Positions 1 through 64,000 of a DNA stretch of 64,000 nucleotides are shown here, in pieces. The stretch lies in contig CAUYUJ010017659.1 in the NCBI GenBank assembly GCA_963575745.1, positions 21,001 through 85,000 of the forward strand, written 5' to 3'. The stretch's first letter is position 1, and each line of letters opens with the position of its first letter. The notes under the pieces were generated by a model. It did no database searches, had not been told where the DNA came from, and saw only the letters and a list, made by a program, of their open reading frames with translations. Both the position numbers and the translations under genes were made by a program. The DNA comes from Prorocentrum cordatum. Taxonomy: Eukaryota; Sar; Dinophyceae; Prorocentrales; Prorocentraceae.

Positions 1-496
1 TCGGTCGCCCGCAAGGGCGCGACTACAGCCGCGTTGGACGCGTCGTCGTGGTCTTGCCCCAGGATGGTTTATTCTTTGGGGCTCGGCGCGAAGGCGTAAA
101 GGTGGCCGCGCGTCACGTGGTTTGAAGCGAGAAGTGCGGCCACCTAGCTTTTGCTATGAGACGCCCTTACCGCAGACACTTTCTCCCCTGTCCCTCATAC
201 AGCACTCCCCCGTGCCGCACCACCAGACGGGTCCGCAGGCCCTGCCAGGCGCTTCGCTTGCGGCTTCCTTGCAATTCACCACCCTGGAAGCAAAGACGCT
301 TTGACAGATACAAGGATGGATGGAGGACTGGTGGTTTTCAAGGATCGAGGGCTGGTGGTTTCCAAACCGCGGCTGTCGCCTTGGAGGCGCGCGCAGTGTA
401 TTGGCGTACTGTACGTGTCCTGGGCCCCCCCCTTGGAGTTCAGGGAATGTGAGTTGGGGCGGCGGAGCGGGCGGTTTTCGGGACCCGCCCGTCGCG
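1..496. other. Gene-free stretch, nothing recognised
   Basis: Short open frames occur on both strands, but none has a recognisable motif or a reading frame that stands out from the others. No repeat shared with the rest of the window was noticed here, apart from short homopolymer runs. Confidence 0.4.
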
Positions 497-714
497 CGGA
501 CTAAACTCACTGCAGTCGTGGAACCAGAACACATCTGATCTATCCAGCGGCCTTCCGCCCATCCTGCCACCGTGCCTGGGTGGTGGGTCAGAGGCCTCAT
601 GGATGCGGACTAAACTCACTGCAGTCGTGGAACTAGAACACATCTGATCTATCTAGCGGCCTTCCGCCCATCCTGCCACCGTGCCTGGGTGGTGGGTCAG
701 AGGCCTCATGGATG
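497..714 (+). repeat. 109-bp tandem duplication (2 copies)
   Basis: The block that starts at GCGGACTAAACTCACTGC is repeated with an offset of 109 bases and only a few substitutions (for example GAACCAGAAC against GAACTAGAAC). The end of the second copy (ACCGTGCCTGGGTGG onward) runs directly into the microrepeat array of the family described at 665-1370. The same junction sequence reappears, diverged, near 15535. Confidence 0.85.
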
Positions 715-1370
715 CTGGTTGCGATCTCGCGTTTGGCCTCTCGGGGGCCTCTTACAGGCAGCTTCGGGGCCTATTCGTGCTTTTGGGGGGCCTCTTGGGG
801 CCTCTTGGGGGCCTCCCTGGTGATGCTGGGAAGCCTCTTGAGGGCCTCCCTGGTGATGCTGGGCGCTCTTGGGGCCTCTTGAGGCCTTCGCGGGGCCTCC
901 TGGGGGCCTCTTGGGGCGCAAGGCTTGAACTTCAGCTTCGAGGTCCCCTTCTTGGTCCCTTTGGGGGCCGTCTTGGGGCCCTCTTGGGGGTCTCTTGGGC
1001 CGTCTTAGGGCGGTCTCGAAGGCGAGAAGGCCAAACACCTTCAAGAAACACATGACAATCAATGATTTTGGCCTCTTGGGGCCCTCTTGGGAGGCCTCTT
1101 GGAGGTTTTGGCGTCACGGGTCCCTGTTGGATCGTCTCAGCGGCCTCTTGGGGCCCTGTTGGCCCGTCATGGGGCCCTCAGGGGGCTGAACAAGTCATGC
1201 GACAAGACGCGGCAAGCCCCAGGGAAACTGCGCAAAGCCCCAGAAGATTTGGCAATTTGGGGCCCGGGCTCCGTAAAGACTCTTCAGGACTGAGGCTCAG
1301 GGGATTGGGCAAAGGACTTGAGGGCACGCCAGCTCCGTGCTCAGGGCACGATGGCAGATAGTTTTAATTT
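665..1370 (+). repeat. Dispersed CTCTTGGGG-microrepeat family, copy 1
   Basis: The core is a degenerate array of 10-12-base units of the type GGGGCCTCTTGG. Conserved ends flank it: ACCGTGCCTGG at the left, and at the right a block containing CATGCGACAAGACGCG, then a GACTTGAGGGCAC...GCTCAGGGCAC stretch ending near ATGGCAGATAG. The same left and right ends, in the same order, bracket the array at 15525-16325, so this is a dispersed repeat and not a simple local expansion. Reading frames through it are low complexity and open on both strands. Confidence 0.7.
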
Positions 1371-2011
1371 GTGAGTTAGGATTGGCGCATGGAGCCGGAA
1401 AGCATAGCTCTCGCAGCTGGATTGCCCCCCAAGGGGGCCAGCGGACCCTCAGAACTCTGGATCCATATACGCCTTGACTGGTCCGAGCCCGTTTCGCTTG
1501 GGACATCACCACAATGTTGGGCTCGGAGATGTCCTAACCTGAGGTTGTCCAGCCAATTTCGCTCGAGACTGAGGTATCCTCGCAACTCTGGGCTCAGAGA
1601 TGTCCTGATCTCGCTGTCGCTGGTGACCGACTCATTTGACAACTGGGAATTCTTGTCAAATGGGCAATCGGGGAGGCTGAAATTAGTTTCGCTGCCTATT
1701 GCAAAGTTGACAATTGTGGCCGATTGACAAATGGGCAAAGTTCGCTGGACATTTTATTCGGCGAGATGCCCCTCCTGTGCTGGGGAGGGATAGGGCGGGA
1801 ATAAATTCGCTCGCCAATGGCCCGAACGGGTGGGAGGATTCTCATGGCTGTTGTTGTTGCGTGGCGTCTCGTCGGAGATGAGGCCCGACGTTGCCCCATC
1901 AATCAGGCTACGGCTGCTGTATTCGCATTGACTCCGCGCTGAAAGGTGTAAAATCACCCAGTTTTGAAGGCCGGCGGATTCGGAAGGCATGCAGCGTCAC
2001 ATCGTGTTCCC
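1371..2011. other. Gene-free stretch with diverged TTTCGCTCGAGAC repeats
   Basis: Three diverged copies of a unit containing TTTCGCTYGAGAC followed by a CATC/TATCC element occur around 1490-1620. They resemble the minisatellite unit that is abundant at 10.6-11.4 kb. Nothing coding was recognised. Confidence 0.35.
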
Positions 2012-2019
2012 GTCAGTCA

Positions 2020-2184
2020 TCACCCGCCAAACCACCCCAACCCAACCCGAAGGCTCCAAGTTGCCGTCCGTTCCCAGTGGGGGGGGGGGCGTCGGGGAAC
2101 ATTAAAGACACACATGCACGGAACCCGTACCCCCCCAACCCGAACTTTGGGTCTTCGGGTTGGGTTGGGGTCGTATGGTATGTG
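2020..2184. mobile_element. Short TIR element (MITE-like), copy 1, 165 bp
   Basis: The terminal inverted repeats read ACC(C)CCAACCCAACCCGAAG at the left and CTTCGGGTTGGGTTGGGG at the right. The element is bracketed by the 8-base direct repeat GTCAGTCA (2012-2019 and 2185-2192). Two more copies, with different flanking direct repeats of 8-9 bases, lie at 56971-57143 and 63776-63948. The interior holds CCAGTGGGGGG and TCGGGGAAC blocks conserved between copies and has no ORF of note. The 8-base target duplication and short non-coding body suggest a non-autonomous DNA transposon, possibly hAT-like. The superfamily assignment is inference. Confidence 0.85.
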
Positions 2185-2289
2185 GTCAGTCAGAAGCCAG
2201 CGATACGCCAGCACCAGATTTGGCCGGGCCTTCTCTTGGCGCTCGGCCCTGGGCCCATGAGATCTCTGGATCACCGGACCCTGAGAGGC

Positions 2290-2700
2290 CGCCCGCGGCC
2301 CGCCGACGACGCCATCGACGACGCCCGCCGCCACCTGGCGCCGCCGCCATCGCCGCCGCCGCCGCCGTCGTCGCCGTCGTCGACGACGACGACGACGCCG
2401 ACGTCAACGATGACGATGATGACGACGGCGACGACGACGGCGACGGCGACGGCGACAGCGACGGCGACTGGGGAGGTGGAGGCGCCGTTGGCGCCAGCGC
2501 CGGCGACAGCGCCGGCGGGGGCGCCGTTGACGGTGGCGATGGCGGTGCCGCCCGACGACGGAGGCGTCGACGACGTCGCCCGTCGCACCGAGGAAGTGGC
2601 CAGGCAGGAGGTCACGCCGAGCTCGGGCGCCGCCGCAGCGGGTGCGCGGCGCCTCGGCCTGCACGCCGGCGGCGCGCATGAGGAGGAGGCGCCCCACGCC
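2290..2700 (+). repeat. GC-rich trinucleotide tract (CGA/CGC/GAC)
   Basis: Runs of CGACGACGACG and GACGGCGACGGCGAC give poly-Asp, poly-Thr or poly-Arg depending on frame, and every frame is open on both strands. One frame reads as an Asp-rich acidic stretch, but no flanking domain supports a protein. Confidence 0.6.
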
Positions 2701-2989
2701 CTGGGGCGGTGCCGGGCGCCGCTTGGGGCCTTCCTCTCAGGGTCAAGCAGTGGCGAATCTTCTGGCGGTTCGAACGGCATGTTCTGGGAGCACGTCTTGC
2801 TGAGACTGTCTTGCTTCAATGCATCGATGTTATAGTCTCAGAGCTTAGCGGTTGTCCTGAGATCAGTGCTTCACTGAGGATGTGTGGTAGCAGGCCTACA
2901 GGAATGTCAGGACGGTCGGTCCCCGCCCAACGGGGAGAGGCTCAGAGGTTGGAGGTTTTCGTGAGTTCTCTTTGCTGCTCGGCGGCTTA

Positions 2990-3310
2990 TCGGCCTCGGG
3001 GCTCCTTCCTGCGCCGGCGCCTCGCCGAGGGCGTGCCCAGATCGTCCCGAACGGCCGCCCCCGGAGAGACGCGCCATGACCCCCCGAACAAGGGGGGGCG
3101 TTAGGGGCGAATAGGCTCTGGGGGGGGGGGGAGGGGGACGCATCGGCCCCCCATCGCCCATGGATCGCCCATAGGGGGGCCTGATGGCCCACCCCGCCAA
3201 GGAACGTGCGGATTCGCTATCGGGGGCCTATCGCCGATCCATCTGCGATGTATCGCCGGTTCCAGCTTGATGCTTCCACCCCTGACCTGGTCCCCCCACA
3301 TCGTTCCCCC
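2990..3310. repeat. Dispersed 'CGATCTATCGGCGATGTATCGCC' type family, copy 1
   Basis: The order of blocks is GCGCCTCGCCGAGGGCGT...CAGATCGTCCCGAA, then CATCGGCCCCCCATCGCCCA, then CTATCGGGGGCCTATCGCC, then a hairpin-prone CGATGTATCGCCGGTTCCAG block, then CTGGTCCCCCC. The same order, in whole or part, recurs at 3465-3890, 41570-41760, 43640-43930 and 46590-46740, with a left-block-only copy at 44840-44945. Confidence 0.65.
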
Positions 3311-3464
3311 CTCATCCTCGCCGCAGCTGGTAGAAGGGGCCCTTCGCCGGAATGACGGTCGGTGCGGGGCCCGCAGAGGTCCACCTCGATCTGGCCGGGT
3401 TGATGCGGTGTTGGGGGGCCTCTGCGTTTTCGTATGTTTGTGGAGGTTGTATTACCTCGGGATG

Positions 3465-3890
3465 TGCTCCAGCAGCTGCGCCTCGCCGAGAGCGTTCCAG
3501 GGGGTCCCAGATCGTCCCGAAGTGCTGATCGGAGACCCGAGTAGCTCCGTCTGGCAGGGCAGCAGTGCCCATCTCGATCGAATCGATCCGATCCGATGTT
3601 CTGGCCAGCCCGATCCAAGACGATTCCGGTGTTCCGATGATCCGATGCGGCCCTGGCGCCACCGATCCGATCCGATTTCGACTCCGTGTCGACGGAATAC
3701 AATCACCCGAACCGACGCACATGGCTCAGGGGGGAAACACCGACCCCCGATCGCCCATTCCTCGCCCATCGGGGCCCGAGTGCCCCAGCCTGCCCAAGAG
3801 TGTGGGTTTTCGTCATCGTCGGGGACCTGGCGCCGATCTATCGGCGATGCGTCGTCGCTTCCAGGTCATTGTTACCCCCTGAGTCCGCCC
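3465..3890. repeat. Same dispersed family, copy 2, with GATCCGAT cluster
   Basis: It starts with CAGCAGCTGCGCCTCGCCGAG and ends with CGATGCGTCGTCGCTTCCAGG. Between them (3560-3690) lies a cluster of GATCCGAT/GATTCGA octamers not present in copy 1 but found again at 41340-41520. Confidence 0.6.
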
Positions 3891-5240
3891 CCTCCCCTGA
3901 TCGACGCCTCGCACGCAGCATTTGCTGGAGCGCTTGGATGTTGACCCCCCGCGGCCCACTAGAGCCGCGCAGCAAAGGCCACTCTTGCCCAGGCCCAGAC
4001 CCGCGTGTATATCAGCTGGAAGTCCATGTCGCTTCCGATGCCTCGGGCGGAGTTGTTTGGTTCAATCCTTGCTGTTCCTCGATTTGAGCATCTCCAGACA
4101 TGCAACGTCTTGGACTAATCAAAACAGAGGTGTTTATTGGCATGTTGCTGCCTCTGGGGAAGCACCGACGCGGGATCAAAAAACGGGCCTAGGGAAGTGG
4201 TCGAGACCTCCAGGGGTGACACGGTGAAAAGATCAAGGCGTCAGAGCTTGGGCCAGGCGGAGTGCTCGTTTCCATTCACGACGAATCAGTTCTCCCTCGG
4301 TTCCAGCATCCAGAGGCCCCGCGGACAGCAGATGCAGATATGTGTCCGGACAGGAGGAGGAATTCGGAACTTGTGGGGCCTCGGATTGAACAAATACCAT
4401 CGGCGCATGTCTGGGTTTTGGATCCGCAAAAGACATCTGAATACCATCACACCTCGTTGGGGCCATGCAGGACCCTGGCCAGACATCGTGGTGGTGTTTC
4501 GGTGCCATCTGCGTATCGGTATTCGGGGATCCTTCGGAGGCTCCAAGGGGTCTTCAGATGTTGGTCGGGGATTGCTCACGGGGTCAGCCAGAGCGCCGGC
4601 TCTTGCAGGATCTTGCAGAGCCAGGGGTAAATTGACCCGGGCTTGCGTGCAGGATCTTGCAGGAGCCTGTGCACAGCCTGATTGCCCTGGGTTTGCATCG
4701 ACCCGGGTCAGTGCGTCCCCGATGAGGAAGACTGAGGAGGTCTCCAGGGGTCCGAGGACGTATGAGGAGGTCTGAGCAGGACTGAGGTGTGTGGGGGTCT
4801 CCGCAGGACTTCTGAGCTGCTTCGAGGGGGCTCGGAGGACGGAGGAGGTTCCCAGAGGCCTTCGGCTATTCTTCGAGAGCTCTCAAGAGTTTACCTCGGG
4901 CCCCCCCCCCAGCAGCAGCGCTTCGGCGCGAGCCTTCTCGAGGCGCCCGGGCCGTGCCGGGCGGGCCTTTTCTGAGGATGTTGGCCGCCAGCCTGCCCAG
5001 CTGCCCTGGTCGGCGGCCGGACGCGCGTCGACGCCGAGCGGGCCTCGGACGGACCCCGGGGGCCGTGATTCCCGCGGGCTGGGCAAGCTGGGCGGCACCT
5101 TTGTTTCTGAGTTCGGCGGCGGGAGCGTTTCCGCCGTCCCCCAGGGCGCCTGGGTCAGGGGCAATCGCCCGCAGGCGGGCCTGGGTTTCAAGCTTTCTCT
5201 CGGGCTGCAGATTTGGGGGATGCCAGCCCGTCGATTTTGG
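3891..5240. other. Gene-free stretch
   Basis: The longest plus-strand frame (4137-4775) has no recognisable motif, and its composition matches that of the neighbouring frames. Around 4590-4700 there are diverged direct repeats of the type CAGGATCTTGCAG. No gene is supported. Confidence 0.35.
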
Positions 5241-6030
5241 ATCCCTTGGGGACCGGAAAGGAAAATGGAAATGTAAGACATGGCAACGTTTCAAAGACAT
5301 TTGATTGGGCGACGGACAAATGCAATGCTGAGTGTATCGATGTTGATGTACTGTGCCCTGTGCTGCGCCGTGCTGAACTGCGATGTGCCATGCCGCGATT
5401 GTGCCCTATAGCGTTGTGGATCGAGTCCTCCTTTGCATCCGAGTCCTGACCGAACTGATCTGGATCTTAAGCTCGAGCTGCCTGAGCACATAGCAGCTGC
5501 CCCAGAGCTAATTGACAGGGGAACATGCCAGGAAGACGCGCCGCGGAACGTTCCAAGGGACGCGCCAGGCGACGTGCCAGGGGACATGCCACGGGGACGC
5601 ACCGCGGGACGTGCCAAGGGGACGCGCTACGGAACGTGCCACGGGACGTGCCAGGGGACGCGCCGCGCGACGTGCCAGGGGGACTCGCCACAGGACGCGC
5701 CACGGAACGTGCCAATGAACGTGCCAGGTTCTTGATGTACCGTGCCGAGGGCTGTGCTGTGCTGCGCCGTGCTGAACTGCGATGTGCCATGCCGCGATTG
5801 TGCTCTATAGCGTTGTGGATCGGGTCCCCCGTTGCATACGAGTCCTGACCGAACTGATCTGGATCTTAAGCTCGAGCTGCCTAAGCACATAGTCCACACA
5901 GTAGCTGCCCCAGAGCTAATTGACAGGGGAACATGCCAGGAAGACGCGCCGCGGAACGTTCCAAGGGACGCGCCAGGCGACGTGTCGGGGGACGTGCCAC
6001 GGGGACGCACCGCGACACGTAAAAACACGT
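5241..6030 (+). repeat. ACGTGCC/GGACGCGCC microrepeat arrays, two units
   Basis: Each unit has a conserved head, which includes TGAGTGTATCGATNTTGATG, GTGCTGAACTGCGATGTGCC, GAGTCCTGACCGAACTGAT and CTTAAGCTCGAGCTGCCTGA. A run of 10-11-base elements alternating ACGTGCCAGGGG and GGACGCGCC follows. Further units of the same structure are at 9798-10645 and 30769-32150, and a fragment is at 11565-11745. The leading block at 5248 (GGAAATGTAAGACATGGCAACG) is shared with all of them. Confidence 0.8.
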
Positions 6031-7085
6031 GGTGCCAGCTTGGGACAACCATGTCAGGTACACCCCTGAGTGGCCTGGACACGTTAAGACACGTGGTCCT
6101 TGCTTGTTCGGGACAATCATATTAGAGATCTCCTTGGGTGGCCACGATATGTAAAAACACGTGGTTCCAGCTCGGGACAACCATGTTAGATACCCCCTGC
6201 GTGGGCTGGATACGCTGAATTCGCGCTCCCGCTCGAGTATCCTCGCAATGTCTTCCCTGGAGAGGCCTCCAAAGCGCAATCCCCTGTTCAGAGCAACAAA
6301 ACATCACCTTTCTGGATTGGGACATGTGTTCGGGTAGTGCTTTCAGGCCCCGCGTGCGTTTCCTCATAATTCGGCGTTGGGCCCGACGCCATGGTGGATA
6401 CCCCCTCTGTGCGGCCTGGACACGTAAAACCACGTGGCTCCAGTTCGGGACAATCATGTTAGATACCCGACTGGGTGGCCTGGACACGTAAAAACACTTG
6501 GTGTCAGTTCTGGGCAACCATCGATTGGATTCCCCCTTGAGTGGCCTGGACAAGTTAAAACACGTGGTGCCAGCTCGGGGAAACCATGATAGATATCCCC
6601 CTGGGCGGCCTGGACAGTTAGATACACCCATGGGTGGCCTGGACACGTGAAAACACGTGGTCCTTGCTCGGGACAAACATGTTGGATGCCCCCCTGGGTG
6701 GCCTGAACACGTAAAAACACGTGGTGCCAGTTCGGGACAACCATGTCAGGTACACCCCTGAGTGGCCTGGACACGTTAAAACACGTGGTCCTTTTTCGGG
6801 ACAATCATGTTGGATACCCCCCTGGGTGGCCACGATATGTAAAAACACGTGGTTCCAGCTCGGGACAACCATGCTGGTTACCCCCTGCGTGGGCTGGATA
6901 CGCTGAATTCGCGCTCCCGCTCGAGACATCCTCGCATTGCCTTCCCTGGAGAGGCCCCCAAAGCGCCACCCCCTGTCCAGAGCAAGAACACATTACTGAG
7001 ATATGTGTTCGGGCAGCGCGTTTCGGCCCCCCGTGCGTTTTCTCATCATTCGGCGTTGGGCCCGACGCCATGTTGGATATCCCCC
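6031..7085 (+). repeat. About 64-bp minisatellite with a 0.69-kb higher-order duplication
   Basis: The units centre on ACACGTGGTNCCAGCTCGGG, ACAACCATGTTAGATACCCC and CTGGGTGGCCTGGACACGTA. A larger segment is duplicated: GTGCCAGCTTGGGACAACC at 6032 matches 6724, and the following 370 bases stay collinear through the near-palindrome GGCGTTGGGCCCGACGCC (6373 and 7052). The offset drifts from 692 to 679 bases because of small indels. Confidence 0.8.
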
Positions 7086-7119
7086 CTGGGCGGCCAGGAC
7101 ACGTAAAAACACTTGGTTC

Positions 7120-7305
7120 CAGACATCCTCAGCAAATTCTGAAAAACAAGCGTTTCGCTAGAGACATCCTCACACATAATTCCGCCGGCCCTTCCCGACC
7201 TGGATATTTATCACAAATAATTCCGCGGGCCCTTCTCCAACATGGCACGGGGGACAGTTTACTCAAAGAGAACCCTGGGCCCGCGCCCTATCCGGGAGAA
7301 AGATT
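7120..7305 (+). repeat. Composite-repeat end module, copy 1
   Basis: The module reads ACAAGCGTTTCGCTAGAGACATCC, a CCGCCGGCCC block, ATATTTATCACA, and then AAAGAGAACCCTGGGCCCG followed by CCGGGAGAAAG. The last motif is found six times in the window (7262, 11517, 13754, 32655, 33873, 35042). Confidence 0.75.
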
Positions 7306-9440
7306 CCCGCGGGACCTCAGCGTTGTGATTTTCTTTCCTGGTTTTTCGTCCGGGTTCGAGTCCCGAGGCCCTCGCAGAGCGATCCAGCTCGAAAAATGAA
7401 GCAGACAGTTGCAGTCCAGGGCTGATGTTTCACGATGCTGTTTTTTGGCGCGCCCTCGGCGAGAGTTGGATACCCCAAGCACTGGGCCCTTCTATAGCCG
7501 CGCAAGCTGGATTTCGGCTGCAGGCGTGTGTCTCCAGCGCGAGGCCTCCAGGTGTTCCACGTCGCGGCCTGGGACGAAGACAACCCTCCTCCAGGGCGGC
7601 TGCGCGAGGGCGCGAGGGCAGCCGCGCGTTGCACCTCGCAGGGCGCGATCCCCCGAAGTTTTGGCATCCCAGGACGTTCCAGGCTTGGGGGCCGAGGGAG
7701 TGCGCCCCAGGCCTGGCTCCAGACGCGCTTCCTCCGGAGTTCACCCCGAGCCGCTTGATTGATGGTCCCGGGGCCCAGCGAGGGCCCTCGGAGGCCGGCC
7801 CTTGTCCAAACCCTTCCGTCGTGATGTTTGCATGGTGCGAGCATGTCTGGGGAGACAGATCGCGATGCTGCCGAGAGCTGCCGGGCCCGGCTCTGGCGGC
7901 GGCGGCCCGTTGCGACACCACCCCGCGAGGCCTCGCTGGTGCAACTGGTGGCCGATGCGCCCTTCGCCCTGGTGGTCACAGAAGCCATCCTGGTGCTGTA
8001 CCTGGACCGACTGAAGGCTCCCCCCCCGGAAGCGTGAGTCGAACCACACAAAATTGCATAAACATGAACTTTCGAAGGTACGCGCGGACTCATCGGATCG
8101 GCGTTGGGCCCCACTTGCGGCGCCTCCAGCGCCGATCCAAGAAATCCACGCGGGGCTCCGAAAGTTTATAGTTAATCATGCAGTCTGTTGTTCCTTTACC
8201 CTGGAAGTGCGAGTGCTCTGGGAGTTTTTGATCTGAGGGTGCTTTACTATGCTACATGGCAGTTTGCTCCCGCCACACATCCCCCCGCTCTCACTCCTCC
8301 GCCTGTTCAAGCAACGCTGGGCCGAGCGAGTCAGTTGGGATCCGAGGTGACGGCACGGTATTGGGTTTGGGCCGTTCTCCGAGGATGTCTCGGGCGGTTG
8401 CTCCAGAATCCCAAAACCATGCTGTGACGGACCGTGCGGTGAGGTTTTTGGGGGATTTCGCGCTCATCACACGATCTGTCACCGCACCGCTTTGGGACCC
8501 CCAGTTCTCCGGATGTTTGCGGCCGCTTCCTCCACCAGATCGCTTCCGCCTTGCAGAGGGCCCAGTTCGCGCCTGCCTGGCCCCCTCACGCCCGACCGAC
8601 CCAGACCTTGTCCGCGTTCGCCGATCGTGCCGCGTCGATGCGGCGGCGACATCCCCGCCAGTGGTCCAGACTCGGCCGACATCGAATGATTCGCGCCATC
8701 GGAAAGCCGCGACCGGTAAGGGTCGAATGACCTCCGCGGTGCCAGAAGCCAAGGCGCGAGTCGTCCCGACAAGAGCCCACCCTGGTCCAGGTGCGGGCTC
8801 GCGCCGACAGAGGCGCCACCGCTCGGAGGCGGCGCGGGCGCCGCTGAGACCGCCCCGGTGCACCTTGGGGGCCCGTCTGTTGGCTGTTCGAGGATGGGCT
8901 CCCAGGGCGCCGAGGGATGGGGTCCTCAGACAGTGAAGGTTCAGCTCAGGATCCCTTTCCTATCCGGGGCCCCACCTCTCGGGGCCCCACCTCTCGGGGC
9001 CCCATCTTTGAGCCTCCAGGGGCTGTCTGTGCACAGCCCTGATCGTGGCCGGGAGACTTCTCCGCATCCGCCCGCGCGACCTCGCAGTCTGGACCCCTCG
9101 GCCGTGACCCCGCGGGCATGGGGGTGGATGTGCGCGGGTGCCCCCCCCCCCCCCCCGCGTGGACCGCATCCATGCGATCGCGGAGTCACAAGGTCGTGCT
9201 TCGGAGTCCAGGGTGGCGAGGGTGTGGATATTGATATGGATATATTTCGCCATGAAGGAAAAGGTCCACGGGACGCTCTCCAGGACCAGCTTCTCATCCC
9301 GAGCAGTGTTTTGGGCGACGCCAGGGCCCGTGGAAGGCCTGGGGGGCCCGAGAGCAAGGAAGAATTTCCAGGATCCCTTCCACTATCTCAGGAGCCGGTC
9401 CCCAGGTCCCCCGCCGGGGCCAGAGGATAAACGCGCTTCG
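7306..9440. other. Mostly unassigned stretch
   Basis: It contains one candidate exon (7828-8037) and a 16-base tandem CGGGGCCCCACCTCT triplet at 8968-9005. Other frames on both strands are of similar length, with no recognisable motif. Confidence 0.35.
7828..8037 (+). CDS. Possible small protein or exon, unrecognised
   Basis: A 69-residue frame starts at ATG 7828 and stops at TGA 8035-8037. The C-terminal half (LVQLVADAPFALVVTEAILV, then LYLDRLKAPPPEA) is ordered-looking and amphipathic or hydrophobic, unlike the random-composition frames nearby, and uses GC-ending codons. A frame at 30100-30240 has a loosely similar segment (IVTHAVVQLYLEEPAL). The family is not recognised. It could be a real exon, a retroposed fragment, or chance. 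Confidence 0.25.
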   Translation: MHGASMSGETDRDAAESCRARLWRRRPVATPPREASLVQLVADAPFALVVTEAILVLYLDRLKAPPPEA

Positions 9441-9446
9441 CGCATC

Positions 9447-9641
9447 TCGGGCCGGGCGAAAGGGGGGGATTGGGAAAGGGGGGGTTACGAAACTTGCTGC
9501 ATGCAGCTGGTTTCGGCCCCACCGAGGGGCCCATTCCTCGATACATGGTCGCCTCCGGCGTCGGGAGGCGCCGGGAAAATCAGCTACGTGAGCTGATTCT
9601 CAAACCCCCCCTTTGCTATCCCCCCCTTTCGCCCGACCCGA
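9447..9641. mobile_element. TIR element with poly-G/poly-C termini, 195 bp
   Basis: The left end TCGGGCCGGGCGAAAGGGG (continuing GGGAT...AAAGGGGGGGTT) is matched in inverted orientation by the right end AACCCCCCCTTT...CCCTTTCGCCCGACCCGA over about 39 bases with few differences. A 5-base direct repeat GCATC flanks it exactly (9442-9446, 9642-9646). The interior includes GCTGCATGCAGC and the palindrome-like CAGCTACGTGAGCTG. A fragment with the same left end lies at 18290-18400. It is probably a non-autonomous DNA transposon. The superfamily is unknown. Confidence 0.7.
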
Positions 9642-9797
9642 GCATCGTGGGCCCGGACCAAGGAGCTGCCCTTATCCAGGTGGGCGACGCGAGGGCGCGA
9701 GAGTAACCACGCGTCGCGCATCGCGGGGCATGATGCGCAAAGTCAGGCGGCGTATAGTTCTACCTCAGGGCCCGCTCCCTCCATCGGGAGAGAACAT

Positions 9798-10645
9798 GAT
9801 CGACCCACGAACCCAGAAAGGAATACAGAAATGTAACGCATGGCAACGTGTTCAAAGACACCCGATTGGGTGACGGGCAAATGCAAGGCGGAGTGTATCG
9901 ATCTTGATGCACCGTGCCGAGGGTTGTGCTGCGCTGCGCCGTGCTGAATTGCGATGTGCCATGCCGCGATTGTGCTCTATAGCGTTGTGGATCGAGTCTT
10001 CTTATGCATCCGAGTCCTGACCGAACTGATCCGGATCTGAAGCTCGAGCTGCCTGATCACTTAGCAGCTGCCCCAGAGTTCATTGACAGGGGGACATGCC
10101 AGGAGGACGCGCCGCGGACCGTCCCAAGGGACGCACCAGGCGACGTGCCAGGGGACGTGCCATGGGGTCGCACCGCGAGACGTGCCAGGGGGACGCGCTA
10201 CGGAACGTGCCAATGAATGTGCCACGGGATGTGCCAGGGGACGCGCCACGCGACGTGCCAGGGGGACTCGCCAAGGGACGCCCCACGGAACGTGCCAAGG
10301 AACGTGCCAGGTTGCAATGCTGAGTGTATCGATGTTGATGTACCGTGCCGAGGGCTGTTCTGCGCTGTGCCGTGCTGAATTGCGATGTGCCATGCCGCGA
10401 TTGTGCTCTATAGCGTTGTGGATCGAGTCTTCTTATGCATCCGAGTCCTGACCGAACTGATCCGGATCTGAAGCTCGAGCTGCCTGATCACTTAGTAGCT
10501 GCCCCAGAGTTCATTGACAGGGGGACATGCCAGGAGGACGCGCCGCGGACCGTCCCAAGGGACGCACCAGGCGACGTGCCAGGGGGACGTGCCATGGGGA
10601 CGCACCGCGAGACGTGCCAGGGGGACGCGCTACGGAACGTGCTGG
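9798..10645 (+). repeat. ACGTGCC/GGACGCGCC arrays, two further units
   Basis: It opens with GATCGACCCACGAACCCAG and GTAACGCATGGCAACG, then two complete units of the family described at 5241-6030 (heads near 9890 and 10318). The two heads here are nearly identical to each other, more so than to those at 5.3 kb, which indicates recent local duplication. Confidence 0.8.
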
Positions 10646-11345
10646 GGGCAAGCGTTTCGCTCGAGACATCTTGTCAAACTCCTCATGCTAGACATCCGCC
10701 TGAGCGACTTGGACACGTGAAAACAAGCGCTTCGCTCAACGCATCCTCAACACATTCTCATGCTAGACATCCGCCTGGGCGAACTGGACACGTGAAAACA
10801 AGTGGTTCGCTCGAGACATCCTCAACACATCCTCATGTGAGACGCCCGCCTGGGTGACCTGGGCACGTGAAAACAAACATTTCGCTCGAGACGTTTTCAA
10901 CACCTCCTCATTCTAGACATCCACCTGGGCGACCTGTACACGTGAAAACAAGCGTCTCGCTCGAGACATCCTCAACACATCTTCATGTTAGACATCCGCC
11001 TGGGCGACCTGGACACGTGAAAACAAGCGTATCTCTCAAGACATTCTCAACACATCCTCATGCTAGGCATCCGCCTGGGCAACCTGGACACGTGCAAACA
11101 AGCATCTCGATCGAGAATTCGTCAACACATCCTCATGCTAGACATCCGCCTGGGCGACGAGGACGCGTGAAACCAAGCGTCTAGCTCGAGACATCCTCAA
11201 CAAATCCTGGCGCTAGACCTCTGCCTGGGCAACCTGGAGGCGTGAAACCAAGCGTCTCGCTCGAGACATCCTCAAGACCTGGGCACGTGAAACCAATCAT
11301 TTCACTCCAGAGATCCTCTGAATTCTGGTCCCCAGGAGAGGACAA
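10646..11345 (+). repeat. 75-bp minisatellite, about nine units
   Basis: The unit consists of AAGCGTTTCGCTCGAGACAT, CCTCAACACATCCTCATGC and TAGACATCCGCCTGGGCGAC, then CTGGACACGTGAAAAC. Successive units lie 75 bases apart between about 10650 and 11250 and then become irregular. The same unit recurs at 32150-32440. Since 75 is a multiple of three, a reading frame stays open through it. No protein function is implied. Confidence 0.85.
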
Positions 11346-11745
11346 TGTATAACACAAAACAAGCGTTTCGCTCGAGACATCCTCAACTAATTCTGAAAAG
11401 CAAGCGTTTCGCTCGAGACATCCTCAAACATAATTCCGCCGGCCCTAGGCGACCTTGTTATTTATCGCAAAATATTTCTGCCGGCCCTACAGCCGTCGAT
11501 TCCAGGGGTAAACATCTAAAAGAGAACCTTGGGCCCCCGCCCTTTCCGGAAAAAAAGTGTCAGTGTCATGATCGACCCACGAACCCGGAAAGGAGTATAG
11601 AAATGTAAGACATGGCAACGTTTTAAAGACACCTGATTGGGCGACGGGCAAATCCAATGATGAGTATATCGATTTTGATGTACCGTGCCAAGGGGACGCG
11701 CTACGGAACGTGCCAATGGACGTGCCACGGGACGCGCTCCCAGGG
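11346..11745 (+). repeat. Composite-repeat end module plus head of next unit
   Basis: Two tandem AAGCGTTTCGCTCGAGACAT units, the CCGCCGGCCC block and AAAGAGAACCTTGGGCCCC are followed, 8 bases after CCTTTCCGG, by the next head GATCGACCCACGAACCCGG and a truncated ACGTGCC array. This is the clearest junction between an end module and the head of a following unit in the window. Confidence 0.75.
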
Positions 11746-12790
11746 CCACGATCCCTCGTAAATTACGCTGCGTCCGCGCTCCCAGGGCCACGATCCCTCG
11801 TAATTCTTGACGCTTCGCGTATCCCCACCAGCCCATCCAGAAACGATGTCCAGGCAAGTTGAAGAGATCAGGTAAGTGGGGGAGCAACGAGAGGGACAGC
11901 CGATCCGTGCAAAGGATGAGGCGGAAGAGGAGGCCAGATGGATAGATGAGGGGGTGGCGAGGAACCGAGCGAAGGAGGGATGAGGAGAGTGATGACGCTG
12001 GGTGGATGGTTGAATGCCGCTCGGATGCCTCTTGGAAGCCTTTTGGAAGCCTCTTCGGGCGTCTTGGGGGTCTCTTGGCGGTCAATGGGGGCTCTTGGGC
12101 GTCTTGGGTGCTTCGGGGGGGCCTCTTTAGGCCGCTTGGGATCCTCTTGGGGGGCACTTGGGGGCCTGTTGGAGGCCTCTTGGGGCCTCTTGGTGGTCTC
12201 TTGGAGCTTCATGGCGGCCTCTTGGAGCCTCTTGGAGGCCTCTTGGAACCATCCTGGGAGCCTCTTGGAGCCTCTTGGGGGCTTCTTGGGGCCTCATGGC
12301 GGCCTCTTGGGTCCTCTTGGAAGCCTCTTGGAAGCCTCTTGGGGCCTCCTGGGCGCCCTTTGGGGCCATCTTGGAAGCGATCGATCAAAGAAGGGGGGGT
12401 CCCTAATTAACCCTGCCCCTCGGGAGGTCCCAAAATAGCCGCCTGGACCCCTCTTGGGGCGCTCTTGGGCGCTCTTGGGGCCGTCTTGGGCCCCTCTTGG
12501 GCCCCTTTTGGGGCCTCCTTGGCCCCTCTTGGAGCCATGTTGAGGCCTCAGATGGCCATCGGAAGCGAAAAGGCGAGAAGCCGAAAATCAGCTGTTTTCC
12601 TTAGGTTTTTGAAGGATTTGGGCTTCTTGGGGGGCCTCCTTGGGGAGATGAATTTGCCTCTTGGAGCTGTCTTGGAGCGTTCTGAGAGCGTCTTGGAGCA
12701 TCTTCGGAGCCATCTTGCGGCATCTTAGGCTATCTTGAGCCATCTTGGAAGTCATCTTGGACTATCCGAGGCGCTCATGAAGCCATCCTG
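11746..12790 (+). repeat. Two 42-bp units, then a CTCTTGGGGGC microrepeat array
   Basis: 11740-11800 holds two units of the 42-bp repeat that is amplified at 12950-13265. From about 12010 to 12560, and more loosely to 12790, the sequence is a degenerate array of GCCTCTTGGGG/GCCTCTTGGAG units. The intervening 11810-12000 carries ATCCCCACCAGCCCATCCAG, a block also seen near 16640 and 45100. Confidence 0.7.
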
Positions 12791-12949
12791 GGCCATCTTG
12801 GACACATTGACCGCTCGCGACCGGGCCCGTCCAGGTCCAGGGGAGGGGGTTAGGGGGAGGGGTAAACCCCTCCCCGAAGGGGAAGAAGGGAAGATGGAAG
12901 AGGAAACTCCCTAAACCACCTACGCCCAGAGGGCTGGTAGGAATTACAT

Positions 12950-13265
12950 TGGGGTCGCGCTCCCAGGGCCCCGACCCCTTGTAAATTACGCTGCGTCCGC
13001 GCTCCCAGGGCCCCGATCCCTCGTGAGTTACGCTGCGTCCGAGCCCCCAGGGCCCCGATCCCTCGTATTCTACGCTGCGCCCGCGCTCCAAGGGCTACGA
13101 TCCCTCGTAAATTACATTGCGTCCGAGCTCCCAAGGCCCCGACCCCTCGTAAATTACGCTGCGTCCGCGCTCCCAGGGCCGCGATCCCTCACACATTACG
13201 CGTGGTCCGCGCTCCCAACGCCGCGATCCCTCGTAGATTACGCCGCGTCCGCGCTCCCAGAGCCT
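12950..13265 (+). repeat. 42-bp tandem array, seven to eight units
   Basis: The unit reads GCGTCCGCGCTCCCAGGGCC, then CCGATCCCTCGTAAATTACGCT. GCTCCCAGGG starts at 12959 and 13001, so the period is 42. Because 42 is a multiple of three, both strands carry a 14-residue repeat in an open frame. I regard that as a by-product. Confidence 0.9.
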
Positions 13266-13299
13266 CCTGGGACATGCTGGGGCGCCCACATCCTTCAAG

Positions 13300-13800
13300 T
13301 TTTGCCAAATAAGCGTTTCGCTCGAGACATCCTCGATGTTTTGGCGCGGTGGGCGCTCCATCCTCGAGCGGGCACGCAAAAACTCAACATGTTCACGCTA
13401 AATCTTGGAAAAACAAATGAATTAGTCGAAACATCCTCGAAATTCCCGCGCGCGGAACGCGGCACGCGCGAGACATCCTCGGAATTCTTGCGCGCGGGGC
13501 GCTTTTCCGCGTCGCGGTCGGGGCTCCAGACTTTTGGTTTTTGTTTCGATGATTCTGCTAATGCCCCGCAGTTTATGTATTTTCCGGAGGAAAACGGGGG
13601 TCCGCGGACCCCGTTGTTTATCGAGGATCCGCAATGGGGGTCGACTTTCCTCGAGCGGGCACGCGCGAAACGCTTGTTTTTCACGCCGAATTGGATTTTA
13701 CTTTTTTTTATTGAGCGGAAATCTGTCGGCCCTCTTCCGGGGGGGAATAAGCTAGCTAAAAGAGAACCCTGGGCCTGCACCCTTTCCGGGAAAAGAGTGT
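13300..13800 (+). repeat. Composite-repeat end module, diverged copy
   Basis: AAGCGTTTCGCTCGAGACAT occurs at 13311. Related units CGAAACATCCTCGAAATTCC and CGCGAGACATCCTCGGAATT follow, and AAAGAGAACCCTGGGCCTG lies near 13757 with CCTTTCCGGG after it. The middle section (13480-13680) resembles the one at 34740-34800 (GGGGCGCTTTTCCGCGTCGC). Confidence 0.65.
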
Positions 13801-15520
13801 CAATGACACGCCGTGGGGAGCCCGTCAGGAATGTTGCACCTCCGTTGTGTCCGAAGGCCTGGTGCTTCTTCAAACGTAGCACGCTGATGGGTTCCCATAG
13901 CGGCGTGTCACTGATACTGGTTCTCGCTCCTCCACTTCACGCTCAGCGTTCGTCGCCCGTGACCGGGCCGCCGCCCGTGGGGGTCGAACGAGCGGGCAGG
14001 GAGGGGCGGGCGGCGGGCGGCGCAGCGGGTCGCGCGAGGCCAGTCTGCAGCGCACGGTTGCCGAGAGCGCGCGGCTGCTGGACGGCTTCGGGGCGAGGCG
14101 GCGGGGGGCAGGGCTACCCACCGCCAGAATCTGTCCACATCCACTGGCTCGGAGTCGTGCCCGGGGACCCTGAGGAAGAATTGGTAGATTTGTATCTTCT
14201 GTCGCCGTCATGGGCGGGCAGGCTTCCATATCTACCACCCCTCCCACAGGCAGGACCCCGACGCGGTCGATATTGGTATACCCTGTCAGTGAGGGGTTGT
14301 GTTTTGTTGTCGCAGCGATGTGGGTCACACCACGTTCGGGCTGAAACGGGCCGCGGACTTCGGGAAGCTGGGTGCACCAGGCGTTGCTGGCCTGGGCGAG
14401 AGCTCGATGTACACGTGTGGCCGCACGTCGTTCCAGCGCTCGGCCCCTCTGTCTCCGTGCAGGCTGGGCTGCTGCGCGTGGAACCAGCGCGCGGCCTCCG
14501 GAGGTTCCACACGTGAGTCCAGCCGTGTGTGTTTCCCAGCTTCCATGAAGCGAGCTGTGCACTTGCGCAGCGGGAGAAGTCAGGAGGCGGGCCTGGGCGG
14601 CGGGGCGATGGGCACGGCCATCCATTCGAGGGCAGCGGGCTCCTGCGGAGGCTCCCCCCCGCTCCAGCGTGGGATGACGATGAAGAGATGCCCAGGGGGG
14701 GGGGGCGTTATGCAGCAGCGCCCTAGACGATGATTGTTCGCGGGTGTCGTTGTCATCAGTGAGACTTCGCCCTCGAACCCCGAGTTTCCCCTTGAAAAGC
14801 TGGCCTCTGAGAACAGGCGCAGAACTCGGCCATGGAGGGCTATCCGGACGGACCCCTGACGAGGATGTCAGCTCCCTTCCTCCTTCCCTATCGTGAATCG
14901 TGACTACGTGTATCCCCGAGTTGGGTCTCAAAGTGTTCGGCCTCGTCGAAAGCCCTGCAAAAGTCGAGAATTGGGGTCGCCAAGCCCCTCCGTCAGAAGG
15001 CACGGGACTTCTTTGAAGGCTCTTTGCTTTCCAAGAAGCTTCTTGCAGCAGGCGCAGGACAGGCTCCAGCGGCGAGGCTATGCCATGCGGCTGTCCTCCG
15101 CAGACGTGCGGGCAGGTCCACGGTGCTCGTCCATGGGCCTGCCGGCCGCACGCCGCCTGCAACACGGCACAGCAGGGGGCGGAGAGCGGAGAGCCACCAG
15201 TCGAATCTGAGGCCCGGCCCCCGCCCTCGAGAATTCAGAGTTGCCTCTCCCATTGATGCTCAGGCCGTCCCTTGATTCGGAAGTGGTGCGCCTTGTGTTC
15301 GTATCTGCCCGTGTGTCGAGTGCCGTTGCCAGGCCCCGATCGTGCTGCGAGCAGGCCTCGTTGTAGTTGGAGCAAGTGGGGCGTCAGACATGGTCGTCGC
15401 CGCTGCGCGCACTGCCCTTCCGGGGCCGCGCGTTGGAGGGTCGACAGGTCTTCCTTTTGCACACAAGAACCAGGCCCCGCGAGACAACCATAAAATCAAA
15501 CACAACTCATCGAATGGTTT
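13801..15520. other. Unassigned stretch with overlapping open frames
   Basis: Long frames exist on both strands (minus 15165-13870, plus frame running to 14516). They are GC-driven and show no recognisable domain. A minus-strand piece at 14546-14325 has balanced composition (for example ARWFHAQQPSLHGDRGAERW) and might be an exon, but nothing fixes its ends. Confidence 0.3.
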
Positions 15521-15524
15521 TCGG

Positions 15525-16325
15525 CTCATCCCGTCACCGTGCCTGGTTTGTGGGGTCATAAGCCTTTTGGATGTTCGTTGGCACGTCATGAGAGGCCTCT
15601 CGGGGGTCTCTTTGAGGCAGCTTTGGGACCTCTTGGGGGCTGTTTTGGGGCCTCTTGGCGCGTCCTCGGGGCACCTTGGGGGCCTCTGGGGGTATCTTGG
15701 GGCGGAAAACTCGAACTGTCGGTCCGGGCCCCCTCTCCTGGGCCACACTTGGGGCCGTCTTCGGGCTCGTTTGGGTCGTCTGGGGCGCCTCTTGGACCGT
15801 CTTGGGGCCCTCTTGGGCCGTCTTGGGACCCTCGTGGGGACCTGTTGGGCCTTCTTGGGGCGATGTTGGGGGCTCTTTGGGCCGTCTTGAAAGCCGTGAG
15901 GCCGAAACGTAGCATGTGCTCAACATGCTTTCCTTTCCAAAATAAATTTTACGATTTTTGTCTTTCGGGAGGCATCTTGGACCTCTCGTGGGGAAGTCCT
16001 GGGTGCTTCTTCAGCCGTCTTCAGGTCATCTTGGGCGTCTTGGACCGATCGTTCGGAGATTCTCGGCGCCCTCTTGGAACGTCTTGGAGGCATCTTGGGG
16101 CGCTCTTGGCCTGTCTTTGGGATTCTGGGGCCCGGAAAAGGCATGCGACAAGACGCGCCGGGGCCCATGAGGCACGCGAGAAGCCCCGAGAGATTTATTC
16201 ATTCGGGGCCCCGGCCCCACAGAATCCTCAGTAGTGGTGATCTGAGGCATACTGGGTCAGGCTAAAGACCTGAGGGCACTCCAACTCGTGCCTCAGGGCA
16301 CAGTGGCGGATATGGATTTTTGTTT
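15525..16325 (+). repeat. Dispersed CTCTTGGGG-microrepeat family, copy 2
   Basis: It has the same left end (ACCGTGCCTGG near 15538) and right end (CATGCGACAAGACGCG at 16142, GACCTGAGGGCAC...CTCAGGGCAC near 16270-16300, then GTGGCGGATATGG) as 665-1370, with a different number of internal GCCTCTTGGGG units. Confidence 0.7.
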
Positions 16326-16329
16326 TGAG

Positions 16330-18289
16330 CGCGCGCACTTGATACAGAATATTCCTGTACATTGAAGTCGCCCATTCACAATAATCAGTCTTCAGCTGGA
16401 CGTCGTCGCGGGGTCGGAGGACCTCGTCGCCGCGAGAGGGCGCGCGGTGACGAGGGCAGTGAGCTCAACCGGGGAGGGGTGCAAAGACGCAATCGGTAGG
16501 TGCGCGGCGCGGAGATAGTCGAACGCTTCACGCGCGCGCGCACCCAGGAATGACTGCGCGGTCTGCGTGGCGCCATTGCAGGCGTGCTCCACGCGAGGTT
16601 CCGGACCGAGGCGTAGTTCTCCGAGCGAGGTCAAAGTTTCTTGATGCGTCGCGCATCCCCACCAGCCCAATCAGAATTCATCGCACAGCGTTTTGCGTTA
16701 ACCAGGGAGCAGGCAGTTGAACAGCCGCCCAGCAGGATCGGTCTAACACCGAGTTCATCCAGAAATGTTGCCCAGGCGTGTTGCCATGATCAAAGTCTGT
16801 AGCGAGCGAGGGGGGGAAATGAGAAGGAGGAGGCTTTCTCAGACGGCTCGGAAGTCCCCCTGCCTTTCAGAGTTTGCTCAGATTTCCCCGACGGCACAAG
16901 AAACACTTCTCAGAAGGCGCGAGGGCTTCTGAGAAGCCCCGCCACCTTCTGAGAAGGTCTTCCCTTTCTCACTCCCCCCCCCCTCGCTCGCCGCCGACAA
17001 AGGAGTGCCCGAGCACGCAGTGGAGCAGCCGTACTGGAAGCGCGGCGGGGTCGCGCAAAGGGGCGGGAACATGTGCGGAAGCATTTCAAACATGGTCCCA
17101 TGCCGCGGCGGCCATATTCGGGTGTTGCTCGAAGTACCCTTGGCCCAAGGTGCCCCCAGAATTTCCAAGAAGGCCCCACGGCCTCCAGAGCACCCCTCAC
17201 GACGCCCAGAAGGCACCAGGGGCTCCAACATTGAGCGAATAGCTGGGGGCACCTTGGGAGGATGGGCGATGGGGGGGAGAGGGGCCGGGCGGACGGAGGC
17301 GAGGGGAGGGGATGGCAGGGGAGATCGGCCACGGCCAGGCCAGAAAACAAGAGATGCGAAACCATGATGTCTCGGAGGCCCGCGCGGATGTCTTGGATCG
17401 GCGTTCGGCCCCCCTGGCGGACCTTCCAGCGCCGCCCCTTGCGCGCTCCGCTCGCCAGGGAGTGGGGCCCAACGCCGATCCACGAAATCCGAGCGGACCT
17501 CAGAGGAATCATGTTTCCCCCCGCACTGGCGTCTCCATGATCCCCCCCCACACACGCACCCCCTCTCTCCCACCTCACCCCCCTCCTGCGTCGGGGAGGT
17601 TGGGTGAGGTGGGGGGGTGAGGAGACCCTGTATGGGGCACGTTGTTTGTCGCTCTGTAGGGAGGCGACGGGAGCAACGGACCCGGACTTCTGGCGACCAA
17701 GGCACGAGATCTCAAGGAAGCGCAGGCATAGATTACTGCGCGTGGATGAACGACGGGCCCCGCTTCCGCACAGAGGCGACGCGCTCCGTCGCCAGATCGG
17801 GTGGCACTGGCCGCATGTTCCAGGGGATTCTCCCCCCGATCCGTGAATCTGGCGCCCACGTGCCAGTCCCACGGATCTGTGGTCCGCGCGTGCCTGCCCG
17901 ACTTCTGGCGACCAGGACAGCATCGAAACGCTCCGCGTCCCGCGTCGCCCCGCGACCGGTGCGCACTGGCTCGGGAGGAGCAGCCTCTCGGAGAGGCGGG
18001 GAGGAGGCGGGTCGAGAGCTCCAGAGATCCAGGCGCCGTCACCCCAGAAGACCGGTACATCCCTTGGCATCGCTCGGACGTGTGCATTTTTCCTTCGGCG
18101 AGGACCATCGAGGAGCATCCTTGATCATTTTGCGAAAAAACCACGCACGAAACCGAAAAAAACACAGGAAATGGAAGTCCGAGCGATGGCCAGATCCTCG
18201 AAGGGCTGGGGGGGCAGGGGGAAGGGCGAGGGATGCGGAGCCGACGGGAGGCCCTCGGCGGCAGCCTGGCCCAGGGCGCCTAGATATGT
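16330..18289. other. Unassigned stretch with CTTCTGAGAAG palindromes
   Basis: 16900-16990 contains several near-perfect 11-base palindromes of the form CTTCTSAGAAG. 17370-17510 contains an inverted arrangement of TTGGATCGGCGTTSGGCCCC and GGGGCCCAACGCCGATCCA, a motif also seen at 8090-8140. No coding region is supported. Confidence 0.4.
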
Positions 18290-18400
18290 TCGGGCCAGGC
18301 CAAAGGGGGGGATAGGGAAAGGGGGGGTTACGAAATGTGCTGCGTGCACCTGGATTCGGAACGCTCGAGAGGGCCAATGAAGTCGGCCAGCATGCCAGCA
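18290..18400 (+). mobile_element. Fragment of the poly-G TIR element (left end only)
   Basis: TCGGGCCAGGCCAAAGGGG, then GATAGGGAAAGGGGGGG and TTACGAAATGTGCTGCGTGC, parallel the left end of the element at 9447-9641. No matching right end was found in the following 300 bases, so this copy looks truncated. Confidence 0.5.
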
Positions 18401-18854
18401 TGGCGGGGTTGTGCGCCCTGCGTCCCCCTGCGGCGTGCAGGACCAGGGCAAATAGCACCCGAGCAAGACCCGCACTGCCGCAGGGTTGGGAGAGGAGGGC
18501 GTCGCTCTCGCGTAATCCCACGCGATGCGCGAGCTTGGCCCAAGCCGCCGCGCTTTTTTCTGCCAGCAGTGGGGCTGGAGTAGACTCGGTCGGCCAGAGC
18601 CTCGAACGTTTTCAGGGCAGTGGGCGGTCAGGGATAACGGCTGCTTCGCGCCCTCTATGTTGAACCAGAGTCTTCCCAGAACGCACTCTGCTCTGCCTTT
18701 TCTGGGACGCCATCTTATCGTCTCACATGGAACTCCTGCCTAGTGTTCTTCGGGCGCAAGGGTTATCCCGGATCAGAAATTCCAGGGTCGTCCCAGATCA
18801 TGTTCGAAAGACCCCAGCCCTACCCAGACCAGGCCTACTTATCCGTCGTCCAAG
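18401..18854. other. Gene-free stretch up to the retrotransposon
   Basis: Nothing recognised. The last bases before the element (CCAAG, 18850-18854) provide the left half of the target-site duplication. Confidence 0.35.
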
Positions 18855-19147
18855 TGTGTGATTTGAGTCTAGAGGCCGGTGGTTTTCAAGGCCGATGCCC
18901 CTGCTAGACTCCCTGAGCTTGAAGGTCACGAGCATGGGTCGTAACCATTTTGGCTCAAGACCCAACTTCCATTCATTCCTCATCACTCATACCATATCCA
19001 CCCTACCCCTCTTCCTTTCCTATACCGTTCCGCGCCTTGTTTGTACAGCGTTGGGAGCTGTGTACTGAGAAGAGAGAGTGCGAGGTTTCTCTTGCTGGAG
19101 AAAAGGTACGACACTTTGGCTTCACTGCTGTCGTCCGTCGGGCGACA
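18855..19147 (+). repeat. 5' LTR with embedded spliced-leader-like block
   Basis: 293 bases, TG...CA ends. A block at 18938-18959 matches the known 22-nt dinoflagellate spliced leader at all but two defined positions (18939 and 18944), including the invariant CCATTTTGGCTCAAG. If the transcript starts there, U3 would be only about 83 bases. A TTTT motif sits at 18883-18886, about 52 bases upstream. A T at 18972 is the only difference from the 3' LTR, which has C at 29085. Confidence 0.95.
18938..18959 (+). promoter_or_regulatory. Spliced-leader-like sequence in 5' LTR
   Basis: It reads CGTAACCATTTTGGCTCAAG from 18940. The dinoflagellate leader has G where this has A at 18944, and C where this has T at 18939. 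It is not followed by a GT donor, so it is not a spliced-leader RNA gene. It looks like a leader captured from a trans-spliced transcript or imitating one. The identical block occurs in the 3' LTR at 29051-29072. Confidence 0.8.
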
Positions 19148-19148
19148 G

Positions 19149-19160
19149 TGGTAGCGGAGC
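19149..19160 (+). other. Primer-binding site (initiator Met tRNA type)
   Basis: TGGTAGCGGAGC begins one base after the LTR. It starts with the TGGTAGC expected from complementarity to the 3' end of eukaryotic initiator-methionine tRNA, the usual primer of copia elements. The dinoflagellate tRNA itself was not available for comparison. Confidence 0.65.
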
Positions 19161-19187
19161 TGTGAGCAGCTCTGAGTCCGCGGACCA

Positions 19188-21904
19188 ATGACGGCAGCAG
19201 CGGAGCAAGGTGCTAATCGAGAGACACAGCAAGAAGAACGAGGGGAGCATTCTGCAGTACGGGCAGTGACTGATACACTGATGAGGCATGACGGTCTCCA
19301 CCTCGACCTAGATGAGGCAGAGAAGTTGGCACGTCTTCTACTACTGGATGTGGTGCCGGCCAGTTCCCAGAGTCGCCAGCGTGACTCACACGGGGGCGGC
19401 GACGACAGTGGACGTCGGCACGATCACGGGCAGAGTTCGAGTGCTCTGTGGTCAAGCGCCGAGGATCGCTCGTGGTCAGGCTGGCATGCACCACCGCCAG
19501 AGCACGAGTCGACGAGTGCCGGGACATGGTCCGGTGGCGGCGCTGCCGCGTCCGCCACCGAGACGTCCCAGGGCAGGTCGGAGCAGTGGCATTCAGGTGG
19601 CTGGGACGCGACGAGAAGCACCTGGCAGGAGCCGGACTGCAAGCCCGGCGAGCAGCAGTGGACTTCTTCGCGATCCACCTGGACTCCGGCTTTGACCTGG
19701 GAAAGCTACGGGGAAGAGCATTGGAAAGGCGAGCAGTGGGGCGACTGGTCATCCGGATGGAGATGGAACGACAACTACAAGGACAGCAAGTGGGAGCCCA
19801 ATAAGCGCCACTCCGGACATGATGACGATCGCCCCAGCACCAACACTGGCAAGGACTTCGCCGACCCCGAGAAGTGGAGAGGCTGGGGGGACTACCGCAC
19901 GTGGCGCCGCACGGTGCTGCGCTGGAGAACACTGACGGACGTTCCCTCCCACAAGCAGGCTGATCGCCTCTTCCGCTCTCTTGATCAAGACCTTCAACGG
20001 AAGCTCGAGGACCTCGATGACGACACGCTGTGCAGCTCATGGGGTTTCGACGTCATTGTCAAACGCCTTGACCTGATGTCCGGTGAAAGACACGGCGACG
20101 AGCGACGGAAGGTTGCTCGAGAGTGCTTACTGGACTACTCACGCAAGCAGGGAGAGAATCTCACCGAGTACTGTGCACGTATGGACACGGCCTTCGACAG
20201 GGTAGCTACGCAGGGGCTGCCGCTTCCAGACGAGTGGAAACTGATGTTCCTGGAGGAAGGAGTTTCTCTCGACGAGCGCTCGGCGCAGATGGTCAAGGTG
20301 CTCATGAGGGACCAGAAGGACTACAAGTCGGCTCTCTCGGCCATTCGGGAGATGGACATCTCCCATCGAGAGCATCTCAAGGCACGCAGGACCTACGCCA
20401 CTATGGGCTCGGAGGCGCCCCCACCTCAGGTGCCTACCTATCAGGTCGAGCGCGACGACGAGTCTCTGCTTGACTACTCGGATGTCTCCTCCATGGACTC
20501 AGACGGGGAAGCAGAGGTCTGGGCGATCCTGGAGTCGGCCGACATCGGGGAGGACGACGCACCTGCAGCGCTGGCCGCCATCAACCAGGAGCGCCGCAAG
20601 ACGTGGAAGCAGAACCGCGACTTGAAGAGACAGCTGAAGACCGACCGGAAGTTCTACGATAGGTCTGGCCAGGGCCGTGGCAGTGATGGGCGCGAGAAGG
20701 CTCGCAGGCCCGGCCACAGGGCAGCAGACGGCACGTTCAGAGCGCGGAAGAGCCGCCTTCCGCTCGCTGAATTAATTAAGCGCACAAGATGCCGCGTCTG
20801 TCATCAGAAGGGACACTGGTCTCGAGAGTGCCCACAGAAGCAGGGCGCAGGAGCCAAGGACGAAAAGGGGTCTCCTGCCACGGGTCTGACTTTCCTGTAT
20901 GTGAATGCTTTGGATCACTCCACCTCCCAGTGCTTCGACGAGCCTCCTCCTCCCACCTACGCAGTTGTCCTGCTCGCCGTAGGTCCTGGGGCCATGGTGG
21001 TCGACACCGCGGCCGGCCAGGGCCTTGTAGGAGAACAAGCTTTGCAGAAGATCGAGGGGCACTGGGCCTCAAAGGGGTTCGCCGTCCCAAGGGTCCCACC
21101 CAGGAACCCAAGCGCGCGCGGAGTAGGTGGGGGGGTAAAGGTCACCCACACCGCTCTGATTCCTGTGGGCATCGAGGGTAGCATGGGGGTGCTGGAGCTG
21201 GATGTCCTGGACCAGGACGTTCCACCCCTTTTGCCGATAGGATTTCAAGAGATGTTAGGTGGAATAGTGGATCTTCCGAACAAAGTTCTGACTTTTGCGA
21301 AGTTGGGGGCCACGACGCCTCTGACTAGGCTCCCGTCGGCCCACCGCACCATACAGGTAGACAAGTTTTCAGTTCCCGCTAAAGACTTTAAAGCTCCGGC
21401 CTCCGTGTTTAGGTCGCACCCTCAGCTGCCGAAGGATGCGTTTCAAGCCAAGGGGAAGTACATCATCGCGTCTTCTGTCAGCACTGGCCTGGGGGGGCTG
21501 TACCACGGAAGCTGCTGGGGGAGTCTGAGGGGGACGGAACAGCGTCCAAGGGGGTCCGGGACCTTTTTCTGGGAGAATCTTAGGTCAGAGGCGGTCGGAA
21601 CGTACGCCGGGGCCTTAGTTGGGCCGGACAACTCAGGTTCCAGAACAGGTCCGCTAAGGGGTCTGGAGTCGGGCGGCACCTCCGACTCCGCGCTGAGCAG
21701 TACGTGTACTTCGGGACTCGCCAGGGCTTTGAGTTCCAGGTCGAGACGTTTCAGAGCCAGGGGAGGGTCGACAGCGCGGGGTTGGAGGTGGCCGACGTGG
21801 GCCACAAGGCCAGCCTCGACTTCGTACGCCTTCCTCGCAGCACTTGGGCTCGAATCATTCAGCTCGCAGCAATTCGACAACAGCCTCGACAACTCAGAGG
21901 CTGA
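19188..21904 (+). pseudogene. gag: gag-protease of the copia element, frameshifted
   Basis: The frame opens at ATG 19188 and encodes a Gly/Ser/Trp-rich N-terminus. A helical capsid-like region follows (about residues 225-390, for example LFRSLDQDLQRKLEDLDDD), then a CX2CX4HX4C zinc knuckle at residues 535-548 (CRVCHQKGHWSREC), and then a retropepsin-like domain with VVDTAAG at residues 604-610 and the downstream PLLPIGF/LTFAKLG strands. This is the structural and maturation part of the element. The coherent frame is lost at a run of seven G (21491-21497). Afterwards the meaningful reading continues in another frame (for example YVYFGTRQGFEFQVETF) to the stop at 21902-21904, interrupted by a TAG at 21581-21583. 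The original frame stays open by chance to 22475, but its sequence there is low quality. Confidence 0.8.
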
Positions 21905-21921
21905 TTGGAGAGCAGATCGCG

Positions 21922-23617
21922 ATGCCGCCAGCTGCTTCGACGACCCGCGTGGCAGGCCAGAGGGGGCGTCGTGGAGCTCAGGAGCGGCCACATACGATGA
22001 CGGACCGCATGCAGAGCCAGGCGGACTCAGCATGGGTCTACGGGGCCACCGGGACCTACGTCCCGGAGAACCTCAACAAGGGCGAGAGGGGATGGGCCTG
22101 TTTGGCCGGATGGGTGCTATACTGGTCGGCGCGTCTGGCCGAGGAGTTCGGGAGTATGTGCCGCGCCAAGCGCTTCTGGCCGACCAACCTGCCCAAGTCT
22201 CTTCGCCGCCTCTCGCAGGAGTACGAGACGTGTTGGCACCCACCGACGCTCGTGAACTTCGGAGCCAACTCGTGGGGGAAGTGGTTCGTATGCAGCGGGT
22301 GCTCGATGAGGGTCGGATACTGGGAGCTGAGGCCGACAAAAGGGACCGTGAAAGAGGAGAAGATGTGCCTGTGCAAGAAGAAGGACGCCGCGTGCACGCT
22401 GTGTGGACAAGGTTGGGCTCAGGGCGCGACCGCCGAGCCACGAAAGGGCTCCGCTGCCTCTTCACCCGGGCATGATGGTCGGAGGCCTGGCGGGCGGCTC
22501 AGTCATGACGGCTCGGCAGCCGGCGTATCAGCGAGTGGCGGAGGACGCGGCGAAGGTCACCGAGGCGCTGCAGAAGGATCAGGCGGAACAGAGGTCCGCA
22601 GCAGCAGCAGCTCGCCGGGCGTCTTCAACGAAGCGCAAGCCAGAGAGCGACACGGAGGCTATGGACACCACCTCCGACCCACTCGAGGAGATGCGCGAGT
22701 ACCAGGCCAAGACCGAGAGGGACATGGAGGGTATGGTCGAGAGTCAGTTTCAGGAGATGAAGGCCATGATCCAGGGGGTGATGGCCTCGCAAGCGTCGCA
22801 GCAGGAGGCGCTCGAGCGGGTCACGACCACCGTGAAAGAGCAGATGACGGCGATCGCGACCGCCCAGGGACAGGCGCAGGAGGCCAGCCGAATGATCAGG
22901 GCCATGGCGCAGGGCAGCTCGAGCAGCAAGGCGGACCAGGTCAAGGTCGCAGCCGCTGCAATCGACTCTTCCCCCAAGGCGGAGGCCGAGGCACCGCAGG
23001 CTCGGGAGGTTCCACAACGGCCAGTGCCGTCGGGGCATCCTTCGTCACTGGGCCAGCAGATGATCGAGCCACAGCGTCAGAGCCCACCACCTCTCGCAGC
23101 GGGGGCGCCGCCAGGGGCGACTCCGACAGCGTGGGCCTACATTGGGACAGCGCCGCTCGACGGGACGAGTGTGCCGGCGGCGATGGCCTCCCAGGAGATG
23201 CTGCACCAGCAGGCGGCAGCCAACGCGGGGGCGCCACAGCCGACGAGGTCACCAGCGCTAGGAGGCTATCCGACATACGGTCCTCCGGTCGGGCAGAAGA
23301 AGGACGCAGTGACTCCTCCCCGCAATCCGGATCGCCTCTTCACTGCGGACGAGATGCCGATCGGCTCCACGGGGACGCTGACCACGGAGGCCAGCATCTC
23401 ACTCCCGGGCACGGACCTGGCAGCCCCGCCAACGGCAGCAGTCGGTCCCTACGGCAAGGGCAACAACAAGGGCAAGATCACTCCCTCACGCCAGCCGGAG
23501 AACCGAGACCCGTGGACGCCGGGCCCGGAGGAGAAGGCCGCCGAGAAGCGGCGCCAGGAGTACCACGAGTGGAAAGAGGCCGGGTGGAAGACCTTCCACA
23601 ACGGCCGCTGGACGTGA
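21922..23617 (+). CDS. Cys-cluster plus coiled-coil ORF of the copia element
   Basis: The frame starting at ATG 21922 (MPPAASTTRV) encodes a Trp-rich region (WVLYWSARLAEEFGSM, CWHPPTLVNFGANSWGKWF) and a cysteine cluster, CSGC then CLC then CTLC, up to about 22420; this is probably zinc binding. Around 22440-22470 the sensible reading passes to the next frame, where a long Glu/Gln/Ala-rich coiled-coil region (about 22500-22960, for example EALQKDQAEQRSAAAAARRA) and a Pro-rich tail run to TGA 23615-23617 (FHNGRWT). The function is not known. It lies between protease and pol, where typical copia elements have no extra ORF. The frame change could be ribosomal frameshifting, mutation, or a sequence error. 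Confidence 0.6.
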
Positions 23618-24760
23618 GCGGGCGCTTGTCTCAGGAGCTGAGGGCGAAGAAGCTGCCTCATCCCGGGGGGGTCACTTTTTCGGTTTCTCCGGGGAAAATC
23701 AAGCGTCGCCAAGTGCTGGATTCGCTTCTGTCAATGGGGGCAAGGCCTCTGTCCAGGATCGGGTCTCGGGGGGTCGAGTTTCTTATGCCCTCGTGGGCGA
23801 GCACGGTCCTCGGGGATCAGAACAATGACGACCACGAAGTGTTTCTCACTAAGAGCGAGAGGAGACAGCTTCAGTCTCTGGTGGCTAATTGCAGGGTCTC
23901 CTCGGATCTCAAGTCGAGGTCGTTTCTTGAAGTTTTCTCTCCACCCCGAGTCGCCCCCCTCCTAGAGGAGGCAGGACTGCGCACCCTGGGTAGTCTTGAT
24001 CTGGCGACCGGGTGGGACTTTAGGAAGAAAAACGATCAGGACAGGGCTATGGAGCTCGTTCGGACCAAGAAGCCGTGGGTGATTTTCCTGGAGCCCCCGT
24101 GCGCTGAGTTCAGTCCGATCCGAGAGCTCTTTCGGAAAACCTCTCCTGAGCCTCTGGAGGTTCAAGAGCGCAAGAAAAGAGAAGCTCTGAACCTTTTGGC
24201 TTTCTGCATGAAGCTTGCGCTTGTTCAGGTTCAGGAGGGTCGACGTTTTGCTTTTGAGCATCCGAATGGGGCCGCGTCCTGGCGAAAACATGTTGTGGAC
24301 ATGATCAGGAAGCTTCCGGGGGTCATGGAGGTGGTCATAGACCAGTGTGAGTTCGGTCTGTCCGTGGTCGAGGGGGCTCTTTCTCGCAAATCCACCCGTG
24401 TCATGACCAACGACTCCGCCCTTTTTCGCCAGCTGTCAGGACGGCAGTGTAGGGGCGGCCACGAACATCATCACCTGGAAGGGGGACACACAACCAGGAA
24501 GTCACAGGTGTACCCCCCTAAGCTCTGCAAGGCTTTCGCCGACGCAGTGCTCAGAAGCATTCAGGAACAAGAGAGTCTCCTCACCATCGAGGAGATGGCG
24601 GAAATCTGCTCAGAAGATCTTGGGGTGTGCCGGGTTGGGGTCGAGGCTTTCCCCAGTCAGGCTGAGTCCTCGGAGCAGCTCCCAGAGCAGGGAGAAGACG
24701 CGGAAGGTGAGGCCGAGGAGCCCCCTCTCCAGGAGGTTCCTGGAGAGCACGAAGTGGAGA
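23618..24760 (+). CDS. Cytosine-methyltransferase-like domain in copia pol
   Basis: The open frame has a methyltransferase-like segment from about 23913 to 24560. It reads LEVFSPPRVAPLLEEAGL, then DLATGWDF (position of the SAM-binding motif), then FLEPPCAEFSP with a PPC at 24094-24102 (position of the catalytic PCQ/PPC loop of C5-methyltransferases), then RRFAFEHPNGAASW (a possible ENV-like motif), a Cys-rich SRKSTRVMTND...CRGGHEHHHLEG section, and YPPKLCKAFADAVLRSI at the end. An acidic linker (24660-24770) separates it from integrase. By family knowledge, retroelement-borne methyltransferases exist in some protists. Calling this one active is inference, because the motif I glycines are atypical. 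Confidence 0.6.
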
Positions 24761-25685
24761 TAACTGCGCCCATGAAGCGGTTGATTCACAAAGTTCATGT
24801 GAATCTGGGACATCCTCGCAAGGAGATCTTTCTTAAGGTCCTGCGCGCGGCACACGCCCGTCCCGAGGTCATCCGATTTGTCCGAGACGAGTATGAGTGT
24901 GCCGATTGCCAAGCCCAAGTTGAGCCCGCCGGGCATCGCTCAGTGGCCATGCCACGCACTTTCCAGTTTAACAGGGTGATGCTGTCGATACTTTCTACGT
25001 TAATTTTGAAGAGGAATCGATTCCAGTGCTGAATTGCATTTGCCACGGCACGAATCTCCAGATTGTGGAAGTTTTCGACGGAACCTCGGAGGGGGCGTGG
25101 AGGGCTTTTCTCAGGGCCTGGATCAGGCCTTTCGGACCTCCTGAAATGGTGCTCTCGGATGGGGGGGCCGAGTTCAAGGGCCATTTCGAGAGAGGCCTTG
25201 AGCATCTCGGCGTATTCCAGCACGTGATAGACGCCGAGAGTCCCTGGGAAAATGGGCGTGTTGAGCGCCACGGAGGGTGGGTGAAACAGATTTTGCTTAG
25301 GGCCTCCGAGAGCAGTCTCATCACCACCCGAGCCGAGTTAGAATCCCTTCTCCACGAGGTCGTGGCAGCCAAGAACCGCTACCTCCACAGAGGAGGCTAC
25401 ACCCCTTTTCAACTCGTTTATGGGGTCAACCCAAGACTCCCCAATGACATGTTGTCAGATGATGGCGTGAGACAGGTGGGGGAGGGAGACCTTGTTCAGA
25501 CGGCATGGGACCAGGACACGGCGGCCGCGGACTATGCCAGGCAGCACGCTATCCGGGATCTGGCTCGACAGGAGCTTTTCCGCTCTTCAAGCAGGCGGAA
25601 GCTGGCGGAAGCCTCGAAGGGCAACGTCCACAGAGACGCTCCGAGCCCCGACCTCCGGAAAGAAGACGTACGCGCTCCAGCGTGA
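24761..25685 (+). pseudogene. int: Integrase of the copia element, frameshifted
   Basis: A zinc-binding N-terminus (HKVHVNLGHPRKE ... CADC) is followed by the catalytic core. The triad is at D 24987-24989 (VDTFYVNF), D 25158-25160 (VLSDGGAEF) and E 25263-25265 (WENGRVER), giving exactly 35 codons between the second D and the E, as in the DD35E family. The N-terminus lies in the preceding pol frame, but the core lies in another. The switch occurs at AGGGTGAT around 24974-24980 and is consistent with loss of one G, after which the first frame ends at 25032. The core frame itself stops at 25683-25685, while the C-terminal part (KKTYALQRDRWVGPGLVL) continues in the RT frame. The enzyme integrates the element cDNA. 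Confidence 0.85.
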
Positions 25686-25689
25686 CCGT

Positions 25690-28600
25690 TGGGTCGGACC
25701 TGGACTGGTGCTTCTTCAGTCCGGAGGGACCGTGTGGGTTGCCATGAGGAGTCGCTTGTGGAAGTGCTCATCCGAGCAAGTCAGGCTTGCGACGTCACCA
25801 GAGAGTCAGGGCGCTGAAGTTATGTCTGACCCCGGGGTCCAGAAACTTCTTCGAGAGGCCCAAGTGGGCCGCACGGGCGTGGGGGTCAACGTGGCGGCCG
25901 AAGGACCGCCACCTCGTGAGGCCTGGGAACCAGGACACGGTGTGGAAGTGGAAGCCTCACCCATTCAGGCTCCGCTTCCTCCTCCCGCCAGGTCTCGAGC
26001 TCCTGGGGGCAACGTTCAGCGGCCGGTTCCCCCTCCCGGGCTGTCCCCCATTCCAGAGGAAGAAGTCGCCGACGCCACGGGTTCGGATCCAGGGAGCGAG
26101 ACCAGGCCACCCACAGATTTATCTCGCTCTAGGGAGGTCAGTATCGAGGGAGGGGACGAAGAAGAAGAGTCAAGACCGCACAAGTATATTCAAGTTGATC
26201 CGGAGGGGGCTGCCTTGCTCCCTCCGCTCTCGAGCGGCCCAGTGCAGGGTCAGTCCTCCAACTCCTCTTCCTCTCAGCCTCTCCCACTCCAACAGGCTCC
26301 AGAAGGAGGGCGGCTGGAGGCCGAGCCTCAGCAGGCGTCCGTCATCGCTGATCCGGCAGCAGACTCCCGCATGGACGAGAGCCGTAGTGCCGGACAAGTC
26401 CCGGGCGATGGTACACCCAGTGGGGAGTCCAATGTGCCAAGGCCGATTATGGATGGAACGGTTCTTCGGAACGAGATATTAGACTTGGGCATGAAACGTC
26501 AGGGTCAGCGTTTTTCGGTCACCAGGGGAGAGGACTTCAGAGGGGTCCCACCGGGGCGTGTTCGGACCCAGGTCCAAGAGCTGGAAGGTCGGCCGGAATC
26601 CAGGCCAGTAAGGCGCTCCAGGTCCCCTCCCCCCGGGCGGCCCCCGGGATCCGCCATGGAAGACGTCCCCATGTCAGGCTTTCTTGAGATGAATGACGCG
26701 AAGATAGATGCGCTTCTGGAAATGAGTGATGAGGAACTCGTGTCATATGTCAATGACGTGGAAAGAGCTTTAGACGAGGAGGGATGGAGTGGCACCTGGG
26801 CTCAGTATCACAACGGCAATGCCAACTGTGAAGTTCTGCCCGGAGAATCGGGTGGTTTTTCTCTCTCACTGTTAGCTAATCGAGGGTGCGAGGTGCGTCT
26901 CAAAGACCTCACGCCCGAAGAAAAGAGGGAATTCGCCTCTTCCGACTTGCAGGAGTGGGAGGGGATCGCTGCCACCAAGTCCGTGAAAGTTCACGCTCCG
27001 GCCGAGGGGCGTCTCTTCAGGCAGCTGTTTCCCAATCGGGTCGTCTCGAGTCGGATGGTCCGCCGCTGGAAACCCCAAGGCAGCGTCGGAGCCCGACCTA
27101 AGGCGAAGTCGCGCTGGTGCGTGAGGGGACACCAAGACGAGGACACCGCTGAACTCCAAGTTTATGCCCCTACGCCATCCATGGAATCTCTCATGCTGTT
27201 TCTGGCCATATCTCTCATGTATGGTTTAGAGGTCCATATAGGCGACATTAAGAACGCCTTTTGTCAGTCCGATCCGCTTAAGCGGCCCAGAGGGCGGGTT
27301 TTTGTGGAGCCCTGCGAGGGCTTGAACCTTCCGGCCGGGGCTCTCATTGAGCTCATCGCTCCTGTGTATGGGCTCGATGACGCACCTCTCGCGTTTCATG
27401 AGACGTCGGCCAGGTTTCTGGAGGGACAAGGCTTCACGAGGGCCAAGTTGGAGCCCTGCTGGTTTTCCCAGAAGGAAAATGGTCACCTAGTCGCGCAGGT
27501 GCTGCTGGAGGTTGACGACTGGGCTATCGTTTTCCCTCCGGGTCAACAGAACAAGTATTTGACCGAGTTTAAGAAGCGTTTCACGTTCGGAAAAATGGAG
27601 AAACTCGATGAGGCCGGAGTTGAGTATATCGGTCGAAGGCTTCGACTCGTTGGACACGGCACCGCCACACCGCGTATTCTCGTGGACCAGGAAAAATACA
27701 TTCTCGAGCAGGTCCGCAAGATACCGCTGTCAAGGGGGCGTCGTGGGGATCACTCCAGTCCCCTGGTTGGGACGGAGGTGGCGGAGTTCCGAAGCCTGGT
27801 TTACAAACTGAACTGGGTTGGACGGGAATCCCGTGCTGAGGCTGCCGGATGTGCGTCTATTCTAGCGACCAAGGTGAACTCACCATGCGTCAGGGACCTG
27901 GTCGAGGCACATAAGATGGTGGACCACCTTAGGTCCACGGCCAGCATGCCCGTGATAATTCACAAGTTCGACCCCTCCCGCTGCATTTTCGCGACGGCCA
28001 GCGACTGCGGGGGAGTCGGCTCGGATGACTGCATGTTCCCACAACAAGCATGGCAGGTCTATTTAGCAGACAATGCTCTAGCGCACGGTCAACGTGCGAG
28101 GGCCACCCCCCTAGCTTGGAGATCATGCCGAGTCAAGCGCCAGGTGGCGAGCACTCTCGCAGGAGAGACGCTGGCGCTTTCCGGAGCTCTTGCTGAAGCT
28201 CAGTGGCTTCATCTCATGTTCGAAGATGTTGTGAGAGGGAACGTGGTGTCAGAAGCCTGGCAGGGGAAAGTCGGCCCCTTTGCGGCCATTTTGAAGGAAG
28301 ACTGCCAGCTGATCGCTCACTCGCCCTCGGAGTGTGTCAGCATAGTCGACGCCAAGGGAATTTATGACACCCTTAGCAAGCTATCCAATGGTTCTCGATC
28401 CGATCGTCGGGCCGCGATCGACCTCGCGGTCGTTCGAGATATCATGCAGAAGGTCGGGAGCGTGATTCGTTGGATGCCGCGCCCGTTACTTCCGGTCGAT
28501 TGCATGACGAAATCGGACCTTGCCAAAACCAACGCGGCTCAATATGAGCTGCTTCGCTCCGGGTGTTTGCGTCTCTCTGCGGAAAGCGGGGCCCTCGAGG

Positions 28601-28716
28601 GCCGGCGCGAGGATCCCCGTAGGAAAGGCCGCTCCAGAGCCGAATCCCAGAGGCAACTCCAGCAGCAGGAGAACGATGGCAAGGCTAGTGCTGTTCAGCC
28701 GTCCCATGCCGAGTGA
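25690..28716 (+). CDS. pol: Reverse transcriptase-RNase H of the copia element
   Basis: One long frame (open from 25492, meaningful from about 25660) begins with the integrase C-terminal strand region, passes a Pro/Ser/acidic linker (25850-26680), and enters the copia-type RT near 27050. Motif A is VHIGDIKNAF with D at 27244-27246. The active-site LEVDDWAIV has the Asp pair at 27514-27519, equivalent to YVDD. RNase H follows with ASDCGG (D 28003-28005), AGETLAL and IVDAKGIYDTL. The frame ends at TGA 28714-28716. All catalytic acidic residues that I could identify are present, so this part appears intact. It copies element RNA into DNA inside the gag particle. Confidence 0.92.
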   Translation, partial: WVGPGLVLLQSGGTVWVAMRSRLWKCSSEQVRLATSPESQGAEVMSDPGVQKLLREAQVGRTGVGVNVAAEGPPPREAWEPGHGVEVEASPIQAPLPPPARSRAPGGNVQRPVPPPGLSPIPEEEVADATGSDPGSETRPPTDLSRSREVSIEGGDEEEESRPHKYIQVDPEGAALLPPLSSGPVQGQSSNSSSSQPLPLQQAPEGGRLEAEPQQASVIADPAADSRMDESRSAGQVPGDGTPSGESNVPRPIMDGTVLRNEILDLGMKRQGQRFSVTRGEDFRGVPPGRVRTQVQELEGRPESRPVRRSRSPPPGRPPGSAMEDVPMSGFLEMNDAKIDALLEMSDEELVSYVNDVERALDEEGWSGTWAQYHNGNANCEVLPGESGGFSLSLLANRGCEVRLKDLTPEEKREFASSDLQEWEGIAATKSVKVHAPAEGRLFRQLFPNRVVSSRMVRRWKPQGSVGARPKAKSRWCVRGHQDEDTAELQVYAPTPSMESLMLFLAISLMYGLEVHIGDIKNAFCQSDPLKRPRGRVFVEPCEGLNLPAGALIELIAPVYGLDDAPLAFHETSARFLEGQGFTRAKLEPCWFSQKENGHLVAQVLLEVDDWAIVFPPGQQNKYLTEFKKRFTFGKMEKLDEAGVEYIGRRLRLVGHGTATPRILVDQEKYILEQVRKIPLSRGRRGDHSSPLVGTEVAEFRSLVYKLNWVGRESRAEAAGCASILATKVNSPCVRDLVEAHKMVDHLRSTASMPVIIHKFDPSRCIFATASDCGGVGSDDCMFPQQAWQVYLADNALAHGQRARATPLAWRSCRVKRQVASTLAGETLALSGALAEAQWLHLMFEDVVRGNVVSEAWQGKVGPFAAILKEDCQLIAHSPSECVSIVDAKGIYDTLSKLSNGSRSDRRAAIDLAVVRDIMQKVGSVIRWMPRPLLPVDCMTKSDLAKTNAAQYELLRSGCLRLSAESGALEGRREDPRRKGRSRAESQRQLQQQENDGKASAVQPSHAE

Positions 28717-28967
28717 CAGTCGTCACGGTCTGGCGGGACATGGCCGGTGCACGTCTCTCGAGGGTCGTCAGGGCCGAGCGAGATATCAGTGACCAGCCAG
28801 GCCGGAGCGAGGTCGTCAGGACTCGCTGCGGCACGACGGCAGCAGCAGTACTTACATGAATGGCACTAGAGTGCCCACTCCCTTTCTCCAAGATGGTGCG
28901 ACCCATTGGCTCGGAGGAGAGCCATGGTGCCTTCGCGACCTATCAAGCTCACTGTTTGTCGGGGTAC
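28717..28967 (+). other. 3' untranslated region of the copia element
   Basis: 251 bases between the RT stop and the 3' LTR. No clear polypurine tract abuts the LTR. The nearest purine-rich stretch is CGGAGGAGAG at about 28911-28920. No ORF of note. Confidence 0.6.
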
Positions 28968-29260
28968 TGTGTGATTTGAGTCTAGAGGCCGGTGGTTTTC
29001 AAGGCCGATGCCCCTGCTAGACTCCCTGAGCTTGAAGGTCACGAGCATGGGTCGTAACCATTTTGGCTCAAGACCCAACTTCCACTCATTCCTCATCACT
29101 CATACCATATCCACCCTACCCCTCTTCCTTTCCTATACCGTTCCGCGCCTTGTTTGTACAGCGTTGGGAGCTGTGTACTGAGAAGAGAGAGTGCGAGGTT
29201 TCTCTTGCTGGAGAAAAGGTACGACACTTTGGCTTCACTGCTGTCGTCCGTCGGGCGACA
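28968..29260 (+). repeat. 3' LTR
   Basis: 293 bases, identical to 18855-19147 except C at 29085. It includes the spliced-leader-like block at 29051-29072. It is followed directly by CAAG, matching the bases before the 5' LTR. Confidence 0.95.
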
Positions 29261-30764
29261 CAAGTCGGAGCGTAGCGCTGCGTCAGCGATGCAGCGCGAT
29301 GTGAGCCCTATCGTTCTCCATCCCGACGTCCCCAATCCATCGGCGATGCGGTGCGATCCTCCGACTTGGAGGCGGCGGGGGGTCTTCTCTGGATGGGCAT
29401 TGGAAGCGTTGGCCAAGATCTGGAGAGGTCAAAGCTGGGCAGTACCCATTCAAGGCAGGCGGTCCCGATGGGAGGGAGGTCGAAATCTGCACGCAAGCGC
29501 CCCCGCCTCCCAGTCTCTCTGGCTGGAACAGTAAGCGGGCCGCCTCTGCCCAAGCCACAGACACGTCGTGACTTGAAACGGCCCCACGGCCCAGTGAGGG
29601 CCGCCGAAGTTTGCCGAACATGTCTTGGCATTTTTGTTATGCACGACGTCGGATGGAGCCGCCGCTCTCAGTCACCGACCCCGTCTGCTCTGGCCGTTTG
29701 GAGTTCCGTTGCATCTTCGGGGGGCCTCGTCTGCCCTCAAGACTGTGCCTCGTTGGTGTGCCCAGCGCGGGTTCGATGCGGATTCGACGCGGATTCGGCG
29801 AACACGGATTCGACGCGGATTCGACCCGGATAGTGGCGCATCGGGACGGGCAAGGTCTTTTGGGCGAGACTAGGACGAGGATGAATCCGCTCCAGAGCGT
29901 TCCGGAACCGTTCCGGAACCGCCGGATCTCAGAGATTCTCGTTTTGTCTTAGACATGATCGATTCTCGATTCTCGCCCTGGCCTCGTCTTAGTTCCCCCG
30001 AAAAAGCAACACAGCCGGAGGCCTCCGCTCAGCTCGCTCCGCCCGCCTCGGAATATCCGCGGAGGCCTCCGCGGCGCGCCAGCCCCTCGGCGGAGAGCTA
30101 TGCCCCGCGAGTCCCCAGAGCGCCCTGCCGCGGAAGCGGTCGGCGCCATACCCCTGACCGCCATCGTCACGCACGCGGTGGTCCAGCTCTACCTGGAGGA
30201 GCCCGCCCTCCGATGCGGGCGTTGCGATTTTGTTTCGCAGCAGGCGTGTTCGCCTGGCGTCCCCCCCCCCCGCCCCGCGGCCGCCTGCCTCCCCCTTTTC
30301 CCTCTCCCGCACGCTGGCCAATTCGCTTTTCGGTGCCTCCGTCTAGCTCCTTCGCTGGTGCAGCCAACTCTTCATCGCCGCCGACAGAAAAAGTGTTTGC
30401 CTGACGTCCCTTTTCTCCCCCTCTTGCTGCCGGACAATCAGAGCCGGCCGTCTCCAGGCCCCCCCCCGAGCGCGCGCGCGGACTGCTCCTGCGACGTAAG
30501 AAGCTTTTATCTGGCGTCGGGCCCCGGGACCCTCACAGGTCGATTTGGCCCTGAAAATGGCGCATGCAGGCGAGGCCTGGGATTCCGGTCGTGATGTTTC
30601 GAGATGGTGTTGCCGCTTTGTGGGACGTCGGAGCTTAGTGCTTACGGTCCTCACTGCCATGTCTTTTTTTGTTTTGGTTGTGGCACCTTATAAACGGTTA
30701 GACGGCATTAAAAGGCTCACCATCAGCAGCATACAACTTGTTACAACGAGCTTGTGGCACGCAT
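29261..30764. other. Unassigned stretch
   Basis: 29765-29830 is a short array of GGATTCGACGC units. A frame at 30100-30260 (RPAAEAVGAIPLTAIVTHAV, then VQLYLEEPALRCGRC) looks more protein-like than its neighbours but has no recognisable family or limits. The rest holds nothing I can identify. Confidence 0.3.
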
Positions 30765-32150
30765 ACCTGATCGACCCATGAACCCGGATAGGAATATAGT
30801 AATGTAAGGCATGGCGGCGTTTCAAAGACACTTGATTGGGAGAGGCAAGTGCAATGCTGAGTGTATCGATCTTGATGTACCGTGCCGAGGGCTGTGCTGT
30901 GCTGCGCCGTGCTGAACTGCGCTGTGCCATGCCGCGATTGTGTTCTGTAGCCTTTGCATCCGAGTCCTGACCGAACTGATCCGGATCTTAAGCTCGAGCT
31001 GCCTGAGCACATAGTGGTTGCCCAAGAGCTATATAACAGGGGGACATGCTAATTAGGAGGACGCGCCGCGGAACGTCCCAAGGGACGCGCCAGGCGACGT
31101 GCCAGGGGACGTGCCATGGGCACGCACCGCGGGACGTGCCAAAGGGACGCGCTACGAAACGTGCCAATGGACGTGCCACGGGACGTGCCAGGGGACGCGC
31201 CGCGCGACGTGCCAGGGGGACTCGCCACGGGACGCGCCACGGAACGTGCCAATGAACGTGCCAGGTTGCAGTGCTGAATGTATCGAGTTTGATGTACCGT
31301 GCCGAGGGCTGTGCTGTGCTGCGCCGTGCTGAATTGCCATGTGCTATGCCGCGATTGTGCTCTATAGCGCTGTGGATCGAGTCCTCCTTTGCATCCGAGT
31401 TCTGACCGAACTGATCTGGATCTTAAGCTCGAGCTGCCTGAGCACATAGTAGTTGCCCCAGGGAATTGACAGGGGGACATGCCAGGAGGACGCGCCGCGG
31501 AAAGTCCTAAGAGACGCGCCAAGCGACGTGCCAAGGGACGTGCCATGGGGACGCACCGCGGGACGTGCCAAGGGGACGCGCTACGGAACATGCCAATGGA
31601 CGTGCCACGGGACGTGCCAGGGGACGCGCCGCGCGACGTGCCAGGGGGGCTCGCCACGGAACGCGCCAAGGAACCTGCCAAGGTGCAATGTTGAGTGTAT
31701 CGATCTTGATGTACCGTGTCGAGGGCTTTGCTGTGCTGCGCCGTGCTGAACTGCGCTGTGCCATGCCGCGATTGTGCTCTATATAGCGTTGTGGATCGAG
31801 TCCTCTGTGCATCCGAGTCCTGACCGAACTGATCTGGATCTTAAGCTCGAGCTGCCTGAGAAGATGGTAGCTGCCCCAGAACTAATCGACAGAGGGGACA
31901 TGCCAGGAGGACGCGCCGCGGAACGTTCTAAGGGACGCGCCAGGCGACGTGCCAGAGGACGTGCCATGGGCACGCACCGCGGGACGTGCCAAGGGGACGC
32001 ACTACGGAACGTGCCAATGGACGTGCACCGCGCGACATGCCAGGGGGACCCGTCACGGGACGCTCCGCGGAGCGTGCCAGGCAACTTGCCAGGCTGCAAT
32101 GCTAAGGGTATCGATGTTGATGTACCGTGCCGAGGGTTGTGCTGTGCTTG
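30765..32150 (+). repeat. ACGTGCC/GGACGCGCC arrays, three units
   Basis: It opens with GATCGACCCATGAACCCGG and GTAAGGCATGGCGGCG, then three consecutive units of the family at 5241-6030, with heads near 30850, 31268 and 31687. Unit length is about 420 bases. The heads include AGTCCTGACCGAACTGATC and TTAAGCTCGAGCTGCCTGAG. Confidence 0.85.
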
Positions 32151-32700
32151 GGCGACCTGGACACATGAAAACTCGCGTTTCGCTCAAGACGTTCTCAGCG
32201 CATCCTCATGCTAGACATCCGCCTGGGCTACCTGGACACGTGCAAACAAGCGTCTCGATCGAGACTTCCTCGACACATCCTCATGCTAGACATCCGCCTG
32301 GGCGACCTGGACACGTGAAAATAAGCCTCGGGTTCGAGACATCCTCAACAAGTCCTCATGCTAGACATCTGTCTGGGCAACCTGGAGGCGTGAAACCGCT
32401 CGAGACATCCTCAAGACCTGGGCACGTGAACACAAGCGTTTCACTTGAGAGATCGTCTGAATTCTGGTCCCCAGGAGAGGACAATCTATAACACAAAACA
32501 GGCGTTTCGCTCGAGACATCCTCAACATATTCTGAAACATAAGCGTTTCGCTCGAGACATCCTCAAATATAATTTCGCCGGCCCTGCGCGACCTCGTGAT
32601 TTATCGCAGAATATGTTCGCCGGCCCTACAGCCGTCAGAACCGGGGGTAAACACACTAAAAGAGAACCCTGGGCCCGAGCCTTTTCCGGGAAAACCAGAT
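32151..32700 (+). repeat. 75-bp minisatellite and composite end module
   Basis: Units identical in type to 10646-11345 (CTGGACACGTGAAAA, CGAGACATCCTCAACA) are followed at 32505-32600 by AAGCGTTTCGCTCGAGACAT repeats, the CCGCCGGCCC...TTTATCGCAGAATATG section, and AAAGAGAACCCTGGGCCCG near 32658. The order of modules is the same as at 10.6-11.55 kb. Confidence 0.8.
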
Positions 32701-32832
32701 GGCACAAATTAAACGTAATATGTTTTATACGGCGATCTTAGTGTTAGGGTAAGGCCAACATAAGCACTTGTAGAAGTTATGAAAATATTGAGACATTAGT
32801 AAACATTTAAGAAAAGCGTGTGCGCTTACGAA

Positions 32833-33913
32833 AACATGATGGACCCACGAACCCGGAAAGGGATATAGACATGTGCAGCATGGTCACGTTTTCACGATAT
32901 CCAACTGGGCGACACCTCACGAAACATCCCACGAGACACCCCGCGAAACATCCCAGGAGACACCTCACGAAACAACCCACGAGACACCTCACGAAACATT
33001 CCACGAGACACCCCGTGAAACATTCCACGAGACACCCCACGAACAGGCAACCACTCAACCAGACACCCCACGAAACATTCCACGGGGGTGCGACTGGGTG
33101 TGGTCGTGCTGGGGTGTGGTCGTGCTGGAGTATGTGTCTGGGGCGTGGTCGTGCTGGGGCGTGGTCGTGCTGGGGTGTGGTCGTGCTGTGGTGAGGTCGT
33201 GCTGGGGTGTGGTCGTGCTGGGGTGTGGTCTTGCTAGGGTCGTGCGTGCTGGGGTGTGGTCGTGCTGGGGTGTGGTCGTGCTGGGGTGTGGTCGTGCTGG
33301 GGTGTGGTCGTGCTGGGGCGTGGTCGTGCTGGGGTGGGGTCGTGCTGGGGTGGGGTCGTGCTGGGGTGTGGTCGTGCTGGGGTGGTCTGTGTAGTCGTGC
33401 TGGTCGTGCTGGGGAGCTGGGGGGTGGTCGTGCTGGGGTGTGGTCGTGCTGGTCGTGCTGGGGTGGTCGTGCTGGGGCGTGGTCGTGCTGGGGCGTGGTC
33501 GTGCTGGGGTGTGGTCGTGCTGGTCGTGCTGGGGTGTGGTCGTGCTGGGGTGTGGTCGTGCTGGGGTGTGGTCGTGCTGGTCGTGCTGGTCGTGCTGGGG
33601 TGGTCGTGCTGGGGTGTGGTCGTGCTGGGGTGTGGTCGTGCTGGGGCGTGGTCGTGCTGGGGCGTGGTCGTGCTGGGGTGTGGTCGTGCTGGGATGTGGT
33701 CGTGCTGAGGTGGCCCGCACCCTGTGATTTATCGATCGGGATTTCAAAAACAAGCGTTTCGCCTGAGACATCCTCAAATTTTAATCCGCCGGCCTCCTTC
33801 GACCTCGATATTTATCAGGGAAAGAATCCGCCGGCCTCCTTCAAGTTGGGCACGGGGGGATATGTTTACATACTAAAAGAGAACCCTGGGCCCGCGCCCT
33901 TTCCGGGAAAAAT
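32833..33913 (+). repeat. Composite repeat with 16-bp GTGGTCGTGCTGGGGT array, copy A
   Basis: The head GATGGACCCACGAACCCGG is followed by ACACCTCACGAAACATCCCACGAG-type 24-base repeats (32920-33080). A roughly 620-base array of a 16-base unit follows (33090-33715), interrupted by single short units, and then the CGCCTGAGACATCCTC / CCGCCGGCC / AAAGAGAACCCTGGGCCCG end module. Because 16 is not a multiple of three, the frame cycles every 48 bases and both strands remain open. The resulting Cys/Trp/Gly-rich or Thr/Pro/His-rich frames are not credible proteins. Confidence 0.9.
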
Positions 33914-33949
33914 ATGACAACAACAGATGGGCGACTTCGGAGCTTAAAA

Positions 33950-35082
33950 ACATGATGGACCCACGAACCCGGAAAGGGATATAGACATGTGGAGCATGGA
34001 CACGTTTTCACGATACCCAACTGGGCAACACCTCACGAAACATCCCACGAGACACCTCACGAAACATCCCACGAGACACCTCACGAAACATTCCACGAGA
34101 CACCTCACGAAACATTCCACGAGACACCCCGCGAAACATTCCACGAGACACCCCACGAAACATTCCACGACGACAGGCAACCACTCAACCAAGGCGGTGT
34201 GGTCGTGCTGGGGAGTGGTCGTGCTGGGGTGTGGTCGTGCTGGGGGGTGGTCGTGCTGGGGGGTGGTCGTGCTGGGGTGTGGTCGTGCTGGGGAGTGGTC
34301 GTGCTGGGGTGTGGTCGTGCTGGGGGGTGGTCGTGCTGGGGGTGGTCGTGCTGGGGGGGTGGTCGTGCTGGGGGGTGGTCGTGTGGTCGTGCTGGGGCGT
34401 GGTCGTGCTGGGGCGTGGTCGTGCTGGGGCGTGGTCGTGCTGGGGCGTGGTCGTGCTGGGGTGTGGTCGTGCTGTGGTGAGGTCGTGCTGGGGTGTGGTC
34501 GTGCTGGGGTGTGGTCTTGCTGGGGCGTGCTCGTGCTGCGGTCGGGTCGTGCTGGGGTGTGGTCGTGCTGGGGTATGGTCGTGCTGGGGTGGGGTCGTGC
34601 TGGGGTGGGGTCGTGCTGGGGTCTGGTCGTGCTGGGGTGTGGTCGTGCTGGGGTATGGTCGTGCTAGGGTGGGGTCGTGCATTTCGCTCGAGACATCCTG
34701 CCAAAATTCCAGGAAATCGTACAAAAACAAACGAATTAGTCGAGACATCATCGAAATTCCTTCGCGCGGGGCGCTTTTCCGCGTCGCGGTCGGCTCTGCA
34801 AAACCAGCGTTTCGCTGAGACATCCTCAGCAAATTCTGAAAACAAGCGTTTCGCTCGAGACATCCCCAACTCTGCAAAACCAGCGTTTCGCTCGAGACAT
34901 CCTCAACAAATTCTGAAAAACAAGCGTTTCGCTCGAGACATCCTCAAATTTTAATCCGCCGGCCTCCTTCGACCTCGATATTTATCAGAGAAAAAATCCG
35001 CCGGCCTCCTTCAAGTTGGCACCGGGGGACATGTTTACATAGTAAAAGAGAACCCTGGGCCCCCGCCCTTTCCGGGAAAAAA
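33950..35082 (+). repeat. Composite repeat with 16-bp array, copy B
   Basis: Same structure as copy A: head GATGGACCCACGAACCCGG, CCTCACGAAACATYCCACGAG repeats (34030-34180), a 16-base array (34195-34680), CGAGACATCCTC units, the CCGCCGGCC module and AAAGAGAACCCTGGGCCCC. The head starts about 1.1 kb after that of copy A, so the two are a tandem pair with separately sized inner arrays. Confidence 0.9.
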
Positions 35083-35400
35083 TCAGCCGAACTTTCAGAC
35101 GCGTTTCCGATGAAACTGATTTTGGCCGTAGCACTGCATTTCCGATCGCCATCTCAAATTCATGAATGCTAGTTCGTGTTGTAAGTGCTGTGGGCCGTAC
35201 GGGTCGCATGATCAAATTATTTGCGTTGTATGAAATACCGTGTTGCACGCGGTTGTTATGAACCTCACGACGTCGCGACGTTGTGTAGTCATGCGTAAGG
35301 CGACGCAACCAACACACCTGCCATAGAGGGGGTCACGTTCCTCGCACCCAGCCCTTCAGCCGCCCCCATGTGCCCCTCATTTCCCTTGTCCCCCCCAAAC
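35083..35400. other. Gene-free stretch
   Basis: A lower-GC segment with no recognisable frame, RNA or repeat. Confidence 0.35.
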
Positions 35401-35419
35401 AAAAAACGAACACAATCAT

Positions 35420-35491
35420 TATCATCATCCTCATCATCCCCATCATCAGCAGCATCATCATCAGCAGCATCAGCATCATCATCGTCATGAC

Positions 35492-35535
<44 letters not shown>

Positions 35536-35578
35536 CCATCACCATCACCATCACCATCACCATCACCATCGCCATCAT
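35420..35578 (+). repeat. (CAT/CAC)n microsatellite
   Basis: A pure run of CATCAT at 35490-35535 passes into CACCATCAC repeats and ends at CATATAAAC. The upstream part is a degenerate version of the same. Confidence 0.95.
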
Positions 35579-35689
35579 ATAAACAGGGAGGGGGTCCTGG
35601 GGCGCCCTGGGTGCACTGATTTCTCTTCAGGCTGTTTTGGACCCGGCGGGGGTGCTAGAACGCGTCAAAGGAGTGAAAGGAGGCGACGA

Positions 35690-36780
35690 GTGGGCCCGAG
35701 ACTGAGACGTCCAAGAGGTTGCCAAGATGGCCCAAGAGTGCTCCGAGAGAGCCCAAGACCGCACAAGAGCGTTTCAAAATTGGTCCAACATGGCTTGAGG
35801 ACAGCCCCAAAGGGCTTCAAGACGGCTTCAAGAGGCACTCAGGAGGCGAACAAAAACTATCTTTTGACGGTTTGAGGATTTTTTGTGTTCTCGTTGTTTC
35901 GTGTTTCCGACGGTCCAAGACGGCCCACGAGGCCCCAGGGATTAGTTCAGGACAGCCCAATAGGCACCCAAAAAGGGCGCCACAACGGCACAAGAGAGAC
36001 CCAAGACGGCCCAAGAGCGCCCCAAGACGGCCCAAGGGGCGCCCAAGATCGCCCAAGAGGGCCCCAAGACGGCCCCAAGAGGGGCGCAAGAGCGGGACAC
36101 ACGAACCGACACTTTGAGCCTTTCGCCCCAAGAGGCCCCCAGGAGGCCCCAAGGGCCCACGGAGCCCCCTAGAGGCCCAAAGAGGCCTCAAGAGCGCCCC
36201 AAGCGGCCCCCGAGAGGCCTCCCAAACTGCCCTCCAGAGGCCCGCGGGCCGCCTCCCGCGAATTCCAAACGAACGTCAAGAGGCCTCTAACTCACGAGCC
36301 TAGGCACAGCGGCGGGGTGGGCCGAGGGCCACTAGATGGTCCAAGACGCCCAAGACAGCTTCCGGACGGCCCGAGAGGCCCCCAAGACCCAAGAGGCTGT
36401 CAAGAGGTCTCCCACAAGAGATCGAAGAGGCCAAACAACAGTCATTTTCAATAGGTGTTTGAACAATGTTGGCGGTTCCGCCTGTTCCGCTTCCCGACGT
36501 TGCCAGACGCTCCAGGCAGTTCCGAGGATCGCCCCAAGACAGCCCAATGGGATTCAAAAGAGCCCGAAGACGACCCAATAGGCATCAAAAGCACAGAAGA
36601 GACGTCCAAGACGGACCGAGAGTGCCCCAACCGCGGCCCAGGGTCAGGAACGCGAAACGAGAACCCGAGATCTTCGCCCCAGGAGACCCCCAAGAGGCTT
36701 TAAGAGGTCCCCAAGAAGCCCCAAATAGGCCCAAAGGAGCCCCGAGAGAGGCCCCGAGGGCACTTGAGAACAACGGGGAT
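35690..36780 (-). repeat. Microrepeat arrays of the CTCTTGGGG type, reverse orientation
   Basis: Two blocks (35690-36300 and 36330-36780) are made of CCCAAGAGGCCC/CCCAAGACGGCC units, the reverse complement of the units at 0.7, 12 and 15.6 kb. A more unique spacer at 36440-36520 separates them. Short non-array segments such as ACAAAAACTATCTTTTGACG (35850) interrupt the first block, as they do in the plus-orientation copies. Confidence 0.75.
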
Positions 36781-36845
36781 TACAGCACTTATGTTTTTAA
36801 GTTCGCCTGGCAGCTTCGCTACGCTTGCCAAAAAAGAAATAGCAT

Positions 36846-36960
36846 ATGTCCTTCTCCTCCTCCTCCTCCTCCTCCAGTTCCTCCTCCTCTGCGGCCTCCT
36901 CCACCCTCTCCAACTCCTCCTCATCCTCCTTCTCCTTTTTGCCCAAGGAACCCTTACACA
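36846..36960 (+). repeat. (TCC)n microsatellite
   Basis: CTCCTCCTCCTCCTCCTCC with interruptions. Poly-Ser or poly-Leu in plus frames and poly-Glu on the minus strand are by-products. Confidence 0.9.
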
Positions 36961-37669
36961 TTCCCTTCTCCTCGCTCTTCCTCCGGCTACGTCCAGCCAG
37001 GGCGAACAAAAGGGCCCCCGAAGTGCTTTTTGGGCCGGACATGAACCATCGTGGGTGGACCGTAAGAAGGAAGACTTGGAGCCCACTTGGGCCGTCTTCG
37101 TGGCTCTTGGAAGCCCCGGAGAAGAAGTGTCATGCAATAGAGATCCTCAAGAGTTCGACCATCCAGCCCAGCTAGATCCATCTCATCATATGTACATACG
37201 TCGGACCCACGGAGCGGGAGCCACGGCGGGTCACCAGGGGAACCGAGGATGTCTCTCGCGGCACGGCAGTTCTTGAGATTTCAGAGTCCCCTTCGAAGCC
37301 GATGTGTCGAGGATATCCCGAGCGAAACGGCCAGTTGAGGCCATCGGAGCCGTGTCATGTTGATTGGTTCGTGCACCAGGAGCCTGAGAGCAGCGCGGAT
37401 TACACGCATTTCCAAGGTGCGGCTGCCCTCGTCGGGCCGGCGGAATGCGCGAAGCCGATCTTAGCATGCCGTGTGGCATGTTTCGCCCTCTCCTCCGTCA
37501 CATCCTCCATCTCATCGTCTATCCCCGAGCCCTAACATGGCGAGGGCCCACGAGGGGCCCGCCGAGTTCAATCATGTCGTTCATTCCGCCCGCCCATATT
37601 GTCCCACCGCTGTCGATTGGCCGAGTGTCTGTCGGCCGTACGGAGCTGCAGGGAAGCCTCGTGGCGGCA

Positions 37670-38130
37670 TTTTAGGGCTGGGCTTGGGAGCCTCTGGGGG
37701 CATCTTTGGAGCTTCTTGGGAGCTTGCAGGCGGCGTCGAGGGCCAGTTTCGGGGAAACGGGATCTAAATAACAGTTCGGATTGATCGTTTGGGGCCCTCT
37801 GCGAGGCCTCTTGAGCCCTCGTGAGGGGCCTCATGGGCCGTATTGAGGCCTCGTAAGTCAGTTTGAGGCACTCTTGGGAGTGTCTTGGGCTGTCTTGGGG
37901 CGATGTTGAAGATCTGCTGGGCCTGGGCCGTCTTGGAGGGCCACAGTCTCGAAGAGGGGAGAACGCACAAATCATTAAACACCAGCGGGAAATCAATGAT
38001 TTTGGCCCCCTGGGCCCTTCTTGGGGCCTCTTTTGAGGCGGTTCGAAGGCGTCCCGGGCCTTCCAGAGATTTTCTTGGGTGCTTTGGAGCGCTCCTGGAT
38101 AGTCTCGCTCGCCTCATTGTGGGCTCTCGC
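37670..38130 (+). repeat. Degenerate CTCTTGGGG-type array
   Basis: Loose GGCCTCTTGAG/GGCCTCGTAAG units. It contains the non-array insert AATCAATGATTTTGGCCCCC (37990), also found at 1055-1075 inside the first family copy. This ties it to that family. Confidence 0.55.
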
Positions 38131-38329
38131 ACCCAGAGGAGGCTCTGCGGAGGCTCCGCGGGGTTTCCTTCATTATTTGTGTCCCCGTGGCATTCTTTCT
38201 TCTGGGACCGTCAAAAAATAGCCCACGGTGAACAACTGGCCCGAGGGAAAGAACTCAAGGTCCAGCACCCATGTCCTTCCAGACCCATCACCCTCATGAC
38301 AGGGAGGGGGAAAATAAGGAGGATAGGGA

Positions 38330-38392
38330 GGGGGGAGCGAGGAGGAGGAGGAGGAGGAGGAGGAGGAGGAGGAGAAGGAGTAGGCAGGAGGG
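38330..38392 (+). repeat. (GGA)n microsatellite
   Basis: AGGAGGAGGAGGAGGAGG run bordered by GGGGGAGCG and AAGGAGTAGGC. Confidence 0.9.
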
Positions 38393-38799
38393 ACGAGGCT
38401 GGAGGAAGGGATGGCCCTCGATTGCCCCGCACTGGGCCAATGTAGCTTCCAGCGCGACATCATGACCCAACGAGACCGTCAAACTGTCTCGTGGCAGTTG
38501 AGGCGCACGCACCTGTGTGCCCACAAGACAGTGTCTGATTCGCCCAAGCTTGCTGCGTCGATTGCTGCGGGTCAGGTGCTTCGCTCTTGTGTGTTCACCA
38601 TGCGTCTCGCGTGCCTTCACGCCAAGACAATCGGGAACCTTGTACGCCGAGCGGCCTCGACGGTCGATCCGCGAGGCCGCAGCGTGGGCCTCGCTGGGCT
38701 GACGCCGTTGAGAAGCCCTTTGTGGGAGAGTCCGATTACGGGGTCCTCTCCGAGGTGGACGACAGCCGGGCGTTTGGCACCGAGTCCACGCCCTCATCC

Positions 38800-39072
38800 G
38801 CTGGAAGCCTGGAGGAGTGCACGGGAAGTGCTTCGAAGCGGTGGTGTCGCCCTTCTGGAGGTCAGCCCACTGTGAATGAGTGCAGGTCGCTCTGCACTCG
38901 CGCCGGAAATTGCGCCTCACTATTCTTCTGGGGATCAGATGGCAGCAGCGTCAAATGCTGTTTCCCTTTCAAGGCGCCCGTCTCAAGAAGCCGTTTTGAC
39001 TGCGGCAAACCCCGCCGACGTGCCAGCGCAACGGCGCAGCAAGAAGGAGACCCGCTCCAGGCAGGGCGCTGA
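38800..39072 (+). CDS. Possible Cys-rich exon, PAN/apple-like
   Basis: A frame open from 38587 to a stop at 39072 contains GGQPTVNECRSLCTRAGNCA, then SLFFWGSDGSSVKCCFPFK. The spacing C-x3-C-x5-C followed by an aromatic FFW and a C pair resembles PAN/apple-like domains, which are common in secreted or surface proteins of protists. The residues after 39010 become basic and low complexity. No start or splice sites can be fixed. It could be an isolated exon or a gene relic. Confidence 0.25.
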   Translation, partial: AGSLEECTGSASKRWCRPSGGQPTVNECRSLCTRAGNCASLFFWGSDGSSVKCCFPFKAPVSRSRFDCGKPRRRASATAQQEGDPLQAGR

Positions 39073-39139
39073 ACCAGAGTCCGTCTTGAACGCTCCTTTC
39101 TTGTCCATCCTCGCTCCTCTGTTTCTTTCCCCTCCTCCT

Positions 39140-39910
39140 TCCTTGCCTTTGGGCGCATCTTGGAAGTTTGTTGGGGGTGTTTTTGGGGCCTCGAGGGCAT
39201 GTTAGGGGCGCCTGGGAGAGTGTTGAAGGCCTTTCGGGGACCCCTTGGGAGCTTGTTGGAGCCTCCAGCGATCGTCTTCGGGTCCTCTGGGGGGTCAATG
39301 GGGGTCTCCTGAGGGCCACTGGACCGTCTTGAGGCGATTCCGTGGGACTCTTTGGCCGCGTTGGGTTTTCGAAAGGTTGAAACAGCGAGTGTTCTAAAAT
39401 CTGGTCAACATCATTGGAGCATCAATGATGTGTTTCACTTCTCGAGGGCATTCTGGGCGTACTCTCGGGAGCAGCGTGAGCAGCCAGGGGACATCTTGCG
39501 GGAACGCTTCCCAAGGCCGGTGCGAGCTCCTCCTCTCTGGACTTTTTGGCGGCCTCATGGGCCGTCTTGGATCCCATTCGGGCGGGTGGCTGGGCGATCT
39601 TGTGCGCTTCGCGTACTGGTCTGGGTTTTTCGGCAGCCCCGAGCGGCAAGTGCGCTAGAATCGTTCAACACTTACACGAAACGACATGCTCTTTGGTGTT
39701 GAAGGCCTCTTGAGCGTATTGTTGGAGGCATATTGGGCTGCCTTGGGGGCCTCTCGGAATGTATGGAGGCCCTCTTGGGTCGCCTCGAGTCCTCTTGGGC
39801 CATCTCGAGACTCGCTGGGGTGGGTTTGAATTAAATCGGAGCAGCTTGAAACCGTTTTGGCTGTGTTTCGGGTTGTGCTGGAGCCTGGTGGGCGTAAAGG
39901 GGCGCCAGGA
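39140..39910 (+). repeat. Degenerate CTCTTGGGG-type arrays
   Basis: 39150-39345 and 39690-39830 are made of GGCCTCTTGGG/GGGCCATCTCG units, with a less repetitive stretch (39350-39680) containing ACATCATTGGAGCATCAATG. This resembles the interrupted structure of the other copies. Confidence 0.55.
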
Positions 39911-40055
39911 AACAACTCCTGAGGGCGCGAATTTCAGGAGATACACGCTAGTTTGGGGAGGGGGCGGTCGGCCTCAGAGAACACTACAGAACCTCTGCCA
40001 GACAGGAGAGGAGCAGTCATGCACGCCCCAGCGTGTCTCGGGCACGGTGGCGGAT

Positions 40056-41010
40056 ATGCCTGGCCTCGTGTACGAGTGCGACGGCAAAAGCAACGATCGT
40101 GATCTGGCGCAGCTTGCGCTGGAGAAGGCAAAGACGAGCCTTGACAAGGCTGATAAAGCGCGCTCGCGGTCCTTGGCCGCGCTCAGCGAAGCGCGCAAGG
40201 CTTTGCGCGCACAGGATAAGCAGCACAAGCTCCTCACAGCTGCTCAGGGGGGGGGGCAGAGGATGCTCATCGGCCAGCCCCTGCCGCTGGATCTGGGTCG
40301 TCAGAAGCACTGAATCAGGCTGCGAGCGCATACACCGAAGCTCGAGCTTCGCTTACCCAAGCGAAGCGAGCGGAAGACGATACGAAGCAGTTGGGGCAGA
40401 TCGTGGACATGCACGACCACACGCCCCGCGTTCTCGACCACACTGTCAAGGGCCTCAATTGTACCGTGGATCGGGTGAACCGCATGCAGGTGGTAGACGA
40501 CAGGCTGCGCAATGCCACGAGCGAGGCAATTCGTCACCTTGAGTTGGCATTGGACCACCAAACCAAAAGAAGACGACGGCCACCCTCTCGCGCATGCAGG
40601 AGGTTGACAAGCACACGACCGCAGCGCTCAACGAGACCACTAAACCGATCCAGCACACGCTCGGTGAATATTCGGATATGGTGCAGAAGCATGACGAAGA
40701 CGTTACACATACTAAGAAGGAACAGGACACGATAAGATCTGAGCAAACATCGCTCAGTATCACAAGCTGGAGCACCATGTCAGTCGCGTTGTTATACGCT
40801 GCCAGGAACGCGGCGACATTCTTCGCGACAGCGGTGGAGGATCGGGCGAAGCAGGCGGCGCTGAGGAGTTTACGGGGGGCGCTGCGAGATTACGCTTACG
40901 GTCCGCAGCACCGACGGAACAGCAGGAGGAGGAGGAGGAGGAAGAGGAGGAGGAGGAGGAGGAGGGACGACCACGGGTCGAGGATCGAGGGCTCGTCTTC
41001 AGGATTCTCG
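40056..41010 (+). pseudogene. Coiled-coil protein gene, frameshifted
   Basis: From ATG 40056 the product reads MPGLVYECDGKSNDRDLAQL and continues as a long Ala/Lys/Glu heptad-rich coiled coil (ALEKAKTSLDKADKARSR). At the run of ten G (40247-40256) the sensible reading passes to another frame (SSEALNQAASAYTEARASLT ... KQLGQIVDMHDHTPRVLDH). Near 40565-40572 it passes again (TLSRMQEVDKHTTAALNETT ... TKKEQDTIRSEQ), and it may switch once more near 40755 (QYHKLEHHVSRVVIRCQERG) before a poly-Glu tract. The three pieces join into one coherent coiled-coil protein of about 280-300 residues, so this was one gene. The family is not recognised. Single-base indels in G or A runs could be mutation or sequence error. 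Confidence 0.55.
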
Positions 41011-41339
41011 CCCGATCCTCACCCTCCGGATCGTCATTCTCTTCATCTTCGCCTTCCTGATCCTCAGTCTCCACATCCTCACCCTCCTTCTCCACGCTCG
41101 CCTGATCCTCACCCGAGGTACCCTCCTTTTCTTGATCCTCGCCCTCGTCATCCTCAGTCGCCTGACCCTCGCCCACCGCACCACCGCCGCCCCCTCTTCT
41201 GCATGCGGAACACCCCTCTTACCATCGCCATCGATCACAGGCGCACGCCCCTTATTCTCTATAAACAGAAACTCGCCATCTTCGGCGGTGTGTCTCTGCA
41301 ATTTCTAGACTCTTGACAAAGCGGACACCTCATATGAAA

Positions 41340-41760
41340 CGACGATTGGTCCGATTCACACCGACTCGGGCCCGCCCGATCCGATTCGACGTCTTCCTAC
41401 GATCCAAGGCCCGATGCTCGCACTGCGCGGCCGTGCATCTTGGCGCAGCCGATCCGATTCGAACTCGGATCCTTGCCCGTGCAGCCGGATCAGACGCGCG
41501 TTCCGATCCGCTCTGACGTTCCGGCTCGACATTCCGTGGCAACGTTTGTGGGGGATAGGTTCAAGGGGGGAACGCGTCAACCCCCCATCGCCCATTCATC
41601 ACCGATAAGGACCCGATAGCCCCTCCCTGGCCAGGGGCATGCGGACTCGATATCGGGGACCTATCGCCGCTCCATCCGCAATGTATCGCCGATTCCAGGT
41701 CGCTGTTTTCCCCCCCTGAGCTGGTCCCCCCGAACATTGTCCTTCGGGTACCTATCGCTC
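41340..41760. repeat. Dispersed CGATGTATCGCC family, copy 3, with GATCCGATTCGA cluster
   Basis: The GATCCGATTCGA cluster lies at 41375-41520, then CCCCCCATCGCCCATTCATC, CGATATCGGGGACCTATCGC and CAATGTATCGCCGATTCCAG, ending at CTGAGCTGGTCCCCCC. The block order matches 3465-3890. Confidence 0.65.
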
Positions 41761-41884
41761 CTGCCCCTGATCCCCCAGGAGGTCCGCCCGAAGGCGAGGG
41801 TGTTGCAGTGGATGGTGCTGGCCAACACGGGCGTGCACGTCCAGGAACAAGTTTTGGGTTTTTTGTCCCCCCAGCGCAACGTGC

Positions 41885-41975
41885 GTCCCTGGAGGGGAGG
41901 GCGAGGAGGAGGAGGAGGAGGACAAGGACGAGGAGAACGAGGAGGAGGAGGAGGAGGAGGACGAGAATGAGGAGG
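41885..41975 (+). repeat. (GGA)n microsatellite
   Basis: Interrupted GGAGGAGGAGGAGG run flanked by GGAGGGGAGGGC and GAATGAGGAGG. Confidence 0.85.
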
Positions 41976-42096
41976 CGACCCGCTGCCCCCCCTCGGCGCC
42001 CCCGCCGGGATGGGCCCAGTGACGTAACGTCTTGCATCAGCGGGGTCCCAGATCCCCAACGATGCGTGTTTTTGTTCAGCTTGTGTTTTTTGCTTC

Positions 42097-42288
42097 GATC
42101 TGGACCTCGGAGACGACGACGGCGACGACGACGTTGACGACGACGACGACGCCCCCGAAAGCAAGCGCGCGCTCCAGCTGGAACCCCTGCTGAGGGCCTG
42201 CCGCTCCGCGCCCGGGCTGGTCGTTGACGGCGAGGCCGGCGGCCGCGAGGAGCCGCCTGCGCTGGGGGTGGCCGGCGGTCGGGTGTAG
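42097..42288 (+). CDS. Possible acidic exon, unrecognised
   Basis: The frame DLDLGDDDGDDDVDDDDDAP leads into ESKRALQLEPLLRACRSAPG and LVVDGEAGGREEPPALGVAG, then a TAG at 42286-42288. The part after the Asp run is protein-like, with a plausible helix (ALQLEPLLRA). The Asp run is a (GAC)n expansion. No start can be assigned and the family is not recognised. Confidence 0.25.
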   Translation, partial: DLDLGDDDGDDDVDDDDDAPESKRALQLEPLLRACRSAPGLVVDGEAGGREEPPALGVAGGRV

Positions 42289-42791
42289 TCGTCGGAGGAG
42301 GAAGAATTGAGCAGGGACCGACCGTCCCGGCATTCCTACAAGCGTACCACGAGATGCTCTCAGAGCCCAAAAATGTTTTGAGGACCAAAACAATGGTCTC
42401 AGAACGTGAAGCCGATTTGTTAAAATAAGACAGTCCCAGCCGGTCACGAGTTGTATCGCGAATACTGCAAAATTGGCTCTACCCCAGGGGCGGGTATCAG
42501 CCGCATTCGACCAGGAGCCTCGCCGAAGACATGGACCATCGGCGCCCCTGGATCGGCGCCCCTGGGCCCCAGAGCGGACCCTTGGACGTTGCGCAACGAG
42601 TCGGGGGCGTCGAGGGGGTCAGAGCGGGGTACAGTACAGTACAGCAGCCTTGCATCCGAGTTGACGCGTAGGCAAAGCAGACGAACAGCCAAACGCTGTG
42701 TCGAGCGGCGGCGACAGGCGAGGGAGCACGGCCAAACGCCGGTGCCGAACTGAAGATGATAGATAACGACGAGGATAGGTCAAATCAGCCT

Positions 42792-43634
42792 TTACACCAT
42801 GCGGTATACTGAGTGTGCCCATTGTTGTCGTGGGCGGCCTCTGCGTCTCTGGTAAGCCCATTGTTTAGGCGTGCCGTCGGGGTTGCATACCACTTGTCTC
42901 ACCAATGACGTTGCGTCGTAGGAAGCGATCTTCTTGTAAAGCTGGATCTGCAGATCGTGCAAGATATCAGACAAAGTTTTCATACATGTTTTTCCAGAAC
43001 GGTGGCGTTAGATACCCGTGATATGTACGAACATGGAATATGCAATATCTTTCTCGAGCGTATACATTGGAAAGCAGCTGTCAGATTTCAAAGGCCATAA
43101 ATAATCGATTTAATATAAAAGCTTGCTGACAATACATGCGGAAACTAACTGCAACTTCCTGCGCGACGTTATAGAAGTGTGCGCCTAGATTTTGTTCAAA
43201 TCGCGAAACATGGCGCCCGATTCTCCCAGCCTTCGAGATCATTCATTCCAGGCGCGACCGTCGCAAGAAATCAAGCCTCCCAGGTACACGGCTTCTCTCG
43301 CTGTTATTATTGGATTCCCATTTGGTTGCCCCACCACGCCCGTAGTAGAAGTTTGGATTTGTATTGTTTTGTCCCAGTCAAATTCCCAGCCGTACTTCTG
43401 CCCTTCCGAAATAACTGCGTCTTATATATATATATGTATGTATTGTAAACTCCCCGGGTGTTTGGAGAGCAGGAGCGTGTCGTCAGCGTACAGGATGTCC
43501 CTTGTCACAACATACGCGGGCTCTTCCAAGAGAGGCAGGTTGTCGAATACATCGTGCAACATCACTGATTGAACCGCAATGGAAAGATATGGCGATAAAG
43601 GGCAGTTTTGCGCAATTCCTGATGGTTTTCTCAC
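42792..43634 (-). pseudogene. LINE-type reverse transcriptase relic, 5'-truncated
   Basis: Read on the minus strand in a single frame, it gives GIAQNCPLSPYLS (RT motif B), ILYADDTLLLS (active site, about 43478-43489), GQKYGWEFDWDKTIQIQTST, AREAVYLGGLISCDGRAWNE, SRRLGESGAMFRDLNK, RRKLQLVSACIVSKLLY, then LQIQLYKKIAS, VRQVVCNPDGTPKQW and RRRGRPRQQW at the C-terminus. This is the conserved end of a non-LTR retrotransposon RT. Five in-frame stops (43422, 43239, 43185, 43110, 43008) but no frameshift interrupt it. An AT expansion (TATATATATA, 43424-43434) lies in the first gap. Upstream motifs (RT motif A) are absent because the relic meets another repeat at about 43640. Confidence 0.85.
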
Positions 43635-43639
43635 CTCGG

Positions 43640-43930
43640 GATGCTTTCCAGCAGCTGCGCCTCGTCGACAGCTCCCCAGGGGTGCCCGAAGCGCCCCGAA
43701 CGGCCGCAGACCAGGCGTCGGAGAGGGTGTGAGGACAAGTCAGGGGCAACGATGAGGGGGGATAGGGCCCGGGGGGGGGGGGCATCGGCCCCCAATCGCC
43801 CAGGGATTGCCGATATGGGCCCGATAGGCCTGGCCTGCCCAGGAGCGTGCGGATGCACCATCAGAGGCCTATCGCCAGTCTATCGGCGATGTATCGCCGA
43901 TTCCATGTCGATATTTTCCCCCCTACATGG
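43640..43930. repeat. Dispersed CGATGTATCGCC family, copy 4
   Basis: Begins with TTTCCAGCAGCTGCGCCTCG and continues through GGCATCGGCCCCCAATCGCC and ATCGGCGATGTATCGCCGAT to TCCCCCCTACATG. It abuts the LINE relic. Confidence 0.65.
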
Positions 43931-44589
43931 GGGCGCGCATCAAGAAACCACATGCGTTTCGTCAGGGTGCCCTGGGTTTCTTCGCTCTGCGCGCTGCGCG
44001 GTGACTTCCCGCGGCCGTTGAAGAAGCTGGTGCGTTCGGCGTACTCCGGGTTCCCACCCGTGTGCGTCTCGCGTGCGGGTTTTCAGGCCTGGGTTTCTTT
44101 CGTGGGGTTTCCTGCGGCCGCGTCCGCGCTGTATGCCAGTCCCTCCTTATCGTGGCCCCCCTCCACCAGAGGGCGGGGCCCCCCTCTGGAGGGCCCCCAG
44201 AGGGCCTCTGGAGGTTCCCCCTGACGGAGCCCCGCGGGCCTCTCGGATGCCCCCCGGAGGCCTTCAGGGGCGCCCGAAGGCGGCAGGGAGCCTCGCAGCG
44301 CCGCCTGCGAGTGTGTCGCGGAGGGTCGGGCGTTTCGCGAAGGGTCGTCGCAGGCGAGTTTTCGCCCCCCCCCCCCCGACTTCTCGACGAAAGATGAAGC
44401 CGCCCAGAAAAGGAGGGAAACTCTGGGATTCGCACCCCCAGGGAACTATTAACACGCACCCCTATCGAGGCTGGACGCCGCCCCCATCGTGTATTCCAGG
44501 GCTGGGCCCCACATGTTTGGTCCACTCGAAAAACGAAGCCTGGGATAGGGGACGACAGATCCCCTGCCAAAAGGGTCGGGCGTTGCGCC

Positions 44590-44597
44590 GGGGGGTC

Positions 44598-44634
<37 letters not shown>

Positions 44635-44640
44635 CCACGA
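44590..44640 (+). repeat. (GAC)n microsatellite
   Basis: GACGACGACGACGACGACG run. The frame encoding poly-Asp continues into VKLLETSGG-like sequence (44770-44800), so a short exon with an expanded acidic tract is possible but unproven. Confidence 0.85.
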
Positions 44641-44839
44641 CGGTAAAAAAGTCGCGGGCCCAGGGCGATCAGAAGGCGCGGCGAAGGAGGTCGGGGGTTG
44701 GGGTCGGGCCGTCGGCCACCGCGGCGCGGCGCCACCGCCCCCCCCGGAGGAGCACCGCGTCAGCAAGTGGACCGTCAAGCTGCTGGAGACCTCAGGGGGG
44801 GTTGTCGCTCGGCGGCTCGCCCGAGGGGGGGAAGTTCGA

Positions 44840-45090
44840 CGTTCCTGGAGGTCTTCAGCCTCCGGGAGGTCTTCCAGCAGCTGCGCCTCGCCGAGGGCAT
44901 TCCAGGTCTGCCCAGATCGTCCTGGACGGCCGCTGGAGACCCGAGCTGCTACCAGAAAGCCAAATCTGGCGGCGCGCCGAGGGGAGAGGTGAGAGGGGGC
45001 AATCCTTCGCAGAAGGCGGCGGGGCTGCTCAGAAGCCCTGCGGCCTCCTGAGAAGTGTTCTGTGCCTTCGGAGAAGGCTCAGAACATTCC
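44840..45090. repeat. Partial dispersed-family block and CTTCTGAGAAG-type cluster
   Basis: 44860-44945 matches the left block of the CGATGTATCGCC family (CAGCAGCTGCGCCTCGCCGAG...GCCCAGATCGTCC). 45003-45085 has diverged CTTCTGAGAAG palindromes. ACGTAACCCCACCAGCTCGTCC near 45100 echoes the blocks at 11825 and 16650. Confidence 0.55.
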
Positions 45091-45249
45091 GCACGCTTCA
45101 CGTAACCCCACCAGCTCGTCCAGAACCGATGCCCAGAAGTTGCCCCTATCAGGGATGTGGAGGAGCACGTATTGGAACAGAGAGCTGGGTAAGACGTCAT
45201 ACGTCATACCCCAAGATGGGGGAGGATGGAAGAGGAATCGGAGGAACAG

Positions 45250-45340
45250 CATGAGGAGGAGGAGGAGGAGGAGGAGGAGGAGGAGGAGGAGGAGGGTGAG
45301 GGTGAGGGGGAGGAGGGAGGAGGAAGGAGGAGAAACAGGC

Positions 45341-45373
<33 letters not shown>

Positions 45374-45380
45374 GGGCGAG
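45250..45380 (+). repeat. (GGA)n microsatellite
   Basis: Two runs of AGGAGGAGGAGG (45250-45300 and 45345-45378) separated by GTGAGGGTGAGGGGGAGG. Confidence 0.9.
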
Positions 45381-45399
45381 CAGAAAGGCCAGCAGCCTC

Positions 45400-45660
45400 T
45401 TGTAGGCCTCTCGGAATCCTCTTGGGGCGTCTTGGGAGCTCTTGGCGGCCCCGCGGGAATCTTGGTGCGTCTTGGGTGCCCCGGGGGAGCCTCTTGGGGG
45501 TTTCTTGGGAGCCTCTTAGGGACTTCTTGGGGGCCTCTTGGAGCCTTGGCGCACTATTGGCAGCGTTGGGGGCCATCTTGGGGCCATCTGGGTGGGGTTC
45601 ATTCAAAGAAGGGGGGTCCCAAACCAGCCCCTCCAGGGAGTCCAAAATTTAGCCCAATCT
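45400..45660 (+). repeat. CTCTTGGGG-type microrepeat array
   Basis: GCCTCTTGGGGGTTTCTTGGG and related units, ending in AAAGAAGGGGGGTCCCAAAC. That ending also closes the array at 12390-12410 (AAAGAAGGGGGGGTCCCTAA), so the two share a right boundary. Confidence 0.7.
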
Positions 45661-46300
45661 TTTTTGTAAAGTCAATGATTTGGGCTCGAGACCATCTTGG
45701 ACGCTCCACCGCCTCGCGGTCCCCCCTTCGAGATCCAGGAGGAGGGAGTAGGGGGTGGGGTAAACGGTAAACCCCTCCGCGCAGGGGAAGAATAATTAAG
45801 GTTGGACGAGGAACGCTCCAAACCACCTACGCCCTGAAGGGCTGGTGGGACATCTCAGGAGGCCCGAGGCTTTCCGAGCCTTCTGAGAAGGCCCGCCACC
45901 TCTGATTCCCCCCTGGGCTCGCCGCCGAGTCGTGCTCGTTTTGAAGGTTGTTACCGCCGGTGTCGTTTTCGTTGCTGTCGTTCTCGCTGTGGGTCGTCGT
46001 GGATGTGATCGCTGTGATCGCCACCGTCTTCGGGGGGCAGTGCGCAGGGCCAGACGTGGGCGGGGAGGAGACGCGGGGCGAGAGGGGGGCGCCCAGGCCA
46101 AGGCGACGGGGGAGGCTGCCCTTTCTCGTCCGGCCGCCCCCCTCGCAGCAGTAGCCCTGGAAGGGCCCAGCCAGGCTCATGGAGGTCCCCCAGTGAGTGC
46201 TCCAGAGGCGTGCAGCGGCCGCTTGCGCCTCTCGGGGGTCGTCCGAGGGGCCCTCCTGGAGCCCGCTTGGGAACTGGCCCTACGTCGCAGGGCCAATCAC
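45661..46300. other. Gene-free stretch
   Basis: Includes a block near 45735-45835 (GGGGTAAACCCCTCC, AAACCACCTACGCCC) that corresponds to 12850-12935, and one CTTCTGAGAAG palindrome (45880). No gene supported. Confidence 0.4.
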
Positions 46301-46304
46301 CGCC

Positions 46305-46308
46305 CCCC

Positions 46309-46378
<70 letters not shown>

Positions 46379-46462
46379 TTCTTCTTCTCCTCCTCCTCCT
46401 CCTCCTCCTCCTCCTCCTCCTCTTCCTCCTCCTCCTGCTCCTGCTCCTGCTCCTGCTCCTCC
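46305..46462 (+). repeat. (CGT)n followed by (TCC)n and (TCCTGC)n microsatellites
   Basis: About 24 uninterrupted CGT units (46308-46377) abut a TCC run (46386-46432) and TCCTGC repeats. All six frames are open and of low complexity. Confidence 0.95.
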
Positions 46463-46589
46463 GCCAGCCCCGTAAGTACATTGCACAAAACCGCATCCCC
46501 GGCACAAACCTAATCCATCACTGCTCTGACGGAGTGCAGGACCAAAGTTAGGCAGGGACTGGCATCGACGCCCAACCTCACATTGATCT

Positions 46590-46740
46590 CCGATGAGTGC
46601 CTGATCGCCCAGCCCGCCTGGGAACATGCCGATCCGCTATCAGGGGCCTATCGCCGATCTGTCGGCGATGCATCGCCGATTCCAGGTCGATGTTCCCCCC
46701 CTTGAGCTGGTTTCCCCCCAAAGTTGCCCTTCAACTCTGT
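46590..46740. repeat. Dispersed CGATGTATCGCC family, copy 5
   Basis: CCTATCGCCGATCTGTCGG, CGATGCATCGCCGATTCCAG and CTTGAGCTGGTTTCCCCCC. It contains the perfect 16-base palindrome CGGCGATGCATCGCCG (46664-46679). Confidence 0.65.
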
Positions 46741-48239
46741 GGAGGGCACACCTGGCAGCAGCGGGAGCCTTTCGGCAGGGGCGGCAGGGGGCACAAGCGT
46801 CAGGAGAAGGGGGGGGGAGGCTCAGGAGGCGGGTGTTCGGGAGCCGTGCCGCCCGCGCTTCCAGGAGTAGCTCCATCGGAGGTTGATAACCCCCCTTGCC
46901 AAGTCGATGAGCGAATGGACTCTGTTCGGTTCTCGAGAGGGTGTTGCGGTCGCAAGTTATGCAGGCCTGCGCCCGCCTGTTCTGGTCCAGGGTCGTCTTT
47001 GCGAGAGGGTGTTTTGCTGAAGGGGTTTCTGTCCACCCCCGACGATTTGGCGATTGGAAAGCCGCCGACCGTTCAGTGTTGCACGATACCGCGCGGTGTC
47101 AGAGACCAACGCCGGGATCGTGGCGACACGATCCTCCGCCGCATTCGTGCTTAGGGTGCGGGGGCATCCAATCTTGATCTTGCGTGGATGGGGGGCGATC
47201 GAAGGTTGCAAGAAAGGGGCCGTAATAAGGAGTCCCCCAGGGCCTAGGCAGTGTACGAAAGGATCACTGCTCTTCATCCCCCGGGATCGCTGTTCCCCCA
47301 GACATGCGACGTCTTGATTTTTTCCATGCGGGGTCCCCGGAAGTCCCGAACCTTTGCCTAGGACCGGTTTTTCATCCTTGACGGTTTTTGGAGCCCGAGG
47401 GCTCTCAGAGGCTCAACACGGCCGGAAACCTCCCGGCCTGATTCTTTCAGGACCCGAGCATGTTTGGGGCTGTACCCCCATGGAACAAAAGCCCGACTTG
47501 ATGGCCACTCGCAGTGGCGATTTCGGCGATTGGTCGCAGATGCCTTCAGGGCGGCCGTGCCCAGCGGCAGATCGGAGCCCGGGCACCAGCGGTGGACTCG
47601 GGAGCGGCGGCGGTGGCGGCAGCAGCACGGTGGTACACGAGAGAACATCTGTCGAGCGGATGGACGTAGATTAGAGGAGGATCCTTAGTTTCCCCCTATT
47701 TGCAACTCCTGGGAGGCCCTCGTCGCCACGGCTGGATTCACCTCGAAATCCTGGTCAGAGCGCACCCTGGAAGAGGTCCGGGGAGTAGCGGTATCGGTAC
47801 CTTTTGGCTCCCCCAGTACAGGGCGGCCCACGTCGCCCGCGAGGTCGCGGAGATAACCACGCTTCGCGCGTCGCGGTCTGGGTCCGAGAGCTAGCTGCTT
47901 TTCTCCATGGGGGCGTCGTGGGGGCGCGATGGACACGGCAGGCGCATCATATAAGAAACCGGCTTGCCGGTGCCCCACGGAAGTGTCTTATCCCCCCATG
48001 GCCCCAGGGACCCACGGGAGTTGTGGGGCACCCTGGGGGAGGCCGGTGAAGAACATGCCTCAAGATTTTTGCATATCAGCATGCATGATCGCATGTGCCT
48101 ATTGCAATCGCGGGGCCCGGCGCGCGAAGGTATAGGCGGCCCATGTGACGATCTGCAGAATTCACCATAAGCGAAACGAAAGATCAGAGGATGACCTGTA
48201 AGATGAAGAAGATGGCCTTATCTCGGCGGCGGGCGATGG
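46741..48239. other. Unassigned stretch
   Basis: 47060-47125 (GCGGTGTCAGAGACCAACGC, TCGTGGCGACACGA) is shared with 58800-58850 and in part with 52700-52725. 47845-47885 shares a CGCTTCGCGCGTCGCGG block with 9710 and 50160. No gene supported. Confidence 0.35.
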
Positions 48240-48430
48240 GGGGAAGGGAGAAGGAGAGGGCCTTCTCAGAAGGCGACGGGGCTTCTAAGAAGGCGACGGG
48301 GCTTCTCAGAATGCCTCTGGCCTTCTGAGAGGTTTTCTGTGTCTTCGGGGAAGGCTTAGGCAACTTCTCAGAAGGCCGAGGGACTTCCGAGCCTTTGAGA
48401 AGGCACGCCCCCTCTCAAGTCCCCCCCCCC
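48240..48430. repeat. Cluster of CTTCTGAGAAG palindromes
   Basis: At least five copies of CTTCTCAGAAGG/CTTCTAAGAAGG/CTTCTGAGAGG in about 170 bases, followed by CCCCCCCCCGGTTCACCGCC. The same palindromes cluster at 16900, 45010, 45880 and 49800. Confidence 0.7.
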
Positions 48431-48668
48431 GGTTCACCGCCGAGTGTCGACCACGGTGAACATTGGTGCGTCTACAGGAGACGAGTGATGGATCATTCCG
48501 CAAGGGATCGCTGGCTTGTGCGGCCAGCGCTTTACCAGGTGCTTGCGCCTGTGTTGTGTACACAGCGGTCGAGTCTTTGTGTGTTTGCGATCTTCACCGT
48601 GTGGAAATTAGTCATGTGTGTTTGCGGCTGGAGTTGCGGGGCACGCGTCCGTAGTAGTATTTTTGATC

Positions 48669-49685
48669 TTAGGCAGGATTGTCCTCTTTCTCCTTGTACC
48701 CCATCTCAGCATCTTTCCTCTTCGTCATCTGAGCGGCGCAGAAAAACGAAGTCGTCTTCGCGGACATTGGCGCGCAAGCATCCCGCGTAAGGTCGCGCGT
48801 GAGAGCCGTCGCTTCCACTGCGTGAGAGCCCGCGCTGGCAGCCTGCGTAAGCCACCGCAAAGGTCCCCATGCCAACCCGCGCAAGACCCCGTTCCTTTCG
48901 TCGCCCCGCCGCCCGTCGCAAGCACACCTCACCACCCCGCGCGCAAGCGCCCCCGCTGCCGCGCGGCGTGCCGCGCTGGCGGCCCGCGCGCGCCCCATGC
49001 GCGGAGCGTGCGCTGCCGCCGCGCTCGCCGTGTGCAGGACGCCTCCCTCCATCCGCTGCGCGCTCTCCACTCGCGCCGCGCGCGCACGCCCCGCTTCGCG
49101 CCCCCGCTTCCGCTGTCGCGCCGACCGGGGATCTCGGACGCCCGACGCCGCTTTCTCTTGTTCGAGGCCGTGGCTCCCCGGAGGTCTGTGGACCTCGTCC
49201 CGGGGGCGGGCCTCTCGTCCCGAGGCGCTTGTTGTGGACGGCCCATGGGGCCCGGCAGGGGCCTCCGGAGGACGAAAGCTTGCGGAATCCTTCCCCTCGT
49301 GAGTTTTGCCGTGCGGCTGCTCGGAATCCTTCCCCTCGTGAGTTTTGTCGTGCGGCTGCTCAGAATCCTTCCCCTCGTGAGTTTTGTCGTGCGGCTGCTC
49401 GGAGAAGAGCGCGTAGAGGCCACGGGAGCGGTGCGGCCTCGCCTGGCCCCCCCGCCGCGCAAGACGCCCCCTGCCGGCTTCCAGCGCTTCACGGACGGCC
49501 TGGACGAGCCGATCCCGGAGGGCATTTTTCAGGACCTGCTGGGAGCTGGCAATCAGCCGCGCGCTCAGCTGCCCTGACACGCCCGGTTTGAAACGCAGCA
49601 CGTACCGTGCCCAAAACTTCCCTGCTAACACGTTGCGTGTTGACTCGACGTCTTGGCCCACGTTTTGGAAAACTTGTCGCGCCAA
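48669..49685 (-). CDS. Hypothetical protein with 13-residue repeats
   Basis: A 338-residue minus-strand frame from ATG 49685. The first 130 residues look like a genuine protein: MARQVFQNVGQDVESTRNVL, then KFWARYVLRFKPGVSG and LIASSQQVLKNALRDRLVQA, a helix-rich segment. Three repeats of SEQPHDKTHEGKD follow (39-base DNA units at 49286-49403), and then a Gly/Arg/Ala-rich, low-information C-terminus that overlaps a repeat shared with 52190-52370. The family is not recognised. The N-terminal part may be one exon, with the remainder read-through. The first Met was chosen because it begins the ordered sequence. Confidence 0.35.
   Translation of the reverse strand: MARQVFQNVGQDVESTRNVLAGKFWARYVLRFKPGVSGQLSARLIASSQQVLKNALRDRLVQAVREALEAGRGRLARRGGQARPHRSRGLYALFSEQPHDKTHEGKDSEQPHDKTHEGKDSEQPHGKTHEGKDSASFRPPEAPAGPHGPSTTSASGREARPRDEVHRPPGSHGLEQEKAASGVRDPRSARQRKRGREAGRARAARVESAQRMEGGVLHTASAAAAHAPRMGRARAASAARRAAAGALARGVVRCACDGRRGDERNGVLRGLAWGPLRWLTQAASAGSHAVEATALTRDLTRDACAPMSAKTTSFFCAAQMTKRKDAEMGYKEKEDNPA
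48735..48900. repeat. Dispersed repeat shared with 52190-52370
   Basis: The block order AAAACGAAGTCGTCT, GCGCAAGCATCCCGCGTAAG, CGCGCTGGCAGCCTGCGTAAG, CCACCGCAAAGGTC, CCAACCCGCGCAAG is collinear with 52190-52370 (AAAACGAGGTCGTCTG ... GCGTAAGCCACCGCGTAAGG). Confidence 0.65.
49286..49403. repeat. 39-bp tandem repeat, three units
   Basis: GAATCCTTCCCCTCGTGAG plus TTTTGYCGTGCGGCTGCTCG, period 39, nearly identical units. It falls inside the minus-strand candidate gene and keeps its frame. Confidence 0.9.
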
Positions 49686-49790
49686 GCGTACGTTTTCAAT
49701 ATACGTGTCGAGCGCCGTGTCAACACGTTAAGGGTTGCGTGTTGCGTATCAGGGCAGCAAAGGCCACGCGCAGAGGGGTGTAGAAGGGAG

Positions 49791-49892
49791 GAAGGCTTCT
49801 TAGAGGGAGGCTGCTTCTTAGAAGGCGCGGGCCTTGTCTACAGATGTAGGGCCGGCGCCTTCTAAGAAGCAGCCTCCCTCGAAGAAGCCTTC
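49791..49892. repeat. Foldback: 38-bp inverted repeat with 26-bp spacer
   Basis: The left arm (49791-49828, GAAGGCTTCTTAGAGGGAGG...) and right arm (49855-49892) are reverse complements at 37 of 38 positions (A/C difference at arm position 12). The spacer 49829-49854 is GGGCCTTGTCTACAGATGTA plus GGGCCG. The arms contain the CTTCTTAGAAG palindrome seen in the other clusters. Confidence 0.9.
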
Positions 49893-50137
49893 CCCCTTCC
49901 CCCTACCCCCTTCTGCGCGCCGCCACGGCACGATTGGGATTGCCCGCAGCCCCCTGGGCTGGTCCTGGCTGGCCTCAGAAGGGGCCCCGCAGGGCGGTCC
50001 TGGGAGCTCTCAGCAGGCTCCGGGTCGCCTCCAGCCGCGCCACTGGGGCGCTCCACGCCGCCCGCCGTTTCAGGCTGAGGTTGGGGGTGCTGAGACCGCT
50101 GTCGGCATTGATTTCCTCTTGCGTCTGTGTCCTGGGG

Positions 50138-50320
50138 CAACCGCCAGGATGCGAAATCAGTCGCGCTCCGCGCTTCGCGGTCTGGGCGATTTCAGAGCGA
50201 GGCGCGGGTCCCTCGTCCTGTTCTGGGGCGGGAGCGGCGCGAAAACGCGAAGATAATCGCGCTTCGCGGAGCACAAAGCGCGAAGATAGGTGCCCCAGTT
50301 CTCGGCCTTTCCAGGACGCG
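50138..50320. repeat. Dispersed repeat shared with 61295-61440
   Basis: GCGCTTCGCGGTCTGGGCGA, TTTCAGAGCGAGGCGCGGGT, CCCTCGTCCTGTTC, CGCGAAGATAATCGCGCTTCG are collinear with 61310-61410 (CGCTTCGCGGTCCGTGCGAT ... GTAATCGCGATTCGCGGAG). Partial copies are near 9705 and 47850. Confidence 0.7.
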
Positions 50321-50426
50321 CCCAGGACGAAGGAGGCACAAGTTTGTGTTTATGACTGGCTCTCGTTGCTCCCGTCCATGATGGGTTGATCTTCCACCAC
50401 GACTACCACAGGAGAGGGTGAGACGG

Positions 50427-50464
50427 AGGAGGAGGAGGAGGAGGAGGAGGAGGAGGAGGAGGAG
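50427..50464 (+). repeat. (GGA)n microsatellite
   Basis: Uninterrupted GGAGGAGGAGGAGGAGG run. Confidence 0.95.
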
Positions 50465-52189
50465 CCTCCCCATCCTCCCTTTTCCCCCATCCTACCTGTG
50501 GTAGTGGTGGTGGACCATCGGCCCATCAGTCCAGGGACAGCCAGCACGTCCTACACCTCTCACGCCGCGACAGTTTCACGTCGCTGGGCCCCGGGTGCCT
50601 TCGACCCTGTGCCTGGGGCTGTGTTTTCGTCGCGGCTCGGACGCGCGTAGGATCGACATCACTCCAACATACTAATACATGTGCGCGTCGCCCCCCCTCC
50701 CCCCCGCGGGGCGACGCGCGCGCCGAGAAATCTTCTAGTATATCCTCCGTGGCGGGTGCGTTCTGGCCGTGCCGCTCGGGAGACAGTGTATTACAAGAGT
50801 TTGTACTATATGTTCGGGTCGGATGTGCGCCTCCTAGGAGGACAGATAGTACTCGTCTGTCCTCGTCCGCCCCGTCGGAGTGGCCTTTCGCCGAAGTGAC
50901 CTTTTGGTGCGGGCTCACAAGGGGTCCCCCAACACTGTCTGCAAGCTTGGAGTGAGCGCCACCCTCCGAACGCCGCGCGCGAAATACCACTCCTGCCGAG
51001 GGCCACTCTTGCGCGCAGCCGAGCGGTGCGTGTTTGAGAGTCCCTGGGCGCGAGAGCAACCCCTGCGACGCCGAAGTCGAGGGGAGGGGGCGGCCATGGG
51101 GTTCGGGCGCTGCCAGCGAAAGTGGCCCTGGCCCCTCAGGTTTCCCCTGGTGTTCCTCCCTGGAGGCCTCCGACGTATCCAGGGCACCCCCCTTTAGGTG
51201 GGGCCCAGAGCGCCATTCGGGCTCCAACATTGGAAGCTGGTACCGCCTTCGACCAGGAACGCTTCTGGCAGTTTCCGAGGTAAGGCGGGGAGAAGCCTCG
51301 ACCGCCGGACCCTGTCGGATCTTTCAGGGTGCCACCAGAGAGCCCCTTCAGGCCCAGAGACCTGCACCAAGTACGCTGAAGGCTAGGACCAGGATCAAAA
51401 AGTGAACTCCGCGGTCCTAGTGCTGATCTTGAGCCCTGGTGGAAGGTCAGGGGAAAGACAGTCGGTGAGTATGTCAGCGGGCAGAAAGTCCTGGTTGGCC
51501 GAGAGGAGCAGATGGAGGTTAGGAGACGGGACCCCCCCCCAGGGCTGTCCGTGTGCCTCGGCCCAGGACGTGGCGACCGCGCTCTCCTCAGGCGCCTCCG
51601 CGCCCAGATCGGCGTCCTCGTGCGCGCATGTGCTTCTGGCCTGTGCGTGCCCCGCCTGCGGGAGTGGCCCATGATGAGGCTGCCTCCTGAGGCCACCTAG
51701 ATCCAACATTCTGCTCTGCATCATATGCGGCGCTTTCTTGCATCCACGGTTATTGCTGGCTCGCTTGCACGTGCTTCTGAGTCTGCGGCCTTTCCACGAT
51801 TGGCCTGTAATCACGGAGGTCGGCACGAAGAAAAGGGACACTACTGGAGAAAGAGGGCCCCTGGTGTTGGCCACCGCCTTCGGGCTTTGGGGTCCGCCCT
51901 GCGCCCTTCGGGCTGTCAAGACACGGCTCGGGGTGAGGATCTCGCCCCAAGGAGAGCCCCAGACTCCAGGATTAGTTTCCGCCGGGGACCCCGTCAGGCC
52001 ACCGGGCAGCCATGCCGTGCCCTGCCGGTGCCCAGGCAGGGTGCAGTGCACAGCTTCGGGCCCGGGGACAGAATAGATTGTGCACCACACCAGCGAGGCT
52101 GGAGGGGGTCCACTCCAGGCCACGGAGCACGAGTGTCGGTATCGCGAGCGTTGGCCATGTCTTTCAACCGCGGGCGGGAGAAGACGGAG
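50465..52189. other. Unassigned stretch
   Basis: Several long frames on both strands of similar composition. None has a recognisable motif. Two roughly homologous segments, 51090-51430 and its complement around 51830-52000, share short blocks, but I could not establish a repeat boundary. Confidence 0.3.
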
Positions 52190-52370
52190 GCAGGCGGGCG
52201 ACGCATCAAAACGAGGTCGTCTGCCCCGACGTTCGCGCGTCAGCTGCCCGCGAAAGGTCGCGCGCAAACGCCCTCGTTTCCAAGAAAGCGCGCCGCGCTG
52301 GCGGCCCGCGTAAGCCACCGCGTAAGGTCGCTGTGCCAACTCGCGTAAGGTTCTTTTCTTTTCGTCACTC
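52190..52370. repeat. Dispersed repeat shared with 48735-48900
   Basis: See the copy at 48735-48900. Here the order of blocks is the same, with AAAGCGCGCCGCGCTGGCGG preceding CCGCGTAAGCCACCGCGTAA. Confidence 0.65.
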
Positions 52371-53199
52371 AGGTGGTCGTGGCCGTGGTGCGCCTTCGAG
52401 ACTGGGACCTCCGACGCCGCGCCATCTCTCTCTCTCGCCCCCTCTTTCCTCCCGCGGCGCGCAGGCCCTGGGAACCCTCTGCGGCCCCGCCCCCAGGGGC
52501 AGCTCTTCTGCCGCGAGGGGCTGCTCGAGGGTCCCGGGCTCAAGGGTGGGTTCACGCGGCGATGGCGCGCCCGCGTCGCAGGCGAAGACGTTCAAGGTTG
52601 AACTCCGGGTAGATCGGCGCGGAAGCACTGAAGAGCACGGTGGGCCCGACGGAATTCAATCTTGAACGACAGGGCCGCGATCGGTTCGAGGTTGAACGAT
52701 CGACGCGGTGTCAGAGACCTTTGCGCGCGCAGGCCTCCCAGATCTGGTCGGAGCATGGTCGGACCGCGGTAGAAGCTCGAGGTCGGTTCGAGGAGGGTAC
52801 CCTGGTGTTCTTCGTGTTTGTTGGATGGTCTGATGCCTCCTGGGCGAGGGTGTCCTCGAGTGTTCTTCGGTTTGGCCGGCGCAGGGTCTTGCGTTCTTGA
52901 GGAATGCTCTTCTGTCCCAGCTCCGGCCGCAGGTGGGGTCGGAGGACCGCGCCGCATCGCCAACGCAGCGCCGATGTGGAGCCCTCACATGGGCGGCACG
53001 TGCAGGGGTCTGCGCACGGGCGGGCCCCCAGCGCAGACTCTGGGGCCGGGAGGCGGCCCTTCGCTGTCGGCGGAGGGTGGCTTTTTGCCACTGCAGCGAG
53101 CAGGTTGGTGTGCAGCGGGGCTGATCTTCGTTGCCGGAGATGCCTTCGTTCCTCCCCCCATCCCGCTGTTCGTCACCGACGACGCTCTGACGTGGGTCA
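52371..53199. other. Unassigned stretch
   Basis: 52610-52730 contains TTGAACGACAGGGCCGCGATC and GATCGACGCGGTGTCAGAGA, related to 58740-58830. No gene supported. Confidence 0.3.
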
Positions 53200-53400
53200 G
53201 GGTCCTCCGGGATGATTCTTGGGGTCTTCTTCGGCGCGCTCTCGAGGAATCTTGGGGGCAGTTTGGGAGCCTCCAGGGGGCCACTTGGGACACTCTGGGG
53301 AGCCTCGTGGGGGCCTCTTGGGGCTTCCTGGGGGCCGTCTTGAGGGCCTCTTGGGTCGTCTTGGGGCGATCTTGGGGGCCTCTTCTCTCCTGCCGAGTCT
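53200..53400 (+). repeat. Short CTCTTGGGG-type microrepeat array
   Basis: GGGGGCCTCTTGGGGCTTCC and similar units, about 18 in number, with the same unit length (10-12) as the arrays elsewhere. Confidence 0.7.
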
Positions 53401-53778
53401 GCTGAGAAGCGCCCTTCGTGATCTTCTTGCTAGGTCTCCAGGCCCGCCCCCGCTCCCCTCCCCAGATCAACCCCTGAAGGCTTGTCCTGGGTCGTTAAGG
53501 GCTTAACGAGTTATCCCGATCCTCGACTCGCGCTGGATCGGCCACGAGTTGCTACACATTTCCCTGGAGATCTCTGGATTCACTTGGATGTATCTCGATT
53601 TATCTGCACTTTCCTAGATTTGTCTGGATCGATCCCCACAAATCGATTGGCGAAAAGTGCGAAGAAGTCATTATTGTATGTTCCCACATATACCTCGATC
53701 TGGTCGACCCCTGGGGCCAGGAGGTCCCCCCAGGAGACACAGAAAGGTGCGCTGGCAAGCAGAGGGAGAGGGATCTAA

Positions 53779-54129
53779 AGGAAAACGAGAGCAGTCGAAG
53801 CCCTCCCGGGTCGAGGCGGCTGGTCCACCGAGTGCCCGACGGACCACCAGAGCTTTGAGATCGCGGCGTGGCTGAAGACCATTGCGGGGCTCTCGCACCT
53901 GAGCCTCGGGAGGGCGATGTCCATCGTGCGGCAGGGGCTGCACGTGTACTGGCTGCTCGGAAAGCGCCGAGAGCGCCTGGTGCCCTTCGGAGCCTCGGAG
54001 GAGCCCCGCGGCACCCCAAAGTTACCTAAGACCCCCTCGCGTCGTCAGCAAGAGCACCTACGGGGAAGGGTGCTCGGCACCGGTCGGCCTCTGGGGGTCT
54101 CTCACCAGGCCCAGGGTGCCGTTATCTAA
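53779..54129 (+). CDS. Likely exon of an unrecognised protein
   Basis: The frame is open from just after a TAA (53776-53778) to TAA 54127-54129. From about 53815 it reads GGWSTECPTDHQSFEIAAWL, KTIAGLSHLSLGRAMSIVRQ, GLHVYWLLGKRRERLVPFGA, SEEPRGTPKLPKTPSRR. The composition, the hydrophobic pattern (a helical IAAWLKTIAGLSHLSLGRAMSIV segment) and the GC-ending codon use set it apart from neighbouring frames. The upstream limit is not a Met: the first ATG in frame is 53917, inside the ordered part. So this looks like an exon or a truncated retrocopy. Family not recognised. Confidence 0.45.
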   Translation, partial: RKTRAVEALPGRGGWSTECPTDHQSFEIAAWLKTIAGLSHLSLGRAMSIVRQGLHVYWLLGKRRERLVPFGASEEPRGTPKLPKTPSRRQQEHLRGRVLGTGRPLGVSHQAQGAVI

Positions 54130-54409
54130 ACGACTCGGTCGGGTTCGGTAGCAAGTCATGGGAGCTTGGTATACCTCAGGTATACCCCCTTAATTCCGTG
54201 TTTAGCGTCGACTAGCGCTTGGGAGTCGATGAGATGGCGCCGATTTAGCGTCGATTTGCGTCGATTCGCAAAAAGCCGACAAGATGATATGGGAGGCTCC
54301 CATGAGGTGCTACCGAAGTCGGGGCTCAAGGGACGGGGGTCACTGCAAACGGAGATCAGCCAGGGGAGGGGATCTCACGGCAGACTACAGAAGTATGGCA
54401 GACCAGCAC

Positions 54410-54490
54410 AGGAGACCACAACAGCACGGCAGACCAGCACGGCAGGCCACAGCAGCACGGCAGGCCACCCCAGCACGGCGGACCAGCGCG
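54410..54490 (+). repeat. Short CAGCACGGCAGRCCA repeats
   Basis: Repeats of CAGCACGGCAGACCAG and CAGCACGGCAGGCCAC with a period near 19, lying just before the spliced-leader relic. Confidence 0.7.
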
Positions 54491-54496
54491 GCTGAG

Positions 54497-54518
54497 TCCG
54501 CAGCCAGTTTGGCTCAAG
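54497..54518 (+). promoter_or_regulatory. Relict dinoflagellate spliced leader
   Basis: CCGCAGCCAGTTTGGCTCAAG (54498-54518) matches the 22-nt leader at 20 of 22 positions (differences at 54501 and 54507). No splice donor follows, so it is not a leader-RNA gene. Relict leaders upstream of genes are known in dinoflagellates as marks of retroposed mRNAs. An ORF starts 31 bases downstream. Confidence 0.7.
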
Positions 54519-54548
54519 GCCGTTTCTGGGTTCCTTGGGCCATGGATC

Positions 54549-54731
54549 ATGGCGCGGGACAAGCTGACTGGTGTCGCTTCAGCCCGTGCGGCGGCTGACA
54601 ACCTGGACAGACGGGTGGAGCGCGAGCTGCGGGATGCTCGGGCGGTTATCGCTATCCTTCGCTCGCAGGTGGAGTGCGGCTCGCTGGGCGACGGGCGCTG
54701 CGCCGCGGCGGATGCGCCGCCTCGGGAGTAG
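54549..54731 (+). CDS. Small ORF downstream of a spliced-leader relic
   Basis: 60 residues: MARDKLTGVASARAAADNLD, RRVERELRDARAVIAILRSQ, VECGSLGDGRCAAADAPPRE. The middle is a strong amphipathic, coiled-coil-like helix (DNLDRRVERELRDARAVIAI). The start codon lies 31 bases after the relic leader, a typical short trans-spliced 5' UTR. The frame ends at TAG 54729-54731 and may be truncated by a frameshift, because the sequence beyond (54740-54930) is still GC3-rich and open in another frame. Possibly a retroposed gene fragment. Family not recognised. Confidence 0.4.
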   Translation: MARDKLTGVASARAAADNLDRRVERELRDARAVIAILRSQVECGSLGDGRCAAADAPPRE

Positions 54732-55144
54732 CGCCGCGCGGAAGTCGGGCCGCGCCTCCCTGGAGGCCTGCAGCCTGAAGCCAAAGGCGACGGCGGCGCG
54801 GCGCCGAGAGTCATCATGGATTGCGTGGTCGAGATTTGCGTGGCTGAAGTTGGATTCCACAATCTCGCGATGCCTGCACTTCTTCGGGGACCGGCGCGGC
54901 AGGAAGCGGCCGACGCGTGGTGCACGCCGCTGCAGCCGTCGGCCCAGCCCTGCTGCCTTGCGCCCGTGGTCGGTCGGCCAACTGGGGGGCGCGCTGGGCA
55001 TCGAGGAGCGAGGTGGGCTGGCGCAGGCGCCCTTCCGCAGCTCGGAGAGACCCTGCGTGCCCGAGCGTCTACAGGGGCGTGCGTCCGACGTGCTGCCGCC
55101 CCTTTTCACAGAGGGCGATGGGCAGCCGTGCCGCACCAGCGAGC

Positions 55145-56235
55145 AGTGAGAGCACGACCTTGAGCAGCACGGCGGAGTCGAGCGGCGCAACAGTGAGCAG
55201 TGCGCGCACGGCTCTGAGCAGCAAGACAGGTCGAGCACCGCAACGGTGATAATTGCGTGTACGCCGGCGTGCAGCACGACATGGTCGAGCAGCGCAGCAG
55301 TGAGCTGTGCGAGTGTCACGCTGGGCCGCGCGACAGGGTCGTGCAGCTCAGCGCCGAGAGGTACGAGTACGACGCTGAGCAGCACGACAGAGTCGGGGGG
55401 CGCAGCAGCGATCAGCGGGGGTGCGACGCTGAGCAGCACCACCGGGTCGAGCAGCGCAGCAGTGATCAGTGCGACCACGGCGTTGAGCAGCACCACGGGG
55501 TCCAGCAGCGAAGCAGTGAGCGGGGCACGAGTGCGACGACGAGCAGCACGAGCAGCACGAGTACGACACTGAGCAGCACGACGGGGCCGTCCAGCCAGCG
55601 CAACAGCGAGCGGCACAAAAACGACGCTGAGCGGCACAGCGAAATCGAGCAGCGCAACCGTGAGCAGTACATGTGCGGCCGTGAGCAGCGCAGCAACGCC
55701 GGGGGGCGCAGCGGTGGTCATCTCGGGCACGGGGTTGAGCAGCACGACAGGGTCGTGCAACGCAGCAGTGAGCTGTGCGAGTACGGCGCTGAGCAGCACG
55801 ACAGGGTCGCACAGCTAAACGACGAGCGTCACGAGTTCGACGCTGAGCAGACGCTGAGCAGCACGACGGCCAGGGGGCGCAACAGCGAGCAGCGCGGGCA
55901 CGACTCTGAGCAGGACGACAGACCCAAGCAGCGCAGCAGCGGACAGCATAACCGCGACGCTGAGCAGCACGGCGGAGACGAACATCGCAACGGCGAGGGG
56001 CGCGATCACGACGGGTCGCAGCACGACGGGGCCGAGCAGCGCAACAGTGAGCCGCGCAAGCACCGCGCTGGGCCGCGCGACAGGGCCGCGCAGCTCAACA
56101 CCGAACGGTACGAGCACGACGCTGAGTAGCACGACGAAGTCGGGGGGGCGCAGCAGTGAGCGGCCAGGGCGCGACGGTGACTAGCGCGACAGGGTCGAGC
56201 ACCGCAGCAGGGGTTAGTGCGAGCGCGACTAAGAG
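55145..56235 (+). repeat. 54-bp minisatellite, about 19 diverged units
   Basis: The core is GACGCTGAGCAGCACGACAG, GGTCGAGCAGCGCAGCAGTG, AGCAGTGCGAGCAC. GCTGAGCAGCAC at 55374 recurs at 55428 and 55482, so the period is 54. As 54 is a multiple of three, all plus frames and one minus frame remain open over several hundred bases, producing an 18-residue repeat (DAEQHDRVEQRSSDQCDH). Without independent evidence I do not call it a gene, but selection for an open frame cannot be excluded. Confidence 0.85.
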
Positions 56236-56960
56236 CAGGCCGATAAAGCGTTGAGCGACGCGGAGAGCGACGGCGCGACCTGGGCGGCCATGGCGCACGG
56301 GGCGCAGCTTTGTGCTGGGCGGCAGTGCGTCGCGGGCCATGCGCCGCCGCTCGCGCGGCGGCGGCGCGCGCCTGGATCGCGCCTCGCGGGCCGCAGGCGG
56401 CGCTGGGGAGGCGCCGCCGCTGGAGGGGGTGCCCGCTGGAGGGGGCGCCCTCTGGCCCGAGGGGGGGTGCGCGTTCGTCGCCGCGGAGCGCGACGACTGC
56501 TTGTCCCAGAGCATCGGGGAGCCGGAGGGCGGCAATGCAGTCGCCGAGGCGCCGCCGCCGCGGACTCCCGCCGCGGGGCTCGTTCGTCGCAGGGCGCGCG
56601 GGAGGCGGGCCCGCTTCGGGCCAGCCGCCGCCCGCGAGGTCTAGAATCTAGAACTGCTTCGCCTCTCGAGCAGCGGCGCGGGCTCGACGGGGACGCAGAC
56701 AGCGAGCCCGAGGAGCTGGGCGAATCCAGGGGCCCCCCCTGATCGGGCGGCAGAGGGGGGCCGTCGGCGCGGAGATGAGCGCTTTGCCCACGGCCCCCCT
56801 CCGCCCCCCGCCCGCCGCGCGGCAACTGCGGCGGCTTCCTGGGCCTCCGGCCCAGGGGCGCGTCGGCTGCCCCACTGGCGCGCGGCCCGCGCACTGCTGC
56901 AGCGAGCTCCTGCCCCGCGACGGCGGCGGCGAGGCCGCGGCGGAGAATGGCCCTCTGGCC
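56236..56960. other. GC-rich unassigned stretch
   Basis: Very GC-rich (GCGCGGCGGCGG and similar), with overlapping open frames on both strands. No motif recognised. Confidence 0.35.
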
Positions 56961-56970
56961 CGTTCCTCAC

Positions 56971-57143
56971 CACCCACCAAACCACCCCAACCCAACCCGA
57001 AGACCCAAATTTATCCTCGATTTCCAGTGGGGGGGGGGTCGGGGAACGTTGAAAAAACACGTGGTATCCGTACCCCCCCCAACCCGAAATTCGGGTCAAA
57101 TTCGGGTCTTCGGGTTGGGTTGGGGTGGTCTGGTAGGCAGTCA
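56971..57143. mobile_element. Short TIR element (MITE-like), copy 2, 173 bp
   Basis: ACCAAACCACCCCAACCCA at the left is matched in inverted orientation by TGGGTTGGGGTGGTCTGGT at the right. Direct repeats GTTCCTCAC (56962-56970) and GTTCCCCAC (57144-57152) flank it with one difference. The interior has AAATTCGGGTCAAATTCGGG, as in copy 3. Confidence 0.85.
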
Positions 57144-57152
57144 GTTCCCCAC

Positions 57153-57535
57153 TGGGCCCCCTGGGTGGGTGGGGCCTGAGGGCCCTGGGGTGGGGCCCAA
57201 GGTGACCTGTCCCCTTGTCTCTCTCCCTTGTTTCTTTGGCTTCAGGCCCCCGCAGCTTCAGCTTCACATGAGCACGGCAGAGGGCAGGAGCACGGCTGAC
57301 CAACGCAATAAACCGACAGCAGTTCTGTTGGTCGTTAGTGCGTCGTTTCCGAGTTTCTTTAACGGTCTTAACAGGATGTGTTCTCGCAAGGTTCGCGGCC
57401 AAACGCGACGTTCCCCGCTCATGTCTGGTAAGGTTTCTGACATGTGCTTCTCCGCTCCTGGCATCCTCAAACGAATGGTTCTGGAGGGGTCTCCGAATCA
57501 ACATCGTCTTGGAATCGTTATTTGAGGAGCCCACC
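57153..57535. other. Gene-free stretch
   Basis: No recognisable frame or repeat. Confidence 0.3.
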
Positions 57536-57795
57536 GTGGATCGTCCAAACGGCCCCCTGGAGGATCCAAAGAGGGCCCCAAGAGGCCGCCGAGACAGCTC
57601 CAGGAGGCCCCCGGCCCAAATGAACCCACGATGGCGCCAAGACGGCGTGAGAGAGCCCCCACAGGACCTTACGACACGCTAGGATCGCCCAAGAAGTCCC
57701 CAATAGCCCCGAAGAGGACCCTGACAGGCCCTCAAGAGGCCCCCAGGGCGCCCCAGATAACCCCAGACGGTCCCGACAGCCTCCAGGGTAACTTA
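57536..57795 (-). repeat. CTCTTGGGG-type array, reverse orientation
   Basis: CCCCAAGAGGCCGCCGAGAC and CCCTCAAGAGGCCCCCAGGG units, reverse complement of the plus-orientation arrays. Confidence 0.7.
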
Positions 57796-57879
57796 GCCTC
57801 ACAAGATCACGAGGATCGCCCCCCCTTCTTCTTTCGACGTCCTTTCCCTCGGGTTCCTTACCGTCCTCTTTCGTCGTCG

Positions 57880-58015
57880 TAGTCGTCGTCCTTCTCCTCA
57901 TCCTCCTCCTCATCATCATCATCCCCATCCTCATCCTCATCCTCATTCTCATCCTCCGCTTCGTTCCTCCTCGTGTTCGTCCTCCTCCACCTCTTCCTCC
58001 TCGTCCTCGCGTTTG
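57880..58015 (+). repeat. (CTC/CAT)n microsatellite
   Basis: TCCTCATCCTCCTCCTCATC, then ATCCTCATCCTCATCC. Translated frames are acidic or Ser/Leu runs. Confidence 0.85.
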
Positions 58016-58220
58016 TCTTCCGAATCGTTGTCCTCCCCCTTTGTCCTCCCCATCATCCACGCTGTCATCCTCGTCATCAGCCGCTTTTGTCATCGCCATC
58101 ATCCGTTTTCGTTAAATTATCCCTACGAGCCCAATGCACAAAATCGGCGCGTCCCGTCCTGGTCCGATCAGATTCCCCCACCCGACAGGTTGGGGTTGTT
58201 AGATTTTAAGAACAGGCCCC

Positions 58221-58480
58221 CAGCCACCACCTTGCATACCAAGGCCGCCAGACCCCAAGTTACCCCAACAATCACAGAGAATCCCGGGGGTCCCGCCTCG
58301 CGCCCGGCCAACCTCACCCTGCATACCGCGGCCGCCAGACCCCAAGTTGTCCCGATGATCCCCGAGAATCTCGGGTGTCCCGCCTCGCGCCCGGCCAACC
58401 CCACTTTGCATAACGCGGCCGCCAGACCCCAAGTTGTCCCGATGATCCCCGAGAGTCCCGGGTGTCCCGACTCGCGCCTT
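58221..58480 (+). repeat. 87-bp tandem repeat, three units
   Basis: GCATACCNNGGCCGCCAGAC then CCCAAGTTGTCCC, with starts at 58234, 58321 and 58408, so the period is exactly 87. The unit ends CCCGCCTCGCGCCCGGCCAAC. 87 is a multiple of three, so the frame stays open on both strands. Confidence 0.9.
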
Positions 58481-59650
58481 CGACGAACACGGCAGAACAC
58501 AGCATGACAGAACAGAGCATGGCAGAACGGAACAGAGCACGACAGAACATGAAAGAACATACCATATCGGTGTTCTGGCAAAGTAGAGCATAACATAACA
58601 TCACATAGCATACCATATCATAACATGACATAGCAGAAGACGACAGCACGCAACATAAGATAACATGCGGCAGGTTCGCGTCGTGTCGACTGGCTGCGAC
58701 CCCAGCGCGTGCGTTTGAGGTTGAGCGCCGCTTGTGGCCCAGAATCGGCCCGTCGTTGAACGGTCCGGCGTTAATGGAACGGCCGATCGTCCGAGTTTGA
58801 GCGATCCCCGCGGTGTCAGGAACCAACGCTGGGGTCGGCACGACACGAACCTGTCGTAGCCGAGCACATAATAACACACCTTGACATACCAGATCATATC
58901 ATGACACAGCATCGTATAACACACCATAACACGACAGCAGAGCATAGCGACGACGAACACGGCATAACACAACATGACACACCAGAACATGGCATAACAG
59001 AACACGAGCATGACAGATCATGTCAGGACATAACATAGCAACGTCATGACGACATATCGCATGCCATACATAACATCACATAGCATACCAGGTCAGAGCA
59101 TGACATAGCATAAGAAAATAAACCACAGCATAACAAGCCATAACCAATACTATCATAAAGCGCAGTGTTATAACATAACAACTCATGACACATAATCACA
59201 CCACGTATCATAATACGACAGCAGAGCATAGCGACGACGAACGCGACACAACACAACATGACCCAACATAACATGACATATTATAACAATAGCATGGTAT
59301 AACACGACACAGCATAGCATAGCAGTGTCATGACATAGCATCGCAGAGCATAACATATCATATCACACCTTGACATGACATATCATATCATGGCACATCA
59401 TCACATAACATATCAGGGCACGACAGCATATCATAACGACACATGCTACCAGAGCATATCAGGTTAGACTATACAGAGCTGCGCTGTCAATACAAATAAC
59501 ATACCAGGGCGTAACACGACTTGATTGATTACGGCACACCAAAACATAACATAAGACAGTCGAGCAGAACATAACACACCTTGGCATAACATATTAGACA
59601 CGACATGACACAACATGGCACAACATGACATGATAGAACACATCAGGCTG
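58481..59650 (+). repeat. CATAACA/CATGACA/CATAGCA low-complexity tract
   Basis: About 1.1 kb composed almost only of 6-8-base words of the type ACATAACA, GACATAGC, CATGACAT and CAGAGCAT. A 170-base complex insert at 58670-58850 shares GCGGTGTCAGGAACCAACGC with 47095. The tract is distinctly lower in GC than its surroundings. Confidence 0.9.
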
Positions 59651-61290
59651 CGGCTCTCAATTCGTTTCGCACCGAACGTTTTCGAATCTTGTTGTTTCGC
59701 CCAGGGGGTTCTTTCAATTTCTTTCGTCTGGAGCTCTGTCGCCACCCAGCCCGACCGCCGCACTTGCCGAGACCACAGGGCTCCGCGCGCAGCGTTCCAC
59801 CACTTAGGCGACCGCGCGCCGTCGGGAACAAACGCTTAAGGTTTCGGTGGGGATCGCTCGAAGCAACATAATTTGTCCTGGGGCGCGCCAGACCCAGTGT
59901 CCAGGTAGACTACAGGATTCGGGGATCTCCTCGAAATTGCCGAGCAGTTTCAACCCTTGACAGATTGCTTATTGAAAGTCTTTAGTGTCCGTAGCCATCG
60001 GCTCAATGGGAGCTTCTGTCTCCAAGCGCGTATCTGCTCATTATCGTGCTAACCCAGGACTCTTTACTACGAGCATCTTTGGCGAGGGTTGCCAATGATG
60101 CGCGCGACTCCCCGCGATTACTACGGACTTCTGGACAGCGAGCTGGTGGTGCGAGACCTCCAGGTTCCGGAGGTCTCTAAGGCTCGTGCGACGTGAAAGA
60201 TGTTCATGCGCTGATCCTGGCCAGGCCCATCCTGGGCCCACGATCGGTGCACAAGCCTCCATGGCCGAGGCAGACAGGCATATGCACCGATCTTGGACTC
60301 AGGATGGTCCAGGCTAGGTTTTGGTACACATGCACATCTCCCATCGCTTTAAAGGCATGGCTTGGCGAGATGGCAACGATGTCGGCCGCCCTGGTGCGCA
60401 TCAGGCAGGCCGGCCACAGCCCAGGGGAGTAGGAGGAGGAGGAGGAAGACGGGGAGGACTTGGTGCGCATCAGGCAGGCCAGCCACAACCCAGGGGGATC
60501 CTTGGCGGCCCTCACCCGCCCCCCCCCGCTGGGGACCCGTTGGCCTCGGCGCCCCATCTCGAGAGATCGTCGACACGATGCCAGCCCCAGGGGAGGGGGG
60601 GGGAGGAGGAGGAGGGGAAGAAGGACGGGGCACGGCAGGAGGGTGGAGAGGAGGATTCTGCTGGGATTCTGCTGACCAGGGTACCCTCTCAAGGAAAGAA
60701 AGACGTGCCTGTTCGCGCAGAGTAGCGCCCCTGCGGACATGTTAACGCATAGTGCTCTTGTGTGTGTGGGGATCGTCAATGGACCATTTGACACTTGCTA
60801 AAGCCAATCGGAATCAAGAAACGCAACTGACGAGAGCGTGCAGCAAAGCAATGAATGACCACAGACGCGTATACACCCAACAAGAGCTCTGATCCTTCAG
60901 GACACCACCGCACACGCGGTTTCAAATTGGAAACGTTGACGTATGCAGCATAACTTGCCAGCCCAATCTTAATCTGAGAACATGAACGCGACGGCAAACT
61001 CTGCCCAGCATGTCAGACAACACATTCGCCAGCTGATTAATAAAGCAGCCCACCAACATTGCTGACGAAGACAAGCGTAGTGGAGCTCGTGGGCTAGCTG
61101 CCCCGCGTCTGCCGCACTTGCCCCGTCGGCCGTAGGGCCTAGGCCAGCCCCGATAGCCGCAGCACTCCTCCATGGCGGGCGCGATGTCCCTCTTCCGCCA
61201 TACTAGCAGGGGGCGGGCTGTCACCCTTGCACGGCTGCCGCTGCCAGGGAGGTCGCCCGGCTTCACTTGCAGGCCAGGGCCACCACGAGG
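59651..61290. other. Unassigned stretch with one 70-bp duplication
   Basis: TGGTGCGCATCAGGCAGGCC occurs at 60391 and 60461 with collinear flanks (GGCCACAGCCCAGGGG). A short (GGA)n lies between them. No gene supported. Confidence 0.35.
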
Positions 61291-61294
61291 GTGC

Positions 61295-61440
61295 GGAGTG
61301 AGTCGCGCTTCGCGGTCCGTGCGATTTCAGAGCGAGGCGGGAGTCCCTCATCCTGTTCCGAGGGTGCGGCGCGATACCGCGAAGGTAATCGCGATTCGCG
61401 GAGTGCAGGGCGCGAACTAGTCGCCCAAGTTCATCTGCCC
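61295..61440. repeat. Dispersed repeat shared with 50138-50320
   Basis: See the copy at 50138-50320. It directly precedes the LINE relic. Confidence 0.7.
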
Positions 61441-61449
61441 GCGGCCGAG

Positions 61450-62903
61450 GCCAGCAGGTGGGCGGCAAAGAAGGAAGCGCCGAAGGTGCACAAAGGTCGG
61501 CTGGACGCCGAGCTGATTCCTTCGCGCTCTCCTCCAAAGCCTCCCCCCTCGAACGTTTCAATGGATTTCCTATCCTTGGCCGCGCCGGTCGGGAGGGAGC
61601 GATACTCGTTTCATCGGAGTCTGGGTCTGAGCATCTCTCCGGCCTACGGCTGACTGTCACCAAGACCGTCTTCGTGCCACTCTTTAGGTAGTATGAACGC
61701 GATGAAGTGCGTCGCCGGTTCATCTGGGAAGCTCCGTTATGGGGGGCCCTCCCGATCCAGGATAAGGTGAAGTACCTCGGCATGGTCGTCGGCCCTGGCC
61801 GCGGTACTAGCTCACGGGATGGCCCTTTCAAACAATGTGTCGATAGGTCCGTGCTCTGGGGGCGACTGGGCGTTGGCCTTCTTCACACCTTCTTGGCCTA
61901 CCAGGTTTTCGCGAGCTCAGTGGTCATGTTCGTCGCGTAGCTCGACCCGTTGCCGTGCTCCTTTGACGCGGTCGAGCTGCAAGCGTGCCGCGCGCTGCTC
62001 CGTGGTCCAAGCATTGTTTCTCCATGGATGCTTTCAACTATTTGACATCTTTCAGTTTCCCGAAGGGCTTCCCCTCGACGTCCACTCCGCCGCCCGTGCG
62101 GCGAGTGCCAGGGTCGCCAGGTTCGAGAACGCCGCGCACGGCAGTCTCGGGATACAAGCCCGGGTTCGCCAGCTACACCGACTGAGCCGCGACGCTGGGA
62201 ATCAGACCCGGGCGGGGCATTTCCGACAGTACATCAACCAGAACTTCTTGTTCTCGCTCCGTGACGCCACCACTGAGTTGACAGCATCCGAGCGGCAAGT
62301 GCGCGCGGTGCCCTCACTTCTCGACCCTGCAAGCCCCGCCGCTCAGGAACGGAACGGGTGGCAAGCGCAGGCCGCTCGTTTTTGTGACGCTGTTCCCCCA
62401 CCCTCTGCTGCACGGCACATCAGGAAACGATAGGGCCAATGGCAGCTCAACGTTCTACCTGGCCACCGCCCAGTGAGGTGGCTCAACACTCTTGCCCTCG
62501 CCTCCCTTCTCCCCCCCCAGTGTCCACGCGTGTCAAATTCACACTGGTTGGAATTGTTGGACCGCCGACTTCTGCTTCGGCAGGGTCGGGGTTTGTCTTT
62601 TCAACTGCCCGCGTGGGGAGGACAGTATACAGCATTACGCTTTTTTGTCCTACATGTCCTGCTCTGTGCCGCCAGTGTCTCGGACTCCGCCGGCCGCCAG
62701 CGGAGGAGTGTCTCAACGACTTCGTGGGCACTCGCCCTCACGAGCATTCTCTCCACACGCATTGCCGGGACGGCAACGCCAGGGCCACGGCGGCGGCGCT
62801 CCGGGCGATCGGGGCATTCGCTTCATATACAGCGCACAAGGCTTTCCGACACAGCTTCTCGGCCGCCGATGGGGCCGACGCGTTCCGCGGGCTCGTCTGA
62901 GAC
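61450..62903 (+). pseudogene. LINE-type reverse transcriptase C-terminal relic
   Basis: The reading begins near LSGLRLTVTKTVFVPLFR (61630-61688) and continues FIWEAPLWGALPIQDKVKYL, GMVVGPGRGTSSRDGPFKQC, LGVGLLHTFLAYQVFASSVV. In the next frame it gives DIFQFPEGLPLDVHSAARAA, SARVARFENAAHGSLGI and QYINQNFLFSLRDATTEL. It ends with CLFNCPRGEDSIQHYAF, CPTCPALCRQCLGLRRP and ATAAALRAIGAFASYTAHKA. This order, with a terminal Cys/His cluster, is that of the region downstream of RT in non-LTR retrotransposons of dinoflagellates. Stops are at 61689, 61938 and 62431, and there are frame changes near 62020, 62560 and 62640. The RT catalytic motifs upstream of 61600 are missing, so the copy is 5'-truncated and dead. 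Confidence 0.75.
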
Positions 62904-63767
62904 GCGGTCGCGGACCACCTGCGCGCACAGCATCTCGTCAGGATCGCTTTCAAGAAGCCCCGATAGGAAGGCCAGTAGATTTCACGTCGCTTCTTTCGTC
63001 TGTTTCTGTTTTCTCCTGCCTCTATTTTCCTTTCTCTCCCCCTGCTCTGCTCGGCCGTAATTCGGCGCACCGCTCGCTTCATACTACTTAGTTGTATTTG
63101 ATTTTACGGGTCGCCCAGCCCGCCTCGCTATGATGCGAATCCGGGGAATGTTGTACCATTGTTGCCCGCTGCCGCCTGCCTTTCTCTCTCTCTCTCTCAA
63201 TTTCTCGCTGCGCTTGCGCTGCAGCGGCTATGTGGGCGCCCAGACTGCCGAGCAGTCGGGCGATGACCTCTGCAATTGCATAGCCAGCTCCATTGCCCAC
63301 TGTTCCAGTCCCAGGGTGCGCGCGATGGCTCGCCCATTTCAGGTTGGCTTGAACGCTGCTCTTGGCTTCTGACTGGTCCCTCTCGCCCCGCTCCTCTCCT
63401 CTTCTTCCTCCTCCGCCCGTTTGAATGCCTCTTCCCAGCATTGTCCGCGGATGTTTCCCGGCATTGCCCGCGCGTTTTTCTTGCAGCTGTTTTTCTATGT
63501 CACGTATGTCGCGCGAGTTTGTTCTGTATTTTACAAGGTTTTGTGCGACGCCGGACCTCCGCGGCTCTACTGGTCGCCCTCCGGCGGTGCGTTTGTTCAG
63601 TACATCGAAAGGCTGGTGCGGCTACGATTTGGCAGGCACGTTCCCGGCATTGTCGGGCCTTCCGTGTTGCGTTGTTTGCAGGAAAGATCGTTTTCATCGG
63701 AGTCCTTCTCGGCGGATCTTGTGGTTAAGCTGCTTGTGCAGATGCAGGGGCACAGGATCAAGATGAC
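62904..63767. other. Unassigned stretch
   Basis: It contains a (TCTC)n run at 63183-63202. The frame at 63276-63728 has a hydrophobic-rich composition but no recognisable domain. Confidence 0.35.
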
Positions 63768-63775
63768 CAGCGTTT

Positions 63776-63948
63776 CACCGCCCACCAAACCACCCCAACC
63801 CAACCCGAAGGCCACGATTTGCCTTCCATTTCCAGTGGGGGGTGGTCGGGGAACATCGAAAAACCACGTGGAACCCGTACCCCCCCCAACCCGAAATTCG
63901 GGTCAAATTCGGGTCGTCGGGTTGGGTTGGGGTGGTTTGGTAGGTATT
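63776..63948. mobile_element. Short TIR element (MITE-like), copy 3, 173 bp
   Basis: ACCAAACCACCCCAACCCA at the left is matched perfectly in inverted orientation by TGGGTTGGGGTGGTTTGGT at the right. The 8-base direct repeat CAGCGTTT flanks it (63768-63775, 63949-63956). It is closest to copy 2 in sequence. Confidence 0.9.
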
Positions 63949-64000
63949 CAGCGTTTACCACGCCGTTACAAAAACTCTTCACGGTTCATGGGGGCGTCAA

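Follow-up and report, generated by a model that had tools for sequence, protein, structure and literature searches.

The R region must be alike at both ends of the RNA of an LTR element, so that a host replacing the 5' ends of many of its messages creates a problem for such elements. How a retrotransposon might cope with this situation is the question raised by a stretch of 64,000 nucleotides of the dinoflagellate Prorocentrum cordatum (contig CAUYUJ010017659.1 of assembly GCA_963575745.1, positions 21,001 to 85,000 of the forward strand; 61.1% GC), hereafter the window, where letters resembling the host spliced leader (SL; DinoSL) lie inside both LTRs of a copia element. This element, named A, has the following layout:

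18851..18854, + strand: target-site duplication CAAG, 5' copy
18855..19147, + strand: 5' LTR of copia element A, 293 bp, TG...CA, direct repeat of 28968-29260
19149..19160, + strand: primer-binding-site-like TGGTAGCGGAGC, one base past the 5' LTR
19176..22475, + strand: open frame whose first ATG is at 19188, with gag and a zinc knuckle (zf-CCHC_2, below the Pfam cutoff)
25471..28716, + strand: open frame of a copia-type reverse transcriptase (RVT_2, E 4.2e-12)
28961..28967, + strand: short purine-rich tract GGGGTAC, PPT-like, adjoining the 3' LTR
28968..29260, + strand: 3' LTR of copia element A, direct repeat of the 5' LTR
29261..29264, + strand: target-site duplication CAAG, 3' copy

With its LTRs, their TG...CA ends, the duplication and a reverse transcriptase (RT) placed after the integrase, element A is a Ty1/copia LTR retrotransposon. 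Integrase-like residues were recognized by eye in the open frame at 24972-25685, upstream of RT, a frame with no Pfam match. The two LTRs show a single difference in 293 bp, at LTR base 118. The frames shift along the interior, which is not one open polyprotein; longer open frames are found in some other copies in the same genome, and its RT has relatives in named dinoflagellates. The motif TGGTAGCGGAGC, which presumably resembles the complement of the 3' end of initiator tRNA-Met, is present with identical letters in a second element, B, and with one difference in a third, C; both of them have GGGGGAC in front of their 3' LTRs.

The leader-like letters occupy the following positions:

18938..18959, + strand: DinoSL-derived block of the 5' LTR, GTCGTAACCATTTTGGCTCAAG, 19 of 21 defined letters
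29051..29072, + strand: DinoSL-derived block of the 3' LTR, letters identical to those of the 5' LTR block

Compared with the leader DCCGTAGCCATTTTGGCTCAAG, the block GTCGTAACCATTTTGGCTCAAG has T for C at SL position 2 and A for G at position 7 as its only departures; it is exact over positions 8-22 and starts at LTR base 84. The sequence-only reading, which had placed such a block in both LTRs at an offset of 83 bases with two mismatches, is thus confirmed. As both LTRs are copied from one template, their common offset is one observation, not two, and independent support for the block is to be found in other elements of the genome. Chance is ruled out as its origin: dinucleotide shuffles of the window (n=100) gave zero matches with at most 3 mismatches to the leader, order-1 Markov LTRs (n=1500) came at best to 5 mismatches, reached by one of them, and permuted leaders (n=300) matched the window with 4 mismatches at best, in three cases. 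The block sits inside both LTRs of an RT-bearing element, not directly upstream of a retroposed host gene, and it reads GTAA, with no AG at SL positions 6-7, the acceptor implied in DinoRL. At 18935-18964 the flanks GGGTC and GACCC can pair, and the block of family A can be drawn as a hairpin loop (one fold, uncontrolled).

A search of the same genome with the RT of element A retained, of 8803 first-look candidates, 75 match rows, scored as 73 loci including the window, as two loci were split in two pieces. The 3' LTR side was read for 50 of the 72 other loci, mostly by order of score and with a match near the RT C-terminus required; 601 bases downstream were covered for the last ten, in which blocks farther off would be missed, against 900-1101 for the rest. 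Defining a block by at most 5 mismatches over 21 letters, 38 of these 50 elements carry it, and 39 if L135, which has one inserted base, is counted; exactly 5 mismatches were found in five of the 38, all of family G and with the same letters. On the opposite strand the count falls to 1 in 50 (an exact relict beside L115), and in mononucleotide shuffles to 1 in 200. A sample selected by RT favours relatives of element A, and the members of its own family are a sampled subset of the loci found. Among those members (90-99% RT identity) the block is present in 16 of 16, with T at SL position 2 in every one, A at position 7 in 15 and the exact 15-letter core in 14. It is also present in families E (79-81% RT identity), F (69-70%), C (64-67%), B (67%) and G (60-61%). 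By contrast, there is no block in the fetched stretch of 11 of the 50 elements (L142-L145, L149, L151-L155 and L158), which have an RT identity of 56-66%; the block is therefore not essential to copia elements here. Both LTRs were read in seven elements (that of the window, B, C, a further element D, L119, L125 and L126) and all seven have the block in both, while in the others placement within an LTR is deduced from distance and sequence. Copies within a family are related, so that the 39 LTR copies amount to about six independent cases, and L120 and L121 are perhaps one insertion counted twice.

Conservation between the six families is concentrated in the block. Taking all copies, weighted by family, block identity is 0.83 (15 family pairs, 0.69-0.93), against 0.29-0.35 for the flanks when gaps are counted as mismatches, or 0.42-0.44 when gap columns are dropped (three choices of representatives); the best other window of 21 columns reaches 0.57-0.60. 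With single representatives, block identity is 0.876 for the leader-closest copies of E, F and G, 0.819 for typical ones and 0.787 for the worst. It is highly probable, then, that a leader block is present and conserved in these LTRs. Two points of the sequence-only reading fare well here: the core is conserved within otherwise dissimilar LTRs (0.83 for the block versus about 0.3 for the flanks), and the fixed place that would support it is found in the family, where all 16 sampled copies (16 of 16) have the block 336-342 nt past the end of the RT match. Its own refuting condition, family members lacking the block, did not arise among these 16; 11 of the 50 sampled elements, all at an RT identity of at most 66%, show no block.

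The core can also be followed without reference to RT. The own assembly (4,128,499,153 bases, 21,875 contigs) contains the leader core in exact form 23,175 times, and the reversed pattern 3 times. When core hits are ranked by G content downstream, L083 comes first and L053 second, and both are within LTRs of copia elements, B and C. The LTR pair is 96.9% identical over 325 nt in B and 91.5% over 272 nt in C, and copia matches lie between the LTRs of each. Element D came from a same-strand pair of cores 7,211 bp apart, among 100 distinct core hits, that belongs to 84-bp identical terminal repeats; it is copia-like, carries the core and is distantly related by RT (best match E 3.9e-12). B, C and D were all found through the exact core and are therefore uninformative on its rate of retention; the other LTR of B, as that of C, has one change within the core. 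Among further candidates, the pair at L076 was rejected as an LTR pair, being a 1.2-kb duplication; L071 (GTAA) has no second copy within about 10 kb on either side, and L008 (GTAA, ACCCAA) adjoins a satellite, the 40 kb covered there containing no copia match.

As a term of comparison we used 84 other relicts, single and read outside known LTRs, though each was not individually checked for LTR location; excluded were 11 relicts in tandem and all loci already known as LTR hits, two of which, L053 and L083, had been picked for low G. In 47 of the 84, at least four TCC- or GGA-type units occur in the 44 bases before the leader (L006, L007, L015 and L058 are examples), as if leader-tagged cDNA had been inserted beside such repeats, a count made with no shuffled control. 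The window itself holds a third DinoSL relict at 54497-54518, with 2 mismatches and independent of element A; ATGs follow within about 25-35 nt, a short open frame was made out by eye farther downstream, and it is a probable retrogene remnant.

The letters of the LTR blocks differ from those of the other relicts in a particular way. SL position 7 is canonical in 9% of LTR blocks (mean of six families, 38 copies), against 89% of the 84 other relicts, while the other SL positions of LTR blocks are canonical in 64-100%. The AG before the core, at SL positions 6-7, which exists in 63 of the 84 relicts, is found in only 2 of 39 LTR copies (L119 and L126). An AG within the last four letters of the block, however, is kept in 38 of 38. 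In-register trans-splicing would be expected to favour just this combination, an inner acceptor lost and an outer acceptor retained. In the literature on re-splicing of relicts, as far as the portions consulted go, a TG acceptor has also been suggested for some transcripts.

The stretch after the block holds a G-free tract and a competing acceptor:

18960..19026, + strand: G-free tract of 67 nt, 78% pyrimidine, immediately 3' of the block; the R/5'UTR body is proposed to start here
29073..29139, + strand: matching 67-nt G-free tract of the 3' LTR, the G-free run being found at 29073
19047..19048, + strand: rival splice acceptor AG, TTGTTTGTACAG, the best polypyrimidine-preceded AG of the LTR, downstream of the block

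None of 5000 mononucleotide shuffles of the LTR reaches a G-free run of 67 nt; two longer runs exist elsewhere in the window (81 and 69 nt), both within repeat tracts. In the 50 nt after the block there are 0-6 G in families A, B, C, E and F, 9-10 in G, and 6 and 10 after the two block copies of element D; after the leader of the other relicts (n=84) the median is 16 and the minimum 11. The pyrimidine content of the 30 nt upstream is 77% for the AG at 19047-19048 versus 53% for the block's own AG. Thus the strongest acceptor-like AG, judged by pyrimidine content, is not that of the block but one 89 nt farther downstream, and element A has its pyrimidine tract after the block, not before it; both facts count against splicing at the block. 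As an acceptor accounting for the block, the AG at 19048 is disfavoured, by reasoning only: splicing there would put the block outside the 5' end, and the intervening tract would need another reason for its retention. A motif like GAGCTTGAA is found 24-51 nt upstream of the block, at a variable position, in 8 of 8 checked LTR copies (families A, B, C, E, F and G); it could be a branch site or a U3 signal.

The account that we prefer, taken to its fullest form, is that a clade of copia elements adopted the host leader as the start of its R region, that trans-splicing takes place in register with the encoded copy, that selection removed the inner AG, and that sister elements record how far copying went. 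We give this form a probability of roughly 0.4. Capture, transcription start, trans-splicing at the block, use in strand transfer and rewriting are all steps that we infer. In an ancestral copia element, a trans-spliced RNA would have been reverse transcribed, bringing a DinoSL copy into the LTR; both LTRs being copied from one R template, the block would then be present in both and inherited as DNA. The block would form the 5' border of R, the RNA of the element starting upstream, in U3. The host SL RNA would be spliced onto the AG at the 3' end of the block, the SL exon replacing the block letter for letter and being thereby joined to the G-poor tract. The inner AG at SL positions 6-7, presumed acceptor in ordinary relicts, would add a second leader out of register, and it would have been lost for this reason. 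Because the 3' R still has the block, strong-stop DNA ending in leader would match it and first-strand transfer would work. For this core of the scheme, trans-splicing combined with strand transfer through a leader block in R, the odds appear close to even. If it is true, these elements overcame the replacement of their 5' ends by building the host leader into R; moreover, genomes replete with leader-tagged retrogenes would then have an identified source of leader-tagged RNA that is reverse transcribed.

How much of the leader is copied back is a separate matter. In the usual transfer, the old letters at positions 1-7 would stay; occasionally the leader would be copied wholly or partly and the block rewritten. 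The sisters L125 and L126 have three differences within the block, each consistent across the two LTRs of its element, L126 being leader-exact in both LTRs (at C13513). These 3 of 21 block letters compare with 10 of 278 outside the block (Fisher P 0.054), and a rewrite of the L126 block toward the leader is only suggested by these counts; retention of an ancestral state is an admissible explanation of the same letters. The LTR pairs are 96.6% identical in L126 and 94.0% in L125, so neither is a fresh insertion. In L119 (C13276) both LTRs have G at position 7, against A in 15 members of the family. Since the two LTRs of each element agree, the block letters of L119 and L126 were most likely set when the copy was made, or before, and in both the change is in the direction of the leader. 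Family A and L125 share T at position 2, where the other families have C, which leaves room for ancestral letters retained in L126. Full rewriting at each cycle is excluded, as most copies are not leader-exact; even the inner part of the leader is not always rewritten, as families B, F and G, like copy L125 of family E, deviate from SL inside positions 8-13. The idea that an exact leader is copied at every cycle must accordingly be abandoned: young elements would then be leader-exact, yet A stands at position 7 in 15 of the 16 copies of the own family, and both non-leader letters persist in the near-identical LTRs of the window. Of the sequence-only reading, which had R begin with a leader copy, there remains a block that is DinoSL-derived, fixed in the family and conserved, and the loss of its inner AG with the end AG kept also speaks in its favour; what falls is simple copying in each cycle. 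One study reports that some 70% of the full-length cDNAs bearing the leader begin at its position 2 or 8 (PMC7245778). These starts would fit an early end of copying, the cDNA being, however, made in the laboratory.

Other explanations share part of this evidence. Transcription might simply start at the block, without any trans-splicing, the letters being kept because translation or export recognizes leader-like ends. The steadiness of non-leader letters in the own family (A at position 7 in 15 of 16 copies, T at position 2 in 16 of 16) and the G-free tract directly 3' of the block both agree with this, and there is a parallel in an assembled dinoflagellate RNA virus genome with a 5' dinoSL, for which molecular mimicry was speculated (PMC10235124). 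Yet an encoded mimic leaves unexplained why the inner AG is lost when the end AG is retained, and why both LTRs of L126 have a leader-exact block and both of L119 a G at position 7; we hold it to be unlikely. Ordinary cDNA reads would tell it apart, since in family A a 5' end added by trans-splicing has other letters at SL positions 2 and 7 than an encoded one. A role of the TTTT box of the relict as the core promoter of the LTR would be compatible with a position at a possible U3/R border, and passages on DinoSL relicts in retrogenes propose this role for them (PMC6050394; PMC12014239). The TTTT run is nevertheless broken in L125 (CATTCTGG) and in three families, F (CACTCTGG or CACTTTGG), G (CATCTTGG) and B (CATTATGG, in L134), although TGGCT is retained. 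For this reason a promoter by TTTT alone is disfavoured, and since it also leaves the missing G of position 7 unexplained, we regard it as improbable.

A block without any function, inherited as a fossil from a single old capture of the leader or acquired by repeated chance captures, would be natural in a genome where DinoSL cores are so much more common than their reversed pattern. It would hardly be expected, however, to stay at 79-88% column identity between families whose flanks are down to 29-35%, nor to be changed at position 7 in 37 of 39 LTR copies when this holds for 11% of the 84 other relicts, and its probability appears low. Finally, if the element carried an SL RNA (donor) gene, leader exon sequence would be present in it, as it is in the block. 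This last candidate is refuted by the missing donor: ACCC, not GT, comes after the block of the window, and GT follows directly in none of the 39 block-bearing elements.

DinoSL relicts in retroposed genes were reportedly described by Slamovits and Keeling in 2008. In the portions of later work considered here (PMC6050394; PMC12014239; PMC7245778), they are, like the LTR block, genomic leader copies read as the product of reverse-transcribed trans-spliced RNA; they form the 5' tag of a retrocopy, re-spliced with loss of the first seven letters. The LTR block, by contrast, lies inside both LTRs of RT-bearing elements, is conserved between families and is without AG at positions 6-7 in 37 of 39 copies. 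Ty1/copia elements, with a copia-type reverse transcriptase and LTRs like element A, are known from Symbiodinium and Oxyrrhis (PMC3942190; PMC11453091; Chen et al. 2018 cited there), and the passages used from these two articles do not describe a leader inside the LTRs, unlike what is seen here. More broadly, the portions of the literature searched give no description of a leader inside an LTR. A further parallel is Cer1 of Caenorhabditis elegans, an LTR element in a host with leader trans-splicing, whose spliced mRNA exists with and without SL1; its 8-kb RNA was found not to be trans-spliced at the SL1 site (PMC3315495), and trans-spliced genomic RNA is therefore not a general rule. The dinoRNAV mentioned above (PMC10235124) is likewise a selfish dinoflagellate RNA with the host leader at the 5' end of its assembled genome; it differs in being an RNA virus without LTRs, in which the leader has no strand-transfer role.

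Searches in wider collections found no relatives of the RT in viral and genome contigs, none in phage records, and no family-specific DNA pattern; a peptide encoded by the LTR had no protein match, and no leader-derived peptide was found in the proteins of 94 relatives. The leader does occur in two contigs of other assignment. In L001 (IMGVR_UViG_3300045993_001077), of 22% GC, two exact DinoSL copies lie at 2746-2765 and 2893-2912, 147 nt apart, one of them followed by an apparently more GC-rich stretch; this is either a chimera or a viral contig containing leader-tagged sequence of the host. In L005, a contig filed under a Dehalococcoidia MAG, a leader at 4334-4353 on the minus strand is followed by GT, which has the appearance of a dinoflagellate SL RNA gene binned with bacteria by mistake.
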